From contig CAJXWZ010000002.1 in NCBI GenBank assembly GCA_913062815.1, forward strand, positions 124,001 to 188,000: a stretch of DNA of 64,000 nt, in the 5' to 3' direction. Of the stretch, positions 1 to 64,000 are shown one piece after another. Numbering within the stretch: the first letter of the stretch is position 1; each line of letters opens with the position of its first letter. This stretch comes from an uncultured Colwellia sp. (GTDB lineage: Bacteria > Pseudomonadota > Gammaproteobacteria > Enterobacterales > Alteromonadaceae). Both the position numbers and the translations under genes were made by a program. The notes under the pieces are model-generated. The model searched no databases, had not been told where the DNA came from, and was given only the letters and a program-made list of their open reading frames with translations.

Positions 1-527
1 GCCGATGCTTTCCCATTAGATAGCACAGAGTCTATGGATACTGACGGTGATGGTATTGGCAACAATGCCGATACCGATGATGATGGCGATGGTGTTGATG
101 ATGCAGCTGATGCTTTCCCATTAGATAGCACAGAGTCAATGGATACTGACGGTGATGGTATTGGTAACAATGCCGATACAGATGATGATGGCGATGGTGT
201 TGATGATGCCGCCGATGCTTTCCCATTAGATAGCACTGAGTCTATGGATACTGACGGCGATGGCACTGGCAACAATGCCGATACAGATGATGATGGCGAT
301 GGTGTTGATGATGCAGCTGATGCTTTCCCATTAGATAGCACAGAGTCGGTCGATACTGACGGCGATGGCACTGGCAACAATGCTGATACAGATGATGATA
401 ATGACGGTGTTGATGATACAGCCGATGCTTTCCCGTTAGATAGCACAGAGTCTATGGATACTGACGGTGATGGTATTGGCAACAATGCTGATACGGACGA
501 TGACAATGATGGCATTTTAGATGAGGA
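1..527 (+). repeat. 105-bp in-frame tandem repeat encoding DxDxDG units
   Basis: The string gatgctttccc recurs at 4, 109, 214, 319 and 424, exactly 105 bp apart, with near-identical sequence between. The array enters from the left edge and decays into a diverged last unit around 500-530. Because the period is a multiple of three, unit gain or loss keeps the frame open. Confidence 0.95.
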
Positions 528-2952
528 TGACGATGAGCCATTAACTCCTTATGTTGATACTGAACCACCCGTATTCAGCGAAATAGCGCAAATAATAATA
601 GAAGCAACAGGTGAATTGACGAGTGTTTCATTAGAGGAGCCAGAAGTTTCAGACAATGATGGCCAAATGCCAGCCTTAGTTAATGATATTACTGAAGCAT
701 TACCCCTTGGCGTTCATCAAGTCAGATGGACAGCAACGGATACTTCAGGCAATGAAAGCACTATTGATCAGCAAATCATTATTACTGATACAACGGCGCC
801 AGAGTTTATTAATGTACAACCGTATGAAATGAATGCGCTAGGTCGATTAACGCAGTTAGATAATATTGACTCAGTCACTGCAACAGATATTGTTGATGGC
901 ATAGTACCTGCCTTTTTACTTGATGATTCACCCTTGTTATCTGGCTCACATTCAGTGGCGATGACGGCTTTTGATTTATCAGGTAATGAAGCGGAGGGTA
1001 ATATAACGGTATTTATTTATCCCGAAGTTACCTTATCTCCTACATTAACAGTAGAAGCGGGAGGCTCCTATGCACTTGGTATCACCTTAAGCGGTACCGC
1101 TCCTCTATACCCAGTTTTTTTGAGCTATCGATTGATGAAGAATAGTGTTGAAGTTAATAGTTCATCACTAGAGATGTCATCAGGGGCGCAAGCAAACTTA
1201 AGTTTTACTGTACCTGCAGACGCTTTAGTAAGTGATAACTTTGAAATTGTTTTATCAAGCAGTCAAAACGCTTTTCTTGGGAATAACCATACGGCCCAAT
1301 TAACGATTATTGAAAGCAATGTAGCACCACAATTAACTCTGACTACTATGCAAAATGGAATGGTTGTAAGTGTTGTCGATCCTGATAATGGTAATGTAAC
1401 TTTGCTGGCTCGGGTAGATGATGTCAATCAAAGTGACAGTCATGATGTTGCTTGGCGAGATAGTAATGCTGATTTTAATGATGCCGATAATGTTCTGAGT
1501 TATGACATAAATCCAAGTACATTAACTGAAGGTGTGTACTCAATAGATGTAACGGCAACAGAAAATAATACTAATGATCAGTTGTCAGTAACAAAAACTG
1601 TTCAATTTGTTGTTGAGCAATTAACGGAGTTAGATGATGAAGTTGACAGCGATAACGATGGTATTGTCGATAGTGAAGAAGGCTATAGTGACAGTGATGG
1701 CGACGGTATTGCGGATTATTTAGATGACGATAATAACACCACGCGTCTACCTAGCTCAGAAAATACGGAGCCATTGCAAACTTCACCTGGTCTAACCATG
1801 TCATTGGGCACCTTAGCCTCATCACAAGGTTCGGACAGTTCTAATGCAAGTTTGACGGTAGAAGAGTTATCAGAGCTTGTTGGCGAAAATGCTGCTGACA
1901 CTAGCGATAGTCAATTCGAAGTAGCAAGCCCGTTGTACAACTTCACTATCGCTGGGGCCATTGAACAAGGCCAGTCAATTGCGGTTGTGATACCGCTAGC
2001 CGAGGGAAGTTCTTTGCCTGAAGATGCAGTTTATCGAAAGTATAATGTGGTTAATGGTTGGTTTAACTTCGTTGAAGATGTACATAATCACGTAAGCTCC
2101 GCACAAGCTGACAGTAATGGTAATTGTCCTGCGGCCAATGATGCTAGCTTTGCAGCAGGTTTGACTCAGGGTGATAACTGTATTCAATTGGTGATTGAAG
2201 ATGGTGGTCCAAATGATGCTGACTTTATGGTTAATGGCTCTATTGAGGATCCAGGCGCTATTGCTGTGGAAACTATTAATTTGGCACCTGTTATTACTTT
2301 GCCTACAACTTATCAAATAGATGAAGAGCAAGAGCTTGTTGTCGAAGCAAGCGTAACAGACGCTGAAGGTGACGTGTTAACTTATCATTGGTCACAATTG
2401 TCAGGTATTTCTGTTGAGTTATCACAAGATAATCAGGCTCAGGTTAGCTTTATTGCCCCTGAAGTTATGTTCGATGAAATACTCATTTTTGAGTTGGCTG
2501 TAAATGATGGTGTTAACAATATTACCTCAACGACTGAGGTGACGGTTAAACAAGTAAATCAAGCGCCGGTAATTGCAACTATGTCACATCAATCACAGGT
2601 CAACGAAAGTGACAGCATTATGTTGGATGTTGAGGCAACAGATGCTGATGGCGATACGTTGATGTATAGCTGGCAACAACTCACTGGGCCAGAGGTGAGT
2701 TTTGATCAACTAACCAGCTCTCAAGTAAATATTAGCGTACCTGAAGTGTCGAGTGATCAAATGGTAGAGGTTGAAGTTACTGTAACCGATGGACAATTTG
2801 AACGCAGTTATACAACTACTTTCATTGTTAAAAATGTTGTTGAAAATATAACTGTAACGCCACCAAAACAAAGTAGCGGCGGCACAATATCGGGACTACT
2901 ATTATTGTTATTAATGGGTAAACTCAGAAAACAACTAAAACAGGCGGCATAA
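1..2952 (+). CDS. Secreted calcium-binding-repeat protein with GlyGly-CTERM-like tail (5' truncated)
   Basis: The reading frame is open from base 1, so the N-terminus lies off the left edge. The visible part starts with about five near-identical 35-residue thrombospondin type 3-like units rich in DxDxDG motifs (each with DTDGDG, NNADTDDD and DAFPLDSTES), a calcium-binding pattern. HYR/Ig-like segments follow (about residues 185-330), then a second short DxDxDG cluster near residue 545. A choice-of-anchor U-like region comes next (YRKYNVVNGW, EDGGPNDADF), then two cadherin/PKD-like beta domains. The C-terminus has SSGG, a short Leu-rich helix (SGLLLLLLMG) and a basic end (KLRKQLK), which matches the GlyGly-CTERM sorting signal cut by rhombosortase. 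Known for the family: such proteins are processed and released or anchored at the surface. A role in adhesion or matrix is inference. Confidence 0.8.
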   Translation, partial: ADAFPLDSTESMDTDGDGIGNNADTDDDGDGVDDAADAFPLDSTESMDTDGDGIGNNADTDDDGDGVDDAADAFPLDSTESMDTDGDGTGNNADTDDDGDGVDDAADAFPLDSTESVDTDGDGTGNNADTDDDNDGVDDTADAFPLDSTESMDTDGDGIGNNADTDDDNDGILDEDDDEPLTPYVDTEPPVFSEIAQIIIEATGELTSVSLEEPEVSDNDGQMPALVNDITEALPLGVHQVRWTATDTSGNESTIDQQIIITDTTAPEFINVQPYEMNALGRLTQLDNIDSVTATDIVDGIVPAFLLDDSPLLSGSHSVAMTAFDLSGNEAEGNITVFIYPEVTLSPTLTVEAGGSYALGITLSGTAPLYPVFLSYRLMKNSVEVNSSSLEMSSGAQANLSFTVPADALVSDNFEIVLSSSQNAFLGNNHTAQLTIIESNVAPQLTLTTMQNGMVVSVVDPDNGNVTLLARVDDVNQSDSHDVAWRDSNADFNDADNVLSYDINPSTLTEGVYSIDVTATENNTNDQLSVTKTVQFVVEQLTELDDEVDSDNDGIVDSEEGYSDSDGDGIADYLDDDNNTTRLPSSENTEPLQTSPGLTMSLGTLASSQGSDSSNASLTVEELSELVGENAADTSDSQFEVASPLYNFTIAGAIEQGQSIAVVIPLAEGSSLPEDAVYRKYNVVNGWFNFVEDVHNHVSSAQADSNGNCPAANDASFAAGLTQGDNCIQLVIEDGGPNDADFMVNGSIEDPGAIAVETINLAPVITLPTTYQIDEEQELVVEASVTDAEGDVLTYHWSQLSGISVELSQDNQAQVSFIAPEVMFDEILIFELAVNDGVNNITSTTEVTVKQVNQAPVIATMSHQSQVNESDSIMLDVEATDADGDTLMYSWQQLTGPEVSFDQLTSSQVNISVPEVSSDQMVEVEVTVTDGQFERSYTTTFIVKNVVENITVTPPKQSSGGTISGLLLLLLMGKLRKQLKQAA

Positions 2953-2973
2953 TAATGCCCTTTTAGGATTTTG

Positions 2974-2997
2974 TTTTGGCGCCTTAAGGCGCCAAAA
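2974..2997. terminator. Bidirectional hairpin between convergent genes
   Basis: A perfect 10-bp stem (ttttggcgcc / ggcgccaaaa) with a ttaa loop lies 21 bp after the stop of the repeat protein. The sodX stop codon lies in the loop. A/T tracts on both sides fit use as a terminator in both directions. Confidence 0.75.
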
Positions 2998-3352
2998 TAG
3001 CAGAAGGTTTTAAAAAAACTTTAATCACCCGACCAAGAATTTGTTTTTTGCTAACAGGGCCTAATTTTTCAATTGAAATACTGGAAGAATTTTCACCTTT
3101 ACACCAAATCAAATGATTCTTATCAATAAAGGCGATAGTTTTAATTAATAGGCCATGTTCGGGGTGGTTGATTAAAACTGTTTCACTTGGCTTGAGTTTT
3201 TTAAATGTAAGCCAATGTGCCACTAGCACAAAGCTGTGCTGTGGAATACGGGGAAACATGCTATGTCCCTTTACTTTCCATATTTTAAAGCCGAAGAAAG
3301 TCACTAGGTTAAGACAGGATAAACAATGGCTTGTTCTGGCGGGTATGGACAT
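2984..3352 (-). CDS. sodX: Nickel-type superoxide dismutase maturation protease
   Basis: This is a small S24/S26-type signal-peptidase-like protein of up to 122 residues. It carries a Ser motif (KVKGHSMFPRIP) and a downstream Lys in GLLIKTIAFID, consistent with a Ser-Lys dyad. It directly follows sodN in the same operon. In the known NiSOD system this protease removes the SodN leader so that the nickel hook starts with His. The ATG used here (3352) overlaps sodN by 49 bp and has no clear ribosome site. A GTG at 3304 that overlaps the sodN stop (TAGTG) would give about 106 residues beginning just before the conserved domain, and may be the true, translationally coupled start. Confidence 0.85.
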   Translation of the reverse strand: MSIPARTSHCLSCLNLVTFFGFKIWKVKGHSMFPRIPQHSFVLVAHWLTFKKLKPSETVLINHPEHGLLIKTIAFIDKNHLIWCKGENSSSISIEKLGPVSKKQILGRVIKVFLKPSAILAP

Positions 3353-3804
3353 ACAGCCATATATGTTTCATAACCTTTACACTGCCAAAATATTTCAGCA
3401 AAGCGATTTACTTTATTAAGTAAATCAAGAGTAATATCTTTGTTAATGTGCTGCTTTGCACTTGAAGCAGTGAGCATTATGCTATGCACTAGCGAATGAA
3501 TTTCAGGAAATTTCTCCAATTGCGGCCTTTTAATAAAATCTCCCCAAATTACCGTGATTTCATCTTTAACTTGTTTACCATGGCTTTCTTTTTGATTCAC
3601 TAAACGAGAAAACTTTGCCTGCTCCTTTGCTGAAAAAGGCGTGTTGTCTTTAAACTCATCTAAAAGGTCTACCATGCGAATCATAGTTAATACGGCAACT
3701 TGTGCTTTAATGGGATCATAAATTTTACAGGGAATATCGCAATGGGCAGAGACAGTTGAAAAATGAAATTTTTCATCTAGCTTGTTAATAAAATTATAAA
3801 ACAT
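3304..3804 (-). CDS. sodN: Nickel superoxide dismutase
   Basis: SodN dismutates superoxide to oxygen and hydrogen peroxide with a nickel cofactor. The 166-residue precursor has a 20-residue leader followed by HCDIPCKIYDP, the nickel-hook signature (usually HCDLPCGVYDP). Mature His1, Cys2, Cys6 and Tyr9 correspond to H21, C22, C26 and Y29. The rest is a helical domain of the size expected for the family. The leader looks like a SodX-cleaved propeptide rather than a Sec signal. The gene sits fourth in a minus-strand operon that starts with pseudoazurin and ends with sodX, downstream of a Fur box. Confidence 0.95.
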   Translation of the reverse strand: MFYNFINKLDEKFHFSTVSAHCDIPCKIYDPIKAQVAVLTMIRMVDLLDEFKDNTPFSAKEQAKFSRLVNQKESHGKQVKDEITVIWGDFIKRPQLEKFPEIHSLVHSIMLTASSAKQHINKDITLDLLNKVNRFAEIFWQCKGYETYMAVCPYPPEQAIVYPVLT

Positions 3805-3817
3805 GTTACTCCCCTTT

Positions 3818-4021
3818 TTATTTTGAATTATTGGTTTTGATTTGATAGTTTTTTTTCAATAATTTTGTGTACAACAATGCAACTGCTATCAATGCTGGGG
3901 CAAGCCAAGCCAGATGAATTAAACTAGCGAGATTTGATGCATGGTCATGTCCTGCATGGGCAAAAATTGGCTGTGAAATAACTAAACTAATGCAAAATAT
4001 AATTAAAGAGAAAAGCTTCAT
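3818..4021 (-). CDS. Small His-rich membrane protein in the NiSOD operon
   Basis: This 67-residue protein has an N-terminal signal peptide (MKLFSLIIFCISLVISQPIFA) followed at once by HAGHDH, then one transmembrane helix (about residues 35-53) and a basic tail (KLLKKNYQIK). No family is recognised. The HAGHDH cluster would lie at the outer face of the inner membrane and could bind a metal such as nickel or copper. It lies 13 bp upstream of sodN and is surely co-transcribed with it. A role in nickel handling for SodN is inference from position and composition. Confidence 0.65.
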   Translation of the reverse strand: MKLFSLIIFCISLVISQPIFAHAGHDHASNLASLIHLAWLAPALIAVALLYTKLLKKNYQIKTNNSK

Positions 4022-4049
4022 AAAGACTCCGGTTTTATTTAAATGGTAG

Positions 4050-4478
4050 TTAATGGATTATCTCTTGGTTTGCTTCGAGATTATTCTTGAATTCAAGCAA
4101 TGATTGTTGGCAGCTATCACACATTGGATGGCGTTTAGAAAACATTAGAATTGGCATAAATGTGACTTTCAGCGCATTCTCGGCAATGAGCTTTGTTTCA
4201 TCACAAATATCATCGGAATGGCATATTGAAAGCACCCTGTTATGCGGTATAAGCAAGTACTGTAATGCTAAATCAGGGTTATCCTGAACTTCAAACAAGG
4301 TAGATAAATTGTGATAAGCACAGATCCATGCCATTAATAAAGGCACATTCTTAGTATTAGCCGACCACAATGTATCTAGGTGAGATGTAGCTTCTTTATA
4401 ACAATATTCAGCCTGACGCCAATTCCTTTTATGGAAAGACTCGTTACCATCGTCTAATAAATTTTGCCATTGATGCAT
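4050..4478 (-). CDS. TPR-like hypothetical protein in the NiSOD operon
   Basis: A 142-residue, apparently cytoplasmic, helical protein. The N-terminal part (DDGNESFHKRNWRQAEYCYK) has the spacing of a tetratricopeptide repeat, with a second helix pair around AYHNLSTLFEVQDNPDLAL. It contains several Cys and His residues, including HPMCDSC near the C-terminus, which could bind a metal. It lies between the pseudoazurin gene and the small His-rich gene with gaps of under 30 bp, so it is part of the same transcript. Its function is unknown; a chaperone or metal-handling role for SodN is possible but unproven. Confidence 0.6.
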   Translation of the reverse strand: MHQWQNLLDDGNESFHKRNWRQAEYCYKEATSHLDTLWSANTKNVPLLMAWICAYHNLSTLFEVQDNPDLALQYLLIPHNRVLSICHSDDICDETKLIAENALKVTFMPILMFSKRHPMCDSCQQSLLEFKNNLEANQEIIH

Positions 4479-4502
4479 GTTTCGCCCCTATATATTATTT
4501 GT

Positions 4503-4943
4503 TTACTTAACTTTTTTAAGTGCTTCATCAATAATTTCTTTATTCATTGCAACCGCGGCTTTTGCTTTGTTCCAATCTGCTAGCGCTTTAGTGCTGTCGG
4601 CATTATCTCCTACTTGAACAACACCTATCATGCCTAGTGCAAAATGTGGCAAGCATTTAACAAGCACAACACCTTCTTCTGAAAAAGTAACTCTAGTTGC
4701 TTCACCATAAGGTGTGTTAAAAGATGATTTCTCAGAAGGTACCGAGAAGGATTCAGCATTATGTGTAGCATCAGAAGGTACAAAGGTAACGCTGTCGCCT
4801 TGGGCGATTTTAATGAAATTAGGTTCAAATACCATTATCTTCCCGTCGCTGCCTTGACTTAGTAGTTTGACAGTATGATCTGCGGCATGAGCTAGGGTGG
4901 AACAAATTAACAGGCACAAAATGGTCAGCATTAATTTGGGCAT
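4503..4943 (-). CDS. Pseudoazurin-type blue copper protein
   Basis: A 146-residue periplasmic cupredoxin with a signal peptide cleaved near AHA-ADH (residue 20-21). The type 1 copper ligands fit H61 (DATHNAES), C97 and H100 (VKCLPHF) and M105 (LGMIGVVQVGD), the order and spacing of pseudoazurin. Known members pass electrons to periplasmic reductases such as nitrite reductase, but no denitrification gene is visible here. It is the first gene of the operon ending in sodN-sodX, 34 bp downstream of a Fur box, so it is probably expressed under iron limitation. A link to superoxide defence is inferred only from co-transcription. Confidence 0.88.
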   Translation of the reverse strand: MPKLMLTILCLLICSTLAHAADHTVKLLSQGSDGKIMVFEPNFIKIAQGDSVTFVPSDATHNAESFSVPSEKSSFNTPYGEATRVTFSEEGVVLVKCLPHFALGMIGVVQVGDNADSTKALADWNKAKAAVAMNKEIIDEALKKVK

Positions 4944-4971
4944 TACTATTATCTCTTAAAATTTAATGTGC

Positions 4972-4991
4972 GCTAATGGTAATCATTATCA
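4972..4991 (-). promoter_or_regulatory. Fur box upstream of the pseudoazurin-sodN operon
   Basis: The sequence tggtaatcattatca (4977-4991) matches the 7-1-7 Fur consensus TGATAATnATTATCA at 14 of 15 positions. The overlapping 19-mer at 4972-4990 matches GATAATGATAATCATTATC at 17 of 19. It sits 34 bp upstream of the pseudoazurin start, where a repressor would block transcription. Confidence 0.8.
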
Positions 4992-5046
4992 TTTAGATTA
5001 GCAAGGGTTTTGTGTAATATTAGTTACTATATAATTGGGGTAGTTT

Positions 5047-5071
5047 GACTAGGTTTTAAAAAAAACTAGTC
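5047..5071 (-). terminator. Possible terminator hairpin after the MHYT kinase gene
   Basis: gactag and ctagtc form a 6-bp stem extended by A/T pairs, about 90 bp downstream of the kinase stop on the minus strand. The loop is T-rich but no U-tract follows, so this is a weak call. Confidence 0.3.
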
Positions 5072-5162
5072 ATGAGGGCTATTGTTACAGTTGTTCTTTA
5101 AAATCATTGGTGTTTAATTGATGACTGGTTATGCCATTTATTCTGAATACCTTTGTAAAGCA

Positions 5163-7169
5163 TTATGGAAGATTAGTGCTCGATATTGGGCAATCAATTG
5201 GCAAATTAATCGCAAAAATAGTTTTATACTCAGTCGTAGGTTTTAGCAATTTTATATTACCTTTCAATTTTTGGCTTACGAGGTTATATGCGATATGAAG
5301 ACCAAGACCTATACCACCCTCACTTCTCTTTGTCGTCACAAATGGCTCAAAAACTCGGTTAGCTAATCCTAACTCTATACCACAGCCATTATCTTGAAAA
5401 AGGATAACTAATCTGGTTCCGCTTTGTTTAACGCTAATGTTAATTATCCCTTTGTCACCGTCTTCAAAAGCATGTTCTATTGAGTTACTTATAAGGCAAC
5501 TAAGGATCTGTATTAGAGCATTTTCAAAACCAAAGGCACTGATGCCTTCTTCTATATCGAGTTCAAAAGCTAAATTCTTATCTTCAAGAGCTGCCTTCCA
5601 AACGATTAATAGTTCTTCAATGGTATTTGTGGGGTAAAAAGTTTGCGCATCTTCAACATCTTGATCGACAGAGATGTACTTGAACTGTTGAATGAGTTTA
5701 GCCATTCTGTCAAGGCTCTTGCAGGCAAGCAATTCAAACTGATAGACTTTTTCTAAAGAATTCTCCAACTCTGACTTTCTAATACTGCCTGATATTACCG
5801 AGGATTGAATACCTTCAACTATCTCCATAATTGAAGAGAGCGACGTAATACCAATACCTAAAGGAGTATTGAGCTCATGGGCAACTCCAGTAACTAGGCT
5901 GCCAAGAGATGCCATTTTTTTAGCTTCAAGTAACTCTTCTTGCGTGTCTCTTAAGTTTTCTAAGGTTTCAATGGCCGTATTTTTGGCTACAACCAATTCA
6001 TTTTCTTGTGCGATTTGTTCCGTAACGTCGGTCCAAGTTTGAATGATAGTATCAGCAGATGTTCTATTTTGTCTAAGTAGCCACCATCTTTGTTTGTTAT
6101 CTAACACTTTAAAAGGTTCGGCAAGATTCTGTTTGCTACCTAAAATATCAAGCATTTGTTTTGATTGATTCTTATCGCGAAATTTGAAGTGATTTTCAGC
6201 TAACTTCTTATAGAGAGTATTCAAATTGTCATTGATTGAGATGGTGTGTCCTTGGCCAAAAGTGTGTTGGAACTTTTTATTAACCAGTAAAATTTGGTTG
6301 TTTTCATCACTTAAAATAAAGCCATCTTGCATATTATCAATTGTTTCAATAACACGCTCATGATGTGTTGACGCAAGCTGGAGCAATACACTAATTCTCT
6401 CTTTGTAAAACAATACAAGAATTAATAAGGTCATTAAGATCACAGTAAAGAGAATAAGGCTATTCGTTAAGGTTGAGTTACCTATCCCTGATACTCCAAT
6501 CGACTCATCAGGAAAGAAAAAAGTTGAAGACATGGCAAGATAATGCATGCTTGCAACCGAAAAACCATAGGTAAGTGCGCTTAAAACTAAGTGCTTATTT
6601 TGTGATATTTTTAATTTAAATTGATTGGTGTTGAGGGCAATGGTGAGAATAGCCAATCCCCATGAAGATAATATCGACAACACCAGAAGAAGTGGATCAT
6701 GCGACATATATGCTTTCATTGACATAGCTGACATGCCAATGAAGTGCATAGTAGCTATACCAACAGCAAGTAATAGTCCAGTATAAATGACTTTTGTTGC
6801 TGAAATATCATTACTACTTAAATTATTTAAGAAAAACACAGAAGCTAGAATTGCGGGCAGGATTGATATTAATGTGGTTACAGGGTCGTATAAAATAGGT
6901 ATAGGTAACGAAAATGCGAGCATAGCGGTAAAATGCATACTCCATATGCCTAAACCAAGAATAATTCCCCCAGATAATAGTAAAGGAAAGCGTGTAGACT
7001 TGTTTGTTTGTATAAACCGAATGACACTTAGTGCACAAAACCCTGCTAAAACGGCAACTAAATAAGATAAAAGCACAATAGCAGAATCATATTGACCAAC
7101 TAAGCTGGACTCTACATTAATATTTAAGATGAAATGTTTATGCTGGCTCATCGAGAAAATCCTATTCAC
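5163..7169 (-). CDS. MHYT-domain membrane sensor histidine kinase
   Basis: A 668-residue hybrid of a membrane sensor and a transmitter. The N-terminal ~250 residues form a seven-helix MHYT module with the three repeat signatures MHFTAM, MHFIGM and MHYLAM (near residues 78, 141 and 207), thought to bind a metal or sense a gas such as O2, CO or NO. A PAS-like domain follows (about 270-390), then a HisKA segment with the phospho-His in GVAHELNTPLG, and an HATPase_c domain with N box (SNSIEHAF), DNGCGIE and GGIGLGLH. No receiver domain is fused and no response regulator gene is adjacent, so the partner is unknown. A second in-frame ATG (MSQHKH) lies six codons in. It stands alone between the NiSOD operon and argE. 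Confidence 0.88.
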   Translation of the reverse strand: MNRIFSMSQHKHFILNINVESSLVGQYDSAIVLLSYLVAVLAGFCALSVIRFIQTNKSTRFPLLLSGGIILGLGIWSMHFTAMLAFSLPIPILYDPVTTLISILPAILASVFFLNNLSSNDISATKVIYTGLLLAVGIATMHFIGMSAMSMKAYMSHDPLLLVLSILSSWGLAILTIALNTNQFKLKISQNKHLVLSALTYGFSVASMHYLAMSSTFFFPDESIGVSGIGNSTLTNSLILFTVILMTLLILVLFYKERISVLLQLASTHHERVIETIDNMQDGFILSDENNQILLVNKKFQHTFGQGHTISINDNLNTLYKKLAENHFKFRDKNQSKQMLDILGSKQNLAEPFKVLDNKQRWWLLRQNRTSADTIIQTWTDVTEQIAQENELVVAKNTAIETLENLRDTQEELLEAKKMASLGSLVTGVAHELNTPLGIGITSLSSIMEIVEGIQSSVISGSIRKSELENSLEKVYQFELLACKSLDRMAKLIQQFKYISVDQDVEDAQTFYPTNTIEELLIVWKAALEDKNLAFELDIEEGISAFGFENALIQILSCLISNSIEHAFEDGDKGIINISVKQSGTRLVILFQDNGCGIELGLANRVFEPFVTTKRSEGGIGLGLHIAYNLVSQKLKGNIKLLKPTTEYKTIFAINLPIDCPISSTNLP

Positions 7170-7402
7170 TTATAGCTGCTTTCTGAATTTAGTATGGCAG
7201 ATATTTCAGAGCAAAGAGCAAGCAATGGGATAGTAAGGAAAACACTCTTACAGCAATTGGGAATAGTGTACGAAAGTGATAGCTAGAAATTTTTAATTGT
7301 TAAGTTTAAAGTGCATTATTACTCTACACAATTATTGCGGCATATTACTGTATAGAGTAATAATTTAAATGCTGTTTTAGTGATGCATTAAATACCAAGT
7401 TA

Positions 7403-8578
7403 TTAAGCTAAACAATAACGTTGAATCATAGAAACTAATAGCTTGTCAGTTTTGTCTATTTCACTATGAGCTAAAAACTCATTTGGTTGGTGAGCTTGGT
7501 CTATTGAACCAGGACCTAAAACAATCGTTTGACAGCCTAATTGTTGAATAAACGGTGCTTCAGTTGCGTAGTTTACGGCGCAGCATTGATGACCACTGAT
7601 TTCTTCGGCGATACTGACAAAACAGTCACCTTTGCTTGCATTCTTATCTTGTTCAAAACTTGGTGAACTTGGATGCAACTCTGCAAAGCTGATTCTACCA
7701 GGATATTTTTCTGCTAGTGGCTTTAATGCTTCGCTCAACCAATGTAATAGCTCATCATCACTCATGCCAGGTAAAGAGCGTAAATCAATATCTAAGTCGC
7801 AATGTCCACAGATACGGTTAGCATTATCACCACCTTTTATAGCGCCCATATTGAGAGTCGGACCAGGCACATCAAACGATTCATTTTTATAGTTAAGGTT
7901 GAACTTCTCCTTCAACTGAATTAACTCGCCAATAACTTGATACATGATCTCAATGGCATTTACACCAAGGTTTGGCTTGCTTGAATGCCCTGATTGTCCC
8001 TGTACACTAATTCGATGTGACATATGACCCTTATGCATAACCACAGGTACCAAATTTGTTGGCTCACCTATTATGGCAACATCGGGCTTTACCGCTTGGC
8101 TTTGAGAAAAAAAGCGAGCTCCTGCCATCGTAGTCTCTTCATCAGCAGTAGCTAAAACATAAAGAGGTTTTTTTAGTTGTTTGGCACTAAGCCCCTTACA
8201 AGCTTGTAGGATAAAAGCAAAAAAGCCTTTCATATCACAAGTACCTAAGCCATAAAACTTATCATCCTTATCAAGTACCCCCATAGGATCACTTTGCCAA
8301 CGACTTTCGTCATAAGGCACAGTATCACTGTGACCCGCTAATAATAATCCACCTTCACCACTACCTAACTTTGCCAGTAAATTATATTTATTGTCTCCGC
8401 CTTCGTGGGCGCTAGGTACTTGGTGAATATCAATGCTAAAGCCTAATTGCTCAAACCATGTTGCAAGTAACTGAATTACTTTTAGATTACCTTGGTCCCA
8501 GCTTGCTTGGGTTGAGCTTATTGAAGGACAAGCAATCAATTGCGATAAGGATTGAGTGAAATTAGGTAACTGGGCCAT
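7403..8578 (-). CDS. argE: Acetylornithine deacetylase
   Basis: An M20 family metallohydrolase of 391 residues that releases ornithine from N-acetylornithine. Metal-site motifs are visible: LAGHSDTVPYD, the LGTCDMKGF segment, and TADEETTMAGA with the catalytic Glu. The C-terminal motif with His (IDQAHQPNEF) is also present. It is transcribed divergently from argCBFGH across a 262-bp control region, the standard gammaproteobacterial arrangement, and completes the linear ornithine pathway in this cluster. Confidence 0.95.
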   Translation of the reverse strand: MAQLPNFTQSLSQLIACPSISSTQASWDQGNLKVIQLLATWFEQLGFSIDIHQVPSAHEGGDNKYNLLAKLGSGEGGLLLAGHSDTVPYDESRWQSDPMGVLDKDDKFYGLGTCDMKGFFAFILQACKGLSAKQLKKPLYVLATADEETTMAGARFFSQSQAVKPDVAIIGEPTNLVPVVMHKGHMSHRISVQGQSGHSSKPNLGVNAIEIMYQVIGELIQLKEKFNLNYKNESFDVPGPTLNMGAIKGGDNANRICGHCDLDIDLRSLPGMSDDELLHWLSEALKPLAEKYPGRISFAELHPSSPSFEQDKNASKGDCFVSIAEEISGHQCCAVNYATEAPFIQQLGCQTIVLGPGSIDQAHQPNEFLAHSEIDKTDKLLVSMIQRYCLA

Positions 8579-8598
8579 AAAAAGTTGTCCAAAATTAA

Positions 8599-8641
8599 TT
8601 TGAATAAAAGCTTAAATAATTATGCTCAATAGTTGCATAAC
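8599..8641. promoter_or_regulatory. Candidate ArgR-binding (ARG box) region between argE and argC
   Basis: tttgaataaaagcttaaata, followed about one helical turn later by ttatgctcaatagttgcataa, resembles paired ARG boxes. TGAAT and TGCATAA are known half-site variants. The placement just upstream of the argE start and within the shared divergent promoter supports the call; the matches are imperfect. Confidence 0.4.
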
Positions 8642-8840
8642 TACCCATAAGCTGATAAATTGCTTTCATAGTGTAAATAACCTGCTTTTATAAGGCTACT
8701 TTTTTCATAAGGCACAGTGTAATGCTAATTGTTCATGGAATACGACGACGATAGAGAAATATTTTATTATCTCTTGGATGCTTTAGTTATAAGAGATTGG
8801 TTATATCGTTTTAATTGTTTGAATAATAAGGTTTTACAAA

Positions 8841-9881
8841 GTGTCAGAAGTTCAAAAAGTTGCCGTGATCGGTGCAAGTGGTTATGCCGGTGCCGAATTA
8901 GTAGGTTTATTAAGTCAGCACGATAAAGTTTCAATACAGCATCTTGTTGTGTCGGAAAACTCTACTTCCTGTAGAAAACTTTTCAGCGATTTACATGGCC
9001 GCTGGCAGGGGATATGTGATGTACCCCTGCAATCTTTTTCCACAGCATGGTTTGACGAATATGCAAACTCATTAGATGCAGTTTTCTTTGCTACCCCTCA
9101 CGAATTCAGTGCTGATTGGGCCCAAGCTTTTGTTGATGCAGGTGTAAAAGTATTTGATCTTTCGGGCGGTTTCAGGCTTAAAAACGCAAGTGATTATCCT
9201 GCCTATTATGGCTTCGAGCATGCCAATGTTGAAAGCCTTGCACAAGCAATATACGGTTTAGCAGAATGGCAACATGCAGATATTGCTGATGCTGAATTAG
9301 TAGCTGTTCCAGGCTGTTATCCAACAGCAAGCTTACTTTCCTTAAAACCTATTACAAATAATAACTTACATATTGAAGATTCATTGATTGTTGTCAATGG
9401 AATTAGTGGCGTAACGGGGGCGGGTAGAAGTGCATCGCTGGCAACTAATTTCAATGAAGTGAGTTTAAAACCATACAATATATTACAGCACAGACATCAA
9501 CCAGAGATATCCCAAGAAGCAAATGCACAGGTGATATTTAATCCGCATTTAGCACCTTATAAAAGAGGTTTATTGGCCACAGTTACCTTGCAATTGAAAA
9601 GTGATGTAACAGCTAGCCAAGTGGATGCTGTTTTCAATCAAGCCTATTGCGATACACCACTGGTGAGAATTGTGAATGCTTGGCCACAAATTGGTAATGT
9701 AGCTCACACCCCATTTGCAGATGTTCATTGGCAGTATGATGAAGAAAAACAGGTGGTTGTGGTGAGCTGTGCAATTGATAATTTACTAAAAGGCGCTTCT
9801 TCACAAGCACTACAGTGTTTTAATATTTCGCTAGGTTTACCAAGTGAATATAGTTTGATTTCGCCAAGTAATTATAAATAA
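8841..9881 (+). CDS. argC: N-acetyl-gamma-glutamyl-phosphate reductase
   Basis: ArgC reduces N-acetylglutamyl phosphate to the semialdehyde with NADPH. The 346-residue protein starts with a Rossmann motif (VAVIGASGYAGAELV) and has the active-site Cys in VAVPGCYPTAS. The conserved HRHQPEI segment near the substrate site is also present. The start is a GTG preceded by aataagg; it puts the Rossmann strand at residues 6-20, as expected. It is the first gene of argCBFGH-argA, with argB 10 bp downstream. Confidence 0.95.
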   Translation: MSEVQKVAVIGASGYAGAELVGLLSQHDKVSIQHLVVSENSTSCRKLFSDLHGRWQGICDVPLQSFSTAWFDEYANSLDAVFFATPHEFSADWAQAFVDAGVKVFDLSGGFRLKNASDYPAYYGFEHANVESLAQAIYGLAEWQHADIADAELVAVPGCYPTASLLSLKPITNNNLHIEDSLIVVNGISGVTGAGRSASLATNFNEVSLKPYNILQHRHQPEISQEANAQVIFNPHLAPYKRGLLATVTLQLKSDVTASQVDAVFNQAYCDTPLVRIVNAWPQIGNVAHTPFADVHWQYDEEKQVVVVSCAIDNLLKGASSQALQCFNISLGLPSEYSLISPSNYK

Positions 9882-9891
9882 GGATAAGCAC

Positions 9892-10668
9892 ATGACTAAA
9901 CCACTAGTTATAAAAATCGGCGGAGCAATCTTAGAAAAGCAAGATGCATTAAAGGTGCTACTGAGAGAAATTGTGAACTTACAGCAGGATGCGAAAATTG
10001 TGTTGGTGCATGGCGGTGGTTGTGTAGTTGATGAAATGCTAACACAAGCCAATTTCACCACAGAAAAAAAACATGGTTTACGTGTAACGCCAAAAACTCA
10101 AATAGGCATTATCACTGGAGCTTTAGCAGGCACGGTCAATAAATCTATTGTCGCAACAGCTAACAGTATGCAATTGCCTGCCGTTGGTTTGTCATTAACA
10201 GACGGAGACATGATTTCATGTACCAAGTCTGAGCTTGATTTAGGCGAAGTAGGCGTACCAGCGCCTAAATCTAGCCAATTGCTAGATGCTTTACTTAGCG
10301 GACATTTCTTGCCTGTGATTTCATCTATTGGTGCGTTAAGCACGGGTGATCTTGTTAATGTTAATGCAGATGATGCAGCTGTCGCTATTTGCCAATTACT
10401 TAATGCTGAATTGTTATTATTAACCGATGTTAACGGCGTGAAAGGTGAAACAGGTGAATACTTAACATCACTTAATAGTGAGCAAGCTAACAGCCTAATT
10501 GACCAAGGTGTTATTGCTGGTGGCATGACAGCAAAAGTAAATGCAGCGCTGCAAGCTGCGAATCAATTACGACGAAGTATCGCGGTTGCCAGTTGGCAAT
10601 CGCCAGAGCAAATTCCACTATTACTTGCAGGTCAAGGTGTGGGAACACAAATACAACCTGATCAATAA
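9892..10668 (+). CDS. argB: Acetylglutamate kinase
   Basis: An amino acid kinase family protein of 258 residues that phosphorylates N-acetylglutamate. It has the N-terminal Lys/Gly loop (VIKIGGAILE), VLVHGGGCVVDE for substrate and phosphate binding, and the conserved NVNADDAA and GGMTAKV segments. The short N-terminus, lacking the extra helix of arginine-inhibited hexameric kinases, fits the E. coli-like dimeric, non-inhibited type. It lies in the arg operon between argC and argF with short gaps. Confidence 0.95.
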   Translation: MTKPLVIKIGGAILEKQDALKVLLREIVNLQQDAKIVLVHGGGCVVDEMLTQANFTTEKKHGLRVTPKTQIGIITGALAGTVNKSIVATANSMQLPAVGLSLTDGDMISCTKSELDLGEVGVPAPKSSQLLDALLSGHFLPVISSIGALSTGDLVNVNADDAAVAICQLLNAELLLLTDVNGVKGETGEYLTSLNSEQANSLIDQGVIAGGMTAKVNAALQAANQLRRSIAVASWQSPEQIPLLLAGQGVGTQIQPDQ

Positions 10669-10688
10669 ATTATTAATAGAAGATACTT

Positions 10689-11615
10689 ATGTCATTACAA
10701 CTCAAAAACTTTTTAGCCGATGACGAGCTAAATAAAGAACAATTGCTAGCATTGATAACGTTAGCCATTAATATTAAAAACAACCCCGCTGATTATAGTC
10801 AAGTATTAGCAGGGAAATCGATAGCAATGATTTTTGAGAAGCCATCGTTAAGAACTCATGTGAGTTTTGACATGGGTATAAATAAACTTGGTGGACATGC
10901 ACTTTACTTAGGCCAACAAAATGGCAAGCTTGGTGAGCGTGAGCGTGTTAGTGACTACGCTAAAAATTTATCATGCTATGCCGATGCCATTGTAGCACGT
11001 GTATTTAGTCACGATTCAATTCAAGGGTTAGCTGAACATGCCAGTATTCCTGTAATAAATGCTTTGTGTGATTTATATCATCCGTGCCAAGCCCTCGCTG
11101 ACTTTGTTACTTTAACTGAGCGTTTCTCTGATTTGACTAAGCTTAAATTGGCTTATGTTGGCGACGGTAATAATGTTTCCAATTCATTGATGATCATGGC
11201 GGCAACTTTAGGTGTAGATTTTACTTTAGTAACGCCAGAAGGCTATGAAGCAGAGCAAAGCGTTATCGAGAAGTCGCAAGCCATTGCCGTTGATTCTGGC
11301 GCAAACATCAAAACGACTACTAATATAAAAGCTATTGGTGCACAAGATGTGATTTACACCGATACTTGGATATCAATGGGTGATGAAGATGCCAGTAAAA
11401 AAGCAGAGCTTTTAGCACATTTTGCACCTTTTCAAGTTAATCATGAGCTAATGAAAAATGCCGATGCCAGTGTGGTTATGCATTGTCAGCCAGCGCACTT
11501 AGAAGAAGAGATAACCACAGAATTATTTGATAGTGAAATGGCAGTAGTCTTTCAACAAGCCGAAAATAGAATGTGGGCACAAAATGCCGTATTAACGAGC
11601 TTGTTTAGTCAATAA
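10689..11615 (+). CDS. argF: Ornithine carbamoyltransferase
   Basis: This enzyme makes citrulline from ornithine and carbamoyl phosphate. The 308-residue protein has the carbamoyl-phosphate loop FEKPSLRTHVSF, the second signature DLYHPCQALAD (HPxQ) and the WISMGDE segment. The ornithine-loop Cys is in VVMHCQPAHLEEE, where most family members have HCLP; the Leu to Gln change is visible in the sequence. Length and gene order (between argB and argG) support ornithine rather than another carbamoyl acceptor. The gap to argB is 20 bp. Confidence 0.93.
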   Translation: MSLQLKNFLADDELNKEQLLALITLAINIKNNPADYSQVLAGKSIAMIFEKPSLRTHVSFDMGINKLGGHALYLGQQNGKLGERERVSDYAKNLSCYADAIVARVFSHDSIQGLAEHASIPVINALCDLYHPCQALADFVTLTERFSDLTKLKLAYVGDGNNVSNSLMIMAATLGVDFTLVTPEGYEAEQSVIEKSQAIAVDSGANIKTTTNIKAIGAQDVIYTDTWISMGDEDASKKAELLAHFAPFQVNHELMKNADASVVMHCQPAHLEEEITTELFDSEMAVVFQQAENRMWAQNAVLTSLFSQ

Positions 11616-11689
11616 AATTAAATGTAAGTCAGTTTTATACTTGCTTATGAATAGAACAAATTTAACAACCAAATTTAGAGAACAAAATT

Positions 11690-12928
11690 ATGAGTATTCA
11701 AAAGAAACAAATTAAGAAAGTAGTATTAGCCTATTCAGGTGGTTTAGATACATCGGCTATCATTCCATGGTTAAAAGAAAACTATGATAACTGTGAAGTG
11801 GTTGCTTTTTGCGCTGATGTGGGCCAAGGAGACGAAGAGCTTGAAGGTATTAAAGAAAAGGCTATCGCTTCAGGTGCCTCTGAATGTTATGTTGCCGATC
11901 TTAAAGAAGAGTACGTAAAAGATTATATTTACCCTATCTTAAAAACAGGTTCAGTGTATGAAGGTCAATATTTATTAGGGACTTCAATGGCACGCCCTAT
12001 CATTGCCAAAGCGCATATTGAAGTTGCCCTCAAAGTTGGTGCCGATGCGGTTTGTCATGGTTGTACAGGTAAGGGCAATGACCAAGTTCGTTTTGAATCA
12101 TGCTTTGCCGCACTAGCTCCGCAACTTACAGTGATTGCACCATGGCGTGAGTGGGACATGGTTTCTCGTGAAGATCTATTAGATTACTTGGCGGAGCATG
12201 ATATCCCTTGCTCAGCATCATTGACTAAAATTTATAGTCGTGATGCGAATGCTTGGCATATTTCTCACGAAGGTGGTGAGTTAGAAGACCCATGGTGTGA
12301 GCCTTCAAAAGAAGTATGGACGATGACAGTTGATCCTATGGACGCACCAAATACTCCTGAAACAGTGGCGTTGAGTTTTGTTGAAGGTGAACTAGTATCA
12401 GTTGACGGCCAAGAGCTTTCTCCATACCAAGCGTTAATGTACCTAAATAGTAAAGCAGCAGCACATGGTGTTGGCCGTATAGATATCGTTGAAAACCGTT
12501 TAGTTGGCATGAAATCACGTGGTTGTTACGAAACACCGGGTGGCACAGTATTAATGGCAGCATACAAAGGCTTAGAAACGCTAATTCACGATAAAGAATC
12601 GTTAAAATTCCGTGAGTCAGTTGGTTTAGAATTCTCTCACGTAATTTACGATGGTCGTTGGTTTACCCCGCTAGCAAAAGCGCAACTTGCAGCGGCAGCC
12701 TCTCTAGCAGAAAAAGTCACCGGTGATATTGTGGTTAAACTTTATAAGGGGCAAGCGACAGTAACTCAACGTCGCTCGCCTAACAGCTTATACTCTGAAG
12801 AATTTGCTACTTTTGGTGCCGATGATGTTTATGACCAAAAGCATGCGGAAGGCTTTATCCGTTTGTTTAGTCTTTCAAGTCGCATTGAAGCGCTTAAAGC
12901 TCAAGACGAACAAGCTAAAGGGGAATAA
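11690..12928 (+). CDS. argG: Argininosuccinate synthase
   Basis: ArgG joins citrulline and aspartate using ATP. The 412-residue protein has the N-type ATP pyrophosphatase loop [10 protein letters not shown] near its start, the [16 protein letters not shown] signature and the [10 protein letters not shown] segment. Size and N-terminal P-loop match the shorter, common bacterial class. It lies 74 bp after argF and is followed by a 30-codon ORF that leads into argH. Confidence 0.96.
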
Positions 12929-12930
12929 CC

Positions 12931-13023
12931 ATGGCTTTACTTGTGAGATGTGGTGGACGCTTTAACATCGTTAACCCCCTAAATAGTAATAATAGTTTTA
13001 TCGAAAAAAAGTGGAGTAAATAA
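12931..13023 (+). CDS. 30-residue ORF between argG and argH; partial duplicate of the argH start
   Basis: An ATG two bases after the argG stop opens a 30-codon frame that ends in TAA two bases before the argH ATG. The bases around its start (aataaccatggcttta) are identical to those around the argH start at 13026. The encoded [11 protein letters not shown] mirrors argH MALWGGRF with a short insertion. It looks like a degraded tandem copy of the argH 5' end. It could be translated, coupling argG to argH, but no function is claimed. Confidence 0.45.
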
Positions 13024-13025
13024 CC

Positions 13026-14963
13026 ATGGCTTTATGGGGCGGAAGGTTTAAAGAAAAAGCGAGTGTACAATTTAAAAAGTTTAACGACTCGCTACCTGTT
13101 GATTACCGTATGGCAGTACAAGATATTGTTGGTTCAATTGCTTGGGCCCAATCAATTCATGAAGTTGGCGTGCTAAACGATGAGGAATTAACACGTTTAA
13201 CAGCAGCTTTAAACGAATTAAAAGTATCAGTGGAAGAAAACCCTAAACAAATCTTACTGTCTGATGCAGAAGATATTCACAGTTGGGTTGAAATTCAATT
13301 AATTGAAAAAACAGGGGATTTAGGTAAAAAGCTTCACACAGGCCGCAGTCGTAATGATCAAGTGGCCACCGACTTAAAGTTGTGGTGTAAAGAAACGGGT
13401 GGCGACTTGTTATTTGCTTTAGTAAATTTACAACAAGCCATGATGAATTTGGCTGAGCGGGAAAAAGATACCGTATTGCCCGGTTATACTCATTTACAAC
13501 GTGCTCAACCGGTAACATTCGGACATTGGTGTTTAGCTTATGTGGAAATGTTCAACCGTGATATTGGTCGTTTAAAAGATGCCCTTTATCGTTTAGATGT
13601 ATCCCCTTTAGGCTCTGGTGCACTCGCTGGCACAGGCTATCCTATTGATAGAAATGCACTGGCTAATCGTTTAGGTTTCAGAACCGCCACGATGAATAGC
13701 TTAGATGCGGTTTCAGATAGAGACCATGTTATAGAATTATTGGCCAGTGCGAGCATTTCAATGATGCATTTATCTCGGTTTGCTGAAGATCTCATTTTCT
13801 ATAACTCAGGTGAAGCGGGTTTTGTTGAAATGAGTGATCTGGTGAGCTCTGGTTCATCGTTAATGCCACAAAAGAAAAACCCTGATGCCTGTGAATTAAT
13901 TAGAGGTAAAGCAGGGCGTGTGTTTGGCTCTTTAACAGGCATGCTAACTACCATGAAAGCACTTGCGCTTGCCTATAATAAAGATATGCAAGAGGACAAA
14001 GAAGGTTTATTTGATGCTTTAGATACTTGGCAAGAATGTATGGAAATGGCCGTTTTAGTTGCCGATGGTTTGAAAGTAAACCGTAGCCGTACCTTAGCTG
14101 CAGCTCAACAAGGCTATTCAAACGCGACTGAGCTGGCTGATTATTTAGTCGGTAAAAACATTCCTTTTAGAGAAGCTCATCACATTGTCGGTGAAGTGGT
14201 ATTGGCGGCTATTGAAAAGGGTTGCCCGTTAGAAGATCTAACTATCAGTCAGTTACAAGAATTTAGTGATCAAATTGAGCAAGATGTATACCAGCACCTG
14301 TCAATTGAATCTACCTTAGATAAACGTGAAGCGCTTGGTGGTACCTCACGAGCGCAAGTAGAGAAAGCGATTGCTAATATTCAATCTGGTAATGACGAAA
14401 TACTCAATGAACAAGTGGTAGGCGCACCAGGAAAACAACAGACACAGATAGCACTAAAACAAGTAAAACAACGTTTGAATGCTCAACGAGCTGCGGCGAT
14501 GTCAGTGCGTAGAGCACGTATGTCAGATGTTGAAAAAATACATCAACAAGTTAACATTCAAGCAGACAAGGGTGAAATATTACCACGTACTTTGGATAAT
14601 ATTATTCATGATGTGCAAAACTTTGTCGTTGCCGAACTAGATGGTGTCGTCGTTGGTTGTGCATCACTTTATATCTATCAAACAGGACTTGCCGAAATAC
14701 GCTCAGTGGTTATTGAAGAAAGTGCTCAAAACCAGGGCCAAGGGCAAGCATTAGTACAATACTTGTTAGAATTTGCGCATCAAATGGAATTAGAACAAAT
14801 CATTGTTTTAACTTACATTCCTGAGTATTTCACTAAACTAGGTTTTAATACTATTGATAAGAGTTCTTTAGCTGAAAACATTATCGAAGACAGTGAGCCA
14901 AGTCCTCATAAAGATCCTGCTGATGAAGTAGCGATGGAATATATCGTTGGTCAAACTAAGTAG
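13026..14963 (+). CDS. argH: Argininosuccinate lyase fused to N-acetylglutamate synthase-type GNAT domain, argH(A)
   Basis: A 645-residue bifunctional protein. Residues 1 to about 460 are argininosuccinate lyase: MALWGGRF start, [13 protein letters not shown], and the flexible catalytic loop [12 protein letters not shown]. After a Gln-rich linker, residues about 488-645 form a GNAT domain with the acetyl-CoA loop [13 protein letters not shown] and the YFTKLGF segment typical of the ArgA acetyltransferase half. This argH(A) fusion is known in Vibrio, Moritella and relatives and supplies glutamate acetylation. It is unusual here because a complete argA follows 31 bp downstream. The ribosome site is likely ggagt upstream of the ATG. 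Confidence 0.94.
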
Positions 14964-14994
14964 TTAATTTATCAACAAGAGTATTTTGTAAAGA

Positions 14995-16314
14995 ATGGAA
15001 AACATGAATAATAGCGATCAAAATTACGTTAAATGGTTTAGAAACGCAGCACCTTATATTAATGCACATCGTGGTAAAACCGTGGTGTTAATGTTTGGTG
15101 GTGAAGCTGTCTTACACCCTAATTTTGCTAATATAATTCACGACATTTCTTTATTACGCAGTTTAGGCGTAAAACTTGTGGTGGTGCACGGAGCACGACC
15201 ACAAATTGAAGATCGCATTGCGCAGCGAGGCATTAATGGTTATGTTGAAAATAACGTAAGAGTAACTGATGCTGATACACTGGGTGCCGTTAAAGATGCT
15301 ACTGGTTCCTTGCGTTTGCATATTGAAGCGTTACTGAGTACTGGTTTAGCAAACTCGCCTATGCATGGCTCTCAAATTAGGGTGAGTACAGGAAATTTTG
15401 TTATTGCCAAGCCTATGGGGGTACGAGAAGGTATCGATTTTAAATACACTGGCTCGGTACGCAGAATAGATTCTGACGGCATTAATATGCAACTAGACTA
15501 TGGCTCTATTGTGCTGCTTTCACCTATTGGCTACTCACCCACAGGTGAAGTGTTTAATTTGGCTTTAGAGGATGTTGCCGCACAAACAGCAATTGCATTG
15601 AAAGCTGATAAATTAATCACGTTAACAGAAGATGAAGGTTTGCTTGATGAAACTGGCCAGCTCATTAAAAGTTGTAGTGTACGTCGTGTCAACACCTTAC
15701 TTGATGAAAAAGATTGTCATGTTCGCCAGCTACTTTTGCGGGCAATTATTCAAAGTGGTGAAAACGGTGTTGAACGTTGCCATTGTGTAAGTTATCAAAG
15801 TGATACTGCGCTTTTACAAGAGCTATTTACCCGTGATGGTGCAGGAACTCTTATTGCTAAAGATCATAAAGAGCAGCTCTCTACCGCCACTATTGATGAT
15901 GTTGCCGGCATATTAGAGTTACTAGGGCCATTAGAAACTGAAGGGATTTTAGTAAAGAGGTCGCGTGAGTTACTCGAAGTGGAAATTGATAAGTTTATTG
16001 TACTTAAAAAAGAAGATGTCATTATTGCCTGTGCTGCTCTATATCCTTATACCGATGCTAAAACAGGTGAGGTTGCTTGCGTTGCTATTCATCCAGATTA
16101 TCGTAAGGGCAACCGAGGTAGCCGATTAATGACAGCGTTAGAAGATGAAGCCAAGCTGCAGCAACTTGCATCGATATTTGTGCTGACCACAGTCAGCAGT
16201 CATTGGTTTTTAGAGCAGGGATTCATTGAGCAATCAATGAATAAATTACCTGAAAGTAAGCAGAAGATGTATAACTTCCAACGTAACTCTAAAGTTTTTG
16301 TTAAAGACATATAG
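14995..16314 (+). CDS. argA: Amino-acid N-acetyltransferase (N-acetylglutamate synthase)
   Basis: A classical two-domain ArgA of 439 residues. An amino acid kinase-like regulatory domain (KTVVLMFGGEAVLH, LVVVHGARPQIEDR) covers about residues 1-285. A GNAT domain follows with the acetyl-CoA motif HPDYRKGNRGSRLM and the FLEQGF segment. It acetylates glutamate in the first committed step; the kinase-like domain normally binds arginine for feedback inhibition. It is the last gene of the operon. Together with the GNAT half of argH(A), it gives two potential sources of acetylglutamate. A second ATG (MNNSD) lies three codons in. Confidence 0.94.
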   Translation: MENMNNSDQNYVKWFRNAAPYINAHRGKTVVLMFGGEAVLHPNFANIIHDISLLRSLGVKLVVVHGARPQIEDRIAQRGINGYVENNVRVTDADTLGAVKDATGSLRLHIEALLSTGLANSPMHGSQIRVSTGNFVIAKPMGVREGIDFKYTGSVRRIDSDGINMQLDYGSIVLLSPIGYSPTGEVFNLALEDVAAQTAIALKADKLITLTEDEGLLDETGQLIKSCSVRRVNTLLDEKDCHVRQLLLRAIIQSGENGVERCHCVSYQSDTALLQELFTRDGAGTLIAKDHKEQLSTATIDDVAGILELLGPLETEGILVKRSRELLEVEIDKFIVLKKEDVIIACAALYPYTDAKTGEVACVAIHPDYRKGNRGSRLMTALEDEAKLQQLASIFVLTTVSSHWFLEQGFIEQSMNKLPESKQKMYNFQRNSKVFVKDI

Positions 16315-16347
16315 TGGCTGGCGAAAATAACAGAATAGAAGGTTAGT

Positions 16348-17034
16348 TTATGGGTTGAGAGCGCAGGTTTTCTGCTGATTGACCCTTACCCATCGAAATG
16401 AATACATTATAGCTAACTTTGTAATAGCGCTAACTACGGCTAAAAGCAGCAAAGGCCAGCCAAGTTCAAGCCCCATACTTAATGCAAAAGCAATGGTAGA
16501 AATGTCCATAAGTAAAATAAACTGACTCATTTTTAAATCAACCGCACCTGTTTTGCCACTGCGTATTATTAGCATTATTTGATGATAATAGCCTTGTGCA
16601 ATTAATAGGGTAACCACAACAATTAAGTAAGTTGAAATTAGCTTACTTTCATCAATTAGGGTATTACCGTAAAAAAAGCCCAGTCCACCTAAAATAAAGA
16701 TCACCCCAGCAGTAACAAAACTTATGCTTGTTGTCATATTACGTCTGTCTTGCCATATCTCGAAAAGAATGAGCCAAACCAATGTTGAAGCAATAAGTCT
16801 CGGCCAGACTATATAGTGATTAAAAGGCTCTATGCTGTACCCATAAACGAAAAACGAAAAATAAGCGAGAAAACTGACAGAAAATTGGTTCAAAGACAAT
16901 AATTCAGCGGCATTTTGTTTAGATGATTCACACTTTTTTCTCCGCCATATTTTTCTTAGCTGAGAGAAAACACCAATTAAACTAATGAAGATAAAAATGG
17001 TGTTTATAGAGCCGAAAATATTGTACGAGTTCAT
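16348..17034 (-). CDS. Multi-pass membrane protein, PQ-loop/SWEET-like
   Basis: A 228-residue integral membrane protein with about seven hydrophobic segments. The first segment is followed by QLRKIWRRKKCESSKQ and LSLNQFSVSFLAYFSFFVYG, a layout like the PQ-loop repeat of SWEET/SemiSWEET proteins, though without the classic Pro-Gln. The C-terminus is basic. The assignment rests on topology and a loose motif, so function is open. It is convergent with argA and probably monocistronic. A 14-bp palindrome lies 23 bp upstream of its start. Confidence 0.5.
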   Translation of the reverse strand: MNSYNIFGSINTIFIFISLIGVFSQLRKIWRRKKCESSKQNAAELLSLNQFSVSFLAYFSFFVYGYSIEPFNHYIVWPRLIASTLVWLILFEIWQDRRNMTTSISFVTAGVIFILGGLGFFYGNTLIDESKLISTYLIVVVTLLIAQGYYHQIMLIIRSGKTGAVDLKMSQFILLMDISTIAFALSMGLELGWPLLLLAVVSAITKLAIMYSFRWVRVNQQKTCALNP

Positions 17035-17056
17035 GTTTTTTTTATCAATCTGTTAT

Positions 17057-17070
17057 TATTGTCGACAATA
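17057..17070. promoter_or_regulatory. 14-bp palindrome (TGTCGACA core) upstream of the PQ-loop-like gene
   Basis: tattgtcgacaata is a perfect palindrome 23-36 bp upstream of the start at 17034. A second TGTCGACA lies at 17122-17129. The form resembles operators of GntR/FCD-type regulators, but no such gene is nearby. Confidence 0.4.
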
Positions 17071-17138
17071 TACTGGTTAAATTGTATTTAAGCAAGGATG
17101 CAGTATGATATTCCATCTTGGTGTCGACATTTTATGTG

Positions 17139-17717
17139 TCACTGTAGTTGAATATCTGCTAATTCACTATAGCCAGTCAATCGTAAGTTTTTTTGAAAAG
17201 CCATTCGGCATTCAACAGATCTATTTTGTGAAAGCTTAAATTTACTCTTAACTTCTAATACCTCTAATTCAAAGACAGTTATTGCAGAAAGCATTTGTTG
17301 AACAATTTTTTGATTTTTTAATTTATTGAACTCATTGAAGTCCCATTGGGGATCAAAATGTTGACTGATTTTTGCCATGGCCGTTATTTTTTCATCGCTT
17401 GGTTGTATTTTATTTAACTGACAAGTTAAAGATGTAGTTGCATAATTCCACGTTGGCACTAGTTGTTCACTGTGCCAACGTGGAGATATATAGCCATGTG
17501 GCCCAGTAAAAATAACCTTTATTTTAGACTTATCATCCACTACTTTTAGAAATGGGTTATTGTTGGCGAGATGACCTAATAAAGTATTATTTTCTAATAA
17601 TTGCAGTGGGCAATAGACTAGTTCAGAAAAATCTTTATGATTTAGCGGAGCGGAAAGAATTTGTGCAAAAGGGTGAGATACTATGATTGCTTTTTCTTGT
17701 TCAGATAATTTAGACAT
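17139..17717 (-). CDS. PaiB-like FMN-binding negative transcriptional regulator family protein
   Basis: A 192-residue protein with the PaiB-type split-barrel signatures GHLANNNPF, FTGPHGYISPRWH and VPTWNYATTSL. Family members bind FMN, and Bacillus PaiB affects protease and sporulation genes, but the molecular role is unclear. Its start overlaps the end of the upstream GNAT gene by 8 bp, so the two are translationally coupled. A PaiB-like plus acetyltransferase pair recalls the Bacillus paiAB operon, though the GNAT here looks RimJ/RimL-like rather than PaiA-like. The pair is divergent from a MocR regulator that probably controls it. Confidence 0.8.
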   Translation of the reverse strand: MSKLSEQEKAIIVSHPFAQILSAPLNHKDFSELVYCPLQLLENNTLLGHLANNNPFLKVVDDKSKIKVIFTGPHGYISPRWHSEQLVPTWNYATTSLTCQLNKIQPSDEKITAMAKISQHFDPQWDFNEFNKLKNQKIVQQMLSAITVFELEVLEVKSKFKLSQNRSVECRMAFQKNLRLTGYSELADIQLQ

Positions 17718-18309
17718 AGCTGCTCTCCATTTTATTCAATAACTGCTCTTCTACGGTTTGCCACTCGCTATCTATTATCGAAAAAATAACGGTATTTCGA
17801 TAACTCCCGTCAGATAGAATGCGTTGGTTACGTAAAATACCTTCAAATTTTGCCCCTAGCCTTGCAATAGCATTTCTAGACTTTTTATTATTTTCATGAG
17901 TTTTAAATTCAACTCGAATGGCTTCAAGATCTTCAAATGCATGCTTTAATAAACAATACTTGGCGTGAGTATTAATATAACTACGCTGGAATTCAGGAGT
18001 GATGAATGTAAAGCCAATTTCTAAACTTCTATCTTCTCTATTTATTGAACAGTAGCGCGTGCTACCAACAAAGCGATTTGTAGCATTATCATAAATAGCA
18101 AATGGCACATGTTGGCCTTGCTCTGCCATTTGTTGAGAATAAAATAGCCACTCCTCAGTTGCTTTAAGTGAAGTACACTTATCAGGCAGCGACCAAGTCC
18201 AAATTTCAGGAAAAGACCCGGCGTTATAAAACTCAGCCAAATTATTTATTGATAGTGGGCGTAGGGTTACTTTATCGGTTTTTAGTATTGTGAACTGTGG
18301 ATTGAACAT
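17710..18309 (-). CDS. GNAT family N-acetyltransferase (RimJ/RimL-like)
   Basis: A 199-residue acetyltransferase of the RimJ/RimL type: VTLRPLSINNLAEFY at the N-terminus, FVGSTRYCSINREDRSLEIG as the beta4 core, and HENNKKSRNAIARLGAKFEG near the C-terminus. That last segment is characteristic of this subfamily. The substrate is unknown; relatives acetylate ribosomal protein N-termini, small amines or toxins. It heads a two-gene operon with the PaiB-like gene and shares a 101-bp divergent promoter with the MocR gene. Confidence 0.82.
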   Translation of the reverse strand: MFNPQFTILKTDKVTLRPLSINNLAEFYNAGSFPEIWTWSLPDKCTSLKATEEWLFYSQQMAEQGQHVPFAIYDNATNRFVGSTRYCSINREDRSLEIGFTFITPEFQRSYINTHAKYCLLKHAFEDLEAIRVEFKTHENNKKSRNAIARLGAKFEGILRNQRILSDGSYRNTVIFSIIDSEWQTVEEQLLNKMESSYV

Positions 18310-18351
18310 TGTTTTTCTCCATAAATAGAATACTAATATTCTGCCAAATTG

Positions 18352-18394
18352 TGGTATAAATAAAACAACCAGATTTTAAATTTTACTTATACCA
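18352..18394. promoter_or_regulatory. Inverted repeat operator candidate in the GNAT/MocR divergent promoter
   Basis: tggtataa (18352-18359) and ttatacca (18387-18394) are perfect inverted 8-mers whose starts are 35 bp apart. They sit between the divergent starts at 18309 and 18411. Each contains ATACCA on one strand, the core of the known GabR (MocR family) site. Confidence 0.5.
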
Positions 18395-18410
18395 AGAGGT
18401 GCAAAAATAG

Positions 18411-19865
18411 ATGAAAACCCTCAACCTCAATATTGATAACAATCAAGACAAGATGTATTTACGTATTGCGCAAGCCATTGGTGATGCCATCAAAAATGGT
18501 ACGGTAAAAACAAAAGAAAAATTACCTTCTGCTAGAGCGTTAGCAGAGCAACTTTGTGTTAATCGGCACACTATTATGGCGGCCTATCACGAATTGATAG
18601 CGCAAGGATGGGTTGAAACTAAGCAAAGACAAGGTTATAGCGTAGCGGCAATTTTACCGGTAATTTCTTCTTTAATAGAAAAAAAGCAAAATTCACAAGC
18701 CAAAACATATGTATGGCGCATAACGAAAAAAGGGGATGGCGCAATATCACGACCTGCGCATGATTACCTATTTAATTTTGCTGGTGGTAACCCAGATATT
18801 GAGCTGTTCCCCTTTAAAGAGTTTAAAGGCTTCATGAACGACGCCTTAATTCGGCCACCAATTAATGAATTAAATTATGGCGATAACAGTGGTTTTCGAC
18901 CATTTATTACCGAAGTTAGTACTTATTTAAGACGTGTTAGATCAATAACAGACAAAGAAATTATTGTGGTAAACGGCACCCAAGAAGCACTGTATATACT
19001 TTCACAAATATTATTAAAAGCTGGGGATAAAGTTGCTGTTGAAAATTTAGGATATCGGCCTGCATGGAATGCACTGCGTAATGCAGGTGCCGAATTAATT
19101 GGTATTAGGCAAACGGAACAGGGTATTGATGTAGATGATTTGGAGCGTTTAATTAAAGCACACAAGATTCGACTATTGTATTTAACCCCTTTACATCAAT
19201 ACCCAACAACCGCAACTTTGCCACAAGCAAAGCGAGTTCGAATCTATCAACTGGCACAACATTATAATATTCCTATCATTGAAGATGATTATGATCATGA
19301 GTTTCATTACAACAGTCAGCCATTGTCACCTATGGCGGCAAATGATCCTGCGGGGTTAGTTATTTATCTCTCAAGCTTTTCAAAGATTATGTTCCCTGGC
19401 GTTCGTCTTGGTATTATTGCAGTTGATAAAGGGTTAGCTCATCATATTGTTGATTATCGAACCTTGATGAATCATAAAGCCAGTATTTTACAGCAAGATG
19501 CAGTTGCAAGATGGATGAGAGATGGCGGTTTTGAACGCCATTTACGTAAAGTAACTCGTTGTTATCAGAAACGAAGAAAGTGCATGGTAGATATGCTCAA
19601 CGTTTTTATTGATGAAGGGCTAGATATTGAATTTATTGTTCCTAAAGGTGGTATGGCCCTTTGGGTTGATGTTGGAAATAAAGCTAGAGAAATTGCAGAG
19701 CTAGCAAGGGAGCAAGGTGTATTTTTGTTAGCCGAAAATTCATTTCATTTACATGAAGAAAATGATGAAAATAAATATATTCGCCTAGGGTTTGCTGGAC
19801 AAAATGAAGCAAAAATTAAGCAAGGGCTTTTGTTACTCAAGCCCTTGTTAAGAATGAAGACTTAA
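18411..19865 (+). CDS. MocR/PdxR-family transcriptional regulator (GntR HTH + aminotransferase domain)
   Basis: A 484-residue fusion. Residues 1-75 form a GntR winged helix (KEKLPSARALAEQLCVNRHT), and about 110-484 form a fold-type I aminotransferase domain with the PLP pocket motifs VNGTQEALYI, IIEDDYDHEFHY and the Schiff-base Lys in LSSFSKIMFPGVRLG. Family members use PLP or an amino acid-PLP adduct as effector. It is divergent from the GNAT-PaiB pair and probably regulates both transcripts through the inverted repeat between them. Its stop lies one base from the stop of convergent mrcA. Confidence 0.9.
   Translation: MKTLNLNIDNNQDKMYLRIAQAIGDAIKNGTVKTKEKLPSARALAEQLCVNRHTIMAAYHELIAQGWVETKQRQGYSVAAILPVISSLIEKKQNSQAKTYVWRITKKGDGAISRPAHDYLFNFAGGNPDIELFPFKEFKGFMNDALIRPPINELNYGDNSGFRPFITEVSTYLRRVRSITDKEIIVVNGTQEALYILSQILLKAGDKVAVENLGYRPAWNALRNAGAELIGIRQTEQGIDVDDLERLIKAHKIRLLYLTPLHQYPTTATLPQAKRVRIYQLAQHYNIPIIEDDYDHEFHYNSQPLSPMAANDPAGLVIYLSSFSKIMFPGVRLGIIAVDKGLAHHIVDYRTLMNHKASILQQDAVARWMRDGGFERHLRKVTRCYQKRRKCMVDMLNVFIDEGLDIEFIVPKGGMALWVDVGNKAREIAELAREQGVFLLAENSFHLHEENDENKYIRLGFAGQNEAKIKQGLLLLKPLLRMKT
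19821..19847 (-). terminator. Likely mrcA terminator inside the 3' end of the MocR gene
   Basis: A perfect 9-bp stem (caagggctt / aagcccttg) with a 9-base loop lies 20 bp beyond the mrcA stop. On the minus strand it is followed by ttaattttt. It overlaps the convergent MocR coding end. Confidence 0.45.
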
Positions 19866-19866
19866 C

Positions 19867-22437
19867 TTAGAACAGTCCTTCTTCGTTATTTTCACCGTCT
19901 TCATCTTGAAATATATCAGCACTGTTATCTTGACTAACGTATTCTGTAGGTGCTGTACCTACTTGAAAATATTCAAATTCACTACTTTTATTGGTTTTTG
20001 CACTGAGCTTGCCGGTTGCTTTATCAATACGCACAGAGACGATATTAGCTGGCGGTTCAAATGGCTCCATAGGTAGGTCGGTCAAAGCCGTTTTCATAAA
20101 GCTAATCCAAGCCGGTTGCGCTGATTTAGCACCTGCTTCAGTACCTGTTATTTGATTCTTGCCCAGATTATTATTGTAAACCGATTTACCTAGATTACGG
20201 CTAGGGTCATCAAAACCAATCCATGATGTCGTCACTAATCGGCGAGAGAAACCTGAGAACCAAGCATCTTTACCTTCGTTTGTTGTGCCCGTTTTACCTG
20301 CTATATCTCTTCGTTTAAGGGCTCTGGCACGCCAACCCGTACCTTGCCAGCCATTTTTAACTGACCAATCAGCTCCCCAGATTGCACTATTAAGTGCTTG
20401 AGTAATCAAAAATGCATTTTGCTCTGAAATCACTCTTGGAGCAGAGTGCTTTTCTACACTCATTATTTGACTAGAGTTTTCGTTAAAAGTATCAGTAACG
20501 CTACTTTCAAATTCATCATTAGCTAAGCAAAATTCACAAGCCAAAACAGGGTTAGCTTGATAAATAATTTCACCTTCGGCATTTTCAATGCGATCAATCA
20601 AATAAGGCTCTATTAAAAAACCACCGTTTGCAAAAGTAGCAAAACCTGTCACTACTTCTAAAGGAGTTAAAACAGCTGAGCCTAACGCGAGTGACTCATT
20701 ACGTGGTAATTCATCAGGAGCAAAACCGAAGTTTGACAAATAATCTACAGCATTGTCCAAGCCGATACTTTTTAATAATCTCACCGCAATCACATTTTTT
20801 GATTGTGCAAGCGCCAGACGCATTCGAATTGGGCCGACATAAATTTCAGGAGAGTTTTTTGGTCGCCAAACAACACCGCTGCTTTTATCCCACTGATTAA
20901 TAGGAACATCGTCTATCAAAGAGGCTAAAGTAAAGTCAGTTTCGAGCGCAGCAGAATATATAAAGGGTTTAATATTTGAGCCTACTTGACGTTTTGCTTG
21001 AGTAACACGGTTAAATTGACTTTGTTTATAACTAAAGCCGCCAACCGCTGCTTTAATTGCACCATCATCAGAGGATATTGATACTATTGCTGCGCTAGCG
21101 ACGGGTAGCTGACTTAAGCGGTATTCTCCAGAGGGTAATTGATTTACTAAGATGACATCAGCATAACTTAATATTTCACTCGCTACTTCCGGCGGTGTTC
21201 CTTGTTTTTGATCATTAATATAAGGACGTGCCCATGCCATGCCAGACCATGGAATAGTTGCACTAATATTATCGCGTAAGGTAATTTCAACTGAACGCTC
21301 ACCTACCTTAGTAACCACTGCGGGTACCAGCATTTGATAATAATTCACTTCAGCTAATGCAGTGCTAATCTCATTTTCTGTGAGGGGGGGAAACTCAGTT
21401 AAGACTTCGGCTTTATTACTTATTGAAACATCGGCATCAACAATGTCTTTAGAGTCTATAGCCGGACGTAATGAAAGTATCGCGCCTCGATAGCCATGAC
21501 GTTGGTCGTAACTTAATAAGTTTTTGGTAATGGCTGAATGTGCAGCTTGCTGTAGTTTATTCGTTACTGTGGTAAATACTTTATAGCCTCCGGTATAGGC
21601 CTGCTCTTTACCATAACGAGAGATCATGTCTTGATGAGCCATTTCAGCGACATAAGGCGCATCTAAGGCAATTTTTGCCCCATGGCGCTTGCCGGTAATT
21701 GGTGCTGCCTTGGCTATTTGATATTCTTGTTCAGTTATATAGCCACTAATTAACATACGTTGTAAAACAGTAGTGCGGCGGAATTTGGCTCGTTCAGGTC
21801 TGCTAATAGGATTGTAGGTTGATGGTGCTTTTGGTAAACCTGCTAATACTGCAATTTGCGGTAAGCTAAGTTGTTTTAGCGCTTTTCCGTAATAAACTTG
21901 AGCTGCTGCGCCAAAACCAAATGATCTATGTCCTAACGGTATTTTATTAACATATAGGGTTAATATCTCATTTTTAGTTAGTAAGCTTTCAATATGGAAA
22001 GATAAAAATATTTCTCTAATTTTTCGAATAGCGGTTACTTCTCTTGTTAAAAAGAAATTCCGGGCCACCTGCATAGTAATAGTACTGGCACCGCCTCGGC
22101 TATTTCCAGTTATCTGGCCCAACACAGCTCTTGTCATACCAATGGGGTCGACACCAAAATGGAAATAGAAACGATCGTCTTCGGTTGCTAATAATGCATC
22201 AATAAGTTGCTGGGGTATTTCATCAAAAACTAACGGTTTACGCTTCTTTTCACCAAACTGTGAAATGAGTAAGCCATCGTTACTATAAATTTGCATAGGC
22301 GTTTGCCATTGCACATCTTTTAAAGAGTTAATATCAGGTAACTCATCTTTTAAATATAAGTACAATCCAAAGGTGGTAAAAATAGCGATTAATACTAAGA
22401 TCAAACTTACTTTGAAAATTTTTTTGACGGAAAACAC
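19867..22437 (-). CDS. mrcA: Penicillin-binding protein 1A
   Basis: A bifunctional class A PBP of 856 residues that polymerises and cross-links peptidoglycan in the periplasm. It has a short cytoplasmic tail and one N-terminal membrane helix (about residues 10-27). The glycosyltransferase domain shows ATEDDRFYFHFG, RGGASTITMQ and LTKNEILTLYVNKI. A linker/OB-like insert follows, then the transpeptidase domain with SxxK (GSNIKPF), SKN (AQSKNVIAV) and KTG (AGKTGTTNEGKDAWF). It is divergent from pilM with a 128-bp gap, the standard Alteromonadales arrangement. Confidence 0.96.
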   Translation of the reverse strand: MFSVKKIFKVSLILVLIAIFTTFGLYLYLKDELPDINSLKDVQWQTPMQIYSNDGLLISQFGEKKRKPLVFDEIPQQLIDALLATEDDRFYFHFGVDPIGMTRAVLGQITGNSRGGASTITMQVARNFFLTREVTAIRKIREIFLSFHIESLLTKNEILTLYVNKIPLGHRSFGFGAAAQVYYGKALKQLSLPQIAVLAGLPKAPSTYNPISRPERAKFRRTTVLQRMLISGYITEQEYQIAKAAPITGKRHGAKIALDAPYVAEMAHQDMISRYGKEQAYTGGYKVFTTVTNKLQQAAHSAITKNLLSYDQRHGYRGAILSLRPAIDSKDIVDADVSISNKAEVLTEFPPLTENEISTALAEVNYYQMLVPAVVTKVGERSVEITLRDNISATIPWSGMAWARPYINDQKQGTPPEVASEILSYADVILVNQLPSGEYRLSQLPVASAAIVSISSDDGAIKAAVGGFSYKQSQFNRVTQAKRQVGSNIKPFIYSAALETDFTLASLIDDVPINQWDKSSGVVWRPKNSPEIYVGPIRMRLALAQSKNVIAVRLLKSIGLDNAVDYLSNFGFAPDELPRNESLALGSAVLTPLEVVTGFATFANGGFLIEPYLIDRIENAEGEIIYQANPVLACEFCLANDEFESSVTDTFNENSSQIMSVEKHSAPRVISEQNAFLITQALNSAIWGADWSVKNGWQGTGWRARALKRRDIAGKTGTTNEGKDAWFSGFSRRLVTTSWIGFDDPSRNLGKSVYNNNLGKNQITGTEAGAKSAQPAWISFMKTALTDLPMEPFEPPANIVSVRIDKATGKLSAKTNKSSEFEYFQVGTAPTEYVSQDNSADIFQDEDGENNEEGLF

Positions 22438-22565
22438 TGCAATCGCTCTATTAGTGGATAAAATTGTTAGATAATACTAGTATATCTTGTAAAACCATGT
22501 AATAAATGTATTTATGTGAAAAACATGTCTAAAATAATTACAACAATATAATTTAGTGGGCTGTT

Positions 22566-23645
22566 ATGCTAGATAATCTATGGAAAAAGAAAACAACTAT
22601 GATGGTAGGGATCGACATTGGATCTCATGCGGTCAAAGCGGTTTTACTCAGCCAGGGCAATGAAGGCTACATTTTAGAAGACTATGCGATAGAGCCGATG
22701 GTAAGAGGCTCAGTTGTTGACCGCGAAATACAGGATATAGAGGCAGTAGGCAGTGTTATTGCTAAGATTCGACAAAATATCCCAATGAAAGCGAAGGAAG
22801 CAGCAGCAGCAGTTTCAGGGCAAACAGTTATCACTAAAATTATTTATATGGATGTAGCGTTAAATGAAGAAGAGCTGGCAAGCCAAATTGAAATAGAAGC
22901 GGATAGCTTAATTCCTTATCCACTTGATGAAGTTAGTTTAGATTTTGAAACGTTAGATGTTAACGAATCAGATCCAAGCAAAGTCAATGTGCTACTTAGT
23001 GCCGCTCGCACAGAGTCTGTAGAAGCCCGTGTAGCTGCACTAGAATCGGGCGATTTTCATGCTAAGGTTATTGACGTTGAGTCCTATGCAGTAAGTCGGT
23101 CTCACGATTTATGTTTATCTCAATTACCTGAAGATGCTGCTGATAAAACCGTGGCTATCGTTGATATTGGCGCAACAATGACCCTCATCTCGGTAACTAA
23201 AGCAGGTAAGCATCTTTATAGTCGTGACCAAATGTTCGGTGGTGAGCAATACACTCGCTCCATTGTGTCCTATTACAATAAAACGTTTGAAGAAGCAGAA
23301 GAGGCGAAAGTTACTAATGAATTACCACCAAATTATACCTTTGAAGTTTTAGCACCTTTTCATACTATACTTATGCAACAAATTCGACGCGCCATTCAAA
23401 TGTTTTTGACATCAAGTGGTGCAACTAAAGTGGACTATTTACTGGTATCAGGCGGAACAGCAGCCATAGAAGGAATAGAGCAACTGCTAACCGATGAACT
23501 AGGTGTGCATACGGTAATCGCTAACCCTTTTAATGATATGACATTGGGCGCTGACATTAATGAAGATGAACTAATAAAGGTAGCACCACAGCTAACCGTT
23601 GCAACAGGTCTAGCACTAAGGAGTTTTACGCCATGGCATATATAA
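22566..23645 (+). CDS. pilM: Type IV pilus inner-membrane platform protein PilM
   Basis: An actin-like cytoplasmic ATPase-fold protein of 359 residues. It carries VGIDIGSHAVKAVLL at the start, VAIVDIGATMT as the second phosphate loop, and LLVSGGTAAIEG near the C-terminus. It binds the N-terminal peptide of PilN and links the PilNOP alignment complex to the pilus motor. It opens the pilMNOPQ operon and overlaps pilN by 13 bp. Confidence 0.95.
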   Translation: MLDNLWKKKTTMMVGIDIGSHAVKAVLLSQGNEGYILEDYAIEPMVRGSVVDREIQDIEAVGSVIAKIRQNIPMKAKEAAAAVSGQTVITKIIYMDVALNEEELASQIEIEADSLIPYPLDEVSLDFETLDVNESDPSKVNVLLSAARTESVEARVAALESGDFHAKVIDVESYAVSRSHDLCLSQLPEDAADKTVAIVDIGATMTLISVTKAGKHLYSRDQMFGGEQYTRSIVSYYNKTFEEAEEAKVTNELPPNYTFEVLAPFHTILMQQIRRAIQMFLTSSGATKVDYLLVSGGTAAIEGIEQLLTDELGVHTVIANPFNDMTLGADINEDELIKVAPQLTVATGLALRSFTPWHI

Positions 23646-24214
23646 ATTTACTCCCTTGGCGCGAAGAAGCACTTAAGGTTAAACAAAAAGAATTTTTTAC
23701 AATATTGGCAGCTGCAGGTTTATGTGCTTTTGCTTTGACTTTTGCGGTGAATATATATTTTCAAACAAGAATTGATGGTCAATCAATGCGGAATCAATTT
23801 ATAAAAAATGAGATTCAAAAGCTCGACATTCAAATCGCAGAAATTAAAACCTTAAATGATAAAAAAGCGGCACTGCAAAAACGTATTGATGTTGTTGAAC
23901 AACTTCAACGTAGTCGAAATGTGGGCACACAAGTCTTGGATGAAATAGCAAAAATCATCCCAAATGGTATTTATATTACTCAATTAGATAAACAAGGTAA
24001 TAGCATAGAAATTACCGGAAAAAGTGAATCTAATAATCACTTAGCAAATATGATCAGAGCGATTGAATTATCTGATTTATTCACTGATGCAACACCAGAG
24101 TCAATCACAGCAGATGACGGTTCACCAAAACTGTTAAGTAGCTTTAAAATGAGAGTGAGAATTCAAGGTTTAGTAAATGATGCAGCTACCAACATAAGTG
24201 GAGGTGGTCAGTGA
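23633..24214 (+). CDS. pilN: Type IV pilus assembly protein PilN
   Basis: A 193-residue bitopic inner-membrane protein. The cytoplasmic N-terminus has the PilM-binding motif INLLPWREE. One transmembrane helix follows (about residues 22-42), then a periplasmic coiled coil (EIQKLDIQIAEIKTLNDKK) and a ferredoxin-like domain that pairs with PilO. Overlaps with pilM (13 bp) and pilO (4 bp) point to translational coupling. Confidence 0.95.
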   Translation: MAYINLLPWREEALKVKQKEFFTILAAAGLCAFALTFAVNIYFQTRIDGQSMRNQFIKNEIQKLDIQIAEIKTLNDKKAALQKRIDVVEQLQRSRNVGTQVLDEIAKIIPNGIYITQLDKQGNSIEITGKSESNNHLANMIRAIELSDLFTDATPESITADDGSPKLLSSFKMRVRIQGLVNDAATNISGGGQ

Positions 24215-24813
24215 ATTTTGATAAATCCCAATTTGAAAACCTTGAATTAGAGAATATTGGTCAATGGCCTCCAGCGGCAAAATTAGTATTGACTATATTT
24301 TTAGCCATAATGGTGATTTTTTTAGGTTATATCGGTATGGTCAGCAGTAAGATTGAGCAACTTGAAAGAGTCACTGCAGAAGAGCTGACTTTAAAGCAGT
24401 CATTTCAAACTAAGTATCATGTTGCGGCAAATCTCGATCTATTTAGAGCTCAAATGGTCGAGGCTGAAGATATATTTGCCACACAGTTAAGAAGTTTACC
24501 AAATAGTCATGAAACACCAGGCTTGCTGGATGATATCACCTTTATCGGTACTACGAGTGGTTTAGAGTTTGTCAAGCTTCAATGGCAACCTGAAATAGGC
24601 AAAGAAATATATATTGAATTACCAATTGATATTGAGGTGAATGGCTCTTATCATTCCTTTGGTAATTTTGTTAGTAAAATTGCAGGTTTACCAAGAATTG
24701 TAACGCTGCATAATTTCAAAATTGACATTGTCGAAACTAGCAAAGATATATTGAATTTAAAGTTAGAAGCAAAAACCTATCGTTATCAAGAACAAGAGGT
24801 TAAAGCACCATGA
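24211..24813 (+). CDS. pilO: Type IV pilus assembly protein PilO
   Basis: A 200-residue bitopic inner-membrane protein with a cytoplasmic N-terminus, a membrane helix at about residues 26-47, a coiled coil and a periplasmic ferredoxin-like domain. IELPIDIEVNGSYHSFGNFV is the typical PilO core. It forms the PilN-PilO heterodimer that connects PilM to PilP and the secretin. The start is a GTG (gtgaattttg) overlapping pilN by 4 bp; it also overlaps pilP by 4 bp. Confidence 0.94.
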   Translation: MNFDKSQFENLELENIGQWPPAAKLVLTIFLAIMVIFLGYIGMVSSKIEQLERVTAEELTLKQSFQTKYHVAANLDLFRAQMVEAEDIFATQLRSLPNSHETPGLLDDITFIGTTSGLEFVKLQWQPEIGKEIYIELPIDIEVNGSYHSFGNFVSKIAGLPRIVTLHNFKIDIVETSKDILNLKLEAKTYRYQEQEVKAP

Positions 24814-25334
24814 GAACAATCGTTCTATTCGTTTTAGTATTACTAAGTGCTTGTTTTGATGATACCAGTGATCTAACCGTTCATATGGAGCAGGTAAAAG
24901 CGACCACCACGACTCAAATTGATCCTATGCCTGAAGTACATCCATTTAATCATTATGATTATTCCGCTTTTGATTTGAGAAGTCCTTTCTCTTTACCTAA
25001 ACCAGAAGCTATTCAACAGAAAATTCAGCAGATGTCAGGCTGTTTAAGTCCCGATCCTCGTCGTCGTAAACAGCCACTAGAGAAGTTTGCACTAGGCGAT
25101 TTAACCATGCGTGGCACTTTGGGAGATGATGGCGTCCTTTGGGCTTTAGTGGAGGCGTCAGACTTTACCTTACATAGGGTTGCCACAGGCAGTTACTTAG
25201 GTTTGTTTAATGGGCGGATTACCGAAGTGAGTTCAAAGAGCGTGAAATTAGTAGAATTAACACCTGATGGTGCCGGTTGTTGGGTAGAGCGAGAAACCGT
25301 AATTAGAATTGCTCAATCAGTATCTGAAGGGTAA
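24810..25334 (+). CDS. pilP: Type IV pilus lipoprotein PilP
   Basis: A 174-residue lipoprotein with the lipobox LLSAC (acylated Cys15). A flexible, Pro-containing linker follows, then a C-terminal beta domain with DLTMRGTLGDDGVLWALVEA and HRVATGSYLGLFNGRITEV, the conserved PilP core. It bridges the PilNO complex to the N-domains of PilQ. It lies 11 bp before pilQ and overlaps pilO by 4 bp. Confidence 0.95.
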   Translation: MRTIVLFVLVLLSACFDDTSDLTVHMEQVKATTTTQIDPMPEVHPFNHYDYSAFDLRSPFSLPKPEAIQQKIQQMSGCLSPDPRRRKQPLEKFALGDLTMRGTLGDDGVLWALVEASDFTLHRVATGSYLGLFNGRITEVSSKSVKLVELTPDGAGCWVERETVIRIAQSVSEG

Positions 25335-25345
25335 AGGAAATAATA

Positions 25346-27466
25346 ATGCTATTTAAAAATATGAAAAATTATAAAGTTTTTCCTCATAAAGTCGATTTTA
25401 AGCAATATTGGCTAACGTGTATATCTGTATTTTTACTGATTGTTGCATCGTTTAATCTAAATGCAGAGCAGAACACGGAAAGTAAGTTGCTTGGCATCTC
25501 ATATAATACAATTCAAAACGATCAAATTGAGTTGGTTTTTGACTTTTCAACTGATATCTCTTCTTTACCAGTAGTAGATACTTCGATGAATCCTGCTTTT
25601 GTTAAAGTTCATTTTTCGGCAGAAAAATTTGATGATAAATTGCAGGAAATCGTAATAAATCATGCTGGTGTTACAAATATTGTTTTGGATAAAAGCTCAG
25701 GTAAAGTCGTTGCTGCGATAAATTTAGCAAAACTGTCGGTATTTGATGTTGCCTTTAATGGAAAACAATTCTCAATTACCTTTAATTATGGACAATCAGC
25801 TGAAATTGTTGAGACGTTAAGTCCTGCAGGTGAGCAATTTATTAATCATGTAGAGTCTCTGGATTTTCGTTTAGGTGAGGGCAATGTCGCTGAAATCTTA
25901 GTTTACCTTAAAGAGAGTATGGTCGCAGTAGATGTGAACGATAAATTGGGTAAAGTTAATGTTGAATTTCATAATACTCAAATAATAGAAGACTTATTAT
26001 ATAAACTAGATGTTACTGATTTTGGCACGATTGTTTCGGGTATTGAAACCTTTAAAGAAGGACGGAATGCTCGATTAGTGATTGATGTAGATACACATTT
26101 CGAATTCTCTCATAAGCAGCAAGGCAATTTATTTATTCTTAGGGTAGAAGAAAAAGAGAAGAAAGCACCAGGTTATTTAGGCGATAGTGAAGATTTTACT
26201 GGTCGAACAATATCGTTGAACTTCCAAGATATTCCGGTAAGAACAGTACTACAAATTATTGCTGACTATAATGAGTTTAATTTGATCACAAGTGACACCG
26301 TCACTGGTAATATCACTTTGCGCTTAGATGGTGTACCTTGGGATCAGGCCTTAGATATTATTTTGAAAGTGAAGGGCCTTGATAAGCGTATGCAAGGCAA
26401 CATATTAATGGTGGCCCCTAGTGATGAGTTAGCCGCGAGAGAAGCTAAGAATTTACAAGCGCAACAGCAAGTAGAAGAGTTAGCGCCACTATATTCGGAA
26501 TATGTTCAAATAAACTATGCTAAAGCCAGTGAGTTTTCTGAATTAATAAAAAATGAAGATACCAGTATTTTGTCACCTCGTGGTAGTGTTTCTGTTGATG
26601 AACGCACCAATACTTTGCTTATTCGTGACACGGCGAAAAGCATTGAAGATATCAAACGTATGGTAACTATTCTTGATATCCCTATTCGTCAAGTTGTGAT
26701 TGAAGCACGGATGGTAACAGTCAAAGATAATATCAATGAAGAATTAGGTATCCGTTGGGGAATAACTGATACTGATGGCGAGTTTGCAACTTCAGGAACT
26801 CTAGAAGGGGTAGGGCAAGCTAATGGAACAAGAGCATTAAGTGATGCAGATTTAGGTGTTGGCAGAGTACCACAATTATCGGATGGCCTGAATGTTAATC
26901 TCCCTGTAGCCAACCCAGCAGGTGTTTTAGCTTTCCAAATTGCACGATTAGCCGATGGTACTATCTTAGACCTTGAATTAAGTGCAATGGAAAGAGAAAA
27001 CAAAGGTGAAATTATTGCTAGCCCGCGTATAACGACATCGAACCAAAAAGAAGCTTATATCGAGCAAGGTGTTGAAATCCCCTATCAAGAGGCCGCTTCA
27101 AGTGGTGCCACGGCAACACAGTTTAAGAAAGCGGTATTGAGCTTAACGGTAACACCTCACATAACACCAGATAATAAAATCATTTTAGACTTAGTGGTTA
27201 CTCAAGATACAGTTTCTGATGTGCAAAGTGGTCAAGCTCCAGCTATTGATACACAACGTATTGGTACACAAGTGTTAGTGAATAATGGGGAAACCATCGT
27301 ATTAGGTGGTATTTACCAGCAAGCAATTATCAGTACAGTATCTAAGGTGCCTGTATTAGGTGATATACCTTATTTTGGCAGTTTATTTAAAAATACTAGC
27401 CAGTTCAATGAGAAAAAAGAATTACTGATTTTTGTTACTCCACGCATAGTTACAGAGCATTTTTAG
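25346..27466 (+). CDS. pilQ: Type IV pilus secretin PilQ
   Basis: The outer-membrane secretin through which pili emerge, 706 residues. It has an N-terminal signal/anchor (helix about residues 20-38), two AMIN-type domains that bind peptidoglycan, an STN/N0 domain (ISLNFQDIPVRTVLQIIADY), an N1 domain, and the secretin barrel with VIEARMVTVKDNINEELG, VLGGIYQQ and the end motif LLIFVTPRIV. A ribosome site (aaggaaat) precedes the ATG. It closes the pil operon. Confidence 0.96.
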   Translation: MLFKNMKNYKVFPHKVDFKQYWLTCISVFLLIVASFNLNAEQNTESKLLGISYNTIQNDQIELVFDFSTDISSLPVVDTSMNPAFVKVHFSAEKFDDKLQEIVINHAGVTNIVLDKSSGKVVAAINLAKLSVFDVAFNGKQFSITFNYGQSAEIVETLSPAGEQFINHVESLDFRLGEGNVAEILVYLKESMVAVDVNDKLGKVNVEFHNTQIIEDLLYKLDVTDFGTIVSGIETFKEGRNARLVIDVDTHFEFSHKQQGNLFILRVEEKEKKAPGYLGDSEDFTGRTISLNFQDIPVRTVLQIIADYNEFNLITSDTVTGNITLRLDGVPWDQALDIILKVKGLDKRMQGNILMVAPSDELAAREAKNLQAQQQVEELAPLYSEYVQINYAKASEFSELIKNEDTSILSPRGSVSVDERTNTLLIRDTAKSIEDIKRMVTILDIPIRQVVIEARMVTVKDNINEELGIRWGITDTDGEFATSGTLEGVGQANGTRALSDADLGVGRVPQLSDGLNVNLPVANPAGVLAFQIARLADGTILDLELSAMERENKGEIIASPRITTSNQKEAYIEQGVEIPYQEAASSGATATQFKKAVLSLTVTPHITPDNKIILDLVVTQDTVSDVQSGQAPAIDTQRIGTQVLVNNGETIVLGGIYQQAIISTVSKVPVLGDIPYFGSLFKNTSQFNEKKELLIFVTPRIVTEHF

Positions 27467-27486
27467 TATTAATTATGGATATGTGA

Positions 27487-27520
27487 GTCAGTAAGTAAGC
27501 TTTTTAGCTTACTTACTGAC
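27487..27520. terminator. Hairpin after pilQ
   Basis: A perfect 14-bp stem (gtcagtaagtaagc / gcttacttactgac) with a ttttta loop starts 21 bp after the pilQ stop. No U-tract follows the stem, so it may act as an RNA-stabilising or Rho-linked 3' end rather than a classical terminator. Confidence 0.55.
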
Positions 27521-27667
27521 ATTGATGCTTGCAATCTGACCCTAACAATTGCGATAATTACGCCCTTGAAATTTCTGAGGGAGACCTCTATAACATCAAC
27601 TGGCTTATAGCAACAATAGCTATACCCTTTGATATGGCCTGTAACAAACGAGTATTAAGTAAATCTA

Positions 27668-28186
27668 ATGGCAGAAAAACGTAACATTTTCCTTATTGGT
27701 CCTATGGGTGCAGGTAAAAGCACAATAGGAAGAGAGCTTGCAGACAGGCTACATCTAGAGTTTTTCGACTCGGATCAAGAAATTGAACGTCGTACCGGAG
27801 CAGATATTGCTTGGGTTTTTGATCTTGAAGGTGAAGAAGGTTTCCGCAAAAGAGAAGAAACCGTCATTGAAGATTTAAGTGAAAAACAAGGTATTGTTTT
27901 AGCGACAGGCGGTGGCTCTGTGATCAGTGATCAAGTTAGAAATCGATTGTCAGCACGTGGCATTGTGGTTTATCTTGAAACAACGATAGATAAGCAGGTA
28001 GCGCGCACCCAAAGAGATCGTCGTCGCCCATTACTACAAACCAAAGAAGAGCCGCGAACAGTATTAGAAAACTTGGCCGTAGAACGTAACCCTTTGTATG
28101 AAGAAATAGCCGATGTAGTGATTAAAACTGACGATCAGAGTGCTAAGGTAGTAGCTCATAAAATTATTGAACAGTTAGACTTCTAA
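27668..28186 (+). CDS. aroK: Shikimate kinase I
   Basis: AroK phosphorylates shikimate in the chorismate pathway. The 172-residue protein has the P-loop [15 protein letters not shown], the shikimate-binding [11 protein letters not shown] and RKREE segments, GGGSVIS, and the lid Arg region RDRRRPLL. It follows pilQ after a 201-bp gap and precedes aroB, the usual gammaproteobacterial order. Confidence 0.96.
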
Positions 28187-28204
28187 ATAACAACGTCATT
28201 TTAT

Positions 28205-28236
28205 AAAAGCCACTTTATTCTTAAAAGTGGCTTTTT
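28205..28236 (+). terminator. Rho-independent terminator/attenuator between aroK and aroB
   Basis: aaaagccacttt pairs with aaagtggctttt over a short A/T-rich loop and runs into a T-tract, 19 bp after the aroK stop. Because aroB starts only 28 bp later and has little room for its own promoter, partial read-through is likely. Confidence 0.8.
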
Positions 28237-28263
28237 TCATTAAAACAACTTGGTAGTAGATAA

Positions 28264-29328
28264 ATGCCCACTCTTAATCTTGAATTAGGCCCTAGAAGTT
28301 ACCCTATCTATATAGATTCAGCTCTATTTGATGATGAAGAGCTACTATCAGCACATATTCGAGCGAAACGTATTTGTATAGTTACCAATAATATCGTGGC
28401 ACCACTATACCTAGAAGCCATTAAATCCAAACTAACTAAGTTCGAGCTTGATGAAATAATTTTACCGGATGGTGAAGCAGAAAAAAGCTTAGCTAATTTT
28501 GAACGCATTATGTCGCACTTATTAGCAAATACCCATGGACGTGACACTACCTTAATCGCTTTAGGTGGTGGTGTGATTGGTGATATTACTGGTTTTGCTG
28601 CTGCAAGCTATCAACGTGGTATAGATTTTATTCAAATACCTACGACGGTACTATCACAGGTTGACTCTTCTGTAGGTGGCAAAACCGCAGTAAATCATTC
28701 ATTGGGTAAAAATATGATAGGTGCATTTTATCAACCAAAAGCAGTGATCATAGATATTGATAGTTTAGCCACTTTACCACTGCGCGAATTTAATGCTGGA
28801 ATGGCAGAAGTTATTAAGTACGGCATTCTAGGTGATTATGAATTTTTTGTATGGCTAGAGAATAACATCAATGCAATAAAATCTGGTGACAAAAGTACGT
28901 TATCAAAAATGATTGAAAGATGTTGTCAATGTAAAGCTGACATTGTTGCAAATGATGAAACCGAAACTGGGGTTCGTGCATTACTTAATTTGGGTCATAC
29001 TTTTGGTCATGCTATCGAGGCTGAACAAGGTTACGGAAATTGGCTTCATGGTGAAGCTGTAGCCACTGGCATGGTACTTGCTGGTAAGTTAGCAGTAGCA
29101 ATGAATTTGCTTGAAGTGTCAGATCTTTGTCGAATTGAAGCGCTAATAGAAGCGTTTGACTTACCGTTACAAGCGCCAGAAACTATGAGCTGTAATGACT
29201 TTATTCGCCATATGAGTAGAGATAAAAAGAATATTGGCGGTAAATTACGTTTTATTATACCAACAGCAATTGGTAAATCAGAAATTCGTGATGATATTAC
29301 TCAAGAGACACTTCAACAAATTCTATAA
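28264..29328 (+). CDS. aroB: 3-dehydroquinate synthase
   Basis: AroB cyclises DAHP to 3-dehydroquinate using NAD and a divalent metal. The 354-residue protein shows [25 protein letters not shown] (NAD binding), [11 protein letters not shown], and metal-site His residues in [11 protein letters not shown] and [11 protein letters not shown]. It sits between aroK and damX as in E. coli and Shewanella. Confidence 0.96.
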
Positions 29329-29383
29329 TCGTTTTGGTATTACCTAAAGGATAACATTAAGGTAATACAACTTGTAGAAAGGG

Positions 29384-30781
29384 TTGGAAATGTCCGAAGT
29401 TGCGCACAACAGTTTACATCATGCAAATATTGCTTCAGTGCAATTAAATAGTGAACCTGCAGTTACCTCTATAAATGTTAGCGCTCGAATCGATTATATC
29501 CAACGCTTTTCGAAACAAGTAGTTTTAGTTATTGATAAAGACCCAGCAACTTATTCAAAAGCAGCAAGTCATTTCCTAATAAACCTTTCAAGCAACTCTA
29601 CCAAAGAGAAAAATCAACAAGAAACTAACGTTGCTTTTGTTTCTGCTTCAACAAAACTAAACGATATTCAAATGCGTTGTCGGCTTATTGAGCAACTTTT
29701 TGCTAATAGCTTATTTGATCCGGAAAAATCTCTAGCCGTAAGTATTCTTCGTCTCAGCAAACAAAATAAAGAAAGAATCACTATTGTACTGGAACACGCG
29801 CAAGCTTTATCATTGCAAGTCAAGTATGAACTTTGTCAATTAGTTGATGTAGCAAACAAAGCCAATAGAAAGATCAACGTGGTATTATTTGGCCATGAGC
29901 AAATGGGGCCAGAGATAGCAAAAAATAAAAGCATCTTTAATAATAAATTGGCCATAATCGATGCAAAGTCAGGACAATTGTTTGCATTGGACCATGCAAG
30001 ATTTAGAAATGAAACAAGAACTTTTACCAGTGGTTTTTGGAAAAAATTACTTATGCTAAGTTCTTCAATTGCGGCACTAGTAGGTTTGTCTTGGTATGTT
30101 TTAGTCAATCATGATAATTTTTCATTAGCTAAGTTACCTTTATTGAACTCAGCCAAGATCGAACCTTTAGCAATAGCGGTCGAGGCGAAAACCATTAACG
30201 CTATTGTCGCCAACAAACTAATAGCACAAGCAAGTGTTAAAGATATGCACGAAGCAATATTAGGTCAGTCTATTTCAAAACCAGTAAATAAACCAAAACC
30301 TGCGAAAGCCACAGACATCTTGCAAGCCTTAGCATTTGATAAACCGGTTGAGGCCAAGTTAATTATTGATGAAAAAAGCGTTTCATCTACAGCAATGATT
30401 CAAGAAAAAGCAACAAAGGTAACTGCGTCAGACGAACTTTTGATAAATCAACTTAGCAAACCAAGTGAAAATAGACAGGAAGAATTTTTAACACCTAATT
30501 ATTATCTAAATGTGCATTCAGGTTATGTAATTCAAATAGCTGGATTCGAAGATGCAGATGGCTTGGCAAGTTTTGTCAGTCAATATCCTGCTCTACAACA
30601 TTTTAGTTATCAAAGAAAACTAAATTCGAAGGAATTTTTTGTCATAACAAGTAAAGCTTTTGTAGAGAAAGAACAAGCAAGCGCTGCAATTCAAAGTTTG
30701 CCACAAGCTATTCAGGCAAGAGGACCATGGCTTAAGTCTATTTCCGCAATTAAGCAGGAAATCAATACCTTTAAGCCTTAA
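29384..30781 (+). CDS. damX: SPOR-domain cell division protein DamX
   Basis: A 465-residue bitopic membrane protein. The cytoplasmic N-terminus resembles a degenerate AAA/ExeA-type domain (QVVLVIDKDPATYSK). One transmembrane helix lies at about residues 222-244 (KLLMLSSSIAALVGLSWYVL). A long low-complexity periplasmic linker follows, then a C-terminal SPOR domain (GYVIQIAGFEDADGLASFV ... KEFFVITSKAF) that binds denuded septal peptidoglycan. Position between aroB and dam supports the name. Confidence 0.9.
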   Translation: MEMSEVAHNSLHHANIASVQLNSEPAVTSINVSARIDYIQRFSKQVVLVIDKDPATYSKAASHFLINLSSNSTKEKNQQETNVAFVSASTKLNDIQMRCRLIEQLFANSLFDPEKSLAVSILRLSKQNKERITIVLEHAQALSLQVKYELCQLVDVANKANRKINVVLFGHEQMGPEIAKNKSIFNNKLAIIDAKSGQLFALDHARFRNETRTFTSGFWKKLLMLSSSIAALVGLSWYVLVNHDNFSLAKLPLLNSAKIEPLAIAVEAKTINAIVANKLIAQASVKDMHEAILGQSISKPVNKPKPAKATDILQALAFDKPVEAKLIIDEKSVSSTAMIQEKATKVTASDELLINQLSKPSENRQEEFLTPNYYLNVHSGYVIQIAGFEDADGLASFVSQYPALQHFSYQRKLNSKEFFVITSKAFVEKEQASAAIQSLPQAIQARGPWLKSISAIKQEINTFKP

Positions 30782-30904
30782 TTCAAGCTACAATCCGCAC
30801 CTAGAAAAATATAAATTACTCAAGTCTGCACAAAATATGGTTTTCAGTAAAGCTGAGCCTACTATCTTGGTATGGCTTAGGAGTAGGAATAGCTAAGCGG
30901 TAGT

Positions 30905-31723
30905 ATGACAAAGAAAAATCGTGCATTTTTAAAATGGGCTGGCGGAAAGTATGGTCTCAGTGATGTTATTGCCAAAATGCTCCCTAAGGGTGACTGCTTA
31001 ATCGAACCTTTTGTCGGTGCAGGCTCAGTTTTTCTAAATACCAACTATGCTAAATATACACTGAACGATATCAATCAAGATTTAATAAACCTCTATAAAC
31101 TATTACAATCTCAACCTGATGCTTTTATTGAAGATGCCAAAACCTTATTTAACGCTGAACATAATCAGAGTGAAATATATTATCAGCTACGTAAAGAGTT
31201 TAATGAAAGTAGCGATAGTTATTTTCGATCTTTAGTCTTTTTATATATGAATCGTCATGGTTATAACGGTTTGTGTCGATATAACAAATCAGGTGGCTAT
31301 AACGTCCCTTTTGGTAAATATAAACGTCCCTACTTTCCTGAAGAAGAATTGAACTTCTTTGCTAATAAAGCACAGCAAGCAACCTTTGTCTGCGAAGGGT
31401 ATCGTGACACTTTCACTAGAGCAAAAGCGGGCGATACTATTTATTGTGATCCACCTTATGTACCGCTAAGTAAAACAGCAAGTTTTACCAGTTACGCCGG
31501 TAATGGCTTTGGTTTAGATGAACAAGCTGATTTAGCCAATGCTGCTGAAGAGGTCTCTGCTGAAAAGTCGATAGCTGTTTTGATTTCTAATCATGATACT
31601 ATTTGGACACGTAAAATATATGAGCATGCCAGTAAAACTAAATCAATCAAGGTTGCACGTACTATTAGCCAAAAAGGAAATAAACGTAAAAAAGTTGCTG
31701 AGTTATTGGTACTTTATAAATAA
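30905..31723 (+). CDS. dam: DNA adenine methylase
   Basis: Dam methylates adenine in GATC for mismatch repair strand choice and replication control. The 272-residue protein has KWAGGKYGL and FVGAGSVFLN (SAM-binding motifs), the RHGYNGLCRYNKSGGYNVPFG segment typical of Dam, and the catalytic DPPY in YCDPPYVPLS. The start ATG follows a purine-rich aggagtaggaa stretch. It closes the aroK-aroB-damX-dam block; the usual downstream neighbour rpe is displaced 6.5 kb away. Confidence 0.96.
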   Translation: MTKKNRAFLKWAGGKYGLSDVIAKMLPKGDCLIEPFVGAGSVFLNTNYAKYTLNDINQDLINLYKLLQSQPDAFIEDAKTLFNAEHNQSEIYYQLRKEFNESSDSYFRSLVFLYMNRHGYNGLCRYNKSGGYNVPFGKYKRPYFPEEELNFFANKAQQATFVCEGYRDTFTRAKAGDTIYCDPPYVPLSKTASFTSYAGNGFGLDEQADLANAAEEVSAEKSIAVLISNHDTIWTRKIYEHASKTKSIKVARTISQKGNKRKKVAELLVLYK

Positions 31724-31868
31724 CTGACCGGTAAAGTATTTTTTCATAGAACTTAACATCCGTTCAATATATCTCACTATATCAAGAATCATCGTTGCTA
31801 ATAAATAACACCAACTACATACAAATCATCGTGCATTAAAAACAAATACCCTGTATATCGAGCTAATC

Positions 31869-32588
31869 TTACATGCTTTTTATTTGAGTGAAATAGATAC
31901 AAATCTTTCCTTCGGCCAGCCAAGAGCAGCGGGTACCTTGCGGGATAAATACAGCTTCGCCTGCACTGAATTTATGCTCAACTCCCTGTTCGTCTTTGCA
32001 AATAAGGCTACCCTGTTTGATAACGATAAACTCATTATAGGGGAAAGTGATCTCGTTAGTATCAAAGCCCTTGCTTTGCCAAACTCCGGAAGTAAATGTT
32101 TGGTTATGATTTTGATAAAGTACTTTTTTGTTATGACCATCCGAGGTTGTTTGCCAAGGTACATTAGAATGTTCGTTGACATAAATGACCTTTTCGACGA
32201 CTGGTGTGTGAGGATTATCTTGTGGTTCGTAGATAACATAGAATTTACGTAAATAGCCCTTTTGATGCCACTGACAATCATAAGCTTGTGGTATCACAAA
32301 ACTTTCACCGGCCATGATGGTATCTATTTTGCCCGTTTTGCTATTTTTAATTTCTACTGCACCTTCTATGATGCTCATAAACTCATCACATTTATAAGGT
32401 GCTGCTGTCTCTACCATGTCGGTAGTATCCCAAACACCAATATATAGCCCTAAAGTATCATCTTCATAATAACTATGAGTGTGCTGCTTTGGTAATGGCG
32501 ACTCGAACATATCCTCTTCAAGTTTATCTGATACCTTACCAAAACCGTGGGGTTTTTGGCTTAATTTAATAATGCTCTTTTCGGACAT
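31869..32588 (-). CDS. Double-cupin protein linked to amine catabolism genes
   Basis: A 239-residue protein with two cupin domains. The first has CDEFMSIIEGAVEI and GESFVIPQAYDCQW, the second NEFIVIKQGSLICKDEQG and GEAVFIPQGTRCSW. The motifs resemble the DUF861/EutQ-like group, but metal-ligand His residues are sparse. It lies downstream of the dehydrogenase and aminotransferase genes on the same strand (110-bp gap). In Pseudomonas, a protein of unclear role is similarly present in the bau (beta-alanine) cluster; equivalence is inference. Confidence 0.75.
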   Translation of the reverse strand: MSEKSIIKLSQKPHGFGKVSDKLEEDMFESPLPKQHTHSYYEDDTLGLYIGVWDTTDMVETAAPYKCDEFMSIIEGAVEIKNSKTGKIDTIMAGESFVIPQAYDCQWHQKGYLRKFYVIYEPQDNPHTPVVEKVIYVNEHSNVPWQTTSDGHNKKVLYQNHNQTFTSGVWQSKGFDTNEITFPYNEFIVIKQGSLICKDEQGVEHKFSAGEAVFIPQGTRCSWLAEGKICIYFTQIKSM

Positions 32589-32698
32589 GCTTTGCTCAGT
32601 TGTTCGTTTTTATTTAAGTCGTTTTAACTAATAATGATTGAACTTGCAGCCACTTTATTCTTTAACTTAAACAAAGTGGCAATAAGGTTGGCTATTAT

Positions 32699-34198
32699 TT
32701 ACGAAGGGAAGGCGAAACTAACACCTTCTCTCACGCCACTTGATGGCCAGCGTTGAGTAATAGTTTTACGTTTGGTGTAAAAACGCACACCGTCAGGACC
32801 GTAAGCATGTAAATCACCAAACAATGAACGCTTCCAACCACCAAAACTATGATAAGCCACGGGCACTGGTAATGGTACATTAATGCCAACCATGCCTACT
32901 TCAATATTGTCAGAGAAGTAACGTGCTGCTTCGCCGTCGCGGGTAAAAATACAAGTACCGTTACCGTATTCATGGTCGTTGATTAATTGCATCGCCTCTT
33001 GCATAGTCTTAACACGGACTACTTGTAAAACAGGGCCAAAGATCTCTGCTTGGTAGCTAACCATTTCAGGAGTAACATGATCTATTAAGGTTGCGCCAAC
33101 AAAGTAACCATTCTCGAACCCTTCAACAGTTGGATTACGCCCATCAACCACTAGAGTGGCCCCTTGTTCTGCAGCACTGCCAATAAAGCCATTTACTTTT
33201 TCTTGATGCGCTTTGGTGATAACCGGTCCAAAGTCGTTATTAGCATTTGTATGGTCACCAACACTGAGACTTTTCATGCCTTTGGTCATTTTGGCTACTA
33301 AAGCATCACCTGCTTCATCACCAACAGTAACGGCGACAGAAAGTGCCATACAACGCTCGCCAGACGAGCCAAATGCAGCCCCTAATAATTGGTTTACCGC
33401 ATTATCCATATCTGCATCAGGCATGACAATGGCATGGTTTTTCGCACCACCTAATGCTTGGCAACGCTTTCCATTGGCATTAGCCGAGGTATATATGTAC
33501 TCAGCAATGGGCGTAGAACCAACAAAGCTCACTGCTTTAATACGCTGATCATTGAGCAAAGTATCTACCGCTTCTTTGTCGCCATTAACAACGTTCATTA
33601 CACCATCTGGTAAGCCCGCCTCTTTTAACAATTGAGCGATAAATAATGTAGAACTTGGATCGCGTTCTGAGGGTTTAAGAACAAAAGTATTACCGCAAAC
33701 TATCGCTAGTGGGTACATCCACATAGGTACCATTGCTGGGAAATTAAAAGGAGTTATACCAGCAACTACGCCTAAGGGCTGGAACTCACTCCAAGAGTCG
33801 ATATTTGGGCCAACGTTTCTACTATGCTCACCTTTTAATAATTCTGGGGCACCACATGCATATTCGATATTCTCAATACCACGTTGTAATTCACCGGCAG
33901 CGTCATGAGAAATTTTTCCGTGCTCTTCACCAATTAATCGACAAATTTTATCCCTGTTTTGCTCTAGTAGTTCTTTGAAACGAAACATCACACGAGCACG
34001 TTTAACGGGTGGCGTATTTCGCCAAGCCGGAAAAGCCGCTTGGGCTGCACTGATGGCCTGCTCTACGGTTTGTTTACTCGCTAAAGCAACTTGCTTCGTT
34101 GGTTCGCCAGTTGCAGGGTTGAAAACGTCTTGTGCTCGTTCTGTCTGGGTGATTATTTCGCCATTGATTAAATGACCTACTGTTTGAATTTGTGCCAT
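32699..34198 (-). CDS. mmsA: CoA-acylating (methyl)malonate-semialdehyde dehydrogenase
   Basis: An aldehyde dehydrogenase superfamily enzyme of 499 residues. It converts methylmalonate or malonate semialdehyde with CoA and NAD to propionyl-CoA or acetyl-CoA plus CO2. Signatures are the catalytic Cys in GSSGERCMALSVAV, the MmsA-typical PFNFPAMVPMWMYP and the C-terminal KRKTITQRWPS. Next to an omega-amino acid aminotransferase, the likely substrate is malonate semialdehyde from beta-alanine, so it may be a BauC-like enzyme rather than the valine-pathway MmsA. It is 29 bp downstream of the aminotransferase. Confidence 0.9.
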   Translation of the reverse strand: MAQIQTVGHLINGEIITQTERAQDVFNPATGEPTKQVALASKQTVEQAISAAQAAFPAWRNTPPVKRARVMFRFKELLEQNRDKICRLIGEEHGKISHDAAGELQRGIENIEYACGAPELLKGEHSRNVGPNIDSWSEFQPLGVVAGITPFNFPAMVPMWMYPLAIVCGNTFVLKPSERDPSSTLFIAQLLKEAGLPDGVMNVVNGDKEAVDTLLNDQRIKAVSFVGSTPIAEYIYTSANANGKRCQALGGAKNHAIVMPDADMDNAVNQLLGAAFGSSGERCMALSVAVTVGDEAGDALVAKMTKGMKSLSVGDHTNANNDFGPVITKAHQEKVNGFIGSAAEQGATLVVDGRNPTVEGFENGYFVGATLIDHVTPEMVSYQAEIFGPVLQVVRVKTMQEAMQLINDHEYGNGTCIFTRDGEAARYFSDNIEVGMVGINVPLPVPVAYHSFGGWKRSLFGDLHAYGPDGVRFYTKRKTITQRWPSSGVREGVSFAFPS

Positions 34199-34227
34199 GT
34201 TAGTTCCTATAAATCTATATATAATAA

Positions 34228-35589
34228 TTAGTTAACTTCGTTAATCGTTTCGCCCAAAGCATTCATTAAGCTGTCAATTTCTGGCAAGGTACAAGTAAAT
34301 GGCAAGCCAAGTTGAATAGTGTCACCGCCATAACGGACGTAAAAGCCTTTCTGCCACATTTTCATGGCTATTTCATAAGGACGTTTGCCTGGCTCCGGTT
34401 TACCTTGCTCAGTGCCAAAAGCTTCGATGGTAATACCACCAGCTAAACCATAATTACGAATATCACTGATGTGATCACAACCTTTTAGTGAATGTAGTGA
34501 TTCTTGAAAATATGGCGCTATTGTTTTAACACGCTCAGCCAAATTTTCTTTTGCTAAAATATCAAGAGAAGCTAGTGCTGCTGCACAAGCAATCGGGTGT
34601 GCAGAATAGGTATAACCGTGAGGTAATTCTAGCATATATTCTGGCCCACCTGTTTCCATATAGGTATCGTATATCGCTTGTTTAGCAATGACGGCACCCA
34701 TCGGAATTACACCATTGGTAAGTTGCTTAGCCACTGTCATTAAGTCAGGAGTAACACCAAACTCAGCAGCGCCTGTATTAGCGCCCATACGACCAAAAGC
34801 GGTAATGACTTCATCAAAAATAAGTAGAATATTATGTTTGTTACATATTTCTCTAAGGCGTTTTAAGTAACCGACAGGTGGAGGAATAACACCAGCTGAG
34901 CCAGCCAGAGGCTCTACAATAACAGCAGCAATCGTTGAGGCATCATATACAGCTATTAACTGTTCAAGCTCTTCAGCTAAATAACCACCTTTAGATGGCA
35001 TACCTTGAACAAATTTATTTTCACTGAGCATAGTATGAGGCAAGTGACAGGCTTCAATACCTTGACCAAATATTGCGCGGTTAGGGCTTAAACCACCAAC
35101 ACTAATACCGCCATAGTTAACACCGTGATAGCCTTTTGAGCGACCTATAAAGCGAGTTTTACTCGCTTGCCCTTGTTTACGCCAGTAACCACGAGCAATT
35201 TTTAATGCGGTTTCTACAGACTCTGAGCCAGAGCCCGTAAAGAAAACTCGGTTCAAACCGTCCGGCATTAATTGCGTGATGCGGTGAGCTAGCTCAAATG
35301 ATTTGGGGTGACCAAACTGAAATGCTGGAGCATAATCTAATGTAGCTGCTTGTGTCGCAATGGCTGCGGTAATTTCGGGGCGAGCATGACCAGCACCACA
35401 GGTCCATAAGCCTGAAAGGCCATCAAATATTTGTCTGCCATTAGCATCAGTATAATAGTTACCTTGGGCAGACATAATAATACGCGGATCTTTTTTGAAC
35501 TCTCGGTTGCCAGTAAAAGGCATCCAGTGAGCATCTAATTGTGCTTGGCTTATGCCATGATTACTCGAATTGGTTGTGTTATTAGTCAT
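34228..35589 (-). CDS. Class III omega-amino acid:pyruvate aminotransferase
   Basis: A PLP-dependent class III transaminase of 453 residues. It has WTCGAGHARPEI, FFTGSGSESVETALK (phosphate binding), LLIFDEVITAFGRMG with the PLP Asp, and the Schiff-base Lys in TVAKQLTNGVIPMG. Family members move an amino group from beta-alanine, GABA or similar amines to pyruvate. With the adjacent MmsA-type dehydrogenase it forms a two-step route from beta-alanine to acetyl-CoA. It resembles BauA of Pseudomonas. It is divergent from a LysR-type gene. Confidence 0.88.
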   Translation of the reverse strand: MTNNTTNSSNHGISQAQLDAHWMPFTGNREFKKDPRIIMSAQGNYYTDANGRQIFDGLSGLWTCGAGHARPEITAAIATQAATLDYAPAFQFGHPKSFELAHRITQLMPDGLNRVFFTGSGSESVETALKIARGYWRKQGQASKTRFIGRSKGYHGVNYGGISVGGLSPNRAIFGQGIEACHLPHTMLSENKFVQGMPSKGGYLAEELEQLIAVYDASTIAAVIVEPLAGSAGVIPPPVGYLKRLREICNKHNILLIFDEVITAFGRMGANTGAAEFGVTPDLMTVAKQLTNGVIPMGAVIAKQAIYDTYMETGGPEYMLELPHGYTYSAHPIACAAALASLDILAKENLAERVKTIAPYFQESLHSLKGCDHISDIRNYGLAGGITIEAFGTEQGKPEPGKRPYEIAMKMWQKGFYVRYGGDTIQLGLPFTCTLPEIDSLMNALGETINEVN

Positions 35590-35684
35590 ATTTACCTCAA
35601 CAACTTATTTATTGGTGATTTTGATTTACTTAAGGCTATTATCAATGATTTAATGGGTTATTAAATTGTTACTTATTAAAGTTA

Positions 35685-35704
35685 AGGTAATTAAAAGATT
35701 ACCT
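35685..35704. promoter_or_regulatory. Inverted repeat just upstream of the LysR start
   Basis: aggtaat and attacct form a perfect 7-bp inverted repeat with a 6-base spacer, ending 9 bp before the LysR ATG at 35714. It may be an autoregulatory site or an mRNA hairpin affecting translation. Confidence 0.35.
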
Positions 35705-35713
35705 AAGAGCATT

Positions 35714-36640
35714 ATGAAAAAACATAAAACTTTATTACCTCGACAGATAGGTGATGCCCATATTCGTTTATTGCGCATTTATAAAGTGGTGATTGAAGCC
35801 GGCGGTTTTGCTGCTGCTGAAGTTGATTTGAATATTTCGCGACCCGCTATTAGTTTAGCAATTTCAGAGCTTGAATCGTTATTGAACATGAAACTATGTC
35901 ATCGCGGCAGATCGGGATTTTCCATTACAGAACAAGGAGAAGAAGTTTATCAATCTGCTTTGCAACTATTAGGAAGTATTGAAAATTTTCGAGCACAAAT
36001 GAATGCTATCAATACAGATTTAGTGGGTGAATTAAATATTGGTATTACTGATAACTTAGTAACCAGCGAGCAAATGCGCATTACCCGCTCGTTAAGCGCC
36101 TTAAAACATAAGGCGCCTGACGTGGTGATTAACATTCGCATGATTCCACCTAATGATATTGAAACTGCGGTGTTAAATGGCAAATTACACATTGGGGTAG
36201 TGCCTGAATTGAGAACTTTACCAGGGTTAAATTATCTGCCTTTATATAAAGAAGAATCATTGCTATATTGCAGTGAACAGCATTCATTATTTAAACAAGA
36301 GCTTGATACTATTAGTGATGAAGCACTCGTTCAGTATGATGCTGTCGTACCGAGTTATCCGCAATCAAGTGACATTAAGCAGCAACAGAAAAAACTCAAA
36401 GCAACAGCAACATCAACTGACCGAGAGGGAATTGCTTTTTTAATTCTAACTGGCCGCTTTATTGGATTTCTCCCTACCCACTTTGCTAAACGTTGGCACG
36501 GACAAGATAAAATGCGCACTATAGAGGCACATAGACGATACTTCCATACCAATTTTTCCGTTATTACAAGCAAGGGAGCACGTAGTCATTTAATTTTAGA
36601 TGCTTACATGGAAGAGCTCAAAAAAACCGCCAAGCTGTGA
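35714..36640 (+). CDS. LysR-family transcriptional regulator of the aminotransferase operon
   Basis: A LysR-type regulator of 308 residues. The N-terminal HTH shows VVIEAGGFAAAEVDLNISRP and ISLAISELESLLNMKLCHR; the periplasmic-binding-like effector domain begins near ELNIGITDNL. It is divergent from the aminotransferase gene, the classic LysR layout, and probably activates it in response to the amine substrate, like BauR in Pseudomonas. The ATG at 35714 is preferred; a TTG 48 bp upstream would add a basic stretch with no ribosome site. Confidence 0.87.
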   Translation: MKKHKTLLPRQIGDAHIRLLRIYKVVIEAGGFAAAEVDLNISRPAISLAISELESLLNMKLCHRGRSGFSITEQGEEVYQSALQLLGSIENFRAQMNAINTDLVGELNIGITDNLVTSEQMRITRSLSALKHKAPDVVINIRMIPPNDIETAVLNGKLHIGVVPELRTLPGLNYLPLYKEESLLYCSEQHSLFKQELDTISDEALVQYDAVVPSYPQSSDIKQQQKKLKATATSTDREGIAFLILTGRFIGFLPTHFAKRWHGQDKMRTIEAHRRYFHTNFSVITSKGARSHLILDAYMEELKKTAKL

Positions 36641-36718
36641 AAGTCAAAGCAAGCAAATGAAAAGCTCATCTTAAGCTAACAGGTTGATTTGCGTTTAATC
36701 TTGATTTTTTTAGTTATG

Positions 36719-36913
36719 TTATGGCATGACAAAGTAAACAAGTGTGATTAAACCTGCAACAAAGCCTATTACACAAATAACACCAACAAAGATGAAATGG
36801 CTTAACTTGCCTTCATTAAAATCCTTCACCCGATTTTCATTACTTTGAACGCCAAAGAACGCAGCTGCAACGCTTTTAAATGTGTTTTTAAAAGAAGATT
36901 TTTGTTTAATCAT
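36719..36913 (-). CDS. DUF2970-type small membrane protein
   Basis: A 64-residue protein with a basic N-terminal half (SVAAAFFGVQSNENRVKDF) and one C-terminal transmembrane helix (VGVICVIGFVAGLITLVYFV). The AAFFGVQS-N-R-DF pattern is typical of the DUF2970 family, which has no known function. It stands alone on the minus strand, 31 bp downstream of a small secreted protein gene. Confidence 0.75.
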   Translation of the reverse strand: MIKQKSSFKNTFKSVAAAFFGVQSNENRVKDFNEGKLSHFIFVGVICVIGFVAGLITLVYFVMP

Positions 36914-36943
36914 ATAGCTTTCATTTGTAATTAATAAAGAAGA

Positions 36944-37240
36944 TTAATGAAAACTATAATGTAAAAGCTCAACTAAATCTAAGAAATGAAGATGTGCAGA
37001 TTTATTATCGTTAGAAAGCCAAGACAACCAGCTTTTATTTGGCATATAGTCAGCATTGCATGGGTGACTGCTATGATTCATAGGCAGGTTAGACTCAACA
37101 GCCATACAAGACTTTAATAAGTCAGCTTGCGTATTGAAAGACCGACTATTTATAGTCGCGGAAATGGTAAAAGTGAGAGTAAGTGTTAGGGCGAAAGTGG
37201 AGAGTTTTGTCATTGTCCGTTTTGACATGTTTAATTCCAT
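36944..37240 (-). CDS. Small putative secreted protein
   Basis: Up to 98 residues, unrecognised. The likely start is the second Met (MSKRTMTKL), giving a signal peptide (FALTLTLTFTISATINS). The mature part is short, with two Cys (LLKSCMAVES, HPCNADYM) and several His residues near the C-terminus. No ribosome site decides the start. Its function is unknown; it lies between the DUF2970 gene and the porin on the same strand. Confidence 0.5.
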   Translation of the reverse strand: MELNMSKRTMTKLSTFALTLTLTFTISATINSRSFNTQADLLKSCMAVESNLPMNHSSHPCNADYMPNKSWLSWLSNDNKSAHLHFLDLVELLHYSFH

Positions 37241-37253
37241 TTTATAAACGAAA

Positions 37254-37292
37254 AAGTGCTAATTGGCTGCAGTATAACCAATTAACACTTTA
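37254..37292 (-). terminator. Terminator hairpin downstream of the TorF-type porin
   Basis: A 14-bp stem with one mismatch (aaagtgttaattgg / ccaattagcacttt on the minus strand) around an 11-base loop, ending in a T-run, 24 bp past the porin stop. Confidence 0.7.
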
Positions 37293-37315
37293 TTGTCATA
37301 TCATTTACAAAGGTA

Positions 37316-37969
37316 CTAGAACGATTTGCTAATACTGAAAATTAGTGTTTCATCGCCTTCGCCAGTTTCTAAGTCTAATTCTTTATCGTTAACAATAACT
37401 GCTACACCTAAATCAAAACCTGATACTTCTGCGCCGTAACCAACTTCTAAGTAATCACCTTCAAAGTCTTTGCCCCAAGTACCGTAAGTTAAATACAAAC
37501 CTTCGTTTTCAATGGTAAAAGAAAGAAAATTATAATCGGCTTCATCAATACCTAAACCCATATCTTCTTTATGTTGACCAACATTGTAAGACACAGAAAC
37601 TAAGCCATATGACAAGCCTAAGTTAACTTCATTATATGCTGAATCAAAATCACCAGTATATTGATACGTGGTAAAACCAACGCTATAAGCAAGACCATTT
37701 TCTAGTTCATTACCGTAGCTACCGTAAAAGTCAATTTCTAAACCATCTTGAACATCTGCAGCCCATGTACCAACAGAAAAGTTGCCACTTTCGTAGTCAA
37801 CACCGGCGCTAGCTGTTGCGGTAGTTGTTTGCGCTATACCGCGAAAGAAGTATTGTGAAACAACAGCAGCGTTAGCACTTAACCCTTCTGTAGCTGCAGC
37901 TGAGGTTGAAAAGAATGCGCCAGAGGCTAATGTTGTCGCTAGTGCGATACTTAGTAGTGATTTTTTCAT
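37316..37969 (-). CDS. TorF-family putative porin
   Basis: A 217-residue outer-membrane beta-barrel protein with a signal peptide cleaved around SAAA-TEG (residues 26-27). Features of the TorF/Gcw_chp family are EGLSANAAVVSQYFFRGIAQ at the mature N-terminus, alternating amphipathic strands (YSVGFTTYQYTG, EVNLGLSYGLVSVSYNVG), and a C-terminal Phe (FSISKSF) as the barrel-assembly signal. The solute is unknown. A long leader (about 300 bp to rpe) precedes it and a terminator follows, so it is probably monocistronic. Confidence 0.85.
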   Translation of the reverse strand: MKKSLLSIALATTLASGAFFSTSAAATEGLSANAAVVSQYFFRGIAQTTTATASAGVDYESGNFSVGTWAADVQDGLEIDFYGSYGNELENGLAYSVGFTTYQYTGDFDSAYNEVNLGLSYGLVSVSYNVGQHKEDMGLGIDEADYNFLSFTIENEGLYLTYGTWGKDFEGDYLEVGYGAEVSGFDLGVAVIVNDKELDLETGEGDETLIFSISKSF

Positions 37970-38240
37970 GATTCTCTCTTTAATTTATTATTAGTTTTAA
38001 ACCTAATGACTAGTTAGCAAAGATGGTGCCTGAGTTATATTAAAGATATGTTTGGTGATATAAGTCATATTTAACAATGCATTATGGATTTGTTGAAAGG
38101 AGGGTCAAATAATTGCAATAAGAGTTGTTGCGCTAGTTTGGTGCGGGAAAGGGAGTGTTGTGCAAAAAAAGTGCAGACAATACTCCTCTCATCATGAATA
38201 GCTCAACTTTCCTGTAACTGGCATCTTGGAGTGGTTTGGG

Positions 38241-38246
38241 TATAAT
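38241..38246 (+). promoter_or_regulatory. -10 element upstream of rpe
   Basis: A perfect TATAAT preceded by a G-rich tttggg lies 30 bp before the rpe ATG. No good -35 was found at the usual distance. An own promoter here fits the separation of rpe from dam. Confidence 0.4.
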
Positions 38247-38276
38247 ACGCGCATATTTATTTGCTGGATTAAAGCG

Positions 38277-38951
38277 ATGTCTTCTTTTTTAATTGCTCCC
38301 TCTATTTTATCTGCCGATTTTGCTCGTTTGGGTGATGATGTCGCTAAAGTTCTATCAGCAGGCGCTGATGTGGTGCACTTTGATGTTATGGATAACCACT
38401 TTGTGCCAAACCTTACTTTTGGCCCAATGATTTGTAAATCTCTACGTGAATATGGCATAACCGCTCCAATAGATGTGCATCTTATGGTTAAACCGGTTGA
38501 TAGCTTAATTCCTGATTTTGCCAAAGCAGGTGCAGATATAATCACCTTTCATCCAGAAGCGAGTGATCATATTGATAGAACATTGCAATTAATTAAAGAT
38601 CATGGATGTAAAGCCGGGCTAGTATTAAACCCCGCCACTCCGTTGCATTGCTTAGATTTTGTGATGGATAAATTAGACGTGATTTTATTAATGTCGGTAA
38701 ATCCAGGCTTTGGCGGTCAATCATTTATTCCAACCACGTTAGATAAACTACGTTTAGTTAAAGAAAAAATCAAACAAAGTGGCCGAGATATTCGCTTAGA
38801 GGTTGATGGTGGAGTAAAGGCTAATAACATAGCTGAAATCGCAGCAGCTGGAGCAGATATGTTTGTAGCCGGCTCAGCTATTTTTTCTCAAGCAGATTAT
38901 AAAGTTGCCATTGATGAAATGCGCACTGAGTTAGCTAAAGTAGCTAAATAG
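38277..38951 (+). CDS. rpe: Ribulose-phosphate 3-epimerase
   Basis: Rpe interconverts ribulose 5-phosphate and xylulose 5-phosphate in the pentose phosphate pathway. The 224-residue TIM barrel shows [33 protein letters not shown] with metal-site His/Asp, [15 protein letters not shown] and [13 protein letters not shown]. The ATG at 38277 puts the first strand at the normal place; an upstream in-frame extension lacks conservation features. trpS follows after 56 bp. gph, usually between rpe and trpS, is absent. Confidence 0.96.
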
Positions 38952-39007
38952 CATCTGTTCGTGAAGTTAACATTTTTAAGATAAGCAATACCCTTTAAAG
39001 GAAAGAT

Positions 39008-40012
39008 ATGAGTAAACCTATTGTATTAAGTGGCTGTCAGCCTTCAGGCGAATTAACTATTGGTAACTATTTAGGCGCATTGAAACAATGGGTCAATATG
39101 CAGTCTAGCCATGAATGCTATTACATGTTGGTGGACCAACATGCTATTACCGTGCGTCCAAAAGCCGAAGACTTACGCAAAGCGACATTAGACGGATTAG
39201 CGCTTTACCTTGCTTGTGGGGTTGATCCTGAGCAAAGCACTATTTTTATTCAATCTCATGTGCCAGAGCATGCACAATTGAGTTGGGTGTTAAATTGTTA
39301 TACTCAAATGGGTGAGCTAAATCGCATGACCCAGTATAAAGATAAATCGCAAAAATCAGAAGCTAACATGAATTCCGGGTTATTTACTTATCCGGTATTA
39401 ATGGCAGCAGATATTTTGTTATACGGGGCGGATAGCGTGCCGGTTGGTGATGATCAAAAGCAGCATTTAGAGCTAGCTCGTGATATCGCAACACGTTTTA
39501 ATAACCTATATGGCGATATTTTTACGGTACCCGATCCGTTTATACCTCAGCATGGCGCTCGTGTCATGAGTTTACTTGAGCCGACTAAGAAAATGTCAAA
39601 GTCAGATACCAATCCAGGTAACTTTATTGGCTTACTAGAAGAGCCTAAGAAAATTGCGAAAAAAATAAAACGAGCCGTTACCGATTCAGATGAGCAAGCA
39701 CGTATTTACTATAACTTGGAAGAAAAGCCAGGGGTATCTAACTTATTATCTTTACTTTCATGCGCAACAGGGAAATCTGTTGAGAGTTTAGTGCCAGACT
39801 ATGAAGATAAAATGTATGGTCATTTAAAAGGAGATGTAGCTGACGCAGTAGTCTCTATGTTAGCGCCTATTCAGGCTAAATATCATCAATACCGTGAAGA
39901 TCAAACCTTTCTTGAACAAGTGATGAGCAATGGTGCCCAGAAAGCTTCTCTTCGTGCTACTAACATCCTAACGTCTGTTTATGATGCTGTTGGTTTTATT
40001 CCACGTCCATAA
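39008..40012 (+). CDS. trpS: Tryptophanyl-tRNA synthetase
   Basis: A class I aminoacyl-tRNA synthetase of 334 residues. It has [17 protein letters not shown] (HIGH-equivalent TIGN), the Trp-pocket segment around [15 protein letters not shown] and VGDDQKQH, and the KMSKS loop as KKMSKSD. It charges tRNA-Trp. An aaagg ribosome site precedes the ATG. Co-transcription with rpe is likely. Confidence 0.97.
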
Positions 40013-40030
40013 TTAGTCGTACTACTAAGG

Positions 40031-40065
40031 GTAGTAACGAGTTATGAAAACCGACTCGTTACTAC
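40031..40065. terminator. Hairpin between convergent trpS and the FHA gene
   Basis: A perfect 12-bp stem (gtagtaacgagt / actcgttactac) with an 11-base loop lies 18 bp after the trpS stop and 10 bp from the FHA gene stop. There is no U-tract on either side. Confidence 0.55.
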
Positions 40066-40074
40066 GCTGACAAA

Positions 40075-41043
40075 CTAATCTTTTCTCGCTGCTTTTTGTG
40101 TTCTTTCAAACAACTTTTCACTGTCCTTAACAAACTTATCAACACTGCTACTTGATGCAACTAAAAAGCTAGGCATCATGATAGTCGAATTGTATTGCGG
40201 TCTAGGGTTAAATTCAGGTTTATTACTGTATTGCACTACATAACTGCCACCAAACAATAATATAGTCATGCTTGCCGCTACAATGATGCGGCGTTTTGCC
40301 GGCATATGAAAGCCAATGTAACCGTTCAACCAGAATAGACTAAAAGCCAAAGCTATTGATGACATAACAATAAATATCGGTGCTATAGAGCCGCTTGCAC
40401 TATTAAAGGCAGCAACACTTTCTAATAAATCGGTGAACCACATTATATTAAAGAAAGCGAAACTGATGCCAAATTGGGCCATCACCCTAGCATCATGCTT
40501 ATTCAAATGAGAAACCAAGGAAACGCCTGCTGGCCAAAATGCAAAGCCTAGCGCCATACCCAGAGTAGGAACTAAAAGTTGGCTGAAGTTAATTTCAGTT
40601 GGCGTATTCAGGTAAAAAACAGCACCAGCGATTAAGGTAAATAAAGTAATACTCAGTAATAATATTGCCGGGTGGCGCATTAAATTAATGAAACTTTCAA
40701 ACGGACTGAATGCGACAGTTGGCTCAACAGGATGATCGGTAAATAAAATACGTAGTTGGCTTTTACCTAAAGTGATGACATCACCATCATGGACAATATG
40801 GTTATCAGCAGAGTGCTTTTTTTCATTAATATTTTCTATAAATGAGCCATTTACGGTTTGATTATCAGTAAGATGCCATTGGCCATCTATCAAATCTACA
40901 CTCAAGTGACTTGGACAGATATGAGGGTCTGCTAAAATAATATCGTTATGATAATCTCTGCCAATATTAATTTGCGCCTTAGTTAATTTATGGCGGTGCA
41001 GCAATTTATGATTGCGGCTTATTTCTTCAATAATTATTTCCAT
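40075..41043 (-). CDS. FHA-domain membrane protein
   Basis: A 322-residue protein. Residues about 5-100 form a forkhead-associated domain (INIGRDYHNDIILAD, CPSHLSVDLIDGQW, NGSFIEN), which binds phosphothreonine peptides. About six transmembrane helices follow (residues 125-265), and then a short charged tail (SVDKFVKDSEKLFERTQKAARKD). Its start overlaps the stop region of the upstream protease gene by 10 bp, so the two are translationally coupled and probably work together. No kinase is encoded nearby. The partner and signal are unknown. Confidence 0.8.
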   Translation of the reverse strand: MEIIIEEISRNHKLLHRHKLTKAQINIGRDYHNDIILADPHICPSHLSVDLIDGQWHLTDNQTVNGSFIENINEKKHSADNHIVHDGDVITLGKSQLRILFTDHPVEPTVAFSPFESFINLMRHPAILLLSITLFTLIAGAVFYLNTPTEINFSQLLVPTLGMALGFAFWPAGVSLVSHLNKHDARVMAQFGISFAFFNIMWFTDLLESVAAFNSASGSIAPIFIVMSSIALAFSLFWLNGYIGFHMPAKRRIIVAASMTILLFGGSYVVQYSNKPEFNPRPQYNSTIMMPSFLVASSSSVDKFVKDSEKLFERTQKAARKD

Positions 41044-42290
41044 GACACGGCCTCCATAAATTGACGGGTAAAGGCTAAGGCATTGCTCTGACTTATACCA
41101 GCAATGGTGAAGTGGCTAACGAGTGCTTGCTTTTCTTTATCAATAGAGGCACTTAGATATAGTACATCAAACAAGTCAGGGAATTTTTTATAAGCCCGAG
41201 TGCAAAAAATTGTTTTGTTGTTAATCGCTTGGCTTTGGGGCATGACTAAATCGTGATGACATTGATATTCAGTAACATTGTCTTTGTCTGCTCGGTTACC
41301 CGCGCCAGCACGAGAAATTTGTTGCTGATATAAATGATAAAACTTATTAGCGCCAATATCTTTAGCCTGCATTGTTCTAAATTCTATTTCCATTGCACCA
41401 GTAAAAAAACGTGAAGAGATATAAGTATTTTCATCTAACGAACAATTGGCGACCGCAGTTAAAATCAAGGCGTCGGTTTTATCTGCATTTGAATCACCCC
41501 AACAACGAATATAAGGTACATCAATAATTGGTATTAGGCCTTTATCGCCAAGTTGTTTTGAATGCCAAGGGCTACTAAGAATCGCGGAAATTAACTTATC
41601 TTGGCTAGATGTGAGTTGCTCTGCCATTTGCAGTGCAATGGTCTCTGGTGGTTTTTCCATAAACCCTTTGTACAAGTTAACTAATTTATCATGAGGAACC
41701 AAAAAGCCTATACCATCACCAGACGTCGCAACATTAACACCAACCACTTCAGCTTGTTTATTGACTACAGGGCCACCGCTCATACCTGAATTGATAGAGC
41801 CGGTGAAATGTATACGTTCATTAAAGGATTCTTTTTTCAAGCCATTATAGGTTCCAGGTACAACAATCATACCTAAATCATGAGGATTACCTAATGAAAA
41901 GATTTGCTCACCTTTATGAGGCGCTGAACTAGACAACTTAAAAAATGGCATGTTCTGCTCAACACTTCGTCTAACCAGTGCTAAGTCGTTTATTACGTCA
42001 ACACTCAACAGGGTCAAGTCACCTTTATTTCCTTGACTGTCAAGGTATTCAACCCGATATTTTTTAGGATGTAAGGCATAACTAGAAATCACATGGTAGT
42101 TAGTAGCAATCATGCCATCTTCACTGATTTGAAAACCTGAGCCAATAGAGGATTTTTCACCACTGGCTTTATCAATTAATTTTATTTGGTATAGGGATGG
42201 TTTTAATTGATTAAAAAGTTGTTCGGCTTGTTCAGTGGCAAAACTACTTGTGCTTAGCAATATACATACTAAGGTAAAAAAAGCTTTCAT
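41034..42290 (-). CDS. Secreted trypsin-like serine protease (S1C/DegP-like)
   Basis: A 418-residue exported protein with a signal peptide (MKAFFTLVCILLSTSSFA). The chymotrypsin-fold triad is visible: H66 in TNYHVIS, D102 in INDLALV, S171 in SGMSGGPVV. The region from about residue 220 to the end has no PDZ motif that can be seen; it contains several Cys (YIRCWGDS, VANCSLDE, EYQCHHD, TIFCTRAY). It thus differs from DegP/DegS. It is coupled by overlap to the FHA membrane protein gene. Substrate unknown. Confidence 0.82.
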   Translation of the reverse strand: MKAFFTLVCILLSTSSFATEQAEQLFNQLKPSLYQIKLIDKASGEKSSIGSGFQISEDGMIATNYHVISSYALHPKKYRVEYLDSQGNKGDLTLLSVDVINDLALVRRSVEQNMPFFKLSSSAPHKGEQIFSLGNPHDLGMIVVPGTYNGLKKESFNERIHFTGSINSGMSGGPVVNKQAEVVGVNVATSGDGIGFLVPHDKLVNLYKGFMEKPPETIALQMAEQLTSSQDKLISAILSSPWHSKQLGDKGLIPIIDVPYIRCWGDSNADKTDALILTAVANCSLDENTYISSRFFTGAMEIEFRTMQAKDIGANKFYHLYQQQISRAGAGNRADKDNVTEYQCHHDLVMPQSQAINNKTIFCTRAYKKFPDLFDVLYLSASIDKEKQALVSHFTIAGISQSNALAFTRQFMEAVSWK

Positions 42291-42631
42291 TTAGGTTCCT
42301 ACTAAAAAATAACCTTCCTATTGTGCCATTGTCTGCGTATTAGTCACTTAAAATTTTGTATATTCTTGTTTCTTACCTTTTATGGTGAAAACTCATTTAC
42401 AAATAGATGATTATAAATATATTTTCGAGCATTCTTTATTTATATTTTTAGAGCATTCAAATAGTTAAAATTAAGTAGGAATGGATGTGAGAAAACATTG
42501 CTAAAGATGATAATAAACGCTCAATTTAGGACTATTATTAAAGGGAGTACTTGTTATTTTCTTTTGATAATAAAAATTACGCCCTAAGTAAATGAAAGCA
42601 AGTCTTACCCATAAAAGTTGTAGGAGTTGAT
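42291..42631. other. 341-bp AT-rich intergenic region upstream of the subtilase gene
   Basis: No ORF, RNA gene or strong repeat was seen. It separates the divergent protease and subtilase genes and must hold both promoters. A short purine-rich site (gtaggag) precedes the subtilase start. Confidence 0.5.
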
Positions 42632-44590
42632 ATGAATATCTCAAAATTTATGAAGTCAGCAGTAACAGCTGCAGCAATATCTGTCGCTTCCCCTAGTGCT
42701 GTAGCAGAACGATTCATCATACAAGTAGATAATCAAAACAAAGGCGTAGTGACTGCCCTATCTCGACAGATGGGTGGTGATGTTCATATTGAGTCAGATG
42801 GATTTATTTCAGTAAGCTTTGCAGGGAAGAACCTAGAGCAAGTCAAAGGACTCTTGAATAATCCGCATATTAAGTTGATTGAAATAGATCGTAAACGGTA
42901 TTTGTATAACTTATCTAACCATTATCAGAATTCAGCAGGTGATCCAATGGCAGTGCAAGTGGTTCCTTACGCTATTAATCAATCCAATGCATCAGATGCT
43001 TCAATTACCATCAGAGGGGATGGGATTAAAGTTTGCGTTATAGACTCTGGCTTAGATCGATCAAATATAGACTTCACTTGGACTAATATTACCGGAACAA
43101 ACCTTACCGGCACAGGTAACTGGGATTCACATGGGGGTCCCCACGGTACTCATGTTGCAGGTACTATAGCCGCAGAAGATAATGGCTTTGGCGTCATAGG
43201 AATGGCGCCTAATACTTCCTTACATATTATAAAAGTATTTAATGAGGACGGATGGGGTTATTCATCATCTTTAGCAGATGCGGCACTTGAATGTTCTGAG
43301 CGAGAAGTTGAGGCGGATGTTATTAGCATGAGTTTAGGTGGCATTTTTAGCAGCGCTACAGAAGAAAATGTGTTTCAAGAATTTGTTGATAAAGGAGGCT
43401 TAGTTGTAGCTGCCGCAGGAAATGACTATGACAATACTCGTTCATATCCTGCTGGTTATTCATCGGTGATGATGGTTGGTGCTAATGATGGCGACAATAA
43501 TATTGCTGATTTTTCACAATATCCAGATTGTACGGTGGTAACTGGTCGCGGTCGAAAACAAAAAATTAAAGAAGATAAAACGGTATGTGTTGAAGTCACC
43601 GCTGGAGGTGTAAATACTTTATCCACTTATCCAGCAAGTATGGCGACAGTCAATTTATTGTCTGTTGATGAGTTGAGTTATTCAACTGAAGGATTTCAAA
43701 ATTCGGTTCAGGATTCGGTAAATGCACCCACAATTAACTTTGGTTTTGGTGATAGCGCTGCGATTACCGCAGTAATACAAAATGATAACTTGACCAGTTT
43801 ATCCGGTTATATTTGTGTCATGAGTCGAGGAGGAATCTCTTTTATTGATAAAGTGAACAACTGTTCATCTCTAGGAGGAATAGGTGCAATTATTATCAAT
43901 AATGAGGATGGCATGATAAATGGCACTTTAGGGGATGATGATTCATACATTCCAGTTGTGGGTGCGTTACAGGCTGATTTCGGTGCTATTATGCCGTCAG
44001 CGAATACTGATGATATTGGTACGGTTGGTGCGGAAGCTTACCTGACTGTTGGGTTAAGTAATTATGGCTTTATGAGTGGCACATCAATGGCAACGCCAGC
44101 TGTTGCAGGTGTTGCCGCCTTAGTTTGGTCAAATTTTTCTGACTGTTCAGGTGAAGAGATAAGAGCGGTGCTTAATCAAACTGCAATACATCCAGAGCAA
44201 ACTACTACGCATGATGTGCATTTTGGCAATGGAATCGTGCAAGCTAAGGCTGCTTATGACTATCTTAATGCCGAAGTTATAAAACCGGATAATTCTTTAT
44301 GTGTGCCTGATAATGTTGGAGATGCTCCCGGAGGTGATCCCGGGTTAACCGTAAGTGGTTATAAAGTTAGAGGTGTCCATCATGTTGACTTTGCATGGTC
44401 AAATTTTGCTGATAATGAAACGGTAACTATCCAACAATTGAATCCAGCTACCGAGCAATTCTTTGTAATTCATACCAAGACAGGGAATGGAACTACGTCG
44501 CATAACCTCGACGCTAAAGGTGGAGGCTTATATATTTTTAAAGCTTGTGGTGACTCATCATGTACTGTGGAAGTTGAGGAGGTTTTTTAG
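42632..44590 (+). CDS. Secreted S8 subtilisin-like protease with PA-domain insert
   Basis: A 652-residue exported protease. A signal peptide (to about residue 26, AVAERF) is followed by an I9-like inhibitory prodomain (about 27-95). The catalytic triad is D138 (CVIDSGLD), H171 (PHGTHVAGT) and S485 (GTSMATPAVAG). A protease-associated (PA) domain is inserted between His and Ser (YICVMSRGGISFIDKVNNC). A C-terminal beta domain of about 75 residues (KVRGVHHVDFAWSNF) ends with a Cys pair (KACGDSSCTV). It likely degrades extracellular protein for nutrition, as is common in marine Alteromonadales. It is followed by its own terminator. Confidence 0.92.
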   Translation: MNISKFMKSAVTAAAISVASPSAVAERFIIQVDNQNKGVVTALSRQMGGDVHIESDGFISVSFAGKNLEQVKGLLNNPHIKLIEIDRKRYLYNLSNHYQNSAGDPMAVQVVPYAINQSNASDASITIRGDGIKVCVIDSGLDRSNIDFTWTNITGTNLTGTGNWDSHGGPHGTHVAGTIAAEDNGFGVIGMAPNTSLHIIKVFNEDGWGYSSSLADAALECSEREVEADVISMSLGGIFSSATEENVFQEFVDKGGLVVAAAGNDYDNTRSYPAGYSSVMMVGANDGDNNIADFSQYPDCTVVTGRGRKQKIKEDKTVCVEVTAGGVNTLSTYPASMATVNLLSVDELSYSTEGFQNSVQDSVNAPTINFGFGDSAAITAVIQNDNLTSLSGYICVMSRGGISFIDKVNNCSSLGGIGAIIINNEDGMINGTLGDDDSYIPVVGALQADFGAIMPSANTDDIGTVGAEAYLTVGLSNYGFMSGTSMATPAVAGVAALVWSNFSDCSGEEIRAVLNQTAIHPEQTTTHDVHFGNGIVQAKAAYDYLNAEVIKPDNSLCVPDNVGDAPGGDPGLTVSGYKVRGVHHVDFAWSNFADNETVTIQQLNPATEQFFVIHTKTGNGTTSHNLDAKGGGLYIFKACGDSSCTVEVEEVF

Positions 44591-44609
44591 TCACAAAATT
44601 GTGCTACAC

Positions 44610-44640
44610 AAATAAGGAGCTATTTAGCTCCTTATTTATT
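44610..44640 (+). terminator. Rho-independent terminator after the subtilase gene
   Basis: aaataaggagct / agctccttattt form a perfect 12-bp stem with a 4-base loop and a T-rich tail, 20 bp past the stop codon. Confidence 0.8.
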
Positions 44641-44676
44641 ATCTTTGTATGATGATAACTCATCAATTGTGTCGCT

Positions 44677-45072
44677 ATGAATGAAACTGAAGCAGAAAAG
44701 TATTTACTCGCAAAACCTGAAACTTCCCTTTATTACCCCTTTGGTGATGAAGTAAAAGTATTCCGTGTCAAAAATAAAATGTTCGCCACAATTGCCCACG
44801 GTAGTACTGCAAAAAGTGCTAAAACCAGTGATGAAGCGAAAAGGTATTTTTGGATGAACTTAAAATGTGATCCTAATGAAGCGGTAATGTTGCGTGATGT
44901 TTTTTCCTCAGTTATTCCCGGTTACCATATGAATAAATCGAGCTGGAACTCGATCATTCTGGATGGTTCAATTCCACAAGGTGAGATTGAACGGATGATG
45001 GACAATTCGTTTAAGTTGGTCGTTAGCAAAATGACCAAGAAAGATCAGCGGTCAATCTTGGTACATTTATAA
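44677..45072 (+). CDS. MmcQ/YjbR family protein
   Basis: A 131-residue protein of the YjbR (CyaY-like fold) family. Recognisable parts are YPFGDEVKVFRVKNKMFATI, WMNLKCDPNEAVMLRD, VIPGYHMNKSSWNSI and the C-terminal NSFKLVVSKMTKKDQRS. Family function is unclear; a DNA-binding role has been suggested from the fold. It is the only intact copy in the window: at least three degenerate copies of its 3' end lie downstream (46332, 46505, 51213). Confidence 0.88.
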   Translation: MNETEAEKYLLAKPETSLYYPFGDEVKVFRVKNKMFATIAHGSTAKSAKTSDEAKRYFWMNLKCDPNEAVMLRDVFSSVIPGYHMNKSSWNSIILDGSIPQGEIERMMDNSFKLVVSKMTKKDQRSILVHL

Positions 45073-45367
45073 AACTGCTGTCACAAATCCGACCTGATTT
45101 AGACCGGAATTTATCTTTAAAATAGTCCGCTTTGCCATTCCTGCCTGTGGAATTCCCTTCATATCGTTAATTTTAAGATAAAGTCTGTCTTGGAGAAAGT
45201 GAATATCAATTGTTCTGACCCTTTATTTAGATGGAAAAAGGTAAACATCTAAAATATGAACTATAGTGTATTTTGATAATCTTGGGAAAAAAGAGTGAGT
45301 TTAGTGAGAGGACATTCACCCGCTACAATCCGCAAAGCCAAGTTTTATTAATATTGGGTTTATCCAC
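45073..45367. other. Intergenic region with a RAYT-flank-like sequence
   Basis: No gene seen. At about 45196-45225 the sequence reads gtgaatatcaattgttctga followed by ccctttatt; strings of this type often flank REP-associated tyrosine transposase genes in marine gammaproteobacteria (recalled from memory, not checked). No transposase is present. Confidence 0.3.
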
Positions 45368-46138
45368 ATGTTAGCAAAAATTTTAATACTACTATCTGCT
45401 ACCTTTTATCTGACCGTCTCTCAAGCGGCATTAATAACCACTTTGTCTATCGATACGGTTGAATACAATGGGCAATATTATGAGTTGAGTATTGTAAGCG
45501 GTACTTTTACGGAGTATCAGGATGAAATCGAGGCCTCTCCATGGTGGGGGGACATATATGCAGCAAGCGATTGGGCGATCAGTACTAGCAGTTGGACTGA
45601 TAGGTTTGGCTCTTTCTATTCGACGGAGGCTACGTTTTTTGCGCATACAAATAGGTCTAGGGGATACAATTATTTAGCTCACTATGAACCTGAATTCATC
45701 CGTGTGTGCACCCCAGCTATTCGGAAAAGAAATTATCTACATAGGCCTGGTTTCCCCAAAACTGGGCCCCGATATATTTCTGTTCCAAAAGTTTGTAGCA
45801 CCGTATTAAACCCACTTTATGAGGCGATAATTGTCGATATAACAGAAGATTATGTTCTTGCTGAATTCGCAAGTCGTTGGGGGAATTGTTACGAAGAAGG
45901 CAGCCGTAGCTCATCATATTTATTTTTCACCAAGGCATGTCAGATCGATCATTCTGAGCCGACGGAATATTACGCCTTTGCTTCGCTGATTGAAGGAGGA
46001 AGCGTAAATTACGATGAGATAGATGTCATCATTTACGATGGTATCCAGTCGGTTCCGGTTCCTGAGCCATCGACGCTAGCTATTTTTGCCTTAGGAATAA
46101 TAGGTTTAGCATCTCGGCGATTTAAGAAACAGTTGTAA
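45368..46138 (+). CDS. PEP-CTERM sorting-domain protein
   Basis: A 256-residue exported protein with a signal peptide (ATFYLTVSQA) and a C-terminal PEP-CTERM signal: VPVPEPSTL, a hydrophobic helix (IFALGIIGLAS) and a basic RRFKKQ end. Such proteins are processed by an exosortase (EpsH/XrtA type) and released or linked to exopolysaccharide. The middle part is Tyr- and Trp-rich with four Cys (VCTPAI, KVCSTV, GNCYEEG, KACQIDH) and no recognised domain. No exosortase is visible here, so it must be encoded elsewhere. Confidence 0.85.
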   Translation: MLAKILILLSATFYLTVSQAALITTLSIDTVEYNGQYYELSIVSGTFTEYQDEIEASPWWGDIYAASDWAISTSSWTDRFGSFYSTEATFFAHTNRSRGYNYLAHYEPEFIRVCTPAIRKRNYLHRPGFPKTGPRYISVPKVCSTVLNPLYEAIIVDITEDYVLAEFASRWGNCYEEGSRSSSYLFFTKACQIDHSEPTEYYAFASLIEGGSVNYDEIDVIIYDGIQSVPVPEPSTLAIFALGIIGLASRRFKKQL

Positions 46139-46157
46139 TTATTTTTTAAAGGTATAA

Positions 46158-46189
46158 AACACTAATTGTCATAATTGGTGTTTTTTTGT
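46158..46189 (+). terminator. Rho-independent terminator after the PEP-CTERM gene
   Basis: aacactaatt / aattggtgtt form a 10-bp stem (one G-U) with a 5-base loop and a run of seven T, 20 bp past the stop codon. Confidence 0.8.
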
Positions 46190-46280
46190 TTCTGGTGGTT
46201 GGCCATAATATTGTTTAATTGAATAACCATCAGCACCGAGACTAGCCTTAAACTTAAGGTCGGGGTTGTGGGGATACTAG

Positions 46281-46311
46281 AAATCACGTTTATTTAACAT
46301 AAGCGTGATTT
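46281..46311. repeat. 13-bp hairpin in the yjbR-remnant region
   Basis: aaatcacgtttat and ataagcgtgattt pair over 13 positions (one G-T) around a ttaac loop. No T-tract follows, so it is not a standard terminator. Confidence 0.5.
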
Positions 46312-46331
46312 ACTAATAATAATAGCGCTAA

Positions 46332-46416
46332 TGTTTACATGAGCAAGTCGCAATGGAATAGTGTGGTTTTGGATGATGGATAATTCGTATTTATTAGTGG
46401 TCAGTAAATTGAACCA
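46332..46416 (+). pseudogene. yjbR 3' fragment A (internal deletion)
   Basis: The bases translate to YMSKSQWNSVVLDDG and then, after a deletion of about 11 codons, DNSYLLVVSK. The intact gene at 44677 has HMNKSSWNSIILDG and DNSFKLVVSK. Frame and stop are lost, so this is a decayed copy. Confidence 0.75.
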
Positions 46417-46504
46417 TAAATAAAAGGTATTTAAAATCAAATTGTTATGGGTTAGTTATTTAATGGGGTGTGTAATATATCTTGACACTTAGATTTAAAC
46501 GTTT

Positions 46505-46586
46505 GTGGGACACTATAATTCTTGATGGTTCAATCACCCAAAGGTGAGATTGAACGCATGATAGATAATTCTTATATGTTGATCTG
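46505..46586 (+). pseudogene. yjbR 3' fragment B (frameshifted)
   Basis: WDTIILDGSI followed, after a 2-bp insertion, by GEIERMIDNSYML, against WNSIILDGSI and GEIERMMDNSFKL in the intact gene. It lies about 90 bp after fragment A and covers the segment that A lacks, so A and B are separate copies rather than pieces of one. Confidence 0.78.
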
Positions 46587-46656
46587 AATTAATCACATAG
46601 TAACGGTTTATACGGGAGATACATAAAATATAACCCAATGGTTCGGAAATATTCTT

Positions 46657-47526
46657 TCATATTAAAAAGTCTAATAAACGCTTAGCGCCGCTATTTTGAA
46701 AAATATTACTCGGCCATACTGCATATAAAGGAATCGGTTCAACATGCCAATTAGGTAGTAGTTCAATTAATAAATTGTCGTTAATTTCTCTTTCGATTAA
46801 AAAATCGGGAGGAGTCGATACACCTGCACCATTGATACAAAGCTGAGTCATAGCTTCAACACTATTTACGCTGATATTGCTTTCAAAACCAATTTCACTT
46901 TTTTCACCAGCAGAATTTATTAACGTTCTGTGGTTTGGCAGCATAGCTAACTTTATCCAATTCCACTTTGTTAAATCGAGAGGCGAAGTAGGTTTTTTCT
47001 TTTCTTTCCAATATGCATAAGAACAAACCAATTTCCTATTAATTTCACCTATCCGCTTGCACATAAGGTTACTGTCATCCATTTCCCCAGCTCTAAAGGC
47101 TAAATCAATGCCTTTGTGAATAAGATCTTGTCTACTGTCAGTATAAAATAATTCAAAATTCAAATTAGGGTGCAATTTGCTAAATTGAGATATTTTTTTA
47201 CTTATCTCTGATTTGATTAAAGCTGAAGGTAGCGTGAGGGTTAAAGTGCCTGTTAGGGTTTGTTTTTCTGAAGTTACTTGGCTTAAACCTTGTTGTGCAG
47301 CTTGTATCATATTTAAAGCATACTGATATAACATCCTGCCTTCAGATGTTAACGACAAATTTCTAGTCGACCTGTAAATTAGAGCCGCGCCAACAGATTT
47401 TTCTAATTGAGTAACTTGATAGCTAACGACTGAAGGTGAAAGTTTTAATTCTTTTGCCGCCGCTCGAAAAGAACCATGTTTTATCGTTTCAGCAAAAATA
47501 GCCATTGATCGTAATTCATTTATCAT
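46657..47526 (-). CDS. LysR-family transcriptional regulator
   Basis: A 289-residue LysR regulator. The N-terminal HTH is FAETIKHGSFRAAAKELKLSPSVVSYQVTQLE, split around the standard turn; the effector domain starts near LTGTLTLTLPSALI. It belongs to the group with DSRQDLIHKGIDLAFRAG (CrgA-like). It is divergent from a LysE-type exporter, the arrangement of LysG-LysE, and probably controls it. A GAACA-N4-TGTTC site lies between them. Confidence 0.88.
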   Translation of the reverse strand: MINELRSMAIFAETIKHGSFRAAAKELKLSPSVVSYQVTQLEKSVGAALIYRSTRNLSLTSEGRMLYQYALNMIQAAQQGLSQVTSEKQTLTGTLTLTLPSALIKSEISKKISQFSKLHPNLNFELFYTDSRQDLIHKGIDLAFRAGEMDDSNLMCKRIGEINRKLVCSYAYWKEKKKPTSPLDLTKWNWIKLAMLPNHRTLINSAGEKSEIGFESNISVNSVEAMTQLCINGAGVSTPPDFLIEREINDNLLIELLPNWHVEPIPLYAVWPSNIFQNSGAKRLLDFLI

Positions 47527-47550
47527 ATGTTTTTATTGTTAAAGAATATA

Positions 47551-47564
47551 GAACAGTGATGTTC
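47551..47564. promoter_or_regulatory. Inverted repeat between the LysR and LysE-type genes
   Basis: gaaca-gtga-tgttc is a perfect 5-bp inverted repeat midway in the 102-bp divergent promoter, a plausible LysR operator. Confidence 0.4.
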
Positions 47565-47628
47565 GATTATAGCACCTTATCTAATTAATAAAGTAAATAT
47601 ATAGTTTATAAAAACAAAAGGAAAAGTT

Positions 47629-48222
47629 ATGTCGTTATTAATTGCAATGTTTTCATTCTCATTGGCTATGTCAATCTCTCCTGGTCCAGTGAATATGGTC
47701 ATTTTGTCTTCAGGAGCAAACTATGGAGTACGTAAAACCTTTTCATTCGTTTCAGGTGGAACAATTGGTTTTACATTATTGTTGTTATTCCTTGGTTTAG
47801 GGTTCTCTAAAGTCATTGATCTATATCCCTACTTTCTTAAATATTTAGCCGTTATGGGCTCACTATTTATAGTGTATATTGGCTGTTTAATAGCCACCTC
47901 AAAACCAAAATTAGATGTTAAAGATCACAAAAGGCTAACTTTTATGCAAGGATTTTTATTGCAATGGTTAAACCCTAAGGCATGGGTAGCTTGTATGGTT
48001 GGCGTTTCCTTATTTTCAGTGCCAAACAGTCATCAAGAGTTTTTAACCTTTTCATTGGTCTATTTTTTAGTCTGTTATTTATCTCTTTTTTCTTGGTCTG
48101 TATTAGGCAACAAAGCAGCAATATTTTTAAACAATGAGTCTAAATTAAAGATTTTTAATCAACTGATGGCAGCGTTATTGATTATAACCGCGTGTTTTTT
48201 ACTCTACTCACAATTTAATTAA
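47629..48222 (+). CDS. LysE/RhtB-family amino acid exporter
   Basis: A 197-residue inner-membrane protein with about six helices. SISPGPVNMVILSSGANYG near the N-terminus is the LysE/RhtB signature, and WLNPKAWVACM matches the conserved NPK motif in the middle. Members export amino acids such as lysine, homoserine or threonine; the substrate here is unknown. It is divergent from the LysR gene. A 24-bp perfect palindrome overlaps its stop codon. Confidence 0.9.
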   Translation: MSLLIAMFSFSLAMSISPGPVNMVILSSGANYGVRKTFSFVSGGTIGFTLLLLFLGLGFSKVIDLYPYFLKYLAVMGSLFIVYIGCLIATSKPKLDVKDHKRLTFMQGFLLQWLNPKAWVACMVGVSLFSVPNSHQEFLTFSLVYFLVCYLSLFSWSVLGNKAAIFLNNESKLKIFNQLMAALLIITACFLLYSQFN

Positions 48223-48230
48223 ATTGTGAG
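48207..48230. terminator. 24-bp palindrome at the end of the LysE-type gene
   Basis: ctcacaatttaa is followed directly by its reverse complement, overlapping the stop codon at 48220. It lacks a T-tract. It could form a 3' hairpin or cruciform between convergent genes. Confidence 0.4.
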
Positions 48231-48330
48231 TATCTCAAGCGAGACTGGTAGAGTATTTTTAGACGCTACCTTGGTAAACATTAAAGCGTCTACTTACCAC
48301 TATAAATAATAACTAAAAAAGACCAAGCCT

Positions 48331-49722
48331 CTATTCTAGTTCATCTATAGCTAGAACAATGGCTTTGAGTTGTGACATTAGGCTTTTCTCTGGTATCAAG
48401 CCTATATTTATACGTATACAGTTTTGATATAAGGTTGTGGTAGAAAAAGTATTACCCTGTTGTATGCTGACTCCTTGATTAGATAAATATAAAGCAAGTT
48501 TTTCAGCGTCGACATTGGGTATGTTGATCCAAAGCACTAAGCCGCCTTTTGGGAAATAAATTTGGCTATTACTCGGTAAGTGCTTTTGTAAGTAATCTAA
48601 ATAAGTTGTGCAATGTAATGACAATGCTTTGTTTACTTTTTTTAGATGCCTTGCATAATGACCTTTGCCCACATAATCAGCCAATGCCAATTGCATAGGT
48701 TGGTTAATACCTAAGGTTTGTATTTTTCGTCGGTTTAAGTACTTAGCTAAAAACCTACCAGGCTTACACCAGCCTAAGCGAAGCCCAGGCGCTAACGTTT
48801 TAGAAAAGCTACTACACCATAAAACCCATCCTGCTTTGTCGTAGTATTTGATAGGCAAAGGGATTGTTTTTTGGTGAGCTAATTCTCTAAATATATCATC
48901 TTCAATAATGGGCAGTTCATATTTGCTGGCAAGCTCTGCAACCAATTTTTTTTGTTCATTACTAAGACTGTGACCCGTAGGGTTTTGATAATTTGCGGTC
49001 AAAATACAAGCAGCGATATTGTTAGTTCTAGCAATATTACTTAACTGATCTAAGTCTATACCGTGTTCAGTACTGGGTATTTCTATAATGGCGCGATCAA
49101 GTAATGATAAAATATCGAGTAAACCTGAATAACATGGCGAACTAATAGCAATGACATCGCCGGGTTTACTGACCGTTTCTAAAGCAATCACCACAGCATC
49201 CAAACAACCATTAGTGATTACTAACTCACCTTGATGGCTAGTAAAACCTTGCTGGCTAAAGTGATTTGACAGCTGATGCCTCAGCTGTACATTTCCTTGT
49301 GCCGCTTCATAATTCAAATTGAAATCAGCACTTTTCATGGCTGCGTTAATGCTCTGTTTTAAAAAGCTAATATCAATTAGCCTAGTGTCTAATTTAGCTG
49401 TCGCTAAACTATCAGTAGCAATATCAATATTATTTTTGGCCGGTCGAGGAGCTACTTTTACTATTGCACTATTAAATTGAGGGAATAAAGCCATGTTAGT
49501 AGCCGGGTAAGGTTTTTGTGTATAAAAGCCTTTTTTTTCTTCGGCTACTGCGTAACCTAACTGTTCCATATATCGGTAACTGGCAATTGCCGTTGTCATG
49601 CTAACAGTATGTAATGCCATTAAAGTGCGTAATGACGGCAATTTTACGTGTGGTGCTAATTGCCCATTTTCAATTTCGTCTATGAGTAATTGCGCTATTT
49701 GTAAGTATTTACTCTTGGCCAT
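48331..49722 (-). CDS. MocR/PdxR-family transcriptional regulator
   Basis: A 463-residue GntR-aminotransferase fusion, the second in the window. The HTH is at residues 1-70 (HVKLPSLRTLMALHTVSMTT). The PLP domain shows ITNGCLDAVVIAL, IIEDDIFRELAH and the Lys motif WCSSFSKTLAPGLRLGW. Unlike the one at 18411, it has the shorter HTH linker. It is divergent from a PLP-dependent decarboxylase gene, and two perfect 13-bp direct repeats lie just upstream of its start, a MocR-type operator layout. Confidence 0.9.
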   Translation of the reverse strand: MAKSKYLQIAQLLIDEIENGQLAPHVKLPSLRTLMALHTVSMTTAIASYRYMEQLGYAVAEEKKGFYTQKPYPATNMALFPQFNSAIVKVAPRPAKNNIDIATDSLATAKLDTRLIDISFLKQSINAAMKSADFNLNYEAAQGNVQLRHQLSNHFSQQGFTSHQGELVITNGCLDAVVIALETVSKPGDVIAISSPCYSGLLDILSLLDRAIIEIPSTEHGIDLDQLSNIARTNNIAACILTANYQNPTGHSLSNEQKKLVAELASKYELPIIEDDIFRELAHQKTIPLPIKYYDKAGWVLWCSSFSKTLAPGLRLGWCKPGRFLAKYLNRRKIQTLGINQPMQLALADYVGKGHYARHLKKVNKALSLHCTTYLDYLQKHLPSNSQIYFPKGGLVLWINIPNVDAEKLALYLSNQGVSIQQGNTFSTTTLYQNCIRINIGLIPEKSLMSQLKAIVLAIDELE

Positions 49723-49723
49723 A

Positions 49724-49766
49724 ATCTGTTATCTAAATAAATACAAAAACTGTATCTGTTATCTAA
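49724..49766. promoter_or_regulatory. Two 13-bp direct repeats, candidate MocR operator
   Basis: atctgttatctaa occurs at 49724-49736 and again at 49754-49766, identical, 30 bp apart (about three helical turns). They begin just 2 bp upstream of the MocR start and lie 49 bp before the divergent decarboxylase start. Confidence 0.65.
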
Positions 49767-49814
49767 TACTTATAAGAATACACTAATGTCTACATTAGAC
49801 AACAAGGCCATAGC

Positions 49815-51179
49815 GTGAAATTTTCCTCTGATACTAACAAAAGATTAATTGATGCGTTAACTAAGCAGCTCAATAGCTTTCATAATGAGCTAGCACACCG
49901 AGATGTTGCCAGTAAAAACCTGATAGCGAAAGACATTGAATTGCCAAATGACGGCATTAGTTTTGATAATCTGAACCAACATATTGCGCATAATATTCAA
50001 CCTAATTTATCGGCAAGTAATGGTGGTCGATATTGGGGGTTTGTTACAGGCGGGGCAAATCCTGTGGCCACTTATGCAGACTGGTTAGTGACAACCTTTA
50101 ATCAAAACGTGTCAAAAGGGGGAGACTCAATCGCATCCTCTATTGAACAACAAACGTTAACTTGGTTATGTCAGTTATTTGAACTGCCACTCACATTTAA
50201 AGGCATATTTACTACAGGTGCAACAGCGGCTAATTTATTAGCAGCGATTACAGCGCGCCAATACGTAGGACAACAGCAAGGTATTGATATCGCTAAGTCA
50301 GGCATGAAGCATTTAGATGTAAATATTTTTAGTGCGACACCGCATGCAAGCATGATCAAGAGTTTAGGGTTAGCTGGATTTGGTCAAGAGAGTTGGCAGC
50401 CAATAGCATGTAACATCAATTCTGAAGCCATGGATATCACCGCGTTAGAGACGGCATTAATGGGTTGCAGTGCTACAAGCAAAATTGTTATTGCCAGTGC
50501 CGCAACGGTAACGGGAACTGATTACGATGATCTTAATGCAATCTCAAAACTTTGCAAAAAGCACAATGCCTGGCTTCACGTAGACGCGGCATTTGGTATT
50601 TTCGAACGTTTAATCTCTGGAATCAATGGGAAAACTAGCGGCATAGAGTTTGCCGACAGTATCACTTTAGATTGCCATAAATGGTTGAATGTACCTTACG
50701 ACTGTGGTGTGTTTTTAACGAAACATATTTCATTACTTCAAGCGAGCTGTGAAGTCAGCGCGCCCTATTTGGCAGGCACAGATAGTGACATTCCATTTAT
50801 GTCGTTGGGTATTGAAAACTCACGACGTTTTCGTGCTTTTCCTGTGTGGGCGACCTTAGTGACTTATGGGAAAAGTGGAATAAAGCAATATATAGAATCA
50901 AATATTCGTCAAGCTGCAACTTTAGCAAGTTGGCTAGATAAATCAGAGAAATATGTATTGCTAAAACCTTGTGAATTGAATGTGGTTTTGTTCAAACCAA
51001 ACCATGCAAGGTTAAACTTAACAAGTGATGAGTGTATCGCTAAATTAAATTCAACGGGGCAAGTATTTTTAACACCCGGTAGTTGGCAAGGAGAGCCTAT
51101 TATTAGAGCAGCACTGAGTAACTGGTCTACAACGGATGACGATGTACAAAGGGTTATTACAACGTTAAATAATCTTTGA
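49815..51179 (+). CDS. PLP-dependent amino acid decarboxylase-family protein
   Basis: A 454-residue group II (DDC/glutamate decarboxylase-like) PLP enzyme. Signatures are GRYWGFVTGGANPVA near the N-terminus, FTTGATAANLLAA for phosphate binding, WLHVDAAFG with the PLP Asp, and the Schiff-base Lys in LDCHKWLNVPYDCG. Family members decarboxylate aromatic or acidic amino acids, but some act as lyases or aminotransferases, so the substrate is open. The start is a GTG. It is divergent from a MocR regulator that is probably its controller. Confidence 0.87.
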   Translation: MKFSSDTNKRLIDALTKQLNSFHNELAHRDVASKNLIAKDIELPNDGISFDNLNQHIAHNIQPNLSASNGGRYWGFVTGGANPVATYADWLVTTFNQNVSKGGDSIASSIEQQTLTWLCQLFELPLTFKGIFTTGATAANLLAAITARQYVGQQQGIDIAKSGMKHLDVNIFSATPHASMIKSLGLAGFGQESWQPIACNINSEAMDITALETALMGCSATSKIVIASAATVTGTDYDDLNAISKLCKKHNAWLHVDAAFGIFERLISGINGKTSGIEFADSITLDCHKWLNVPYDCGVFLTKHISLLQASCEVSAPYLAGTDSDIPFMSLGIENSRRFRAFPVWATLVTYGKSGIKQYIESNIRQAATLASWLDKSEKYVLLKPCELNVVLFKPNHARLNLTSDECIAKLNSTGQVFLTPGSWQGEPIIRAALSNWSTTDDDVQRVITTLNNL

Positions 51180-51212
51180 GTTCATCTATAAAAAGTAGCG
51201 CCGACGATTAGA

Positions 51213-51287
51213 CGATGATTAACCATTCAATGTTGGTATTTAGTAAAATGACCAAGAAAGATCAACAATCAATCTTGGTGCATTTGA
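51213..51287 (+). pseudogene. yjbR 3' fragment C
   Basis: Translates to MINHSMLVFSKMTKKDQQ then SILVHL, closely matching MMDNSFKLVVSKMTKKDQR and SILVHL at the end of the intact gene. The stop is lost, so the frame runs on antisense into the next gene. It sits between the decarboxylase and the convergent hydrolase. Confidence 0.8.
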
Positions 51288-51305
51288 GCTTTGCTTTTCA
51301 CATGT

Positions 51306-52796
51306 TTATTTTTTCGGGGCAAAATCTGGTAAATCAATAGTGACTGATGTTGTTGTGATTGCTTCATCATTGAGAAAAGACTTTATTATTTCGGTGATTT
51401 TTGGCGACACCATAAAGATGTTATGACCGCCATTTATCACCTTTATCTGGGTCAAATTTGATAACCCTGCGGTGGCCTCTTTTTGACTGTGTATATAAGT
51501 ACGTCCATCTAAAGTTCCTGTCAGTAATAGTGTCGGCACATCGTTAATAGGTTTTTCCCTAAAGCTATCACCTAAGTCTAGCCCTTTCACAGCCTTATTA
51601 AGCTGAGGCATGGGGAAGTTTAATGCTAATCCAAGTAAAGAATTTTTAGCTTGCTGTTTGATTAGTGCTAACCGCTCTTTAGTAACCCCTGAAGCAACAT
51701 CCATTGCAAAGGGCATCGCTTTGAAAGAAATCGGTTGGTTGTTAAAATAGCCACGTTTTAAAAACTCAATTAATACTGAGTTTGAACCTTGCTCGAGTGT
51801 CTTATAAAGCATCAATAAATGTTTAACGCCTCTTTGTGGGTCTGCAATCATAGAAGATGCGATTATTTGTAAATGCATTTTTTGGAAAAGCATATCAATT
51901 GAAGCGCCATCTTTTTGAGGAATACTGACATTGATTGGTGACTTTTCAAGTTTGTCATGTACAGCATGCATAAGTTTAACAATATCAGGATAAGCTTTTG
52001 CCGCATGTTCCTGGCTATTAATTGCCTGTTGTAATCTAGCAAAGTAAGCATCAGTTTCACTTGGTAGCTTCACTGTTTGATTTAGCCCTTCAGCACTCGC
52101 GATAACTACTTTGTCAATTTTTCCGGCTAATTCTTTCATGGTAGCGAATGCTAAATGGCTACCATAAGAAATGCCCCATAACGTCACCTTTTTACTCTGC
52201 AAGTGTCTTCTTAAATCTTCAATATCTAAGGCGCTTTGTAATGTGGTGTAACCTAATAAGTCTACCCCTTGTTCTTGCCAAAAAGCGGCACATTCTTTGG
52301 CGGCAGCTCTATAGCGTTGTTCTACATCATTTTCGGTCAATTTTTCCGTCAATGGCATTAACTGTGAAGACACACATTCGGGCGTGGTATTAGATGCTCC
52401 CGTGCCTCTTTGATCTAAGGCAATAACATCACCTCGCTCTCTTAATGCCATAAACAAAGGGAAGCGAAAGTTAGGGTACTTAGCCGTGTTAATACCTGAG
52501 CCGCCAGGTCCGCCAGATAAATAAACAATGGGCGAGCCTTTTTTATTACCTGTTGCAGGAAAACGAACGTATTTAACTTTAATTATACGGCTATTTAGCT
52601 TGGTTCTATTTTCGGGCACTTCAATATAGCCCTCAAAAGCATCGGTAGTTTTATTATCCATGGTAGTAAATACAATGGCTTTTTCATTTTTGTATATCGA
52701 TGTAGTTTGATTTGTTGCTAGGGTTTTACCTGACAATAATACTGTCAGTATGAAAAATGAATGCACAACTGCACGCTTGAATTTTGGGTATTGCAT
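51306..52796 (-). CDS. Secreted alpha/beta hydrolase (S33-type peptidase-like)
   Basis: A 496-residue exported protein with a signal peptide (FFILTVLLSGKTLA). It shows the oxyanion HGGP-like motif LSGGPGGSG, DQRGTGAS, the nucleophile S210 in WGISYGSHLA, the acid Asp near LLTGTLDGRT and the His in VINGGHNIF. The layout matches tripeptidyl aminopeptidase/prolyl aminopeptidase-like enzymes with a helical cap (about 230-390). It probably cleaves small peptides in the periplasm or outside the cell. Confidence 0.87.
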   Translation of the reverse strand: MQYPKFKRAVVHSFFILTVLLSGKTLATNQTTSIYKNEKAIVFTTMDNKTTDAFEGYIEVPENRTKLNSRIIKVKYVRFPATGNKKGSPIVYLSGGPGGSGINTAKYPNFRFPLFMALRERGDVIALDQRGTGASNTTPECVSSQLMPLTEKLTENDVEQRYRAAAKECAAFWQEQGVDLLGYTTLQSALDIEDLRRHLQSKKVTLWGISYGSHLAFATMKELAGKIDKVVIASAEGLNQTVKLPSETDAYFARLQQAINSQEHAAKAYPDIVKLMHAVHDKLEKSPINVSIPQKDGASIDMLFQKMHLQIIASSMIADPQRGVKHLLMLYKTLEQGSNSVLIEFLKRGYFNNQPISFKAMPFAMDVASGVTKERLALIKQQAKNSLLGLALNFPMPQLNKAVKGLDLGDSFREKPINDVPTLLLTGTLDGRTYIHSQKEATAGLSNLTQIKVINGGHNIFMVSPKITEIIKSFLNDEAITTTSVTIDLPDFAPKK

Positions 52797-52946
52797 TTGA
52801 TGACCTTATTAGTGTGTATAATTCTTGAAAAGGATTTAAGCGTACAATCAAAGGTAATACTTGTGCTATTCTATTAAAACTACTGATTTTATAGGTGAAA
52901 ATGACCAGCGGTAGCAAAAAATCGATAAACGGTAACCGGGTAGTTT

Positions 52947-54488
52947 ATGAATAAGTTGCTAAATTCAACCTGTTTTTTTTGGATATTCTTTTTAATTAAT
53001 CAATCTGCTGTTTTTGCTCAGTCAATTATCTCAATTGATACTGAAGGGGTTATAGCGTGCCCTGCTAAAGCAAATCAAATACAAGCACCTAAATTTATTG
53101 AGCCTGAATGCCAGCAAAGTTCAGTGTATAAAGTTGATCCTCAAAATCGTGAAATTTGGTTAAAAGCAAATTTAAAGGTTAGCCAAGCTTATTTAAAAAG
53201 ACACCAGCCTTCTGCTTTGTATGTATTTGGCAAAATGTCGAGTGAAGTCTTTTTAAATGGGGTAAAGCTTGGCAACAATGGCACGCCTAGTTTTTTTAAT
53301 GAAGACGAGTTTTCTGGTGACATGGATGCCAGATTTTATATTCCACCTAACTTGATAAAGGAAGGTGATAATGAGGTCATTGTTCATGCATCAAGTCATC
53401 ATGGATTTTTATCATTAGCCAATCCGATTCATTTTATTGGTATTTCAGAATATACCCAGACAGGTGATTTCTTTAAGCGAGACTTATTGGTTTCAATTTG
53501 CTTACTTGGCGCAATGTTACTGGGTTGTTTATATCTCATTACCTTGGTGTATAAATCAGAAGAAAAAAGAACAAGCGTATTCATTTTGTTAATGTTGGCT
53601 TCGGCAAGTGGACAACTATTTCTCGAAATCAGCAGAGTACTGTTCAATTATAGCTACCCCCTACACGATGTTCGATTAATTGCTATTGTAGTATTGTCGA
53701 TAATTTTTGGCTTAAGCTTTCTCTTGTTTTCACTTCATAAGTTTGCCTGTAGAAATAAAAAATACTGGTTTGCCTTGGTAGTAACCTTGGTCTTATTTTT
53801 AGTTTTTTGGATAACGGGTTTTGACGGAAAATCAGCCGTTGCCATCTTAGTCCCTGCCTTATTTAGTTTGTTTTTTAGTGCTAAGAAATACACACAAATG
53901 CGCACCTCTGAATCTCTAGCGTATATATTGGCGTTTGGCCTTTTCGTGGCAACAATTCTTGCGACATTCAATAATTTTAATAGCATGTATTTCTACTATA
54001 TTGTTACGATTATGATGGCTTTTTTGGTGATGAAAAAAACCAATGAATTCGCTCAAGAGCGGATTTTAAGGAAAGTTGAAGAGCAGCAAGTTATTAAGCT
54101 ACAGCTTAAGCTCAAGCAAACAGCGCAAGCTAAACCACCAGAAAAACTGCAATTAAATTGTGCTGGTAAAGTTGAGTTTATCCCTGTTAATGAAATTTCT
54201 CACTGTAAAGCGTCTGGCGATTATGTTGAAATTTTTATGTCTGATAAACGTCAATCTTTGTATAGCGGCACGTTAAAGCGCATTGAAGAGCAGCTTCCTG
54301 ATAGCTTTATCAAGGTTCATCGTTCTTATGTTGTAAATATGGATGAAGTGATTTCCATCGCGTCATCTACAAAGGGCTCTTCTGGCGGAGGTGTAATAAC
54401 GTTGAAAACAGGTGACGAAGTGCCTGTAAGTAGAAGAATATTGCCTTATGTCAGAGAGTTGATAAAAGGGACAAATACCTCAGATTAA
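52947..54488 (+). CDS. Membrane-bound LytTR-family transcriptional regulator
   Basis: A 513-residue protein. A signal peptide (about 1-24, SAVFAQS) leads into a periplasmic beta-rich domain (about 25-170; WLKANLKV, ALYVFGKMSSEVFLNG, FYIPPNLIKEGDNEVIVHAS) with the look of a carbohydrate-binding-like sensor as in 7TMR-DISM proteins. About seven transmembrane helices follow (180-365), a short coiled coil (EEQQVIKLQLKLKQ), and a C-terminal LytTR DNA-binding domain (FIPVNEISHCKASGDYVEI, KVHRSYVVNMDEV). It would sense outside the membrane and bind DNA directly. The PQQ dehydrogenase gene 52 bp downstream may be a target. Confidence 0.85.
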   Translation: MNKLLNSTCFFWIFFLINQSAVFAQSIISIDTEGVIACPAKANQIQAPKFIEPECQQSSVYKVDPQNREIWLKANLKVSQAYLKRHQPSALYVFGKMSSEVFLNGVKLGNNGTPSFFNEDEFSGDMDARFYIPPNLIKEGDNEVIVHASSHHGFLSLANPIHFIGISEYTQTGDFFKRDLLVSICLLGAMLLGCLYLITLVYKSEEKRTSVFILLMLASASGQLFLEISRVLFNYSYPLHDVRLIAIVVLSIIFGLSFLLFSLHKFACRNKKYWFALVVTLVLFLVFWITGFDGKSAVAILVPALFSLFFSAKKYTQMRTSESLAYILAFGLFVATILATFNNFNSMYFYYIVTIMMAFLVMKKTNEFAQERILRKVEEQQVIKLQLKLKQTAQAKPPEKLQLNCAGKVEFIPVNEISHCKASGDYVEIFMSDKRQSLYSGTLKRIEEQLPDSFIKVHRSYVVNMDEVISIASSTKGSSGGGVITLKTGDEVPVSRRILPYVRELIKGTNTSD

Positions 54489-54540
54489 CGTAGTCTTGTA
54501 ATAATAGTCACTGAATTCTCATTTATGGAAAGGTAACACC

Positions 54541-55671
54541 GTGAAAATACGTATAGCTTTATTATTGGTCATACTCGTTAGTGCCTACAGCAGTGCTTAT
54601 GATAGCCAGCCGATGAGAATAACTAATTTAGAAAAACACATAGCTACATCAGCGATCACTGACGACATAGATATTCCATGGGCAATGGTTCAGCTGCCAA
54701 CTAAAGAAATTCTGATCAGTGAAAGGGAAGGGGAGTTACGGGTATTTAAAGAAGGGAGCTTATTAGCACAACCTATCTCAGGGTTACCTAAAATACAAGC
54801 TAAAGGGCAAGGGGGCCTACTTGACCTAGCGCTTCATCCTGACTTTGCAAATAACCATTGGTTGTATTTTACTTATGCCAGTAAAGCAGAAAAATCATCG
54901 GGTAGTAATACCGCTTTAATGCGCGCTACTTTAAATATAGCAACGATGGCACTTAGCGAGCAAAAATTGCTCTATAAAGCTACGCCTAACTCCAAACAGG
55001 GGCGGCATTTTGGCAGTCGTATTGTTTTTGATGAAAAAGGCTTTGTCTATTTTTCTGTTGGCGATAGAGGTCAGCGAGATGTCAATCCTCAAGATTTAAG
55101 TAAAGATGGCGGTAAAATATATCGATTACACGATGATGGTCGCATTCCCAAAGACAATCCGTTTTTGAATGAAAATGGTCAGACAACGGCTGTATTTTCC
55201 TATGGTCACCGTAACCCTCAAGGGCTTAGTTTTGACCCCAGAACTAATAATGTTTGGTCTCATGAACATGGTCCTCGAGGTGGAGATGAAGTAAACCTCA
55301 TTGCCAAAGGGCTAAACTATGGTTGGCCAGTGATTAGTTACGGTATTAATTACAATGGTACAAAACTTACTGATCACACCGAAATGCCTGGCATGGCACA
55401 ACCTGCACTGTATTGGAAACCCTCAATAGCGCCATCGGGTATGATTTATATATCGAGTGATAAATATCCGTCTATGCAAGGTAAGTTTTTAGTCGGCTCG
55501 TTGAAGTTTGGTCATCTTGTCTTGTTAACAATAAAAGGTAATAAGGTTATTAGCCAAGAGAAGGTCTTTGAAAATATTGGTCGCGTTAGAAGTGTAATGC
55601 AAGGCGTTGATGGTTATATCTATATAGGCATTGATGGCGGTGGCATCAAGAAGCTTATACCTAAATCATAA
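54541..55671 (+). CDS. PQQ-dependent soluble aldose/glucose dehydrogenase-like protein
   Basis: A 376-residue exported beta-propeller with a signal peptide (LLLVILVSAYSSAYD). Typical motifs are the catalytic-type His in GGLLDLALHPDF, RHFGSRIVFDEKGFVYFSVG, SYGHRNPQGLSFDP and HEHGPRGGDEVNLI, which supply PQQ and calcium contacts in the Asd/YliI family. It oxidises sugars in the periplasm. PQQ synthesis genes are not in the window. It is probably co-transcribed with the upstream LytTR regulator. The start is a GTG after a ggaaagg ribosome site. Confidence 0.9.
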   Translation: MKIRIALLLVILVSAYSSAYDSQPMRITNLEKHIATSAITDDIDIPWAMVQLPTKEILISEREGELRVFKEGSLLAQPISGLPKIQAKGQGGLLDLALHPDFANNHWLYFTYASKAEKSSGSNTALMRATLNIATMALSEQKLLYKATPNSKQGRHFGSRIVFDEKGFVYFSVGDRGQRDVNPQDLSKDGGKIYRLHDDGRIPKDNPFLNENGQTTAVFSYGHRNPQGLSFDPRTNNVWSHEHGPRGGDEVNLIAKGLNYGWPVISYGINYNGTKLTDHTEMPGMAQPALYWKPSIAPSGMIYISSDKYPSMQGKFLVGSLKFGHLVLLTIKGNKVISQEKVFENIGRVRSVMQGVDGYIYIGIDGGGIKKLIPKS

Positions 55672-55692
55672 GCGCTTTCGTTTTCTAAAGCC

Positions 55693-55728
55693 AAATATCA
55701 CCATTGTCTGATTTAAATGGTGATATTT
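55693..55728. terminator. Hairpin between the PQQ dehydrogenase and convergent Sel1 genes
   Basis: A perfect 13-bp stem (aaatatcaccatt / aatggtgatattt) with a 10-base loop lies 22 bp past the dehydrogenase stop, placed to serve both convergent units. Confidence 0.65.
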
Positions 55729-55763
55729 AGTGGTACTAAGTAAATTAACGCAAACTATTCTTT

Positions 55764-56621
55764 CTAATAAAATTTAGCTACGGCAGAGTCGCCCATTATA
55801 TTGCTAAGCAACCTATTAAAATCACCTTTGTTTGCAACAGAGCAGGAAAGGTTTCTTTCACAAGTATTGCCAATAATTCTAGAGCCTGTATTGGTAGCAC
55901 CTTGCTGAGGGTAAGAATTTTTCAAACTAGCTATTTGCGCTGTGAACATATCATGTAAATTTGCCGTAATAGTAATAACTTCCATTTTTACGCCGTTAGA
56001 ATGCTCAACTGCTTGTTTTTTCTTTTTCTTAGCTACTTTAACGACTTTTTTAGGCAAAGGCTTATTAATTAAAGCTTTTGTTAATTTAGGGTATTTATCA
56101 GAGGTAAGATTATTAGATTCATCAATAAAGTGGATAAAGTCTGCGGCTTTCTTGCTTTTAGCTAGGTAAGCTTTTGTTAACCACTTATCAGATGCTTCAA
56201 GATCTCGTTCATGAAAATCTTCTTTGTAAAAAATTACACCTAGCAGAAATGCTGCTTGGGCGTGCTGTGCTCTGGCGGCTTTTTCTAGGTAATTAACACC
56301 TTTGTCAATGTCTCTAAACTCTTCATTATTTAAGTAGATCGTGGCGGCTCTAAACTGACCTTTCAACGAGCCATATTTAGCGCCTTTTTTATATGATTTT
56401 AGTGCTTTCTTGATGTTTTTATCGGTACCATGGCCGTTAAAATATAAATCGCCTAGGGTCGACATTGCTTCAGCATACCCCAATTTAGAATACTTTTTAT
56501 ACTTTTTGAAATCGTCTACACATTCACTGGTATCACAGGCAGGAATGGCAATTGAAAAGCTATTAAAGCTAAACAGAGTAATAGTTAAGGTAAATAATGT
56601 TTTCAATAAATACTTATGCAT
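55764..56621 (-). CDS. Secreted Sel1-repeat protein, paralogue 1
   Basis: A 285-residue exported protein: signal peptide (about 1-25), a conserved N-terminal Cys pair (PACDTSECVDDFKKYKKY), and about three Sel1/TPR-type repeats (GYAEAMSTLGDLYFNGHGTD, GSLKGQFRAATIYLNNEE, HAQAAFLLGVIFYKEDF). A Lys-rich linker (KKVVKVAKKKKKQ) leads to a separate C-terminal domain: MEVITITANLHDMFTAQI, GATNTGSRIIGNTCERNLSC and an end at VAKFY. Sel1 repeats mediate protein contacts. The C-terminal domain is not recognised. It is the last of three tandem paralogues and has the most diverged linker. Confidence 0.8.
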   Translation of the reverse strand: MHKYLLKTLFTLTITLFSFNSFSIAIPACDTSECVDDFKKYKKYSKLGYAEAMSTLGDLYFNGHGTDKNIKKALKSYKKGAKYGSLKGQFRAATIYLNNEEFRDIDKGVNYLEKAARAQHAQAAFLLGVIFYKEDFHERDLEASDKWLTKAYLAKSKKAADFIHFIDESNNLTSDKYPKLTKALINKPLPKKVVKVAKKKKKQAVEHSNGVKMEVITITANLHDMFTAQIASLKNSYPQQGATNTGSRIIGNTCERNLSCSVANKGDFNRLLSNIMGDSAVAKFY

Positions 56622-56704
56622 AGTGAACTTCTTGTTATATTTAATTTTTATTGTAGTAACTTCAGTATCAAATGAGAGGGCAAAGTTGTTAATTTAGAGT
56701 AATC

Positions 56705-57601
56705 TTACATTAGCTGTCTCACTAAACGGATAAAGTCTTCTCTATTAGGCTCGCCACAAGAAAGGTTTTTTTGGCATGTATTACCAACAATTCTAGAACC
56801 GGTGTTAGTAGCGCCTTTTTGAGGATAAGAACCTCTTAAACTATCTATTTGTGCTGAAAACATATCATGTAAAGTTGTGGTAATCGTGATCACTTCCATA
56901 TCATTATCTTGAGCGCTCACTAAATTAGAATTATTGTAACTTTGATGCTTTTGAGCCTGTTGTATTTGAGCCTGTTGTATTTGAGGCGTGTGCTGCACTG
57001 AAGCGTTAAGTGTTTGTTCTTCTTCAGCTAACGGCAAAGGCGATGAAGCTATGGCTGCAAGTAATTTGGGGTAATTAGTTATGTTTAACTCATTCTCTTC
57101 ATCTATCAAGCTAATGAAGTCAGCTGAATCATTCTTGTTAGCCTGGTATGCCTTCGTTAGCCATTTGTCTGATCTCTCAAAGTCACGCTTATAAAAATCT
57201 TTTTTGTAGAAGATAACACCTAACAAAAAAGCAGATTCTTTACTTTTACCTCTTGCGGCTTTTTCTAAATATTTGACCCCTTTAGCAATGTCTTTATGAT
57301 CTTTGTTAGTTAAATAGATCATGGCAGTTTTATATTGGCCATTCACCGAGCCATATTTAGCGCCCTTCCTATACTCTTTTAATGCTTTGTCGGTGTTTTT
57401 ATCAGTACCATGGCCATTAAAGTATAGATCGCCTAAAGTCGTCATTGCATCGGCATAACCGGCTTTAGAGTACTTTTTATAGAGTTTAAAGTAGTTCTTA
57501 CATGCACTAGTATCACAAGCCGGAATGTTGATGGCTAAACTGTTAACGCTAAATAAGGTTATGCTTAAGATAAAAAGTGTATTCAATAAATATTTTTGCA
57601 T
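56705..57601 (-). CDS. Secreted Sel1-repeat protein, paralogue 2 (shortened C-terminus)
   Basis: About 298 residues. It has the same architecture as its neighbours: signal peptide, PACDTSACKNYFKLYKKYSK, Sel1 repeats (GYADAMTTLGDLYFNGHGTD, GSVNGQYKTAMIYLTNKD, KESAFLLGVIFYKKDF), a Gln-rich linker (QIQQAQIQQAQKHQ) and the C-terminal domain (MEVITITTTLHDMFSAQI, TCQKNLSC). It ends at FIRLVRQLM, about nine residues before the AVDAFY-type terminus of the other two, through a premature TAA. The start MQKYLL is chosen because it aligns with the paralogues; an upstream Met adds four residues. Confidence 0.8.
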   Translation of the reverse strand: MQKYLLNTLFILSITLFSVNSLAINIPACDTSACKNYFKLYKKYSKAGYADAMTTLGDLYFNGHGTDKNTDKALKEYRKGAKYGSVNGQYKTAMIYLTNKDHKDIAKGVKYLEKAARGKSKESAFLLGVIFYKKDFYKRDFERSDKWLTKAYQANKNDSADFISLIDEENELNITNYPKLLAAIASSPLPLAEEEQTLNASVQHTPQIQQAQIQQAQKHQSYNNSNLVSAQDNDMEVITITTTLHDMFSAQIDSLRGSYPQKGATNTGSRIVGNTCQKNLSCGEPNREDFIRLVRQLM

Positions 57602-57693
57602 AGTGAATTCCATTCCATTAGTCGAAAATAAAACGCGCAGTTAAAAATGATTAACTACGCGGTAATAACTACAGTGTGAAGTGAGCTTGCGAA

Positions 57694-58620
57694 TTAATAA
57701 AAAGCATCAACGGCTTGCATGCCCATTAGATTTCTGATGAGTAGGACAAATTCCTCTTTATCTGCTTTTCCACAAGAAACCATTTTTTCACAAGTTCTAC
57801 CAATAATTTTAGAGCCTGTGCCTACATTACCTTTTTGTGGGTAAGTATTTTTTAAACCCGATATTTGAGCGGCAAACATTTCATGTAAAGTAGTGGTCAC
57901 TGTGATAATTTCCATACCAGAATCTTTAGGATGTACTATTTTAGGGTGTGCTAATTTAGGCCTATCTTGAGGTTGGTGATCTTGACTATGTTGCTCTTGA
58001 GGTTTTGACTGTACTGAAGCGGTAAGGGTTTGCGGTTCTTCTTTTTCGGGTGGTAATGGCGTTTTTGCTAATGCTGCAAGTAAGTCAGGATAATTATTAG
58101 CGTTTAATTCCTGTTCTTCATCTATTAAACGAATAAATGTAGCGGAATCATGGCTACTAGTTTGATATGCCTTCGTTAACCATTTGTCTGATTTCTCGAA
58201 GTCACGCTGATAAAAATCTTTTTTATAATAAATAACACCTAATAAAAAGGCGGCTTCTTTACTCTTGCTTCTTGCTGCTTTTTCTAAATACTTAACCCCT
58301 TTAGCAATGTCTTTATGATCTTTGTTTGTTAAATAGATCATGGCGGTTTTATATTGAGCATTTACCGAGCCGTATTTAGCGCCTTTTTTATATTGTTTTA
58401 AGGCTCTATTGATGCTTTCATCTGTGCCATGGCCGTTAAAGTATAAATCGCCTAATGTGGCCATAGCTTCAGCATAACCGGCTTTAGAATATTTTTTATA
58501 GAGCTTAAAGTAGTCTCTACATTCGGTCGTGTCACAGGCTGGTATTTTCATGGAAAAGCTTTGGAAACTAGACAAAGCTATACTAAATGCGATGATGAGT
58601 TTTAGTGAGTTTTTGAGCAT
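57694..58620 (-). CDS. Secreted Sel1-repeat protein, paralogue 3
   Basis: A 308-residue protein, first of the three in transcription order. It has a signal peptide (LKLIIAFSIALSSFQSFS), PACDTTECRDYFKLYKKYSK, Sel1 repeats (GYAEAMATLGDLYFNGHGTD, GSVNAQYKTAMIYLTNKD, KEAAFLLGVIYYKKDF), a His/Gln/Pro-rich linker (PQEQHSQDHQPQDRPK) and the conserved C-terminal domain (MEIITVTTTLHEMFAAQI, TGSKIIGRTCEKMVSC) ending AVDAFY. Core regions are close to identical to paralogue 2, while linkers differ. Gaps of 80-90 bp between the three suggest one transcript. Confidence 0.82.
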   Translation of the reverse strand: MLKNSLKLIIAFSIALSSFQSFSMKIPACDTTECRDYFKLYKKYSKAGYAEAMATLGDLYFNGHGTDESINRALKQYKKGAKYGSVNAQYKTAMIYLTNKDHKDIAKGVKYLEKAARSKSKEAAFLLGVIYYKKDFYQRDFEKSDKWLTKAYQTSSHDSATFIRLIDEEQELNANNYPDLLAALAKTPLPPEKEEPQTLTASVQSKPQEQHSQDHQPQDRPKLAHPKIVHPKDSGMEIITVTTTLHEMFAAQISGLKNTYPQKGNVGTGSKIIGRTCEKMVSCGKADKEEFVLLIRNLMGMQAVDAFY

Positions 58621-58979
58621 GGTAACTTCCTGTTAATTTATTATTTGAAATAAAACTATATTATAAGGAAAACAATAAAGCTATGTTTTTGCTTGTTTAT
58701 TGTTCTATTTTTGTTTTTTATAATTAGAGTTTTCAGATAAAGTTGTACTATTTAAAGCGGTTGATCAAATGGTTAGTTAATTAGGCTGAACCTTATACTT
58801 TTTTTCACATTGTTGCACAGAGAGAATAGCTAACCCGTGTAGTGAAGCTAGCGACAGTCGAATTGGCTATAATTATTCTATTTCGAATTTTTAATACCCA
58901 GAAATGTTGGCCAAAGTATGGCTTTGGATACGAACAAAGTCTGCTTTATCTACAGACCACCAGCAATTAATGGCTATGC
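58621..58979. other. 359-bp intergenic region
   Basis: No gene is seen. It holds the upstream region of the Sel1 cluster and the 3' region of the PepSY gene. A short ccaaag/ctttgg hairpin (58911-58927) is the only structure noted. Confidence 0.5.
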
Positions 58980-60077
58980 TTAACTGGTGCTGGCTAATAC
59001 ACCATTAATAGATCTACGCCTTGTTCTAAAGAGGTAAAAATATAAGCCAGTTAAAGACAAGAATAATGGCGTTAAACCAAGCAGACACCAAATAACTTTA
59101 CTGGGCAAACCAGCAAAGTAGCCAAAGTGAAGTTTTCTAAACGTATCAACTACAACGTTTATGTTACTTGCACTTCTTATGTCGTAGGCCAGCATTTTTT
59201 CACCCGTTTGACGATCATAGGTAATCATACTGCCATATTCACTGGCGAGTGGATTGCTAGAGGGAACTTCGCCGTAAAAGGTCACATGAAGCTCAGGTTC
59301 AAAAGGAAAAGTGAAGTAGGTTGCTCGGTAACCTTCTATGTCTTTATTGGTATTATCGAGCAACATTTGCAAGTCTAGATGTTGATTATACAGGGGCTTT
59401 GTCAGTAATGGCTGCGCCTCTATATGCTCTGAAACCTCGTGTACTACGGCTGAAATATTATAATACCCGCCCGTGAAGGCAAGAATTAATAATATTGGCG
59501 AAGAAATAATCCCCAAGAGTTTGTGAACATCTGAGTAAAATACTCGTCTGGCTGCGCTAAACCTTAAGGTGAATAGTTTTTTCCAAAATCGGCGGTGCAA
59601 TACAATACCGCTGATACCCAAAAATAATAAAATTATTGCAAAAATACTGCCCAACACGGTACCGGTAAAATCGAGCAAAAAAGTATAGTGTAATGACAAA
59701 AGCCAGTCAGTAAAATCATGAGTCACGGTAACCGGCTTAGATAAAAGCTCCCCTGAATATTGATTAAGGTAGAGCTTATACCAATGTCCTGTTTGCTTTT
59801 TTATCAGGTAAGCAGTGTCAGCCCTGACCTTATCATCAAATAGTTCCCAGCTACCCATAAGAAAATCAGGGTGTGCTTTTTCAACATTATTCACTAATAT
59901 GTTTAAATTTAATCTTGTCTGGTTCTTATCAACGGTTACTTGCATTTGATTAGGCATTAACCAAGTGTCTATTTCTACTTTGAACACTAAAATACTACCA
60001 GTAACTGCAATCACCATTAAAGGTATTAAGGCAATCAAAGCACTGAGTGAGTGCCACTTAAACAGTTTCTTTCGCAT
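58980..60077 (-). CDS. PepSY-domain membrane protein (iron uptake associated)
   Basis: A 365-residue inner-membrane protein of the PepSY-associated TM helix family, with about four membrane helices: near the N-terminus (LSALIALIPLMVIAVTGSIL), two central (GSIFAIILLFLGISGIVL, LGIISSPILLILAFTGGYY) and one at the end (LLGLTPLFLSLTGLYFY). Several family members are iron-siderophore reductases. It lies 72 bp downstream of a TonB siderophore receptor gene under a Fur box. The ATG at 60077 has an ideal gagga ribosome site; a TTG 24 bp upstream is less likely. Confidence 0.87.
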   Translation of the reverse strand: MRKKLFKWHSLSALIALIPLMVIAVTGSILVFKVEIDTWLMPNQMQVTVDKNQTRLNLNILVNNVEKAHPDFLMGSWELFDDKVRADTAYLIKKQTGHWYKLYLNQYSGELLSKPVTVTHDFTDWLLSLHYTFLLDFTGTVLGSIFAIILLFLGISGIVLHRRFWKKLFTLRFSAARRVFYSDVHKLLGIISSPILLILAFTGGYYNISAVVHEVSEHIEAQPLLTKPLYNQHLDLQMLLDNTNKDIEGYRATYFTFPFEPELHVTFYGEVPSSNPLASEYGSMITYDRQTGEKMLAYDIRSASNINVVVDTFRKLHFGYFAGLPSKVIWCLLGLTPLFLSLTGLYFYLFRTRRRSINGVLASTS

Positions 60078-60148
60078 TTCATCCTCTCTTTTAACTAACA
60101 AAGCACTAGTTAAGTAGTGCTTTGTTGTATGCTATTTTTAATTACTGC

Positions 60149-62266
60149 TTACAATGACCAGCTGACTGAAGCTGCATAATTGGCTGGCGCACCGTAGTAC
60201 CCTTGAGCCCAATATAAGCTGTTAATGTATTTTTCGTCAGTGACATTGTTGGCATTGAAGCTAATGGATAGTTGTTCAGAAACTTCAATGCGCACCATTA
60301 AATCAAGCACAGTATAGGCGTCTTGTCTGGTGATGATTTCTTCGCCAGCATTAGCAAAACCTTCTGTTACCACACCTTGTACACGCGAAATATCATCTTG
60401 CCAGCGTAAGTTAGCACCAAAAGATAAATTATCTATTTGTGGCACAGTATAAGTGGCTGCCAATTTAAAAAGCGCTTTAGGTGTGTAATCTGAGACATCA
60501 TCGTCACCGTCAATATCAAAACTTGTGTAACCTATGCTTGTTTGTAAACCAGGTAATATTTCACCCGCAATATCAAACTCATATCCAGATGTTTCAATGC
60601 CTTGAACGCCAATATATCGTTGCTGCTCAGGTGGTAAGTTAGCGGTATTCGCATCTAGTTTTGCCACATTTTCTTGGCTTGTTTTAAAGTAGGTTACGGT
60701 TGCTAATAAACGATCACCTAATAAGCTAGATTTTATGCCTAGCTCTTGGCTTTCGCCGGTTATTGGTGCCAAGGTTTTATCATTAATATCAAGTTCTGTT
60801 TGCGCAACAAATGTTTCGGTATAGCCAGCATAAGCAACGGTATTGTCGGTGATATTATAAACTGCGCCTACATATGGAATAAATTCATCGACGCTGACAT
60901 CTTGTGCTACACCATATGAGGAGCCTTTCACTTGCCAATCATTCTGGCGACCACCCGTCAATACATGCAGATCATCAGTAACACTAAATCGTGCCGTGAA
61001 GTAAAGAGCATTTTGGTCACGAGTTATATCTGAGCCGGTTAGGCCGTCATTAAAGGTTGGTTTTGCTGTATTGCCATCCCACTGGTCAAATGCAGGTAAA
61101 GCAGGGAAGCCATTGCCGGTTGTGTAGTCATATAGAGAAACTTCTACCCCTTCCATTGATGATTGATTTGCGCCAACAACGAATTCGTGTGAACGGCCAA
61201 ATAATTCAAAATCACCAGATAAATACACATCAACTAAATCATGCTTATTATCATTGTCGTATTCACTGGCATAACCAAATAATCCTAATTCGGTAACTTT
61301 GTCTGGCGTGCCGTAAACATAGAATAACTCGGTATCTTCATCAGTAGTTTTATGGGAATATGTACCTCTAAGCTGCCAGTTGTTATTAAAAATGTGGCTA
61401 ATTTCAACAGCGGTATTTTCTTTTTTAACATCCCAGTTTGACCAGTCAGCAGACGTATTGGTTGATACGTCATAATCAGTTGCTGTACCGTCGGTATAAA
61501 ATAGCGGATTTGCGCCCCAGTTATTACCTTTCGCTTGGCTGTCGTTAATCGAATGGCTTAGGGATATTTGCGTATTCTCTGATAACTGGTGTGCTAAAAA
61601 TACATAAAAAACATTTTTTTCGGTTTGGTATCTATCAAGATATGAGTCTGCGTCTTGATTAACAACAACGCCGCGTATTGCTGTTGATTCCGAAAGATTC
61701 ATACTGCCATCAAGCTCTAATCGACGATTACTCCAACTACCCACAGAGCCATTAATGGTTAAACTGTTATCAGCAGTAGGGCGCTTACGGATAAAGTTAA
61801 TGGTTGCAGAAGGGTTGCCAACACCAGTCATTAAGCCATTAGCACCACGAATAATTTCAATGCGATCGTAAATTGCCGTGTCTTCATCGGCATGATTATT
61901 CCCAGAGCTTAGCGGTAAGCCAACACCGTCAATTTGAAAGTTGGTAATGTCAAAGCCACGCGCGGTGTAATAAGTTCTATCAGTTTCAATACGTTCAACG
62001 TTTACACCCGTAGCGGTATCTAACACTGCATCAATATCGGTTAGTTGATAATCATGCATTTGGCTGTCGGTAATAACAGACACTGATTGTGGAATGTCAA
62101 TGATATCTAGTGCCAATCTAGAAGCCCCACTAGCGCTATGTGCATTATACCCTTTTAAGTAACTTCCTTTTACTTCAATGACTTCTAGCTCATTATTTGC
62201 TTGTGCATGGTGAATACTTGCTAATGATATAGCTATGGCGATAGACGAAAGTTTTGTTAAATTCAT
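60149..62266 (-). CDS. TonB-dependent siderophore receptor
   Basis: An outer-membrane receptor of 705 residues. It has a signal peptide (AIAISLASIHHAQA), then a TonB-box-like ELEVIEVKG. The plug domain shows IPQSVSVITDSQMHDY, ARGFDITNFQIDG and IEIIRGANGLMTGVGNPSATINFIRKRP, typical of FhuE/FpvA-type ferric siderophore receptors. A 22-strand barrel follows, ending NYAASVSWSL. The siderophore is unknown. The ATG at 62266 puts the signal peptide at the N-terminus and the Fur box 67-81 bp upstream; a longer in-frame extension lacks signal features. Confidence 0.92.
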   Translation of the reverse strand: MNLTKLSSIAIAISLASIHHAQANNELEVIEVKGSYLKGYNAHSASGASRLALDIIDIPQSVSVITDSQMHDYQLTDIDAVLDTATGVNVERIETDRTYYTARGFDITNFQIDGVGLPLSSGNNHADEDTAIYDRIEIIRGANGLMTGVGNPSATINFIRKRPTADNSLTINGSVGSWSNRRLELDGSMNLSESTAIRGVVVNQDADSYLDRYQTEKNVFYVFLAHQLSENTQISLSHSINDSQAKGNNWGANPLFYTDGTATDYDVSTNTSADWSNWDVKKENTAVEISHIFNNNWQLRGTYSHKTTDEDTELFYVYGTPDKVTELGLFGYASEYDNDNKHDLVDVYLSGDFELFGRSHEFVVGANQSSMEGVEVSLYDYTTGNGFPALPAFDQWDGNTAKPTFNDGLTGSDITRDQNALYFTARFSVTDDLHVLTGGRQNDWQVKGSSYGVAQDVSVDEFIPYVGAVYNITDNTVAYAGYTETFVAQTELDINDKTLAPITGESQELGIKSSLLGDRLLATVTYFKTSQENVAKLDANTANLPPEQQRYIGVQGIETSGYEFDIAGEILPGLQTSIGYTSFDIDGDDDVSDYTPKALFKLAATYTVPQIDNLSFGANLRWQDDISRVQGVVTEGFANAGEEIITRQDAYTVLDLMVRIEVSEQLSISFNANNVTDEKYINSLYWAQGYYGAPANYAASVSWSL

Positions 62267-62332
62267 GCGGCATTTTCCTAGTTGCCTGTAAAAGTTGGCC
62301 GAGATATTACAATAAGCAAACGACAATGTAAA

Positions 62333-62352
62333 TGCTAATGATTATCATTAAG
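62333..62352 (-). promoter_or_regulatory. Fur box upstream of the siderophore receptor
   Basis: tgctaatgattatca (62333-62347) matches the 7-1-7 Fur consensus TGATAATnATTATCA at 14 of 15 positions. It lies 67 bp upstream of the chosen receptor start. Confidence 0.8.
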
Positions 62353-62517
62353 GTATATGGTCAGTATTTATATTGAAGTTATACTCACAAAGAGTAGAAA
62401 ATTGCTTTTAATGAGATGACTTTGTCTTTGATATAAATAAGAATATAGGTAAGAAACTCAATTTACTTCTAAAATAGGTAAATAGAGGCAACTTTTTATC
62501 TTTTTGGACTCACTTGC

Positions 62518-63567
62518 ATGAGCTTACTTTTTCTATATGTTTTTGTTGCAATTATATTTTCTTTTCTCTGTTCTATTCTCGAAGCTGTGTTGCTAAGTGT
62601 TAACTCAGCTCATATTGCGATGTTGATCAAAAAAGGTAAAAAGTCAGGAGAGCTACTGAAGCAATGGAAGAAAGATATCGATAAACCTTTGGTTGCTATT
62701 CTCACCTTAAACACTATTGCCCATACTATCGGTGCAGCTGGAGCAGGCGCACAAGCGGCGATAGTTTTTGGTAATGTTTATGTTGGGATTTTTTCTGCGG
62801 TATTAACTTTATTAATACTTATTTTTTCAGAAATTATTCCCAAAATGCTTGGTGCCAGATATTGGAGACCTTTAGCAGGTATTTCAGCCCATACTTTAAG
62901 CTATATGATTTGGTTTTTATACCCGCTAATAAAAGTAGCGCAAACGCTCACCAGTCGATTCAAAAGTGACAATACCCTCAGTGGTTTTAGTCGAGAAGAG
63001 TTTGCTGCCATGGCTGAGCTGAGCTCAGAGGAAGGGCAGTTAGAAGCACAAGAAACACACTTTCTCAAAAGTCTGCTACATTTGCGAAAAATGCGCGTGA
63101 AAGATGCTATGACTCCCAGAACGGTAATTTTCAGCTTGTCAGAAAAATTGCTGGTTGAAGAGTATTATCATAAGTACGATAAAGTGTTTTTTTCTAGAAT
63201 TCCCGTATACAAAGATCACATCGAAAGCATTATCGGTTATGTGTTTCGAAATGACTTACTATTGGCGCAGGCCCGTGATAACGGGCAGCAACCATTAAGC
63301 AATTATATGCAGCCAATTCCTACCGTGCTAGAAACAATACCAATACAAACCGTTTTCAATCAACTACTTGAAAGCAGAAAGCATATCATGCTGGTTATTA
63401 ATGAATATGGTAGTGTACAAGGAATTATTACCTTGGAAGACGTCATTGAAACTGCACTCGGCTTAGAAATTGTCGACGAAAAAGACCAAGCAATTGATAT
63501 GCAACATGAAGCCCGGCGACTTTGGCGTAAACGTGCTAAGCATAAAGGCATCGATATAGATTTGTAA
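62518..63567 (+). CDS. CNNM-transmembrane/CBS-domain protein (hemolysin C/CorC-like)
   Basis: A 349-residue inner-membrane protein. An N-terminal CNNM/DUF21 domain has about four membrane segments (LYVFVAIIFSFLCSILEAVL, LTLNTIAHTIGAAGAG, VLTLLILIFSEIIPKMLGA). A pair of CBS domains follows (MRVKDAMTPRTVIFSL, NEYGSVQGIITLEDVIET). Family members are linked to magnesium or cobalt efflux. The C-terminal CorC/HlyC domain found in longer relatives is missing, which is a normal short form. It is divergent from the TonB receptor gene. Confidence 0.9.
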   Translation: MSLLFLYVFVAIIFSFLCSILEAVLLSVNSAHIAMLIKKGKKSGELLKQWKKDIDKPLVAILTLNTIAHTIGAAGAGAQAAIVFGNVYVGIFSAVLTLLILIFSEIIPKMLGARYWRPLAGISAHTLSYMIWFLYPLIKVAQTLTSRFKSDNTLSGFSREEFAAMAELSSEEGQLEAQETHFLKSLLHLRKMRVKDAMTPRTVIFSLSEKLLVEEYYHKYDKVFFSRIPVYKDHIESIIGYVFRNDLLLAQARDNGQQPLSNYMQPIPTVLETIPIQTVFNQLLESRKHIMLVINEYGSVQGIITLEDVIETALGLEIVDEKDQAIDMQHEARRLWRKRAKHKGIDIDL

Positions 63568-63636
63568 ATGCATTTAGGTAATATAGAAAAATGACCAAGA
63601 AAGGCTGTCGCCCTTCATGGCCCATTATATTAAAGA

Positions 63637-64000
63637 TTAACTTATAATTTTCCGATGTCTTATCACTTCATAGGCAATGCTATCCCAGATTTCAGTGTTA
63701 TAGCCTTGGTACAAGTCATGTTGAATTGCAGAGCATAACGACAAGGTATCTGCAGATAAGTTGAGCGCAATTAAATAATTACGCTCAACGACTATAAACT
63801 GCTTTTTATAAGGTAATAGCCACCGGTTTTTTGGGTTTGATGATAACGCCTGTTGAGCTTCTTCAATAGTGGCAAACCACAAATTCAGAAACACACCACA
63901 AGCATTGTTGTAGAAAAAACTGCCCATATCAGTTTGGCTATGGGGTTGTTCATTTCCAGACAATATCAACTGAGCATGATGCCAATTTTCAAAGCCTAAT
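63637..64000 (-). CDS. Hypothetical protein (5' end off the right edge)
   Basis: The reading frame stays open to base 64000, beginning in view with LGFENWHHAQLILSGNEQ, so the start lies beyond the window. At least 121 residues are visible. It looks soluble, with no membrane helix or signal visible in this part. NACGVFLNLWFATIEEAQQA and NRWLLPYKKQFIVVERNY are its most structured segments. No family is recognised. It is convergent with the CNNM gene. Confidence 0.6.
   Translation of the reverse strand, partial: LGFENWHHAQLILSGNEQPHSQTDMGSFFYNNACGVFLNLWFATIEEAQQALSSNPKNRWLLPYKKQFIVVERNYLIALNLSADTLSLCSAIQHDLYQGYNTEIWDSIAYEVIRHRKIIS

Follow-up and report, generated by a model that had tools for sequence, protein, structure and literature searches.

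A predicted Fur-controlled nickel superoxide dismutase operon in a Colwellia genome, and related loci that appear to have lost the enzyme

Results

Five neighbouring genes in an uncultured Colwellia sp. look like an iron-sparing superoxide dismutase (SOD) operon built around a nickel SOD (NiSOD) and corresponding to the fagA-fumC-orfX-sodA operon that Fur controls in pseudomonads, a reading to which we assign a probability of roughly 0.7. The genes were found in a window of 64,000 nucleotides (contig CAJXWZ010000002.1, positions 124,001 to 188,000). The ORF list of the window puts all five ORFs (paz, tpr142, m67, sodN and sodX) on the minus strand, as a sequence-only reading of the same DNA had claimed, and the gene spacing suggests that they form one operon with a single transcript. 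The sodX gene overlaps the 3' end of sodN; it falls outside the interval 3304-4991 used in the sequence-only reading. Neither fumC nor a FagA-like gene is on the ORF list of the window.

Table 1. Positions of the operon features within the window.
Feature	Position	Strand	Basis
Fur box TGATAATGATTACCA	4977..4991	-	13/14 fixed positions of TGATAATNATTATCA; conserved ahead of related operons
paz, blue copper protein of 146 aa, pseudoazurin-like, with a signal-peptide-like N-terminus	4503..4943	-	PF00127
tpr142, OrfX-type TPR protein (most likely), 142 aa, C120xxC123 and C-terminal His142	4050..4478	-	conservation, model, profile match
m67, membrane protein of 67 aa; HAGHDH as presumed start of the mature form, and a single hydrophobic stretch containing conserved His36	3818..4021	-	invariant residues, linkage to sodN
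sodN, nickel superoxide dismutase with a leader of 20 aa ahead of the hook HCDIPCKIYDP	3304..3804	-	PF09055, TIGR02753
Leader of SodN (20 aa) together with H21, the part retained in enzyme-less relatives	3742..3804	-	relatives' short ORFs, substitution test
sodX, leader peptidase, LexA/signal-peptidase-like fold, Ser-Lys dyad	2984..3352	-	TIGR02754; fold from L168 homologue

The enzyme and its peptidase are identified by family scores. SodN scores 151.9 bits against PF09055 (cut-off 25) and 182.9 against TIGR02753 (cut-off 90), and carries both leader and hook, the hook HCDxPCxxYDP beginning at residue 21 after the motif VSA. SodX scores 66.7 against TIGR02754 (cut-off 63.25), and the Ser and Lys of its dyad are invariant in 39 aligned sequences. 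To our knowledge, SodX is the sole companion known in NiSOD maturation. A second leader-bearing client of SodX was sought by running a leader profile on 12 genomes, and at E<0.1 only the operons themselves were recovered. In the structure model of a leader-SodX fusion (L168) the leader is placed at low confidence, so no docking of the leader can be read from it.

Probable iron control

The sequence-only reading had placed a 14/15 Fur box upstream of the operon and proposed iron control through Fur. The box stands 33 bp before the ATG of paz, with 14/15 positions matched when the free centre is counted. The organism's own genome (5.15 Mb) has 20 sites, this one included, that depart from the Fur pattern at no more than one position. 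When two mismatches are allowed the count rises to 171, against 121 for a reversed control pattern, so these looser sites are mostly chance.

The promoter box is conserved in relatives, as in a Fur-regulated operon. A box of at least 12/14 was found ahead of 14 of the 23 operons with hook-bearing NiSOD (at least 11/14 ahead of 19) and ahead of 25 of the 26 related loci without hook-bearing SodN, compared to 11 of 350 control genes, those 11 including one gene of the L029 operon. The scan covered 300 bp upstream, and the control scan took in 250 bp upstream together with 20 bp of the gene. Four of the 23 operons (L022, L024, L028 and L029) lack a box of at least 11/14 in the 300 bp ahead of their first family gene; in L029, a 13/14 box precedes the longer operon.

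The search of the own genome, 94% complete, yielded two genes of the FUR family, which score above the NCBIfam thresholds of Fur (265.1, cut-off 146) and Zur (169, cut-off 167). The operon site matches the gammaproteobacterial Fur consensus, and the same window holds a one-mismatch Fur site a short way ahead of a TonB-dependent receptor gene. These observations make it very improbable that a Nur-type nickel regulator acts through the operon box instead of Fur, an idea that draws on Streptomyces coelicolor, where sodN is reported to be under the Fur-family nickel regulator Nur (PMC3919588). Control by Fur in response to iron is well supported by comparison, with Fur binding and repression predicted: beside the conserved box and the regulator genes, NiSOD and FumC of Alteromonas macleodii are enriched under iron limitation (excerpts of PMC7190382), and the pseudomonad fagA-fumC-orfX-sodA operon responds to iron (excerpts of PMC3377617).

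The sequence-only reading had cited the common bacterial replacement of Fe-SOD by a non-iron SOD under iron scarcity, and the own genome does encode an iron-free SOD alongside an Fe-SOD. This second enzyme, SodB, was classed as Fe-type by the signature of that type. No genome was recovered with both SodN and a second SOD of family PF02777, numbers too small for mutual exclusion.

Operons in related genomes

Conserved co-occurrence of the 142-aa and 67-aa genes with sodN, proposed earlier as a check, was borne out: m67 is present in all 23 operons with hook-bearing NiSOD, the TPR gene and sodX in 22 each, and pseudoazurin in 11. Among 21 named loci, 11 were dropped as duplicates because their contigs matched in length those of genomes already sampled; those kept were 7 with hook-bearing SodN and 3 without (L153, L160, L168), for which SodN absence was seen at the locus only. 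In G-numbered genomes absence refers to PF09055 at E 0.001, except in G513 and G523 (L235, L238), where the search was for SodX alone; L127 belongs to G119, whose intact NiSOD stands elsewhere in the genome. Left out of both the 23 and the 26 were L038/L039 (an 84-aa SodN-like protein, no sodX), L130 and L148. In L130 tpr142 is split in two frames, and L148 is a fragment. The tree has 47 rows, leaving out L022 (no tpr142 found) and L147 (a near-copy), and counts as "mini" L037 (162 aa, no hook), L168 (the fusion) and L110 (degenerate leader).

The small membrane protein

No Pfam or NCBIfam/TIGR profile matches m67 above its cut-off. By eye, it has a signal-peptide-like start followed by HAGHDH and then a single hydrophobic stretch, and residues A21, H22, G24, H25, H27 and H36 are invariant in 16/16 sequences. 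Its gene is immediately ahead of sodN in all 23 NiSOD operons, and in other families small genes matching the m67 profile precede sodN in 5/5 sodX-linked loci, with a significant E-value in only 2/5. Nine loci with m67 matches alone (L138-L146) were rejected as relatives and treated as chance matches to an HxGH-like start, with neither a 12/14 Fur box nor an operon partner in 9/9. Seven further matches were weaker still or partial, and only some of these were retrieved.

The invariant HxGHxH and the 23/23 linkage point to a nickel role. Most likely m67 is a protein that would catch nickel at the membrane, or hand it over, by its own N-terminal His hook, which makes it a candidate nickel-handling gene for NiSOD. 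A comparable metal catch at the membrane is proposed in PMC12537917 for DUF4198, DUF6702 and the anglerases joined to HupE/UreJ-like permeases, which also have a signal peptide followed by N-terminal His. The m67 protein differs in its length of 67 aa, its HxGHxH and its single hydrophobic stretch, and in having no permease or beta-sandwich domain.

The OrfX-type protein

The tpr142 protein matches Pfam families only below threshold (DUF2753, 17.9 against 28.7; TPR_2, 14.4 against 27). It was accordingly not assigned to DUF2753 (PF10952), and an amidase-domain identity was rejected as well, with matches under the cut-off. The AlphaFold model has six helices at a pLDDT of 92.5 and gives weak matches in the PDB, mostly to TPR domains (best E 0.023). 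C120, C123 and H142 are invariant in 12/12 sequences, and H142 is kept in at least 90% of 49.

The tpr142 profile matches an OrfX-type profile at 98.4% (E 9.2e-15). Single OrfX-type sequences (n=8) scored 2.4 to 96.5% against the tpr142 profile, and only 4/8 beat the best of 7 generic TPR controls (79%), so part of the case for homology comes from the joint profile and from gene order. Matches in the OrfX range from G111 and G045 were left out of the retrieved set. In gene order, OrfX-type genes adjoin a Mn-type SOD in 6/6 loci (L132-L137), relatives of tpr142 are also linked to fumC, and the operon at L029 bridges the two arrangements, reading 167-aa gene, FagA-like, fumC, tpr142, m67, sodN, sodX. 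The fagA-fumC-orfX-SOD order is thus found in L029; of these features the window shows a Fur box and a SOD gene, without fumC. Most likely tpr142 is OrfX, its identity with the P. aeruginosa protein going by gene order and relatives rather than by direct sequence comparison.

A role confined to NiSOD does not fit this protein. Its gene is found in 22/23 NiSOD operons and also in 25/26 loci without hook-bearing SodN, where m67 is kept at 8/26, so neither is purely a NiSOD factor. A purely NiSOD-specific chaperone was rejected, since tpr142 persists without SodN and its relatives adjoin Mn-SOD. The sequence-only reading had suggested that the two middle genes could be NiSOD accessory factors. 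This fits m67, with its 23/23 linkage; the TPR gene, given its Mn-SOD and fumC links, is not specific to NiSOD. Most likely tpr142 is an OrfX-type companion of iron-independent SODs, and would act as a scaffold or chaperone binding a peptide or client.

A possibility that we rate at somewhat under even odds is that the TPR gene, and to some extent m67, serve iron starvation in general and have no direct role in NiSOD maturation, NiSOD being one among several interchangeable passengers of an older Fur-controlled OrfX unit. The Mn-SOD loci are in line with this, as are the best Fur boxes, which stand at loci without hook-bearing SodN, and the wider spread of tpr142, found at E<=0.001 in 50/147 family genomes (some being generic TPR matches) against 19/147 for NiSOD. 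At L117, L118 and L123, tpr142 neighbours a TonB-dependent receptor gene and sodX is absent from the locus. The constant position of m67 directly ahead of sodN, in this family and in the sodX-linked loci of others, argues against it.

Loci without the enzyme

Comparison of the 26 loci without hook-bearing SodN suggests that the NiSOD body was lost repeatedly, in several separate lineages, which we report as new. Twelve of them retain an ORF of 34-63 aa that starts with the SodN leader, the shortest enzyme remnants being the leader plus as few as 5 residues. Since the tree is unrooted, it is the hook remnants in L109, L153, L160 and L168 that indicate loss rather than gain. In titles and abstract openings found by literature search, SodN-less sodX operons go unmentioned; the nearest query combined sodX with leader peptide, and none was aimed solely at such operons.

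These loci might be decaying relics in which the leader stays solely to feed ribosomes to sodX by translational coupling. Several short ORFs do abut or overlap sodX, hook remnants survive at the four loci named above, the L110 leader is degenerate, m67 is gone from 18/26 loci and sodX from 5/26, and L125 is without the catalytic serine motif. Against this, sodX and tpr142 at enzyme-less loci are under purifying selection where tested: in four Thalassomonas-group species omega is 0.01-0.11 for sodX and 0.06-0.12 for tpr142, like intact pairs. The leader codons show a synonymous excess as well, with 33.5 changes per 69.8 synonymous sites against 35.5 per 290.2 nonsynonymous sites over six pairs (Fisher 2.6e-10, approximate), and 22/46.2 against 23/193.8 over the four pairs within two genera sharing a loss (Fisher 2.9e-7, approximate). 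At L119/L120, sodX is kept (omega 0.07) with no leader ORF, so coupling does not explain the protease there. We consider the relic explanation unlikely.

Leader, SodX and OrfX would also form a unit able to outlast the loss of NiSOD, and their survival under selection hints at a further role for these parts. One tentative possibility is that the leader is a functional peptide which SodX frees and which is put to use in iron starvation, by the OrfX-type TPR protein or some other partner, NiSOD being only one cargo. This would explain why the enzyme was cut down while the leader stayed along with SodX, OrfX and a high-scoring Fur box. Lineages without the enzyme but with leader, protease and OrfX are natural knock-outs, in which a second function is directly testable.

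Proposed mechanism and relation to known systems

When iron is plentiful, Fur-Fe2+ would occupy the box and repress the operon, and the cell would depend on SodB, its Fe-type SOD. Iron shortage would release the operon from Fur. NiSOD would be made with its 20-residue leader. By homology, SodX would cut behind the VSA motif, and the residues His-Cys-Asp-x-Pro-Cys, now N-terminal, would wrap nickel. This suggests, at the level of sequence, how iron-poor marine bacteria could exchange an iron SOD for a nickel SOD.

The operon links two separate stories, that of NiSOD maturation and that of orfX, the uncharacterised gene in the classical Mn-SOD operon under Fur control. In marine cyanobacteria, sodN adjoins its leader peptidase gene in sodN-sodX(-sodT) clusters, which are not known to include OrfX, m67 or a blue copper gene. 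The Pseudomonas fagA-fumC-orfX-sodA operon (PMC3377617) shares a Fur box and an OrfX-type TPR gene adjoining an iron-independent SOD, and its fumC and FagA-like genes are also present in the relative L029. The window differs in its nickel-type SOD, m67, sodX and leading blue copper gene, and in having no fumC or FagA-like gene. The inverse control of sodF and sodN by Nur in Streptomyces (PMC3919588) likewise has NiSOD replacing Fe-SOD under metal-responsive control by the FUR family, whereas here it is apparently iron, through Fur, that acts on the NiSOD operon directly. In the related marine genus Alteromonas, NiSOD and FumC of A. macleodii ATCC 27126 are likewise enriched when iron is limiting; the passages of PMC7190382 at hand describe no operon or companion genes, and the term Fur box is absent from the text.

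The blue copper gene

The product of paz scores 50 against PF00127 (cut-off 21.2) and was filed as a cupredoxin only. Its score against the pseudoazurin equivalog TIGR02375 is 104.9, slightly below the cut-off of 109.85, for which reason it is named pseudoazurin-like; the earlier identification as pseudoazurin stands as to the blue copper family and narrowly misses as to the equivalog. On inspection it has the copper ligands H, C, H and M. The literature search found no papers on NiSOD together with pseudoazurin. The sequence-only reading had a copper electron carrier induced together with NiSOD, and paz does lead this operon, but it is a part-time member of the 23 related operons and is found at 0/26 loci without hook-bearing SodN. 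It may be an optional iron-free electron carrier, standing in for a haem cytochrome.

The operon and its linkage in relatives

The sequence-only reading had described an operon of a pseudoazurin-like blue copper gene (paz), a 142-aa TPR gene (tpr142), a gene for a 67-aa His-rich membrane protein (m67), the nickel superoxide dismutase (NiSOD) gene sodN and the leader peptidase gene sodX, and all five were found on the minus strand in that head-to-tail order. The paz product passed the cupredoxin cut-off and narrowly missed the pseudoazurin one.

Features in the window and in loci of relatives (L-numbers)
Feature	Location	Positions	Strand	Description
paz	window	4943-4503	minus	blue copper protein gene
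tpr142	window	4478-4050	minus	TPR gene
m67	window	4021-3818	minus	small gene ahead of sodN
sodN	window	3804-3304	minus	NiSOD, over curated family cut-off
sodX	window	3352-2984	minus	over curated family cut-off; overlaps sodN
Long ORF	window	34-2952	plus	972 aa, aspartate-rich DTDGDGIGNNADTDDDGDGVDD repeats, PKD/HYR domain matches; start near window edge
TonB-dependent receptor gene	window	60149-62326	minus	
Fur-like box	window	62333-62347		one mismatch; directly upstream of the receptor gene
Fused leader-SodX ORF	L168 (Colwellia echini)	4881-5327		SodN leader and hook remnant in-frame with SodX, single 148-aa ORF
Repeats	L114	5614-6053		short units repeated across overlapping reading frames, ahead of the hollowed operon
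Broken tpr142	L130	5912-6609		split across two frames

PF09055 was matched in 19 of 147 same-family genomes, 16 of which, including the window's own, have a SodN with the nickel hook and a cytosolic-type leader. These 16 and seven further named loci (Colwellia, Litorilituus, Thalassotalea) made up the 23 NiSOD operons compared. The expected conservation of linkage was seen for m67 (23/23), tpr142 (22/23) and sodX (22/23), but paz was present in only 11/23. A class-wide sample had SodN in 10 of 369 genomes, eight of them outside the family. sodX adjoins sodN in five of these eight, and in all five a small gene (52-76 aa) directly before sodN matches the m67 profile, with E 4e-16 in two and just 0.02-0.1 in three. 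No such pair was found within 1.5 kb in the other three, whose SodN has a longer signal-peptide-like start.

Six m67 residues (A21, H22, G24, H25, H27 and H36) are unchanged in 16/16 aligned sequences. Cleavage after A21 would therefore give the N-terminus HxGH(D/E)H. Judged by its linkage, m67 is a probable NiSOD partner.

One genome, G065, has two NiSODs (L022 and L036) and no PF02777 match; the cytosolic-type one has both a FagA-like gene and a gene for a TonB-dependent receptor nearby, and the other has a signal-peptide-like start. L038 and L039 encode an 84-aa SodN-like protein with AKCDIPC, in which Lys replaces the hook His, downstream of an OrfX-type gene; at L038 a cupredoxin gene (PF00127) lies upstream.

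Probable control by iron

The box TGATAATGATTACCA agrees with TGATAATNATTATCA at 13/14 fixed positions, and its end lies 33 bp upstream of the paz ATG; the sequence-only reading gave 14/15 and 34 bp. The 5.15-Mb genome holds 20 sites with at most one mismatch, and 171 with at most two vs 121 for the reversed pattern. The box beside the TonB-dependent receptor gene is a useful positive control. A box of at least 12/14 was found near the first gene in 14/23 NiSOD operons, against 11 reaching 12/14 among 350 other genes from the same set of loci, with TonB-dependent receptors among the 11, which supports the proposed control through Fur. At 11/14 or better the count was 19/23, with the L021 box overlapping the annotated start. 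No box of at least 11/14 was found in the 300 bp scanned at L022, L024, L028 and L029; at L029 a 13/14 box stands before a longer operon. Among 26 related loci without hook-bearing SodN, 25 have a box of at least 12/14 and 12 a perfect one.

Two FUR-family genes, passing Fur and Zur cut-offs, were seen in the window's genome, along with one PF02777 SOD carrying the Fe-type signature SNAATPL; PF02777 SODs are present in 143/147 family genomes. In Alteromonas macleodii, iron limitation raises a NiSOD and FumC, according to PMC7190382. It is well supported by comparison that the window holds an iron-sparing NiSOD operon within the Fur regulon.

Loci that probably lost the enzyme

A short ORF of 34-63 aa that starts with the SodN leader precedes sodX in 12 of the 26 loci without hook-bearing SodN (L109, L111-L115, L116, L126-L128, L153, L160). 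A later genus search added L235 and L238, the latter 25 aa long (leader plus five residues). L160 retains fragments of both SodN ends, L037 a full-length SodN without hook and L110 a degenerate leader. L119, L120 and L147 have 13 bp and no leader between tpr142 and sodX; no recognisable leader ORF was found at L124, L125 and L129; and L117, L118 and L121-L123 keep tpr142 alone. On a 47-row tpr142 and sodX tree, hook-bearing NiSOD needs 10 changes of state (at least nine by well-supported branches) and the 'mini' state, in which L037, L168 and L110 are also counted, eight (at least seven). Loss of NiSOD is favoured because hook remnants survive. Genome G119 has an intact NiSOD operon without sodX (L033); the one SodX found there comes from a second locus (L127) that also carries a short leader ORF and tpr142.

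In four Thalassomonas-group species (six pairs, not independent), omega ranges were 0.06-0.12 (tpr142), 0.01-0.11 (sodX), 0.09-0.34 (m67) and 0.13-0.63 (short ORF). The leader-free pair L119/L120 gave 0.02 for tpr142 and 0.07 for sodX; for L119/L147, sodX gave 0.44 on four changes, too few to tell. Changes over sites in the 20 leader codons were 33.5/69.8 (synonymous) and 35.5/290.2 (nonsynonymous) for six pooled pairs, two of which may take in time preceding the loss (approximate Fisher 2.6e-10), and 22/46.2 and 23/193.8 for the four pairs within two genera (approximate Fisher 2.9e-7). The L112/L113 short-ORF tail is likewise constrained (p 0.0002). The SodX Ser-Lys dyad is unchanged in 39 aligned sequences, a set that omits degenerate L125 and some near-copies. 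Hence, in these lineages the leader, SodX and tpr142 are more than mere debris.

A possible wider role for OrfX and the leader

In tpr142, 12/12 close relatives share C120, C123 and a C-terminal H142. Six distant homologues were examined (L132-L137; E 3e-14 to 2e-6), and all six adjoin a SOD with the Mn-type signature NQDSPL. The suggestion that the middle genes are NiSOD accessory factors suits m67, linked in 23/23, but not tpr142 as simply, its relatives adjoining Mn-type SODs too. L131 and L137 carry fumC. Behind its Fur box, L029 runs 167-aa gene, 117-aa FagA-like gene, fumC, tpr142, m67, sodN, sodX. This is the pseudomonad order fagA-fumC-orfX-sodA, as set out in PMC3377617, with m67-sodN-sodX where pseudomonads have sodA. 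The fumC genes passed Pfam cut-offs; their best NCBIfam match, TIGR00979, fell under the equivalog cut-off (524.2 and 516.1 vs 664.75). "FagA-like" is our own label, from position and mutual likeness, and no Pfam family was assigned to these proteins.

Profile-profile comparison of tpr142 with the OrfX-type set gave 98.4% (E 9.2e-15). Single OrfX-type sequences (n=8) gave 2.4% to 96.5%, four of them above every generic TPR control (n=7, 0.3% to 79%). Gene order and profiles indicate that OrfX is a general companion of iron-independent SODs. The broken tpr142 at L130, where no Fur box was found, is likely a pseudogene.

A leader profile search of 12 genomes found no other leader-bearing protein under E 0.1. 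The leader-SodX-OrfX unit persists apart from NiSOD; the candidate explanations are translation coupling, SodX acting on a further client, or the leader itself being a functional peptide.
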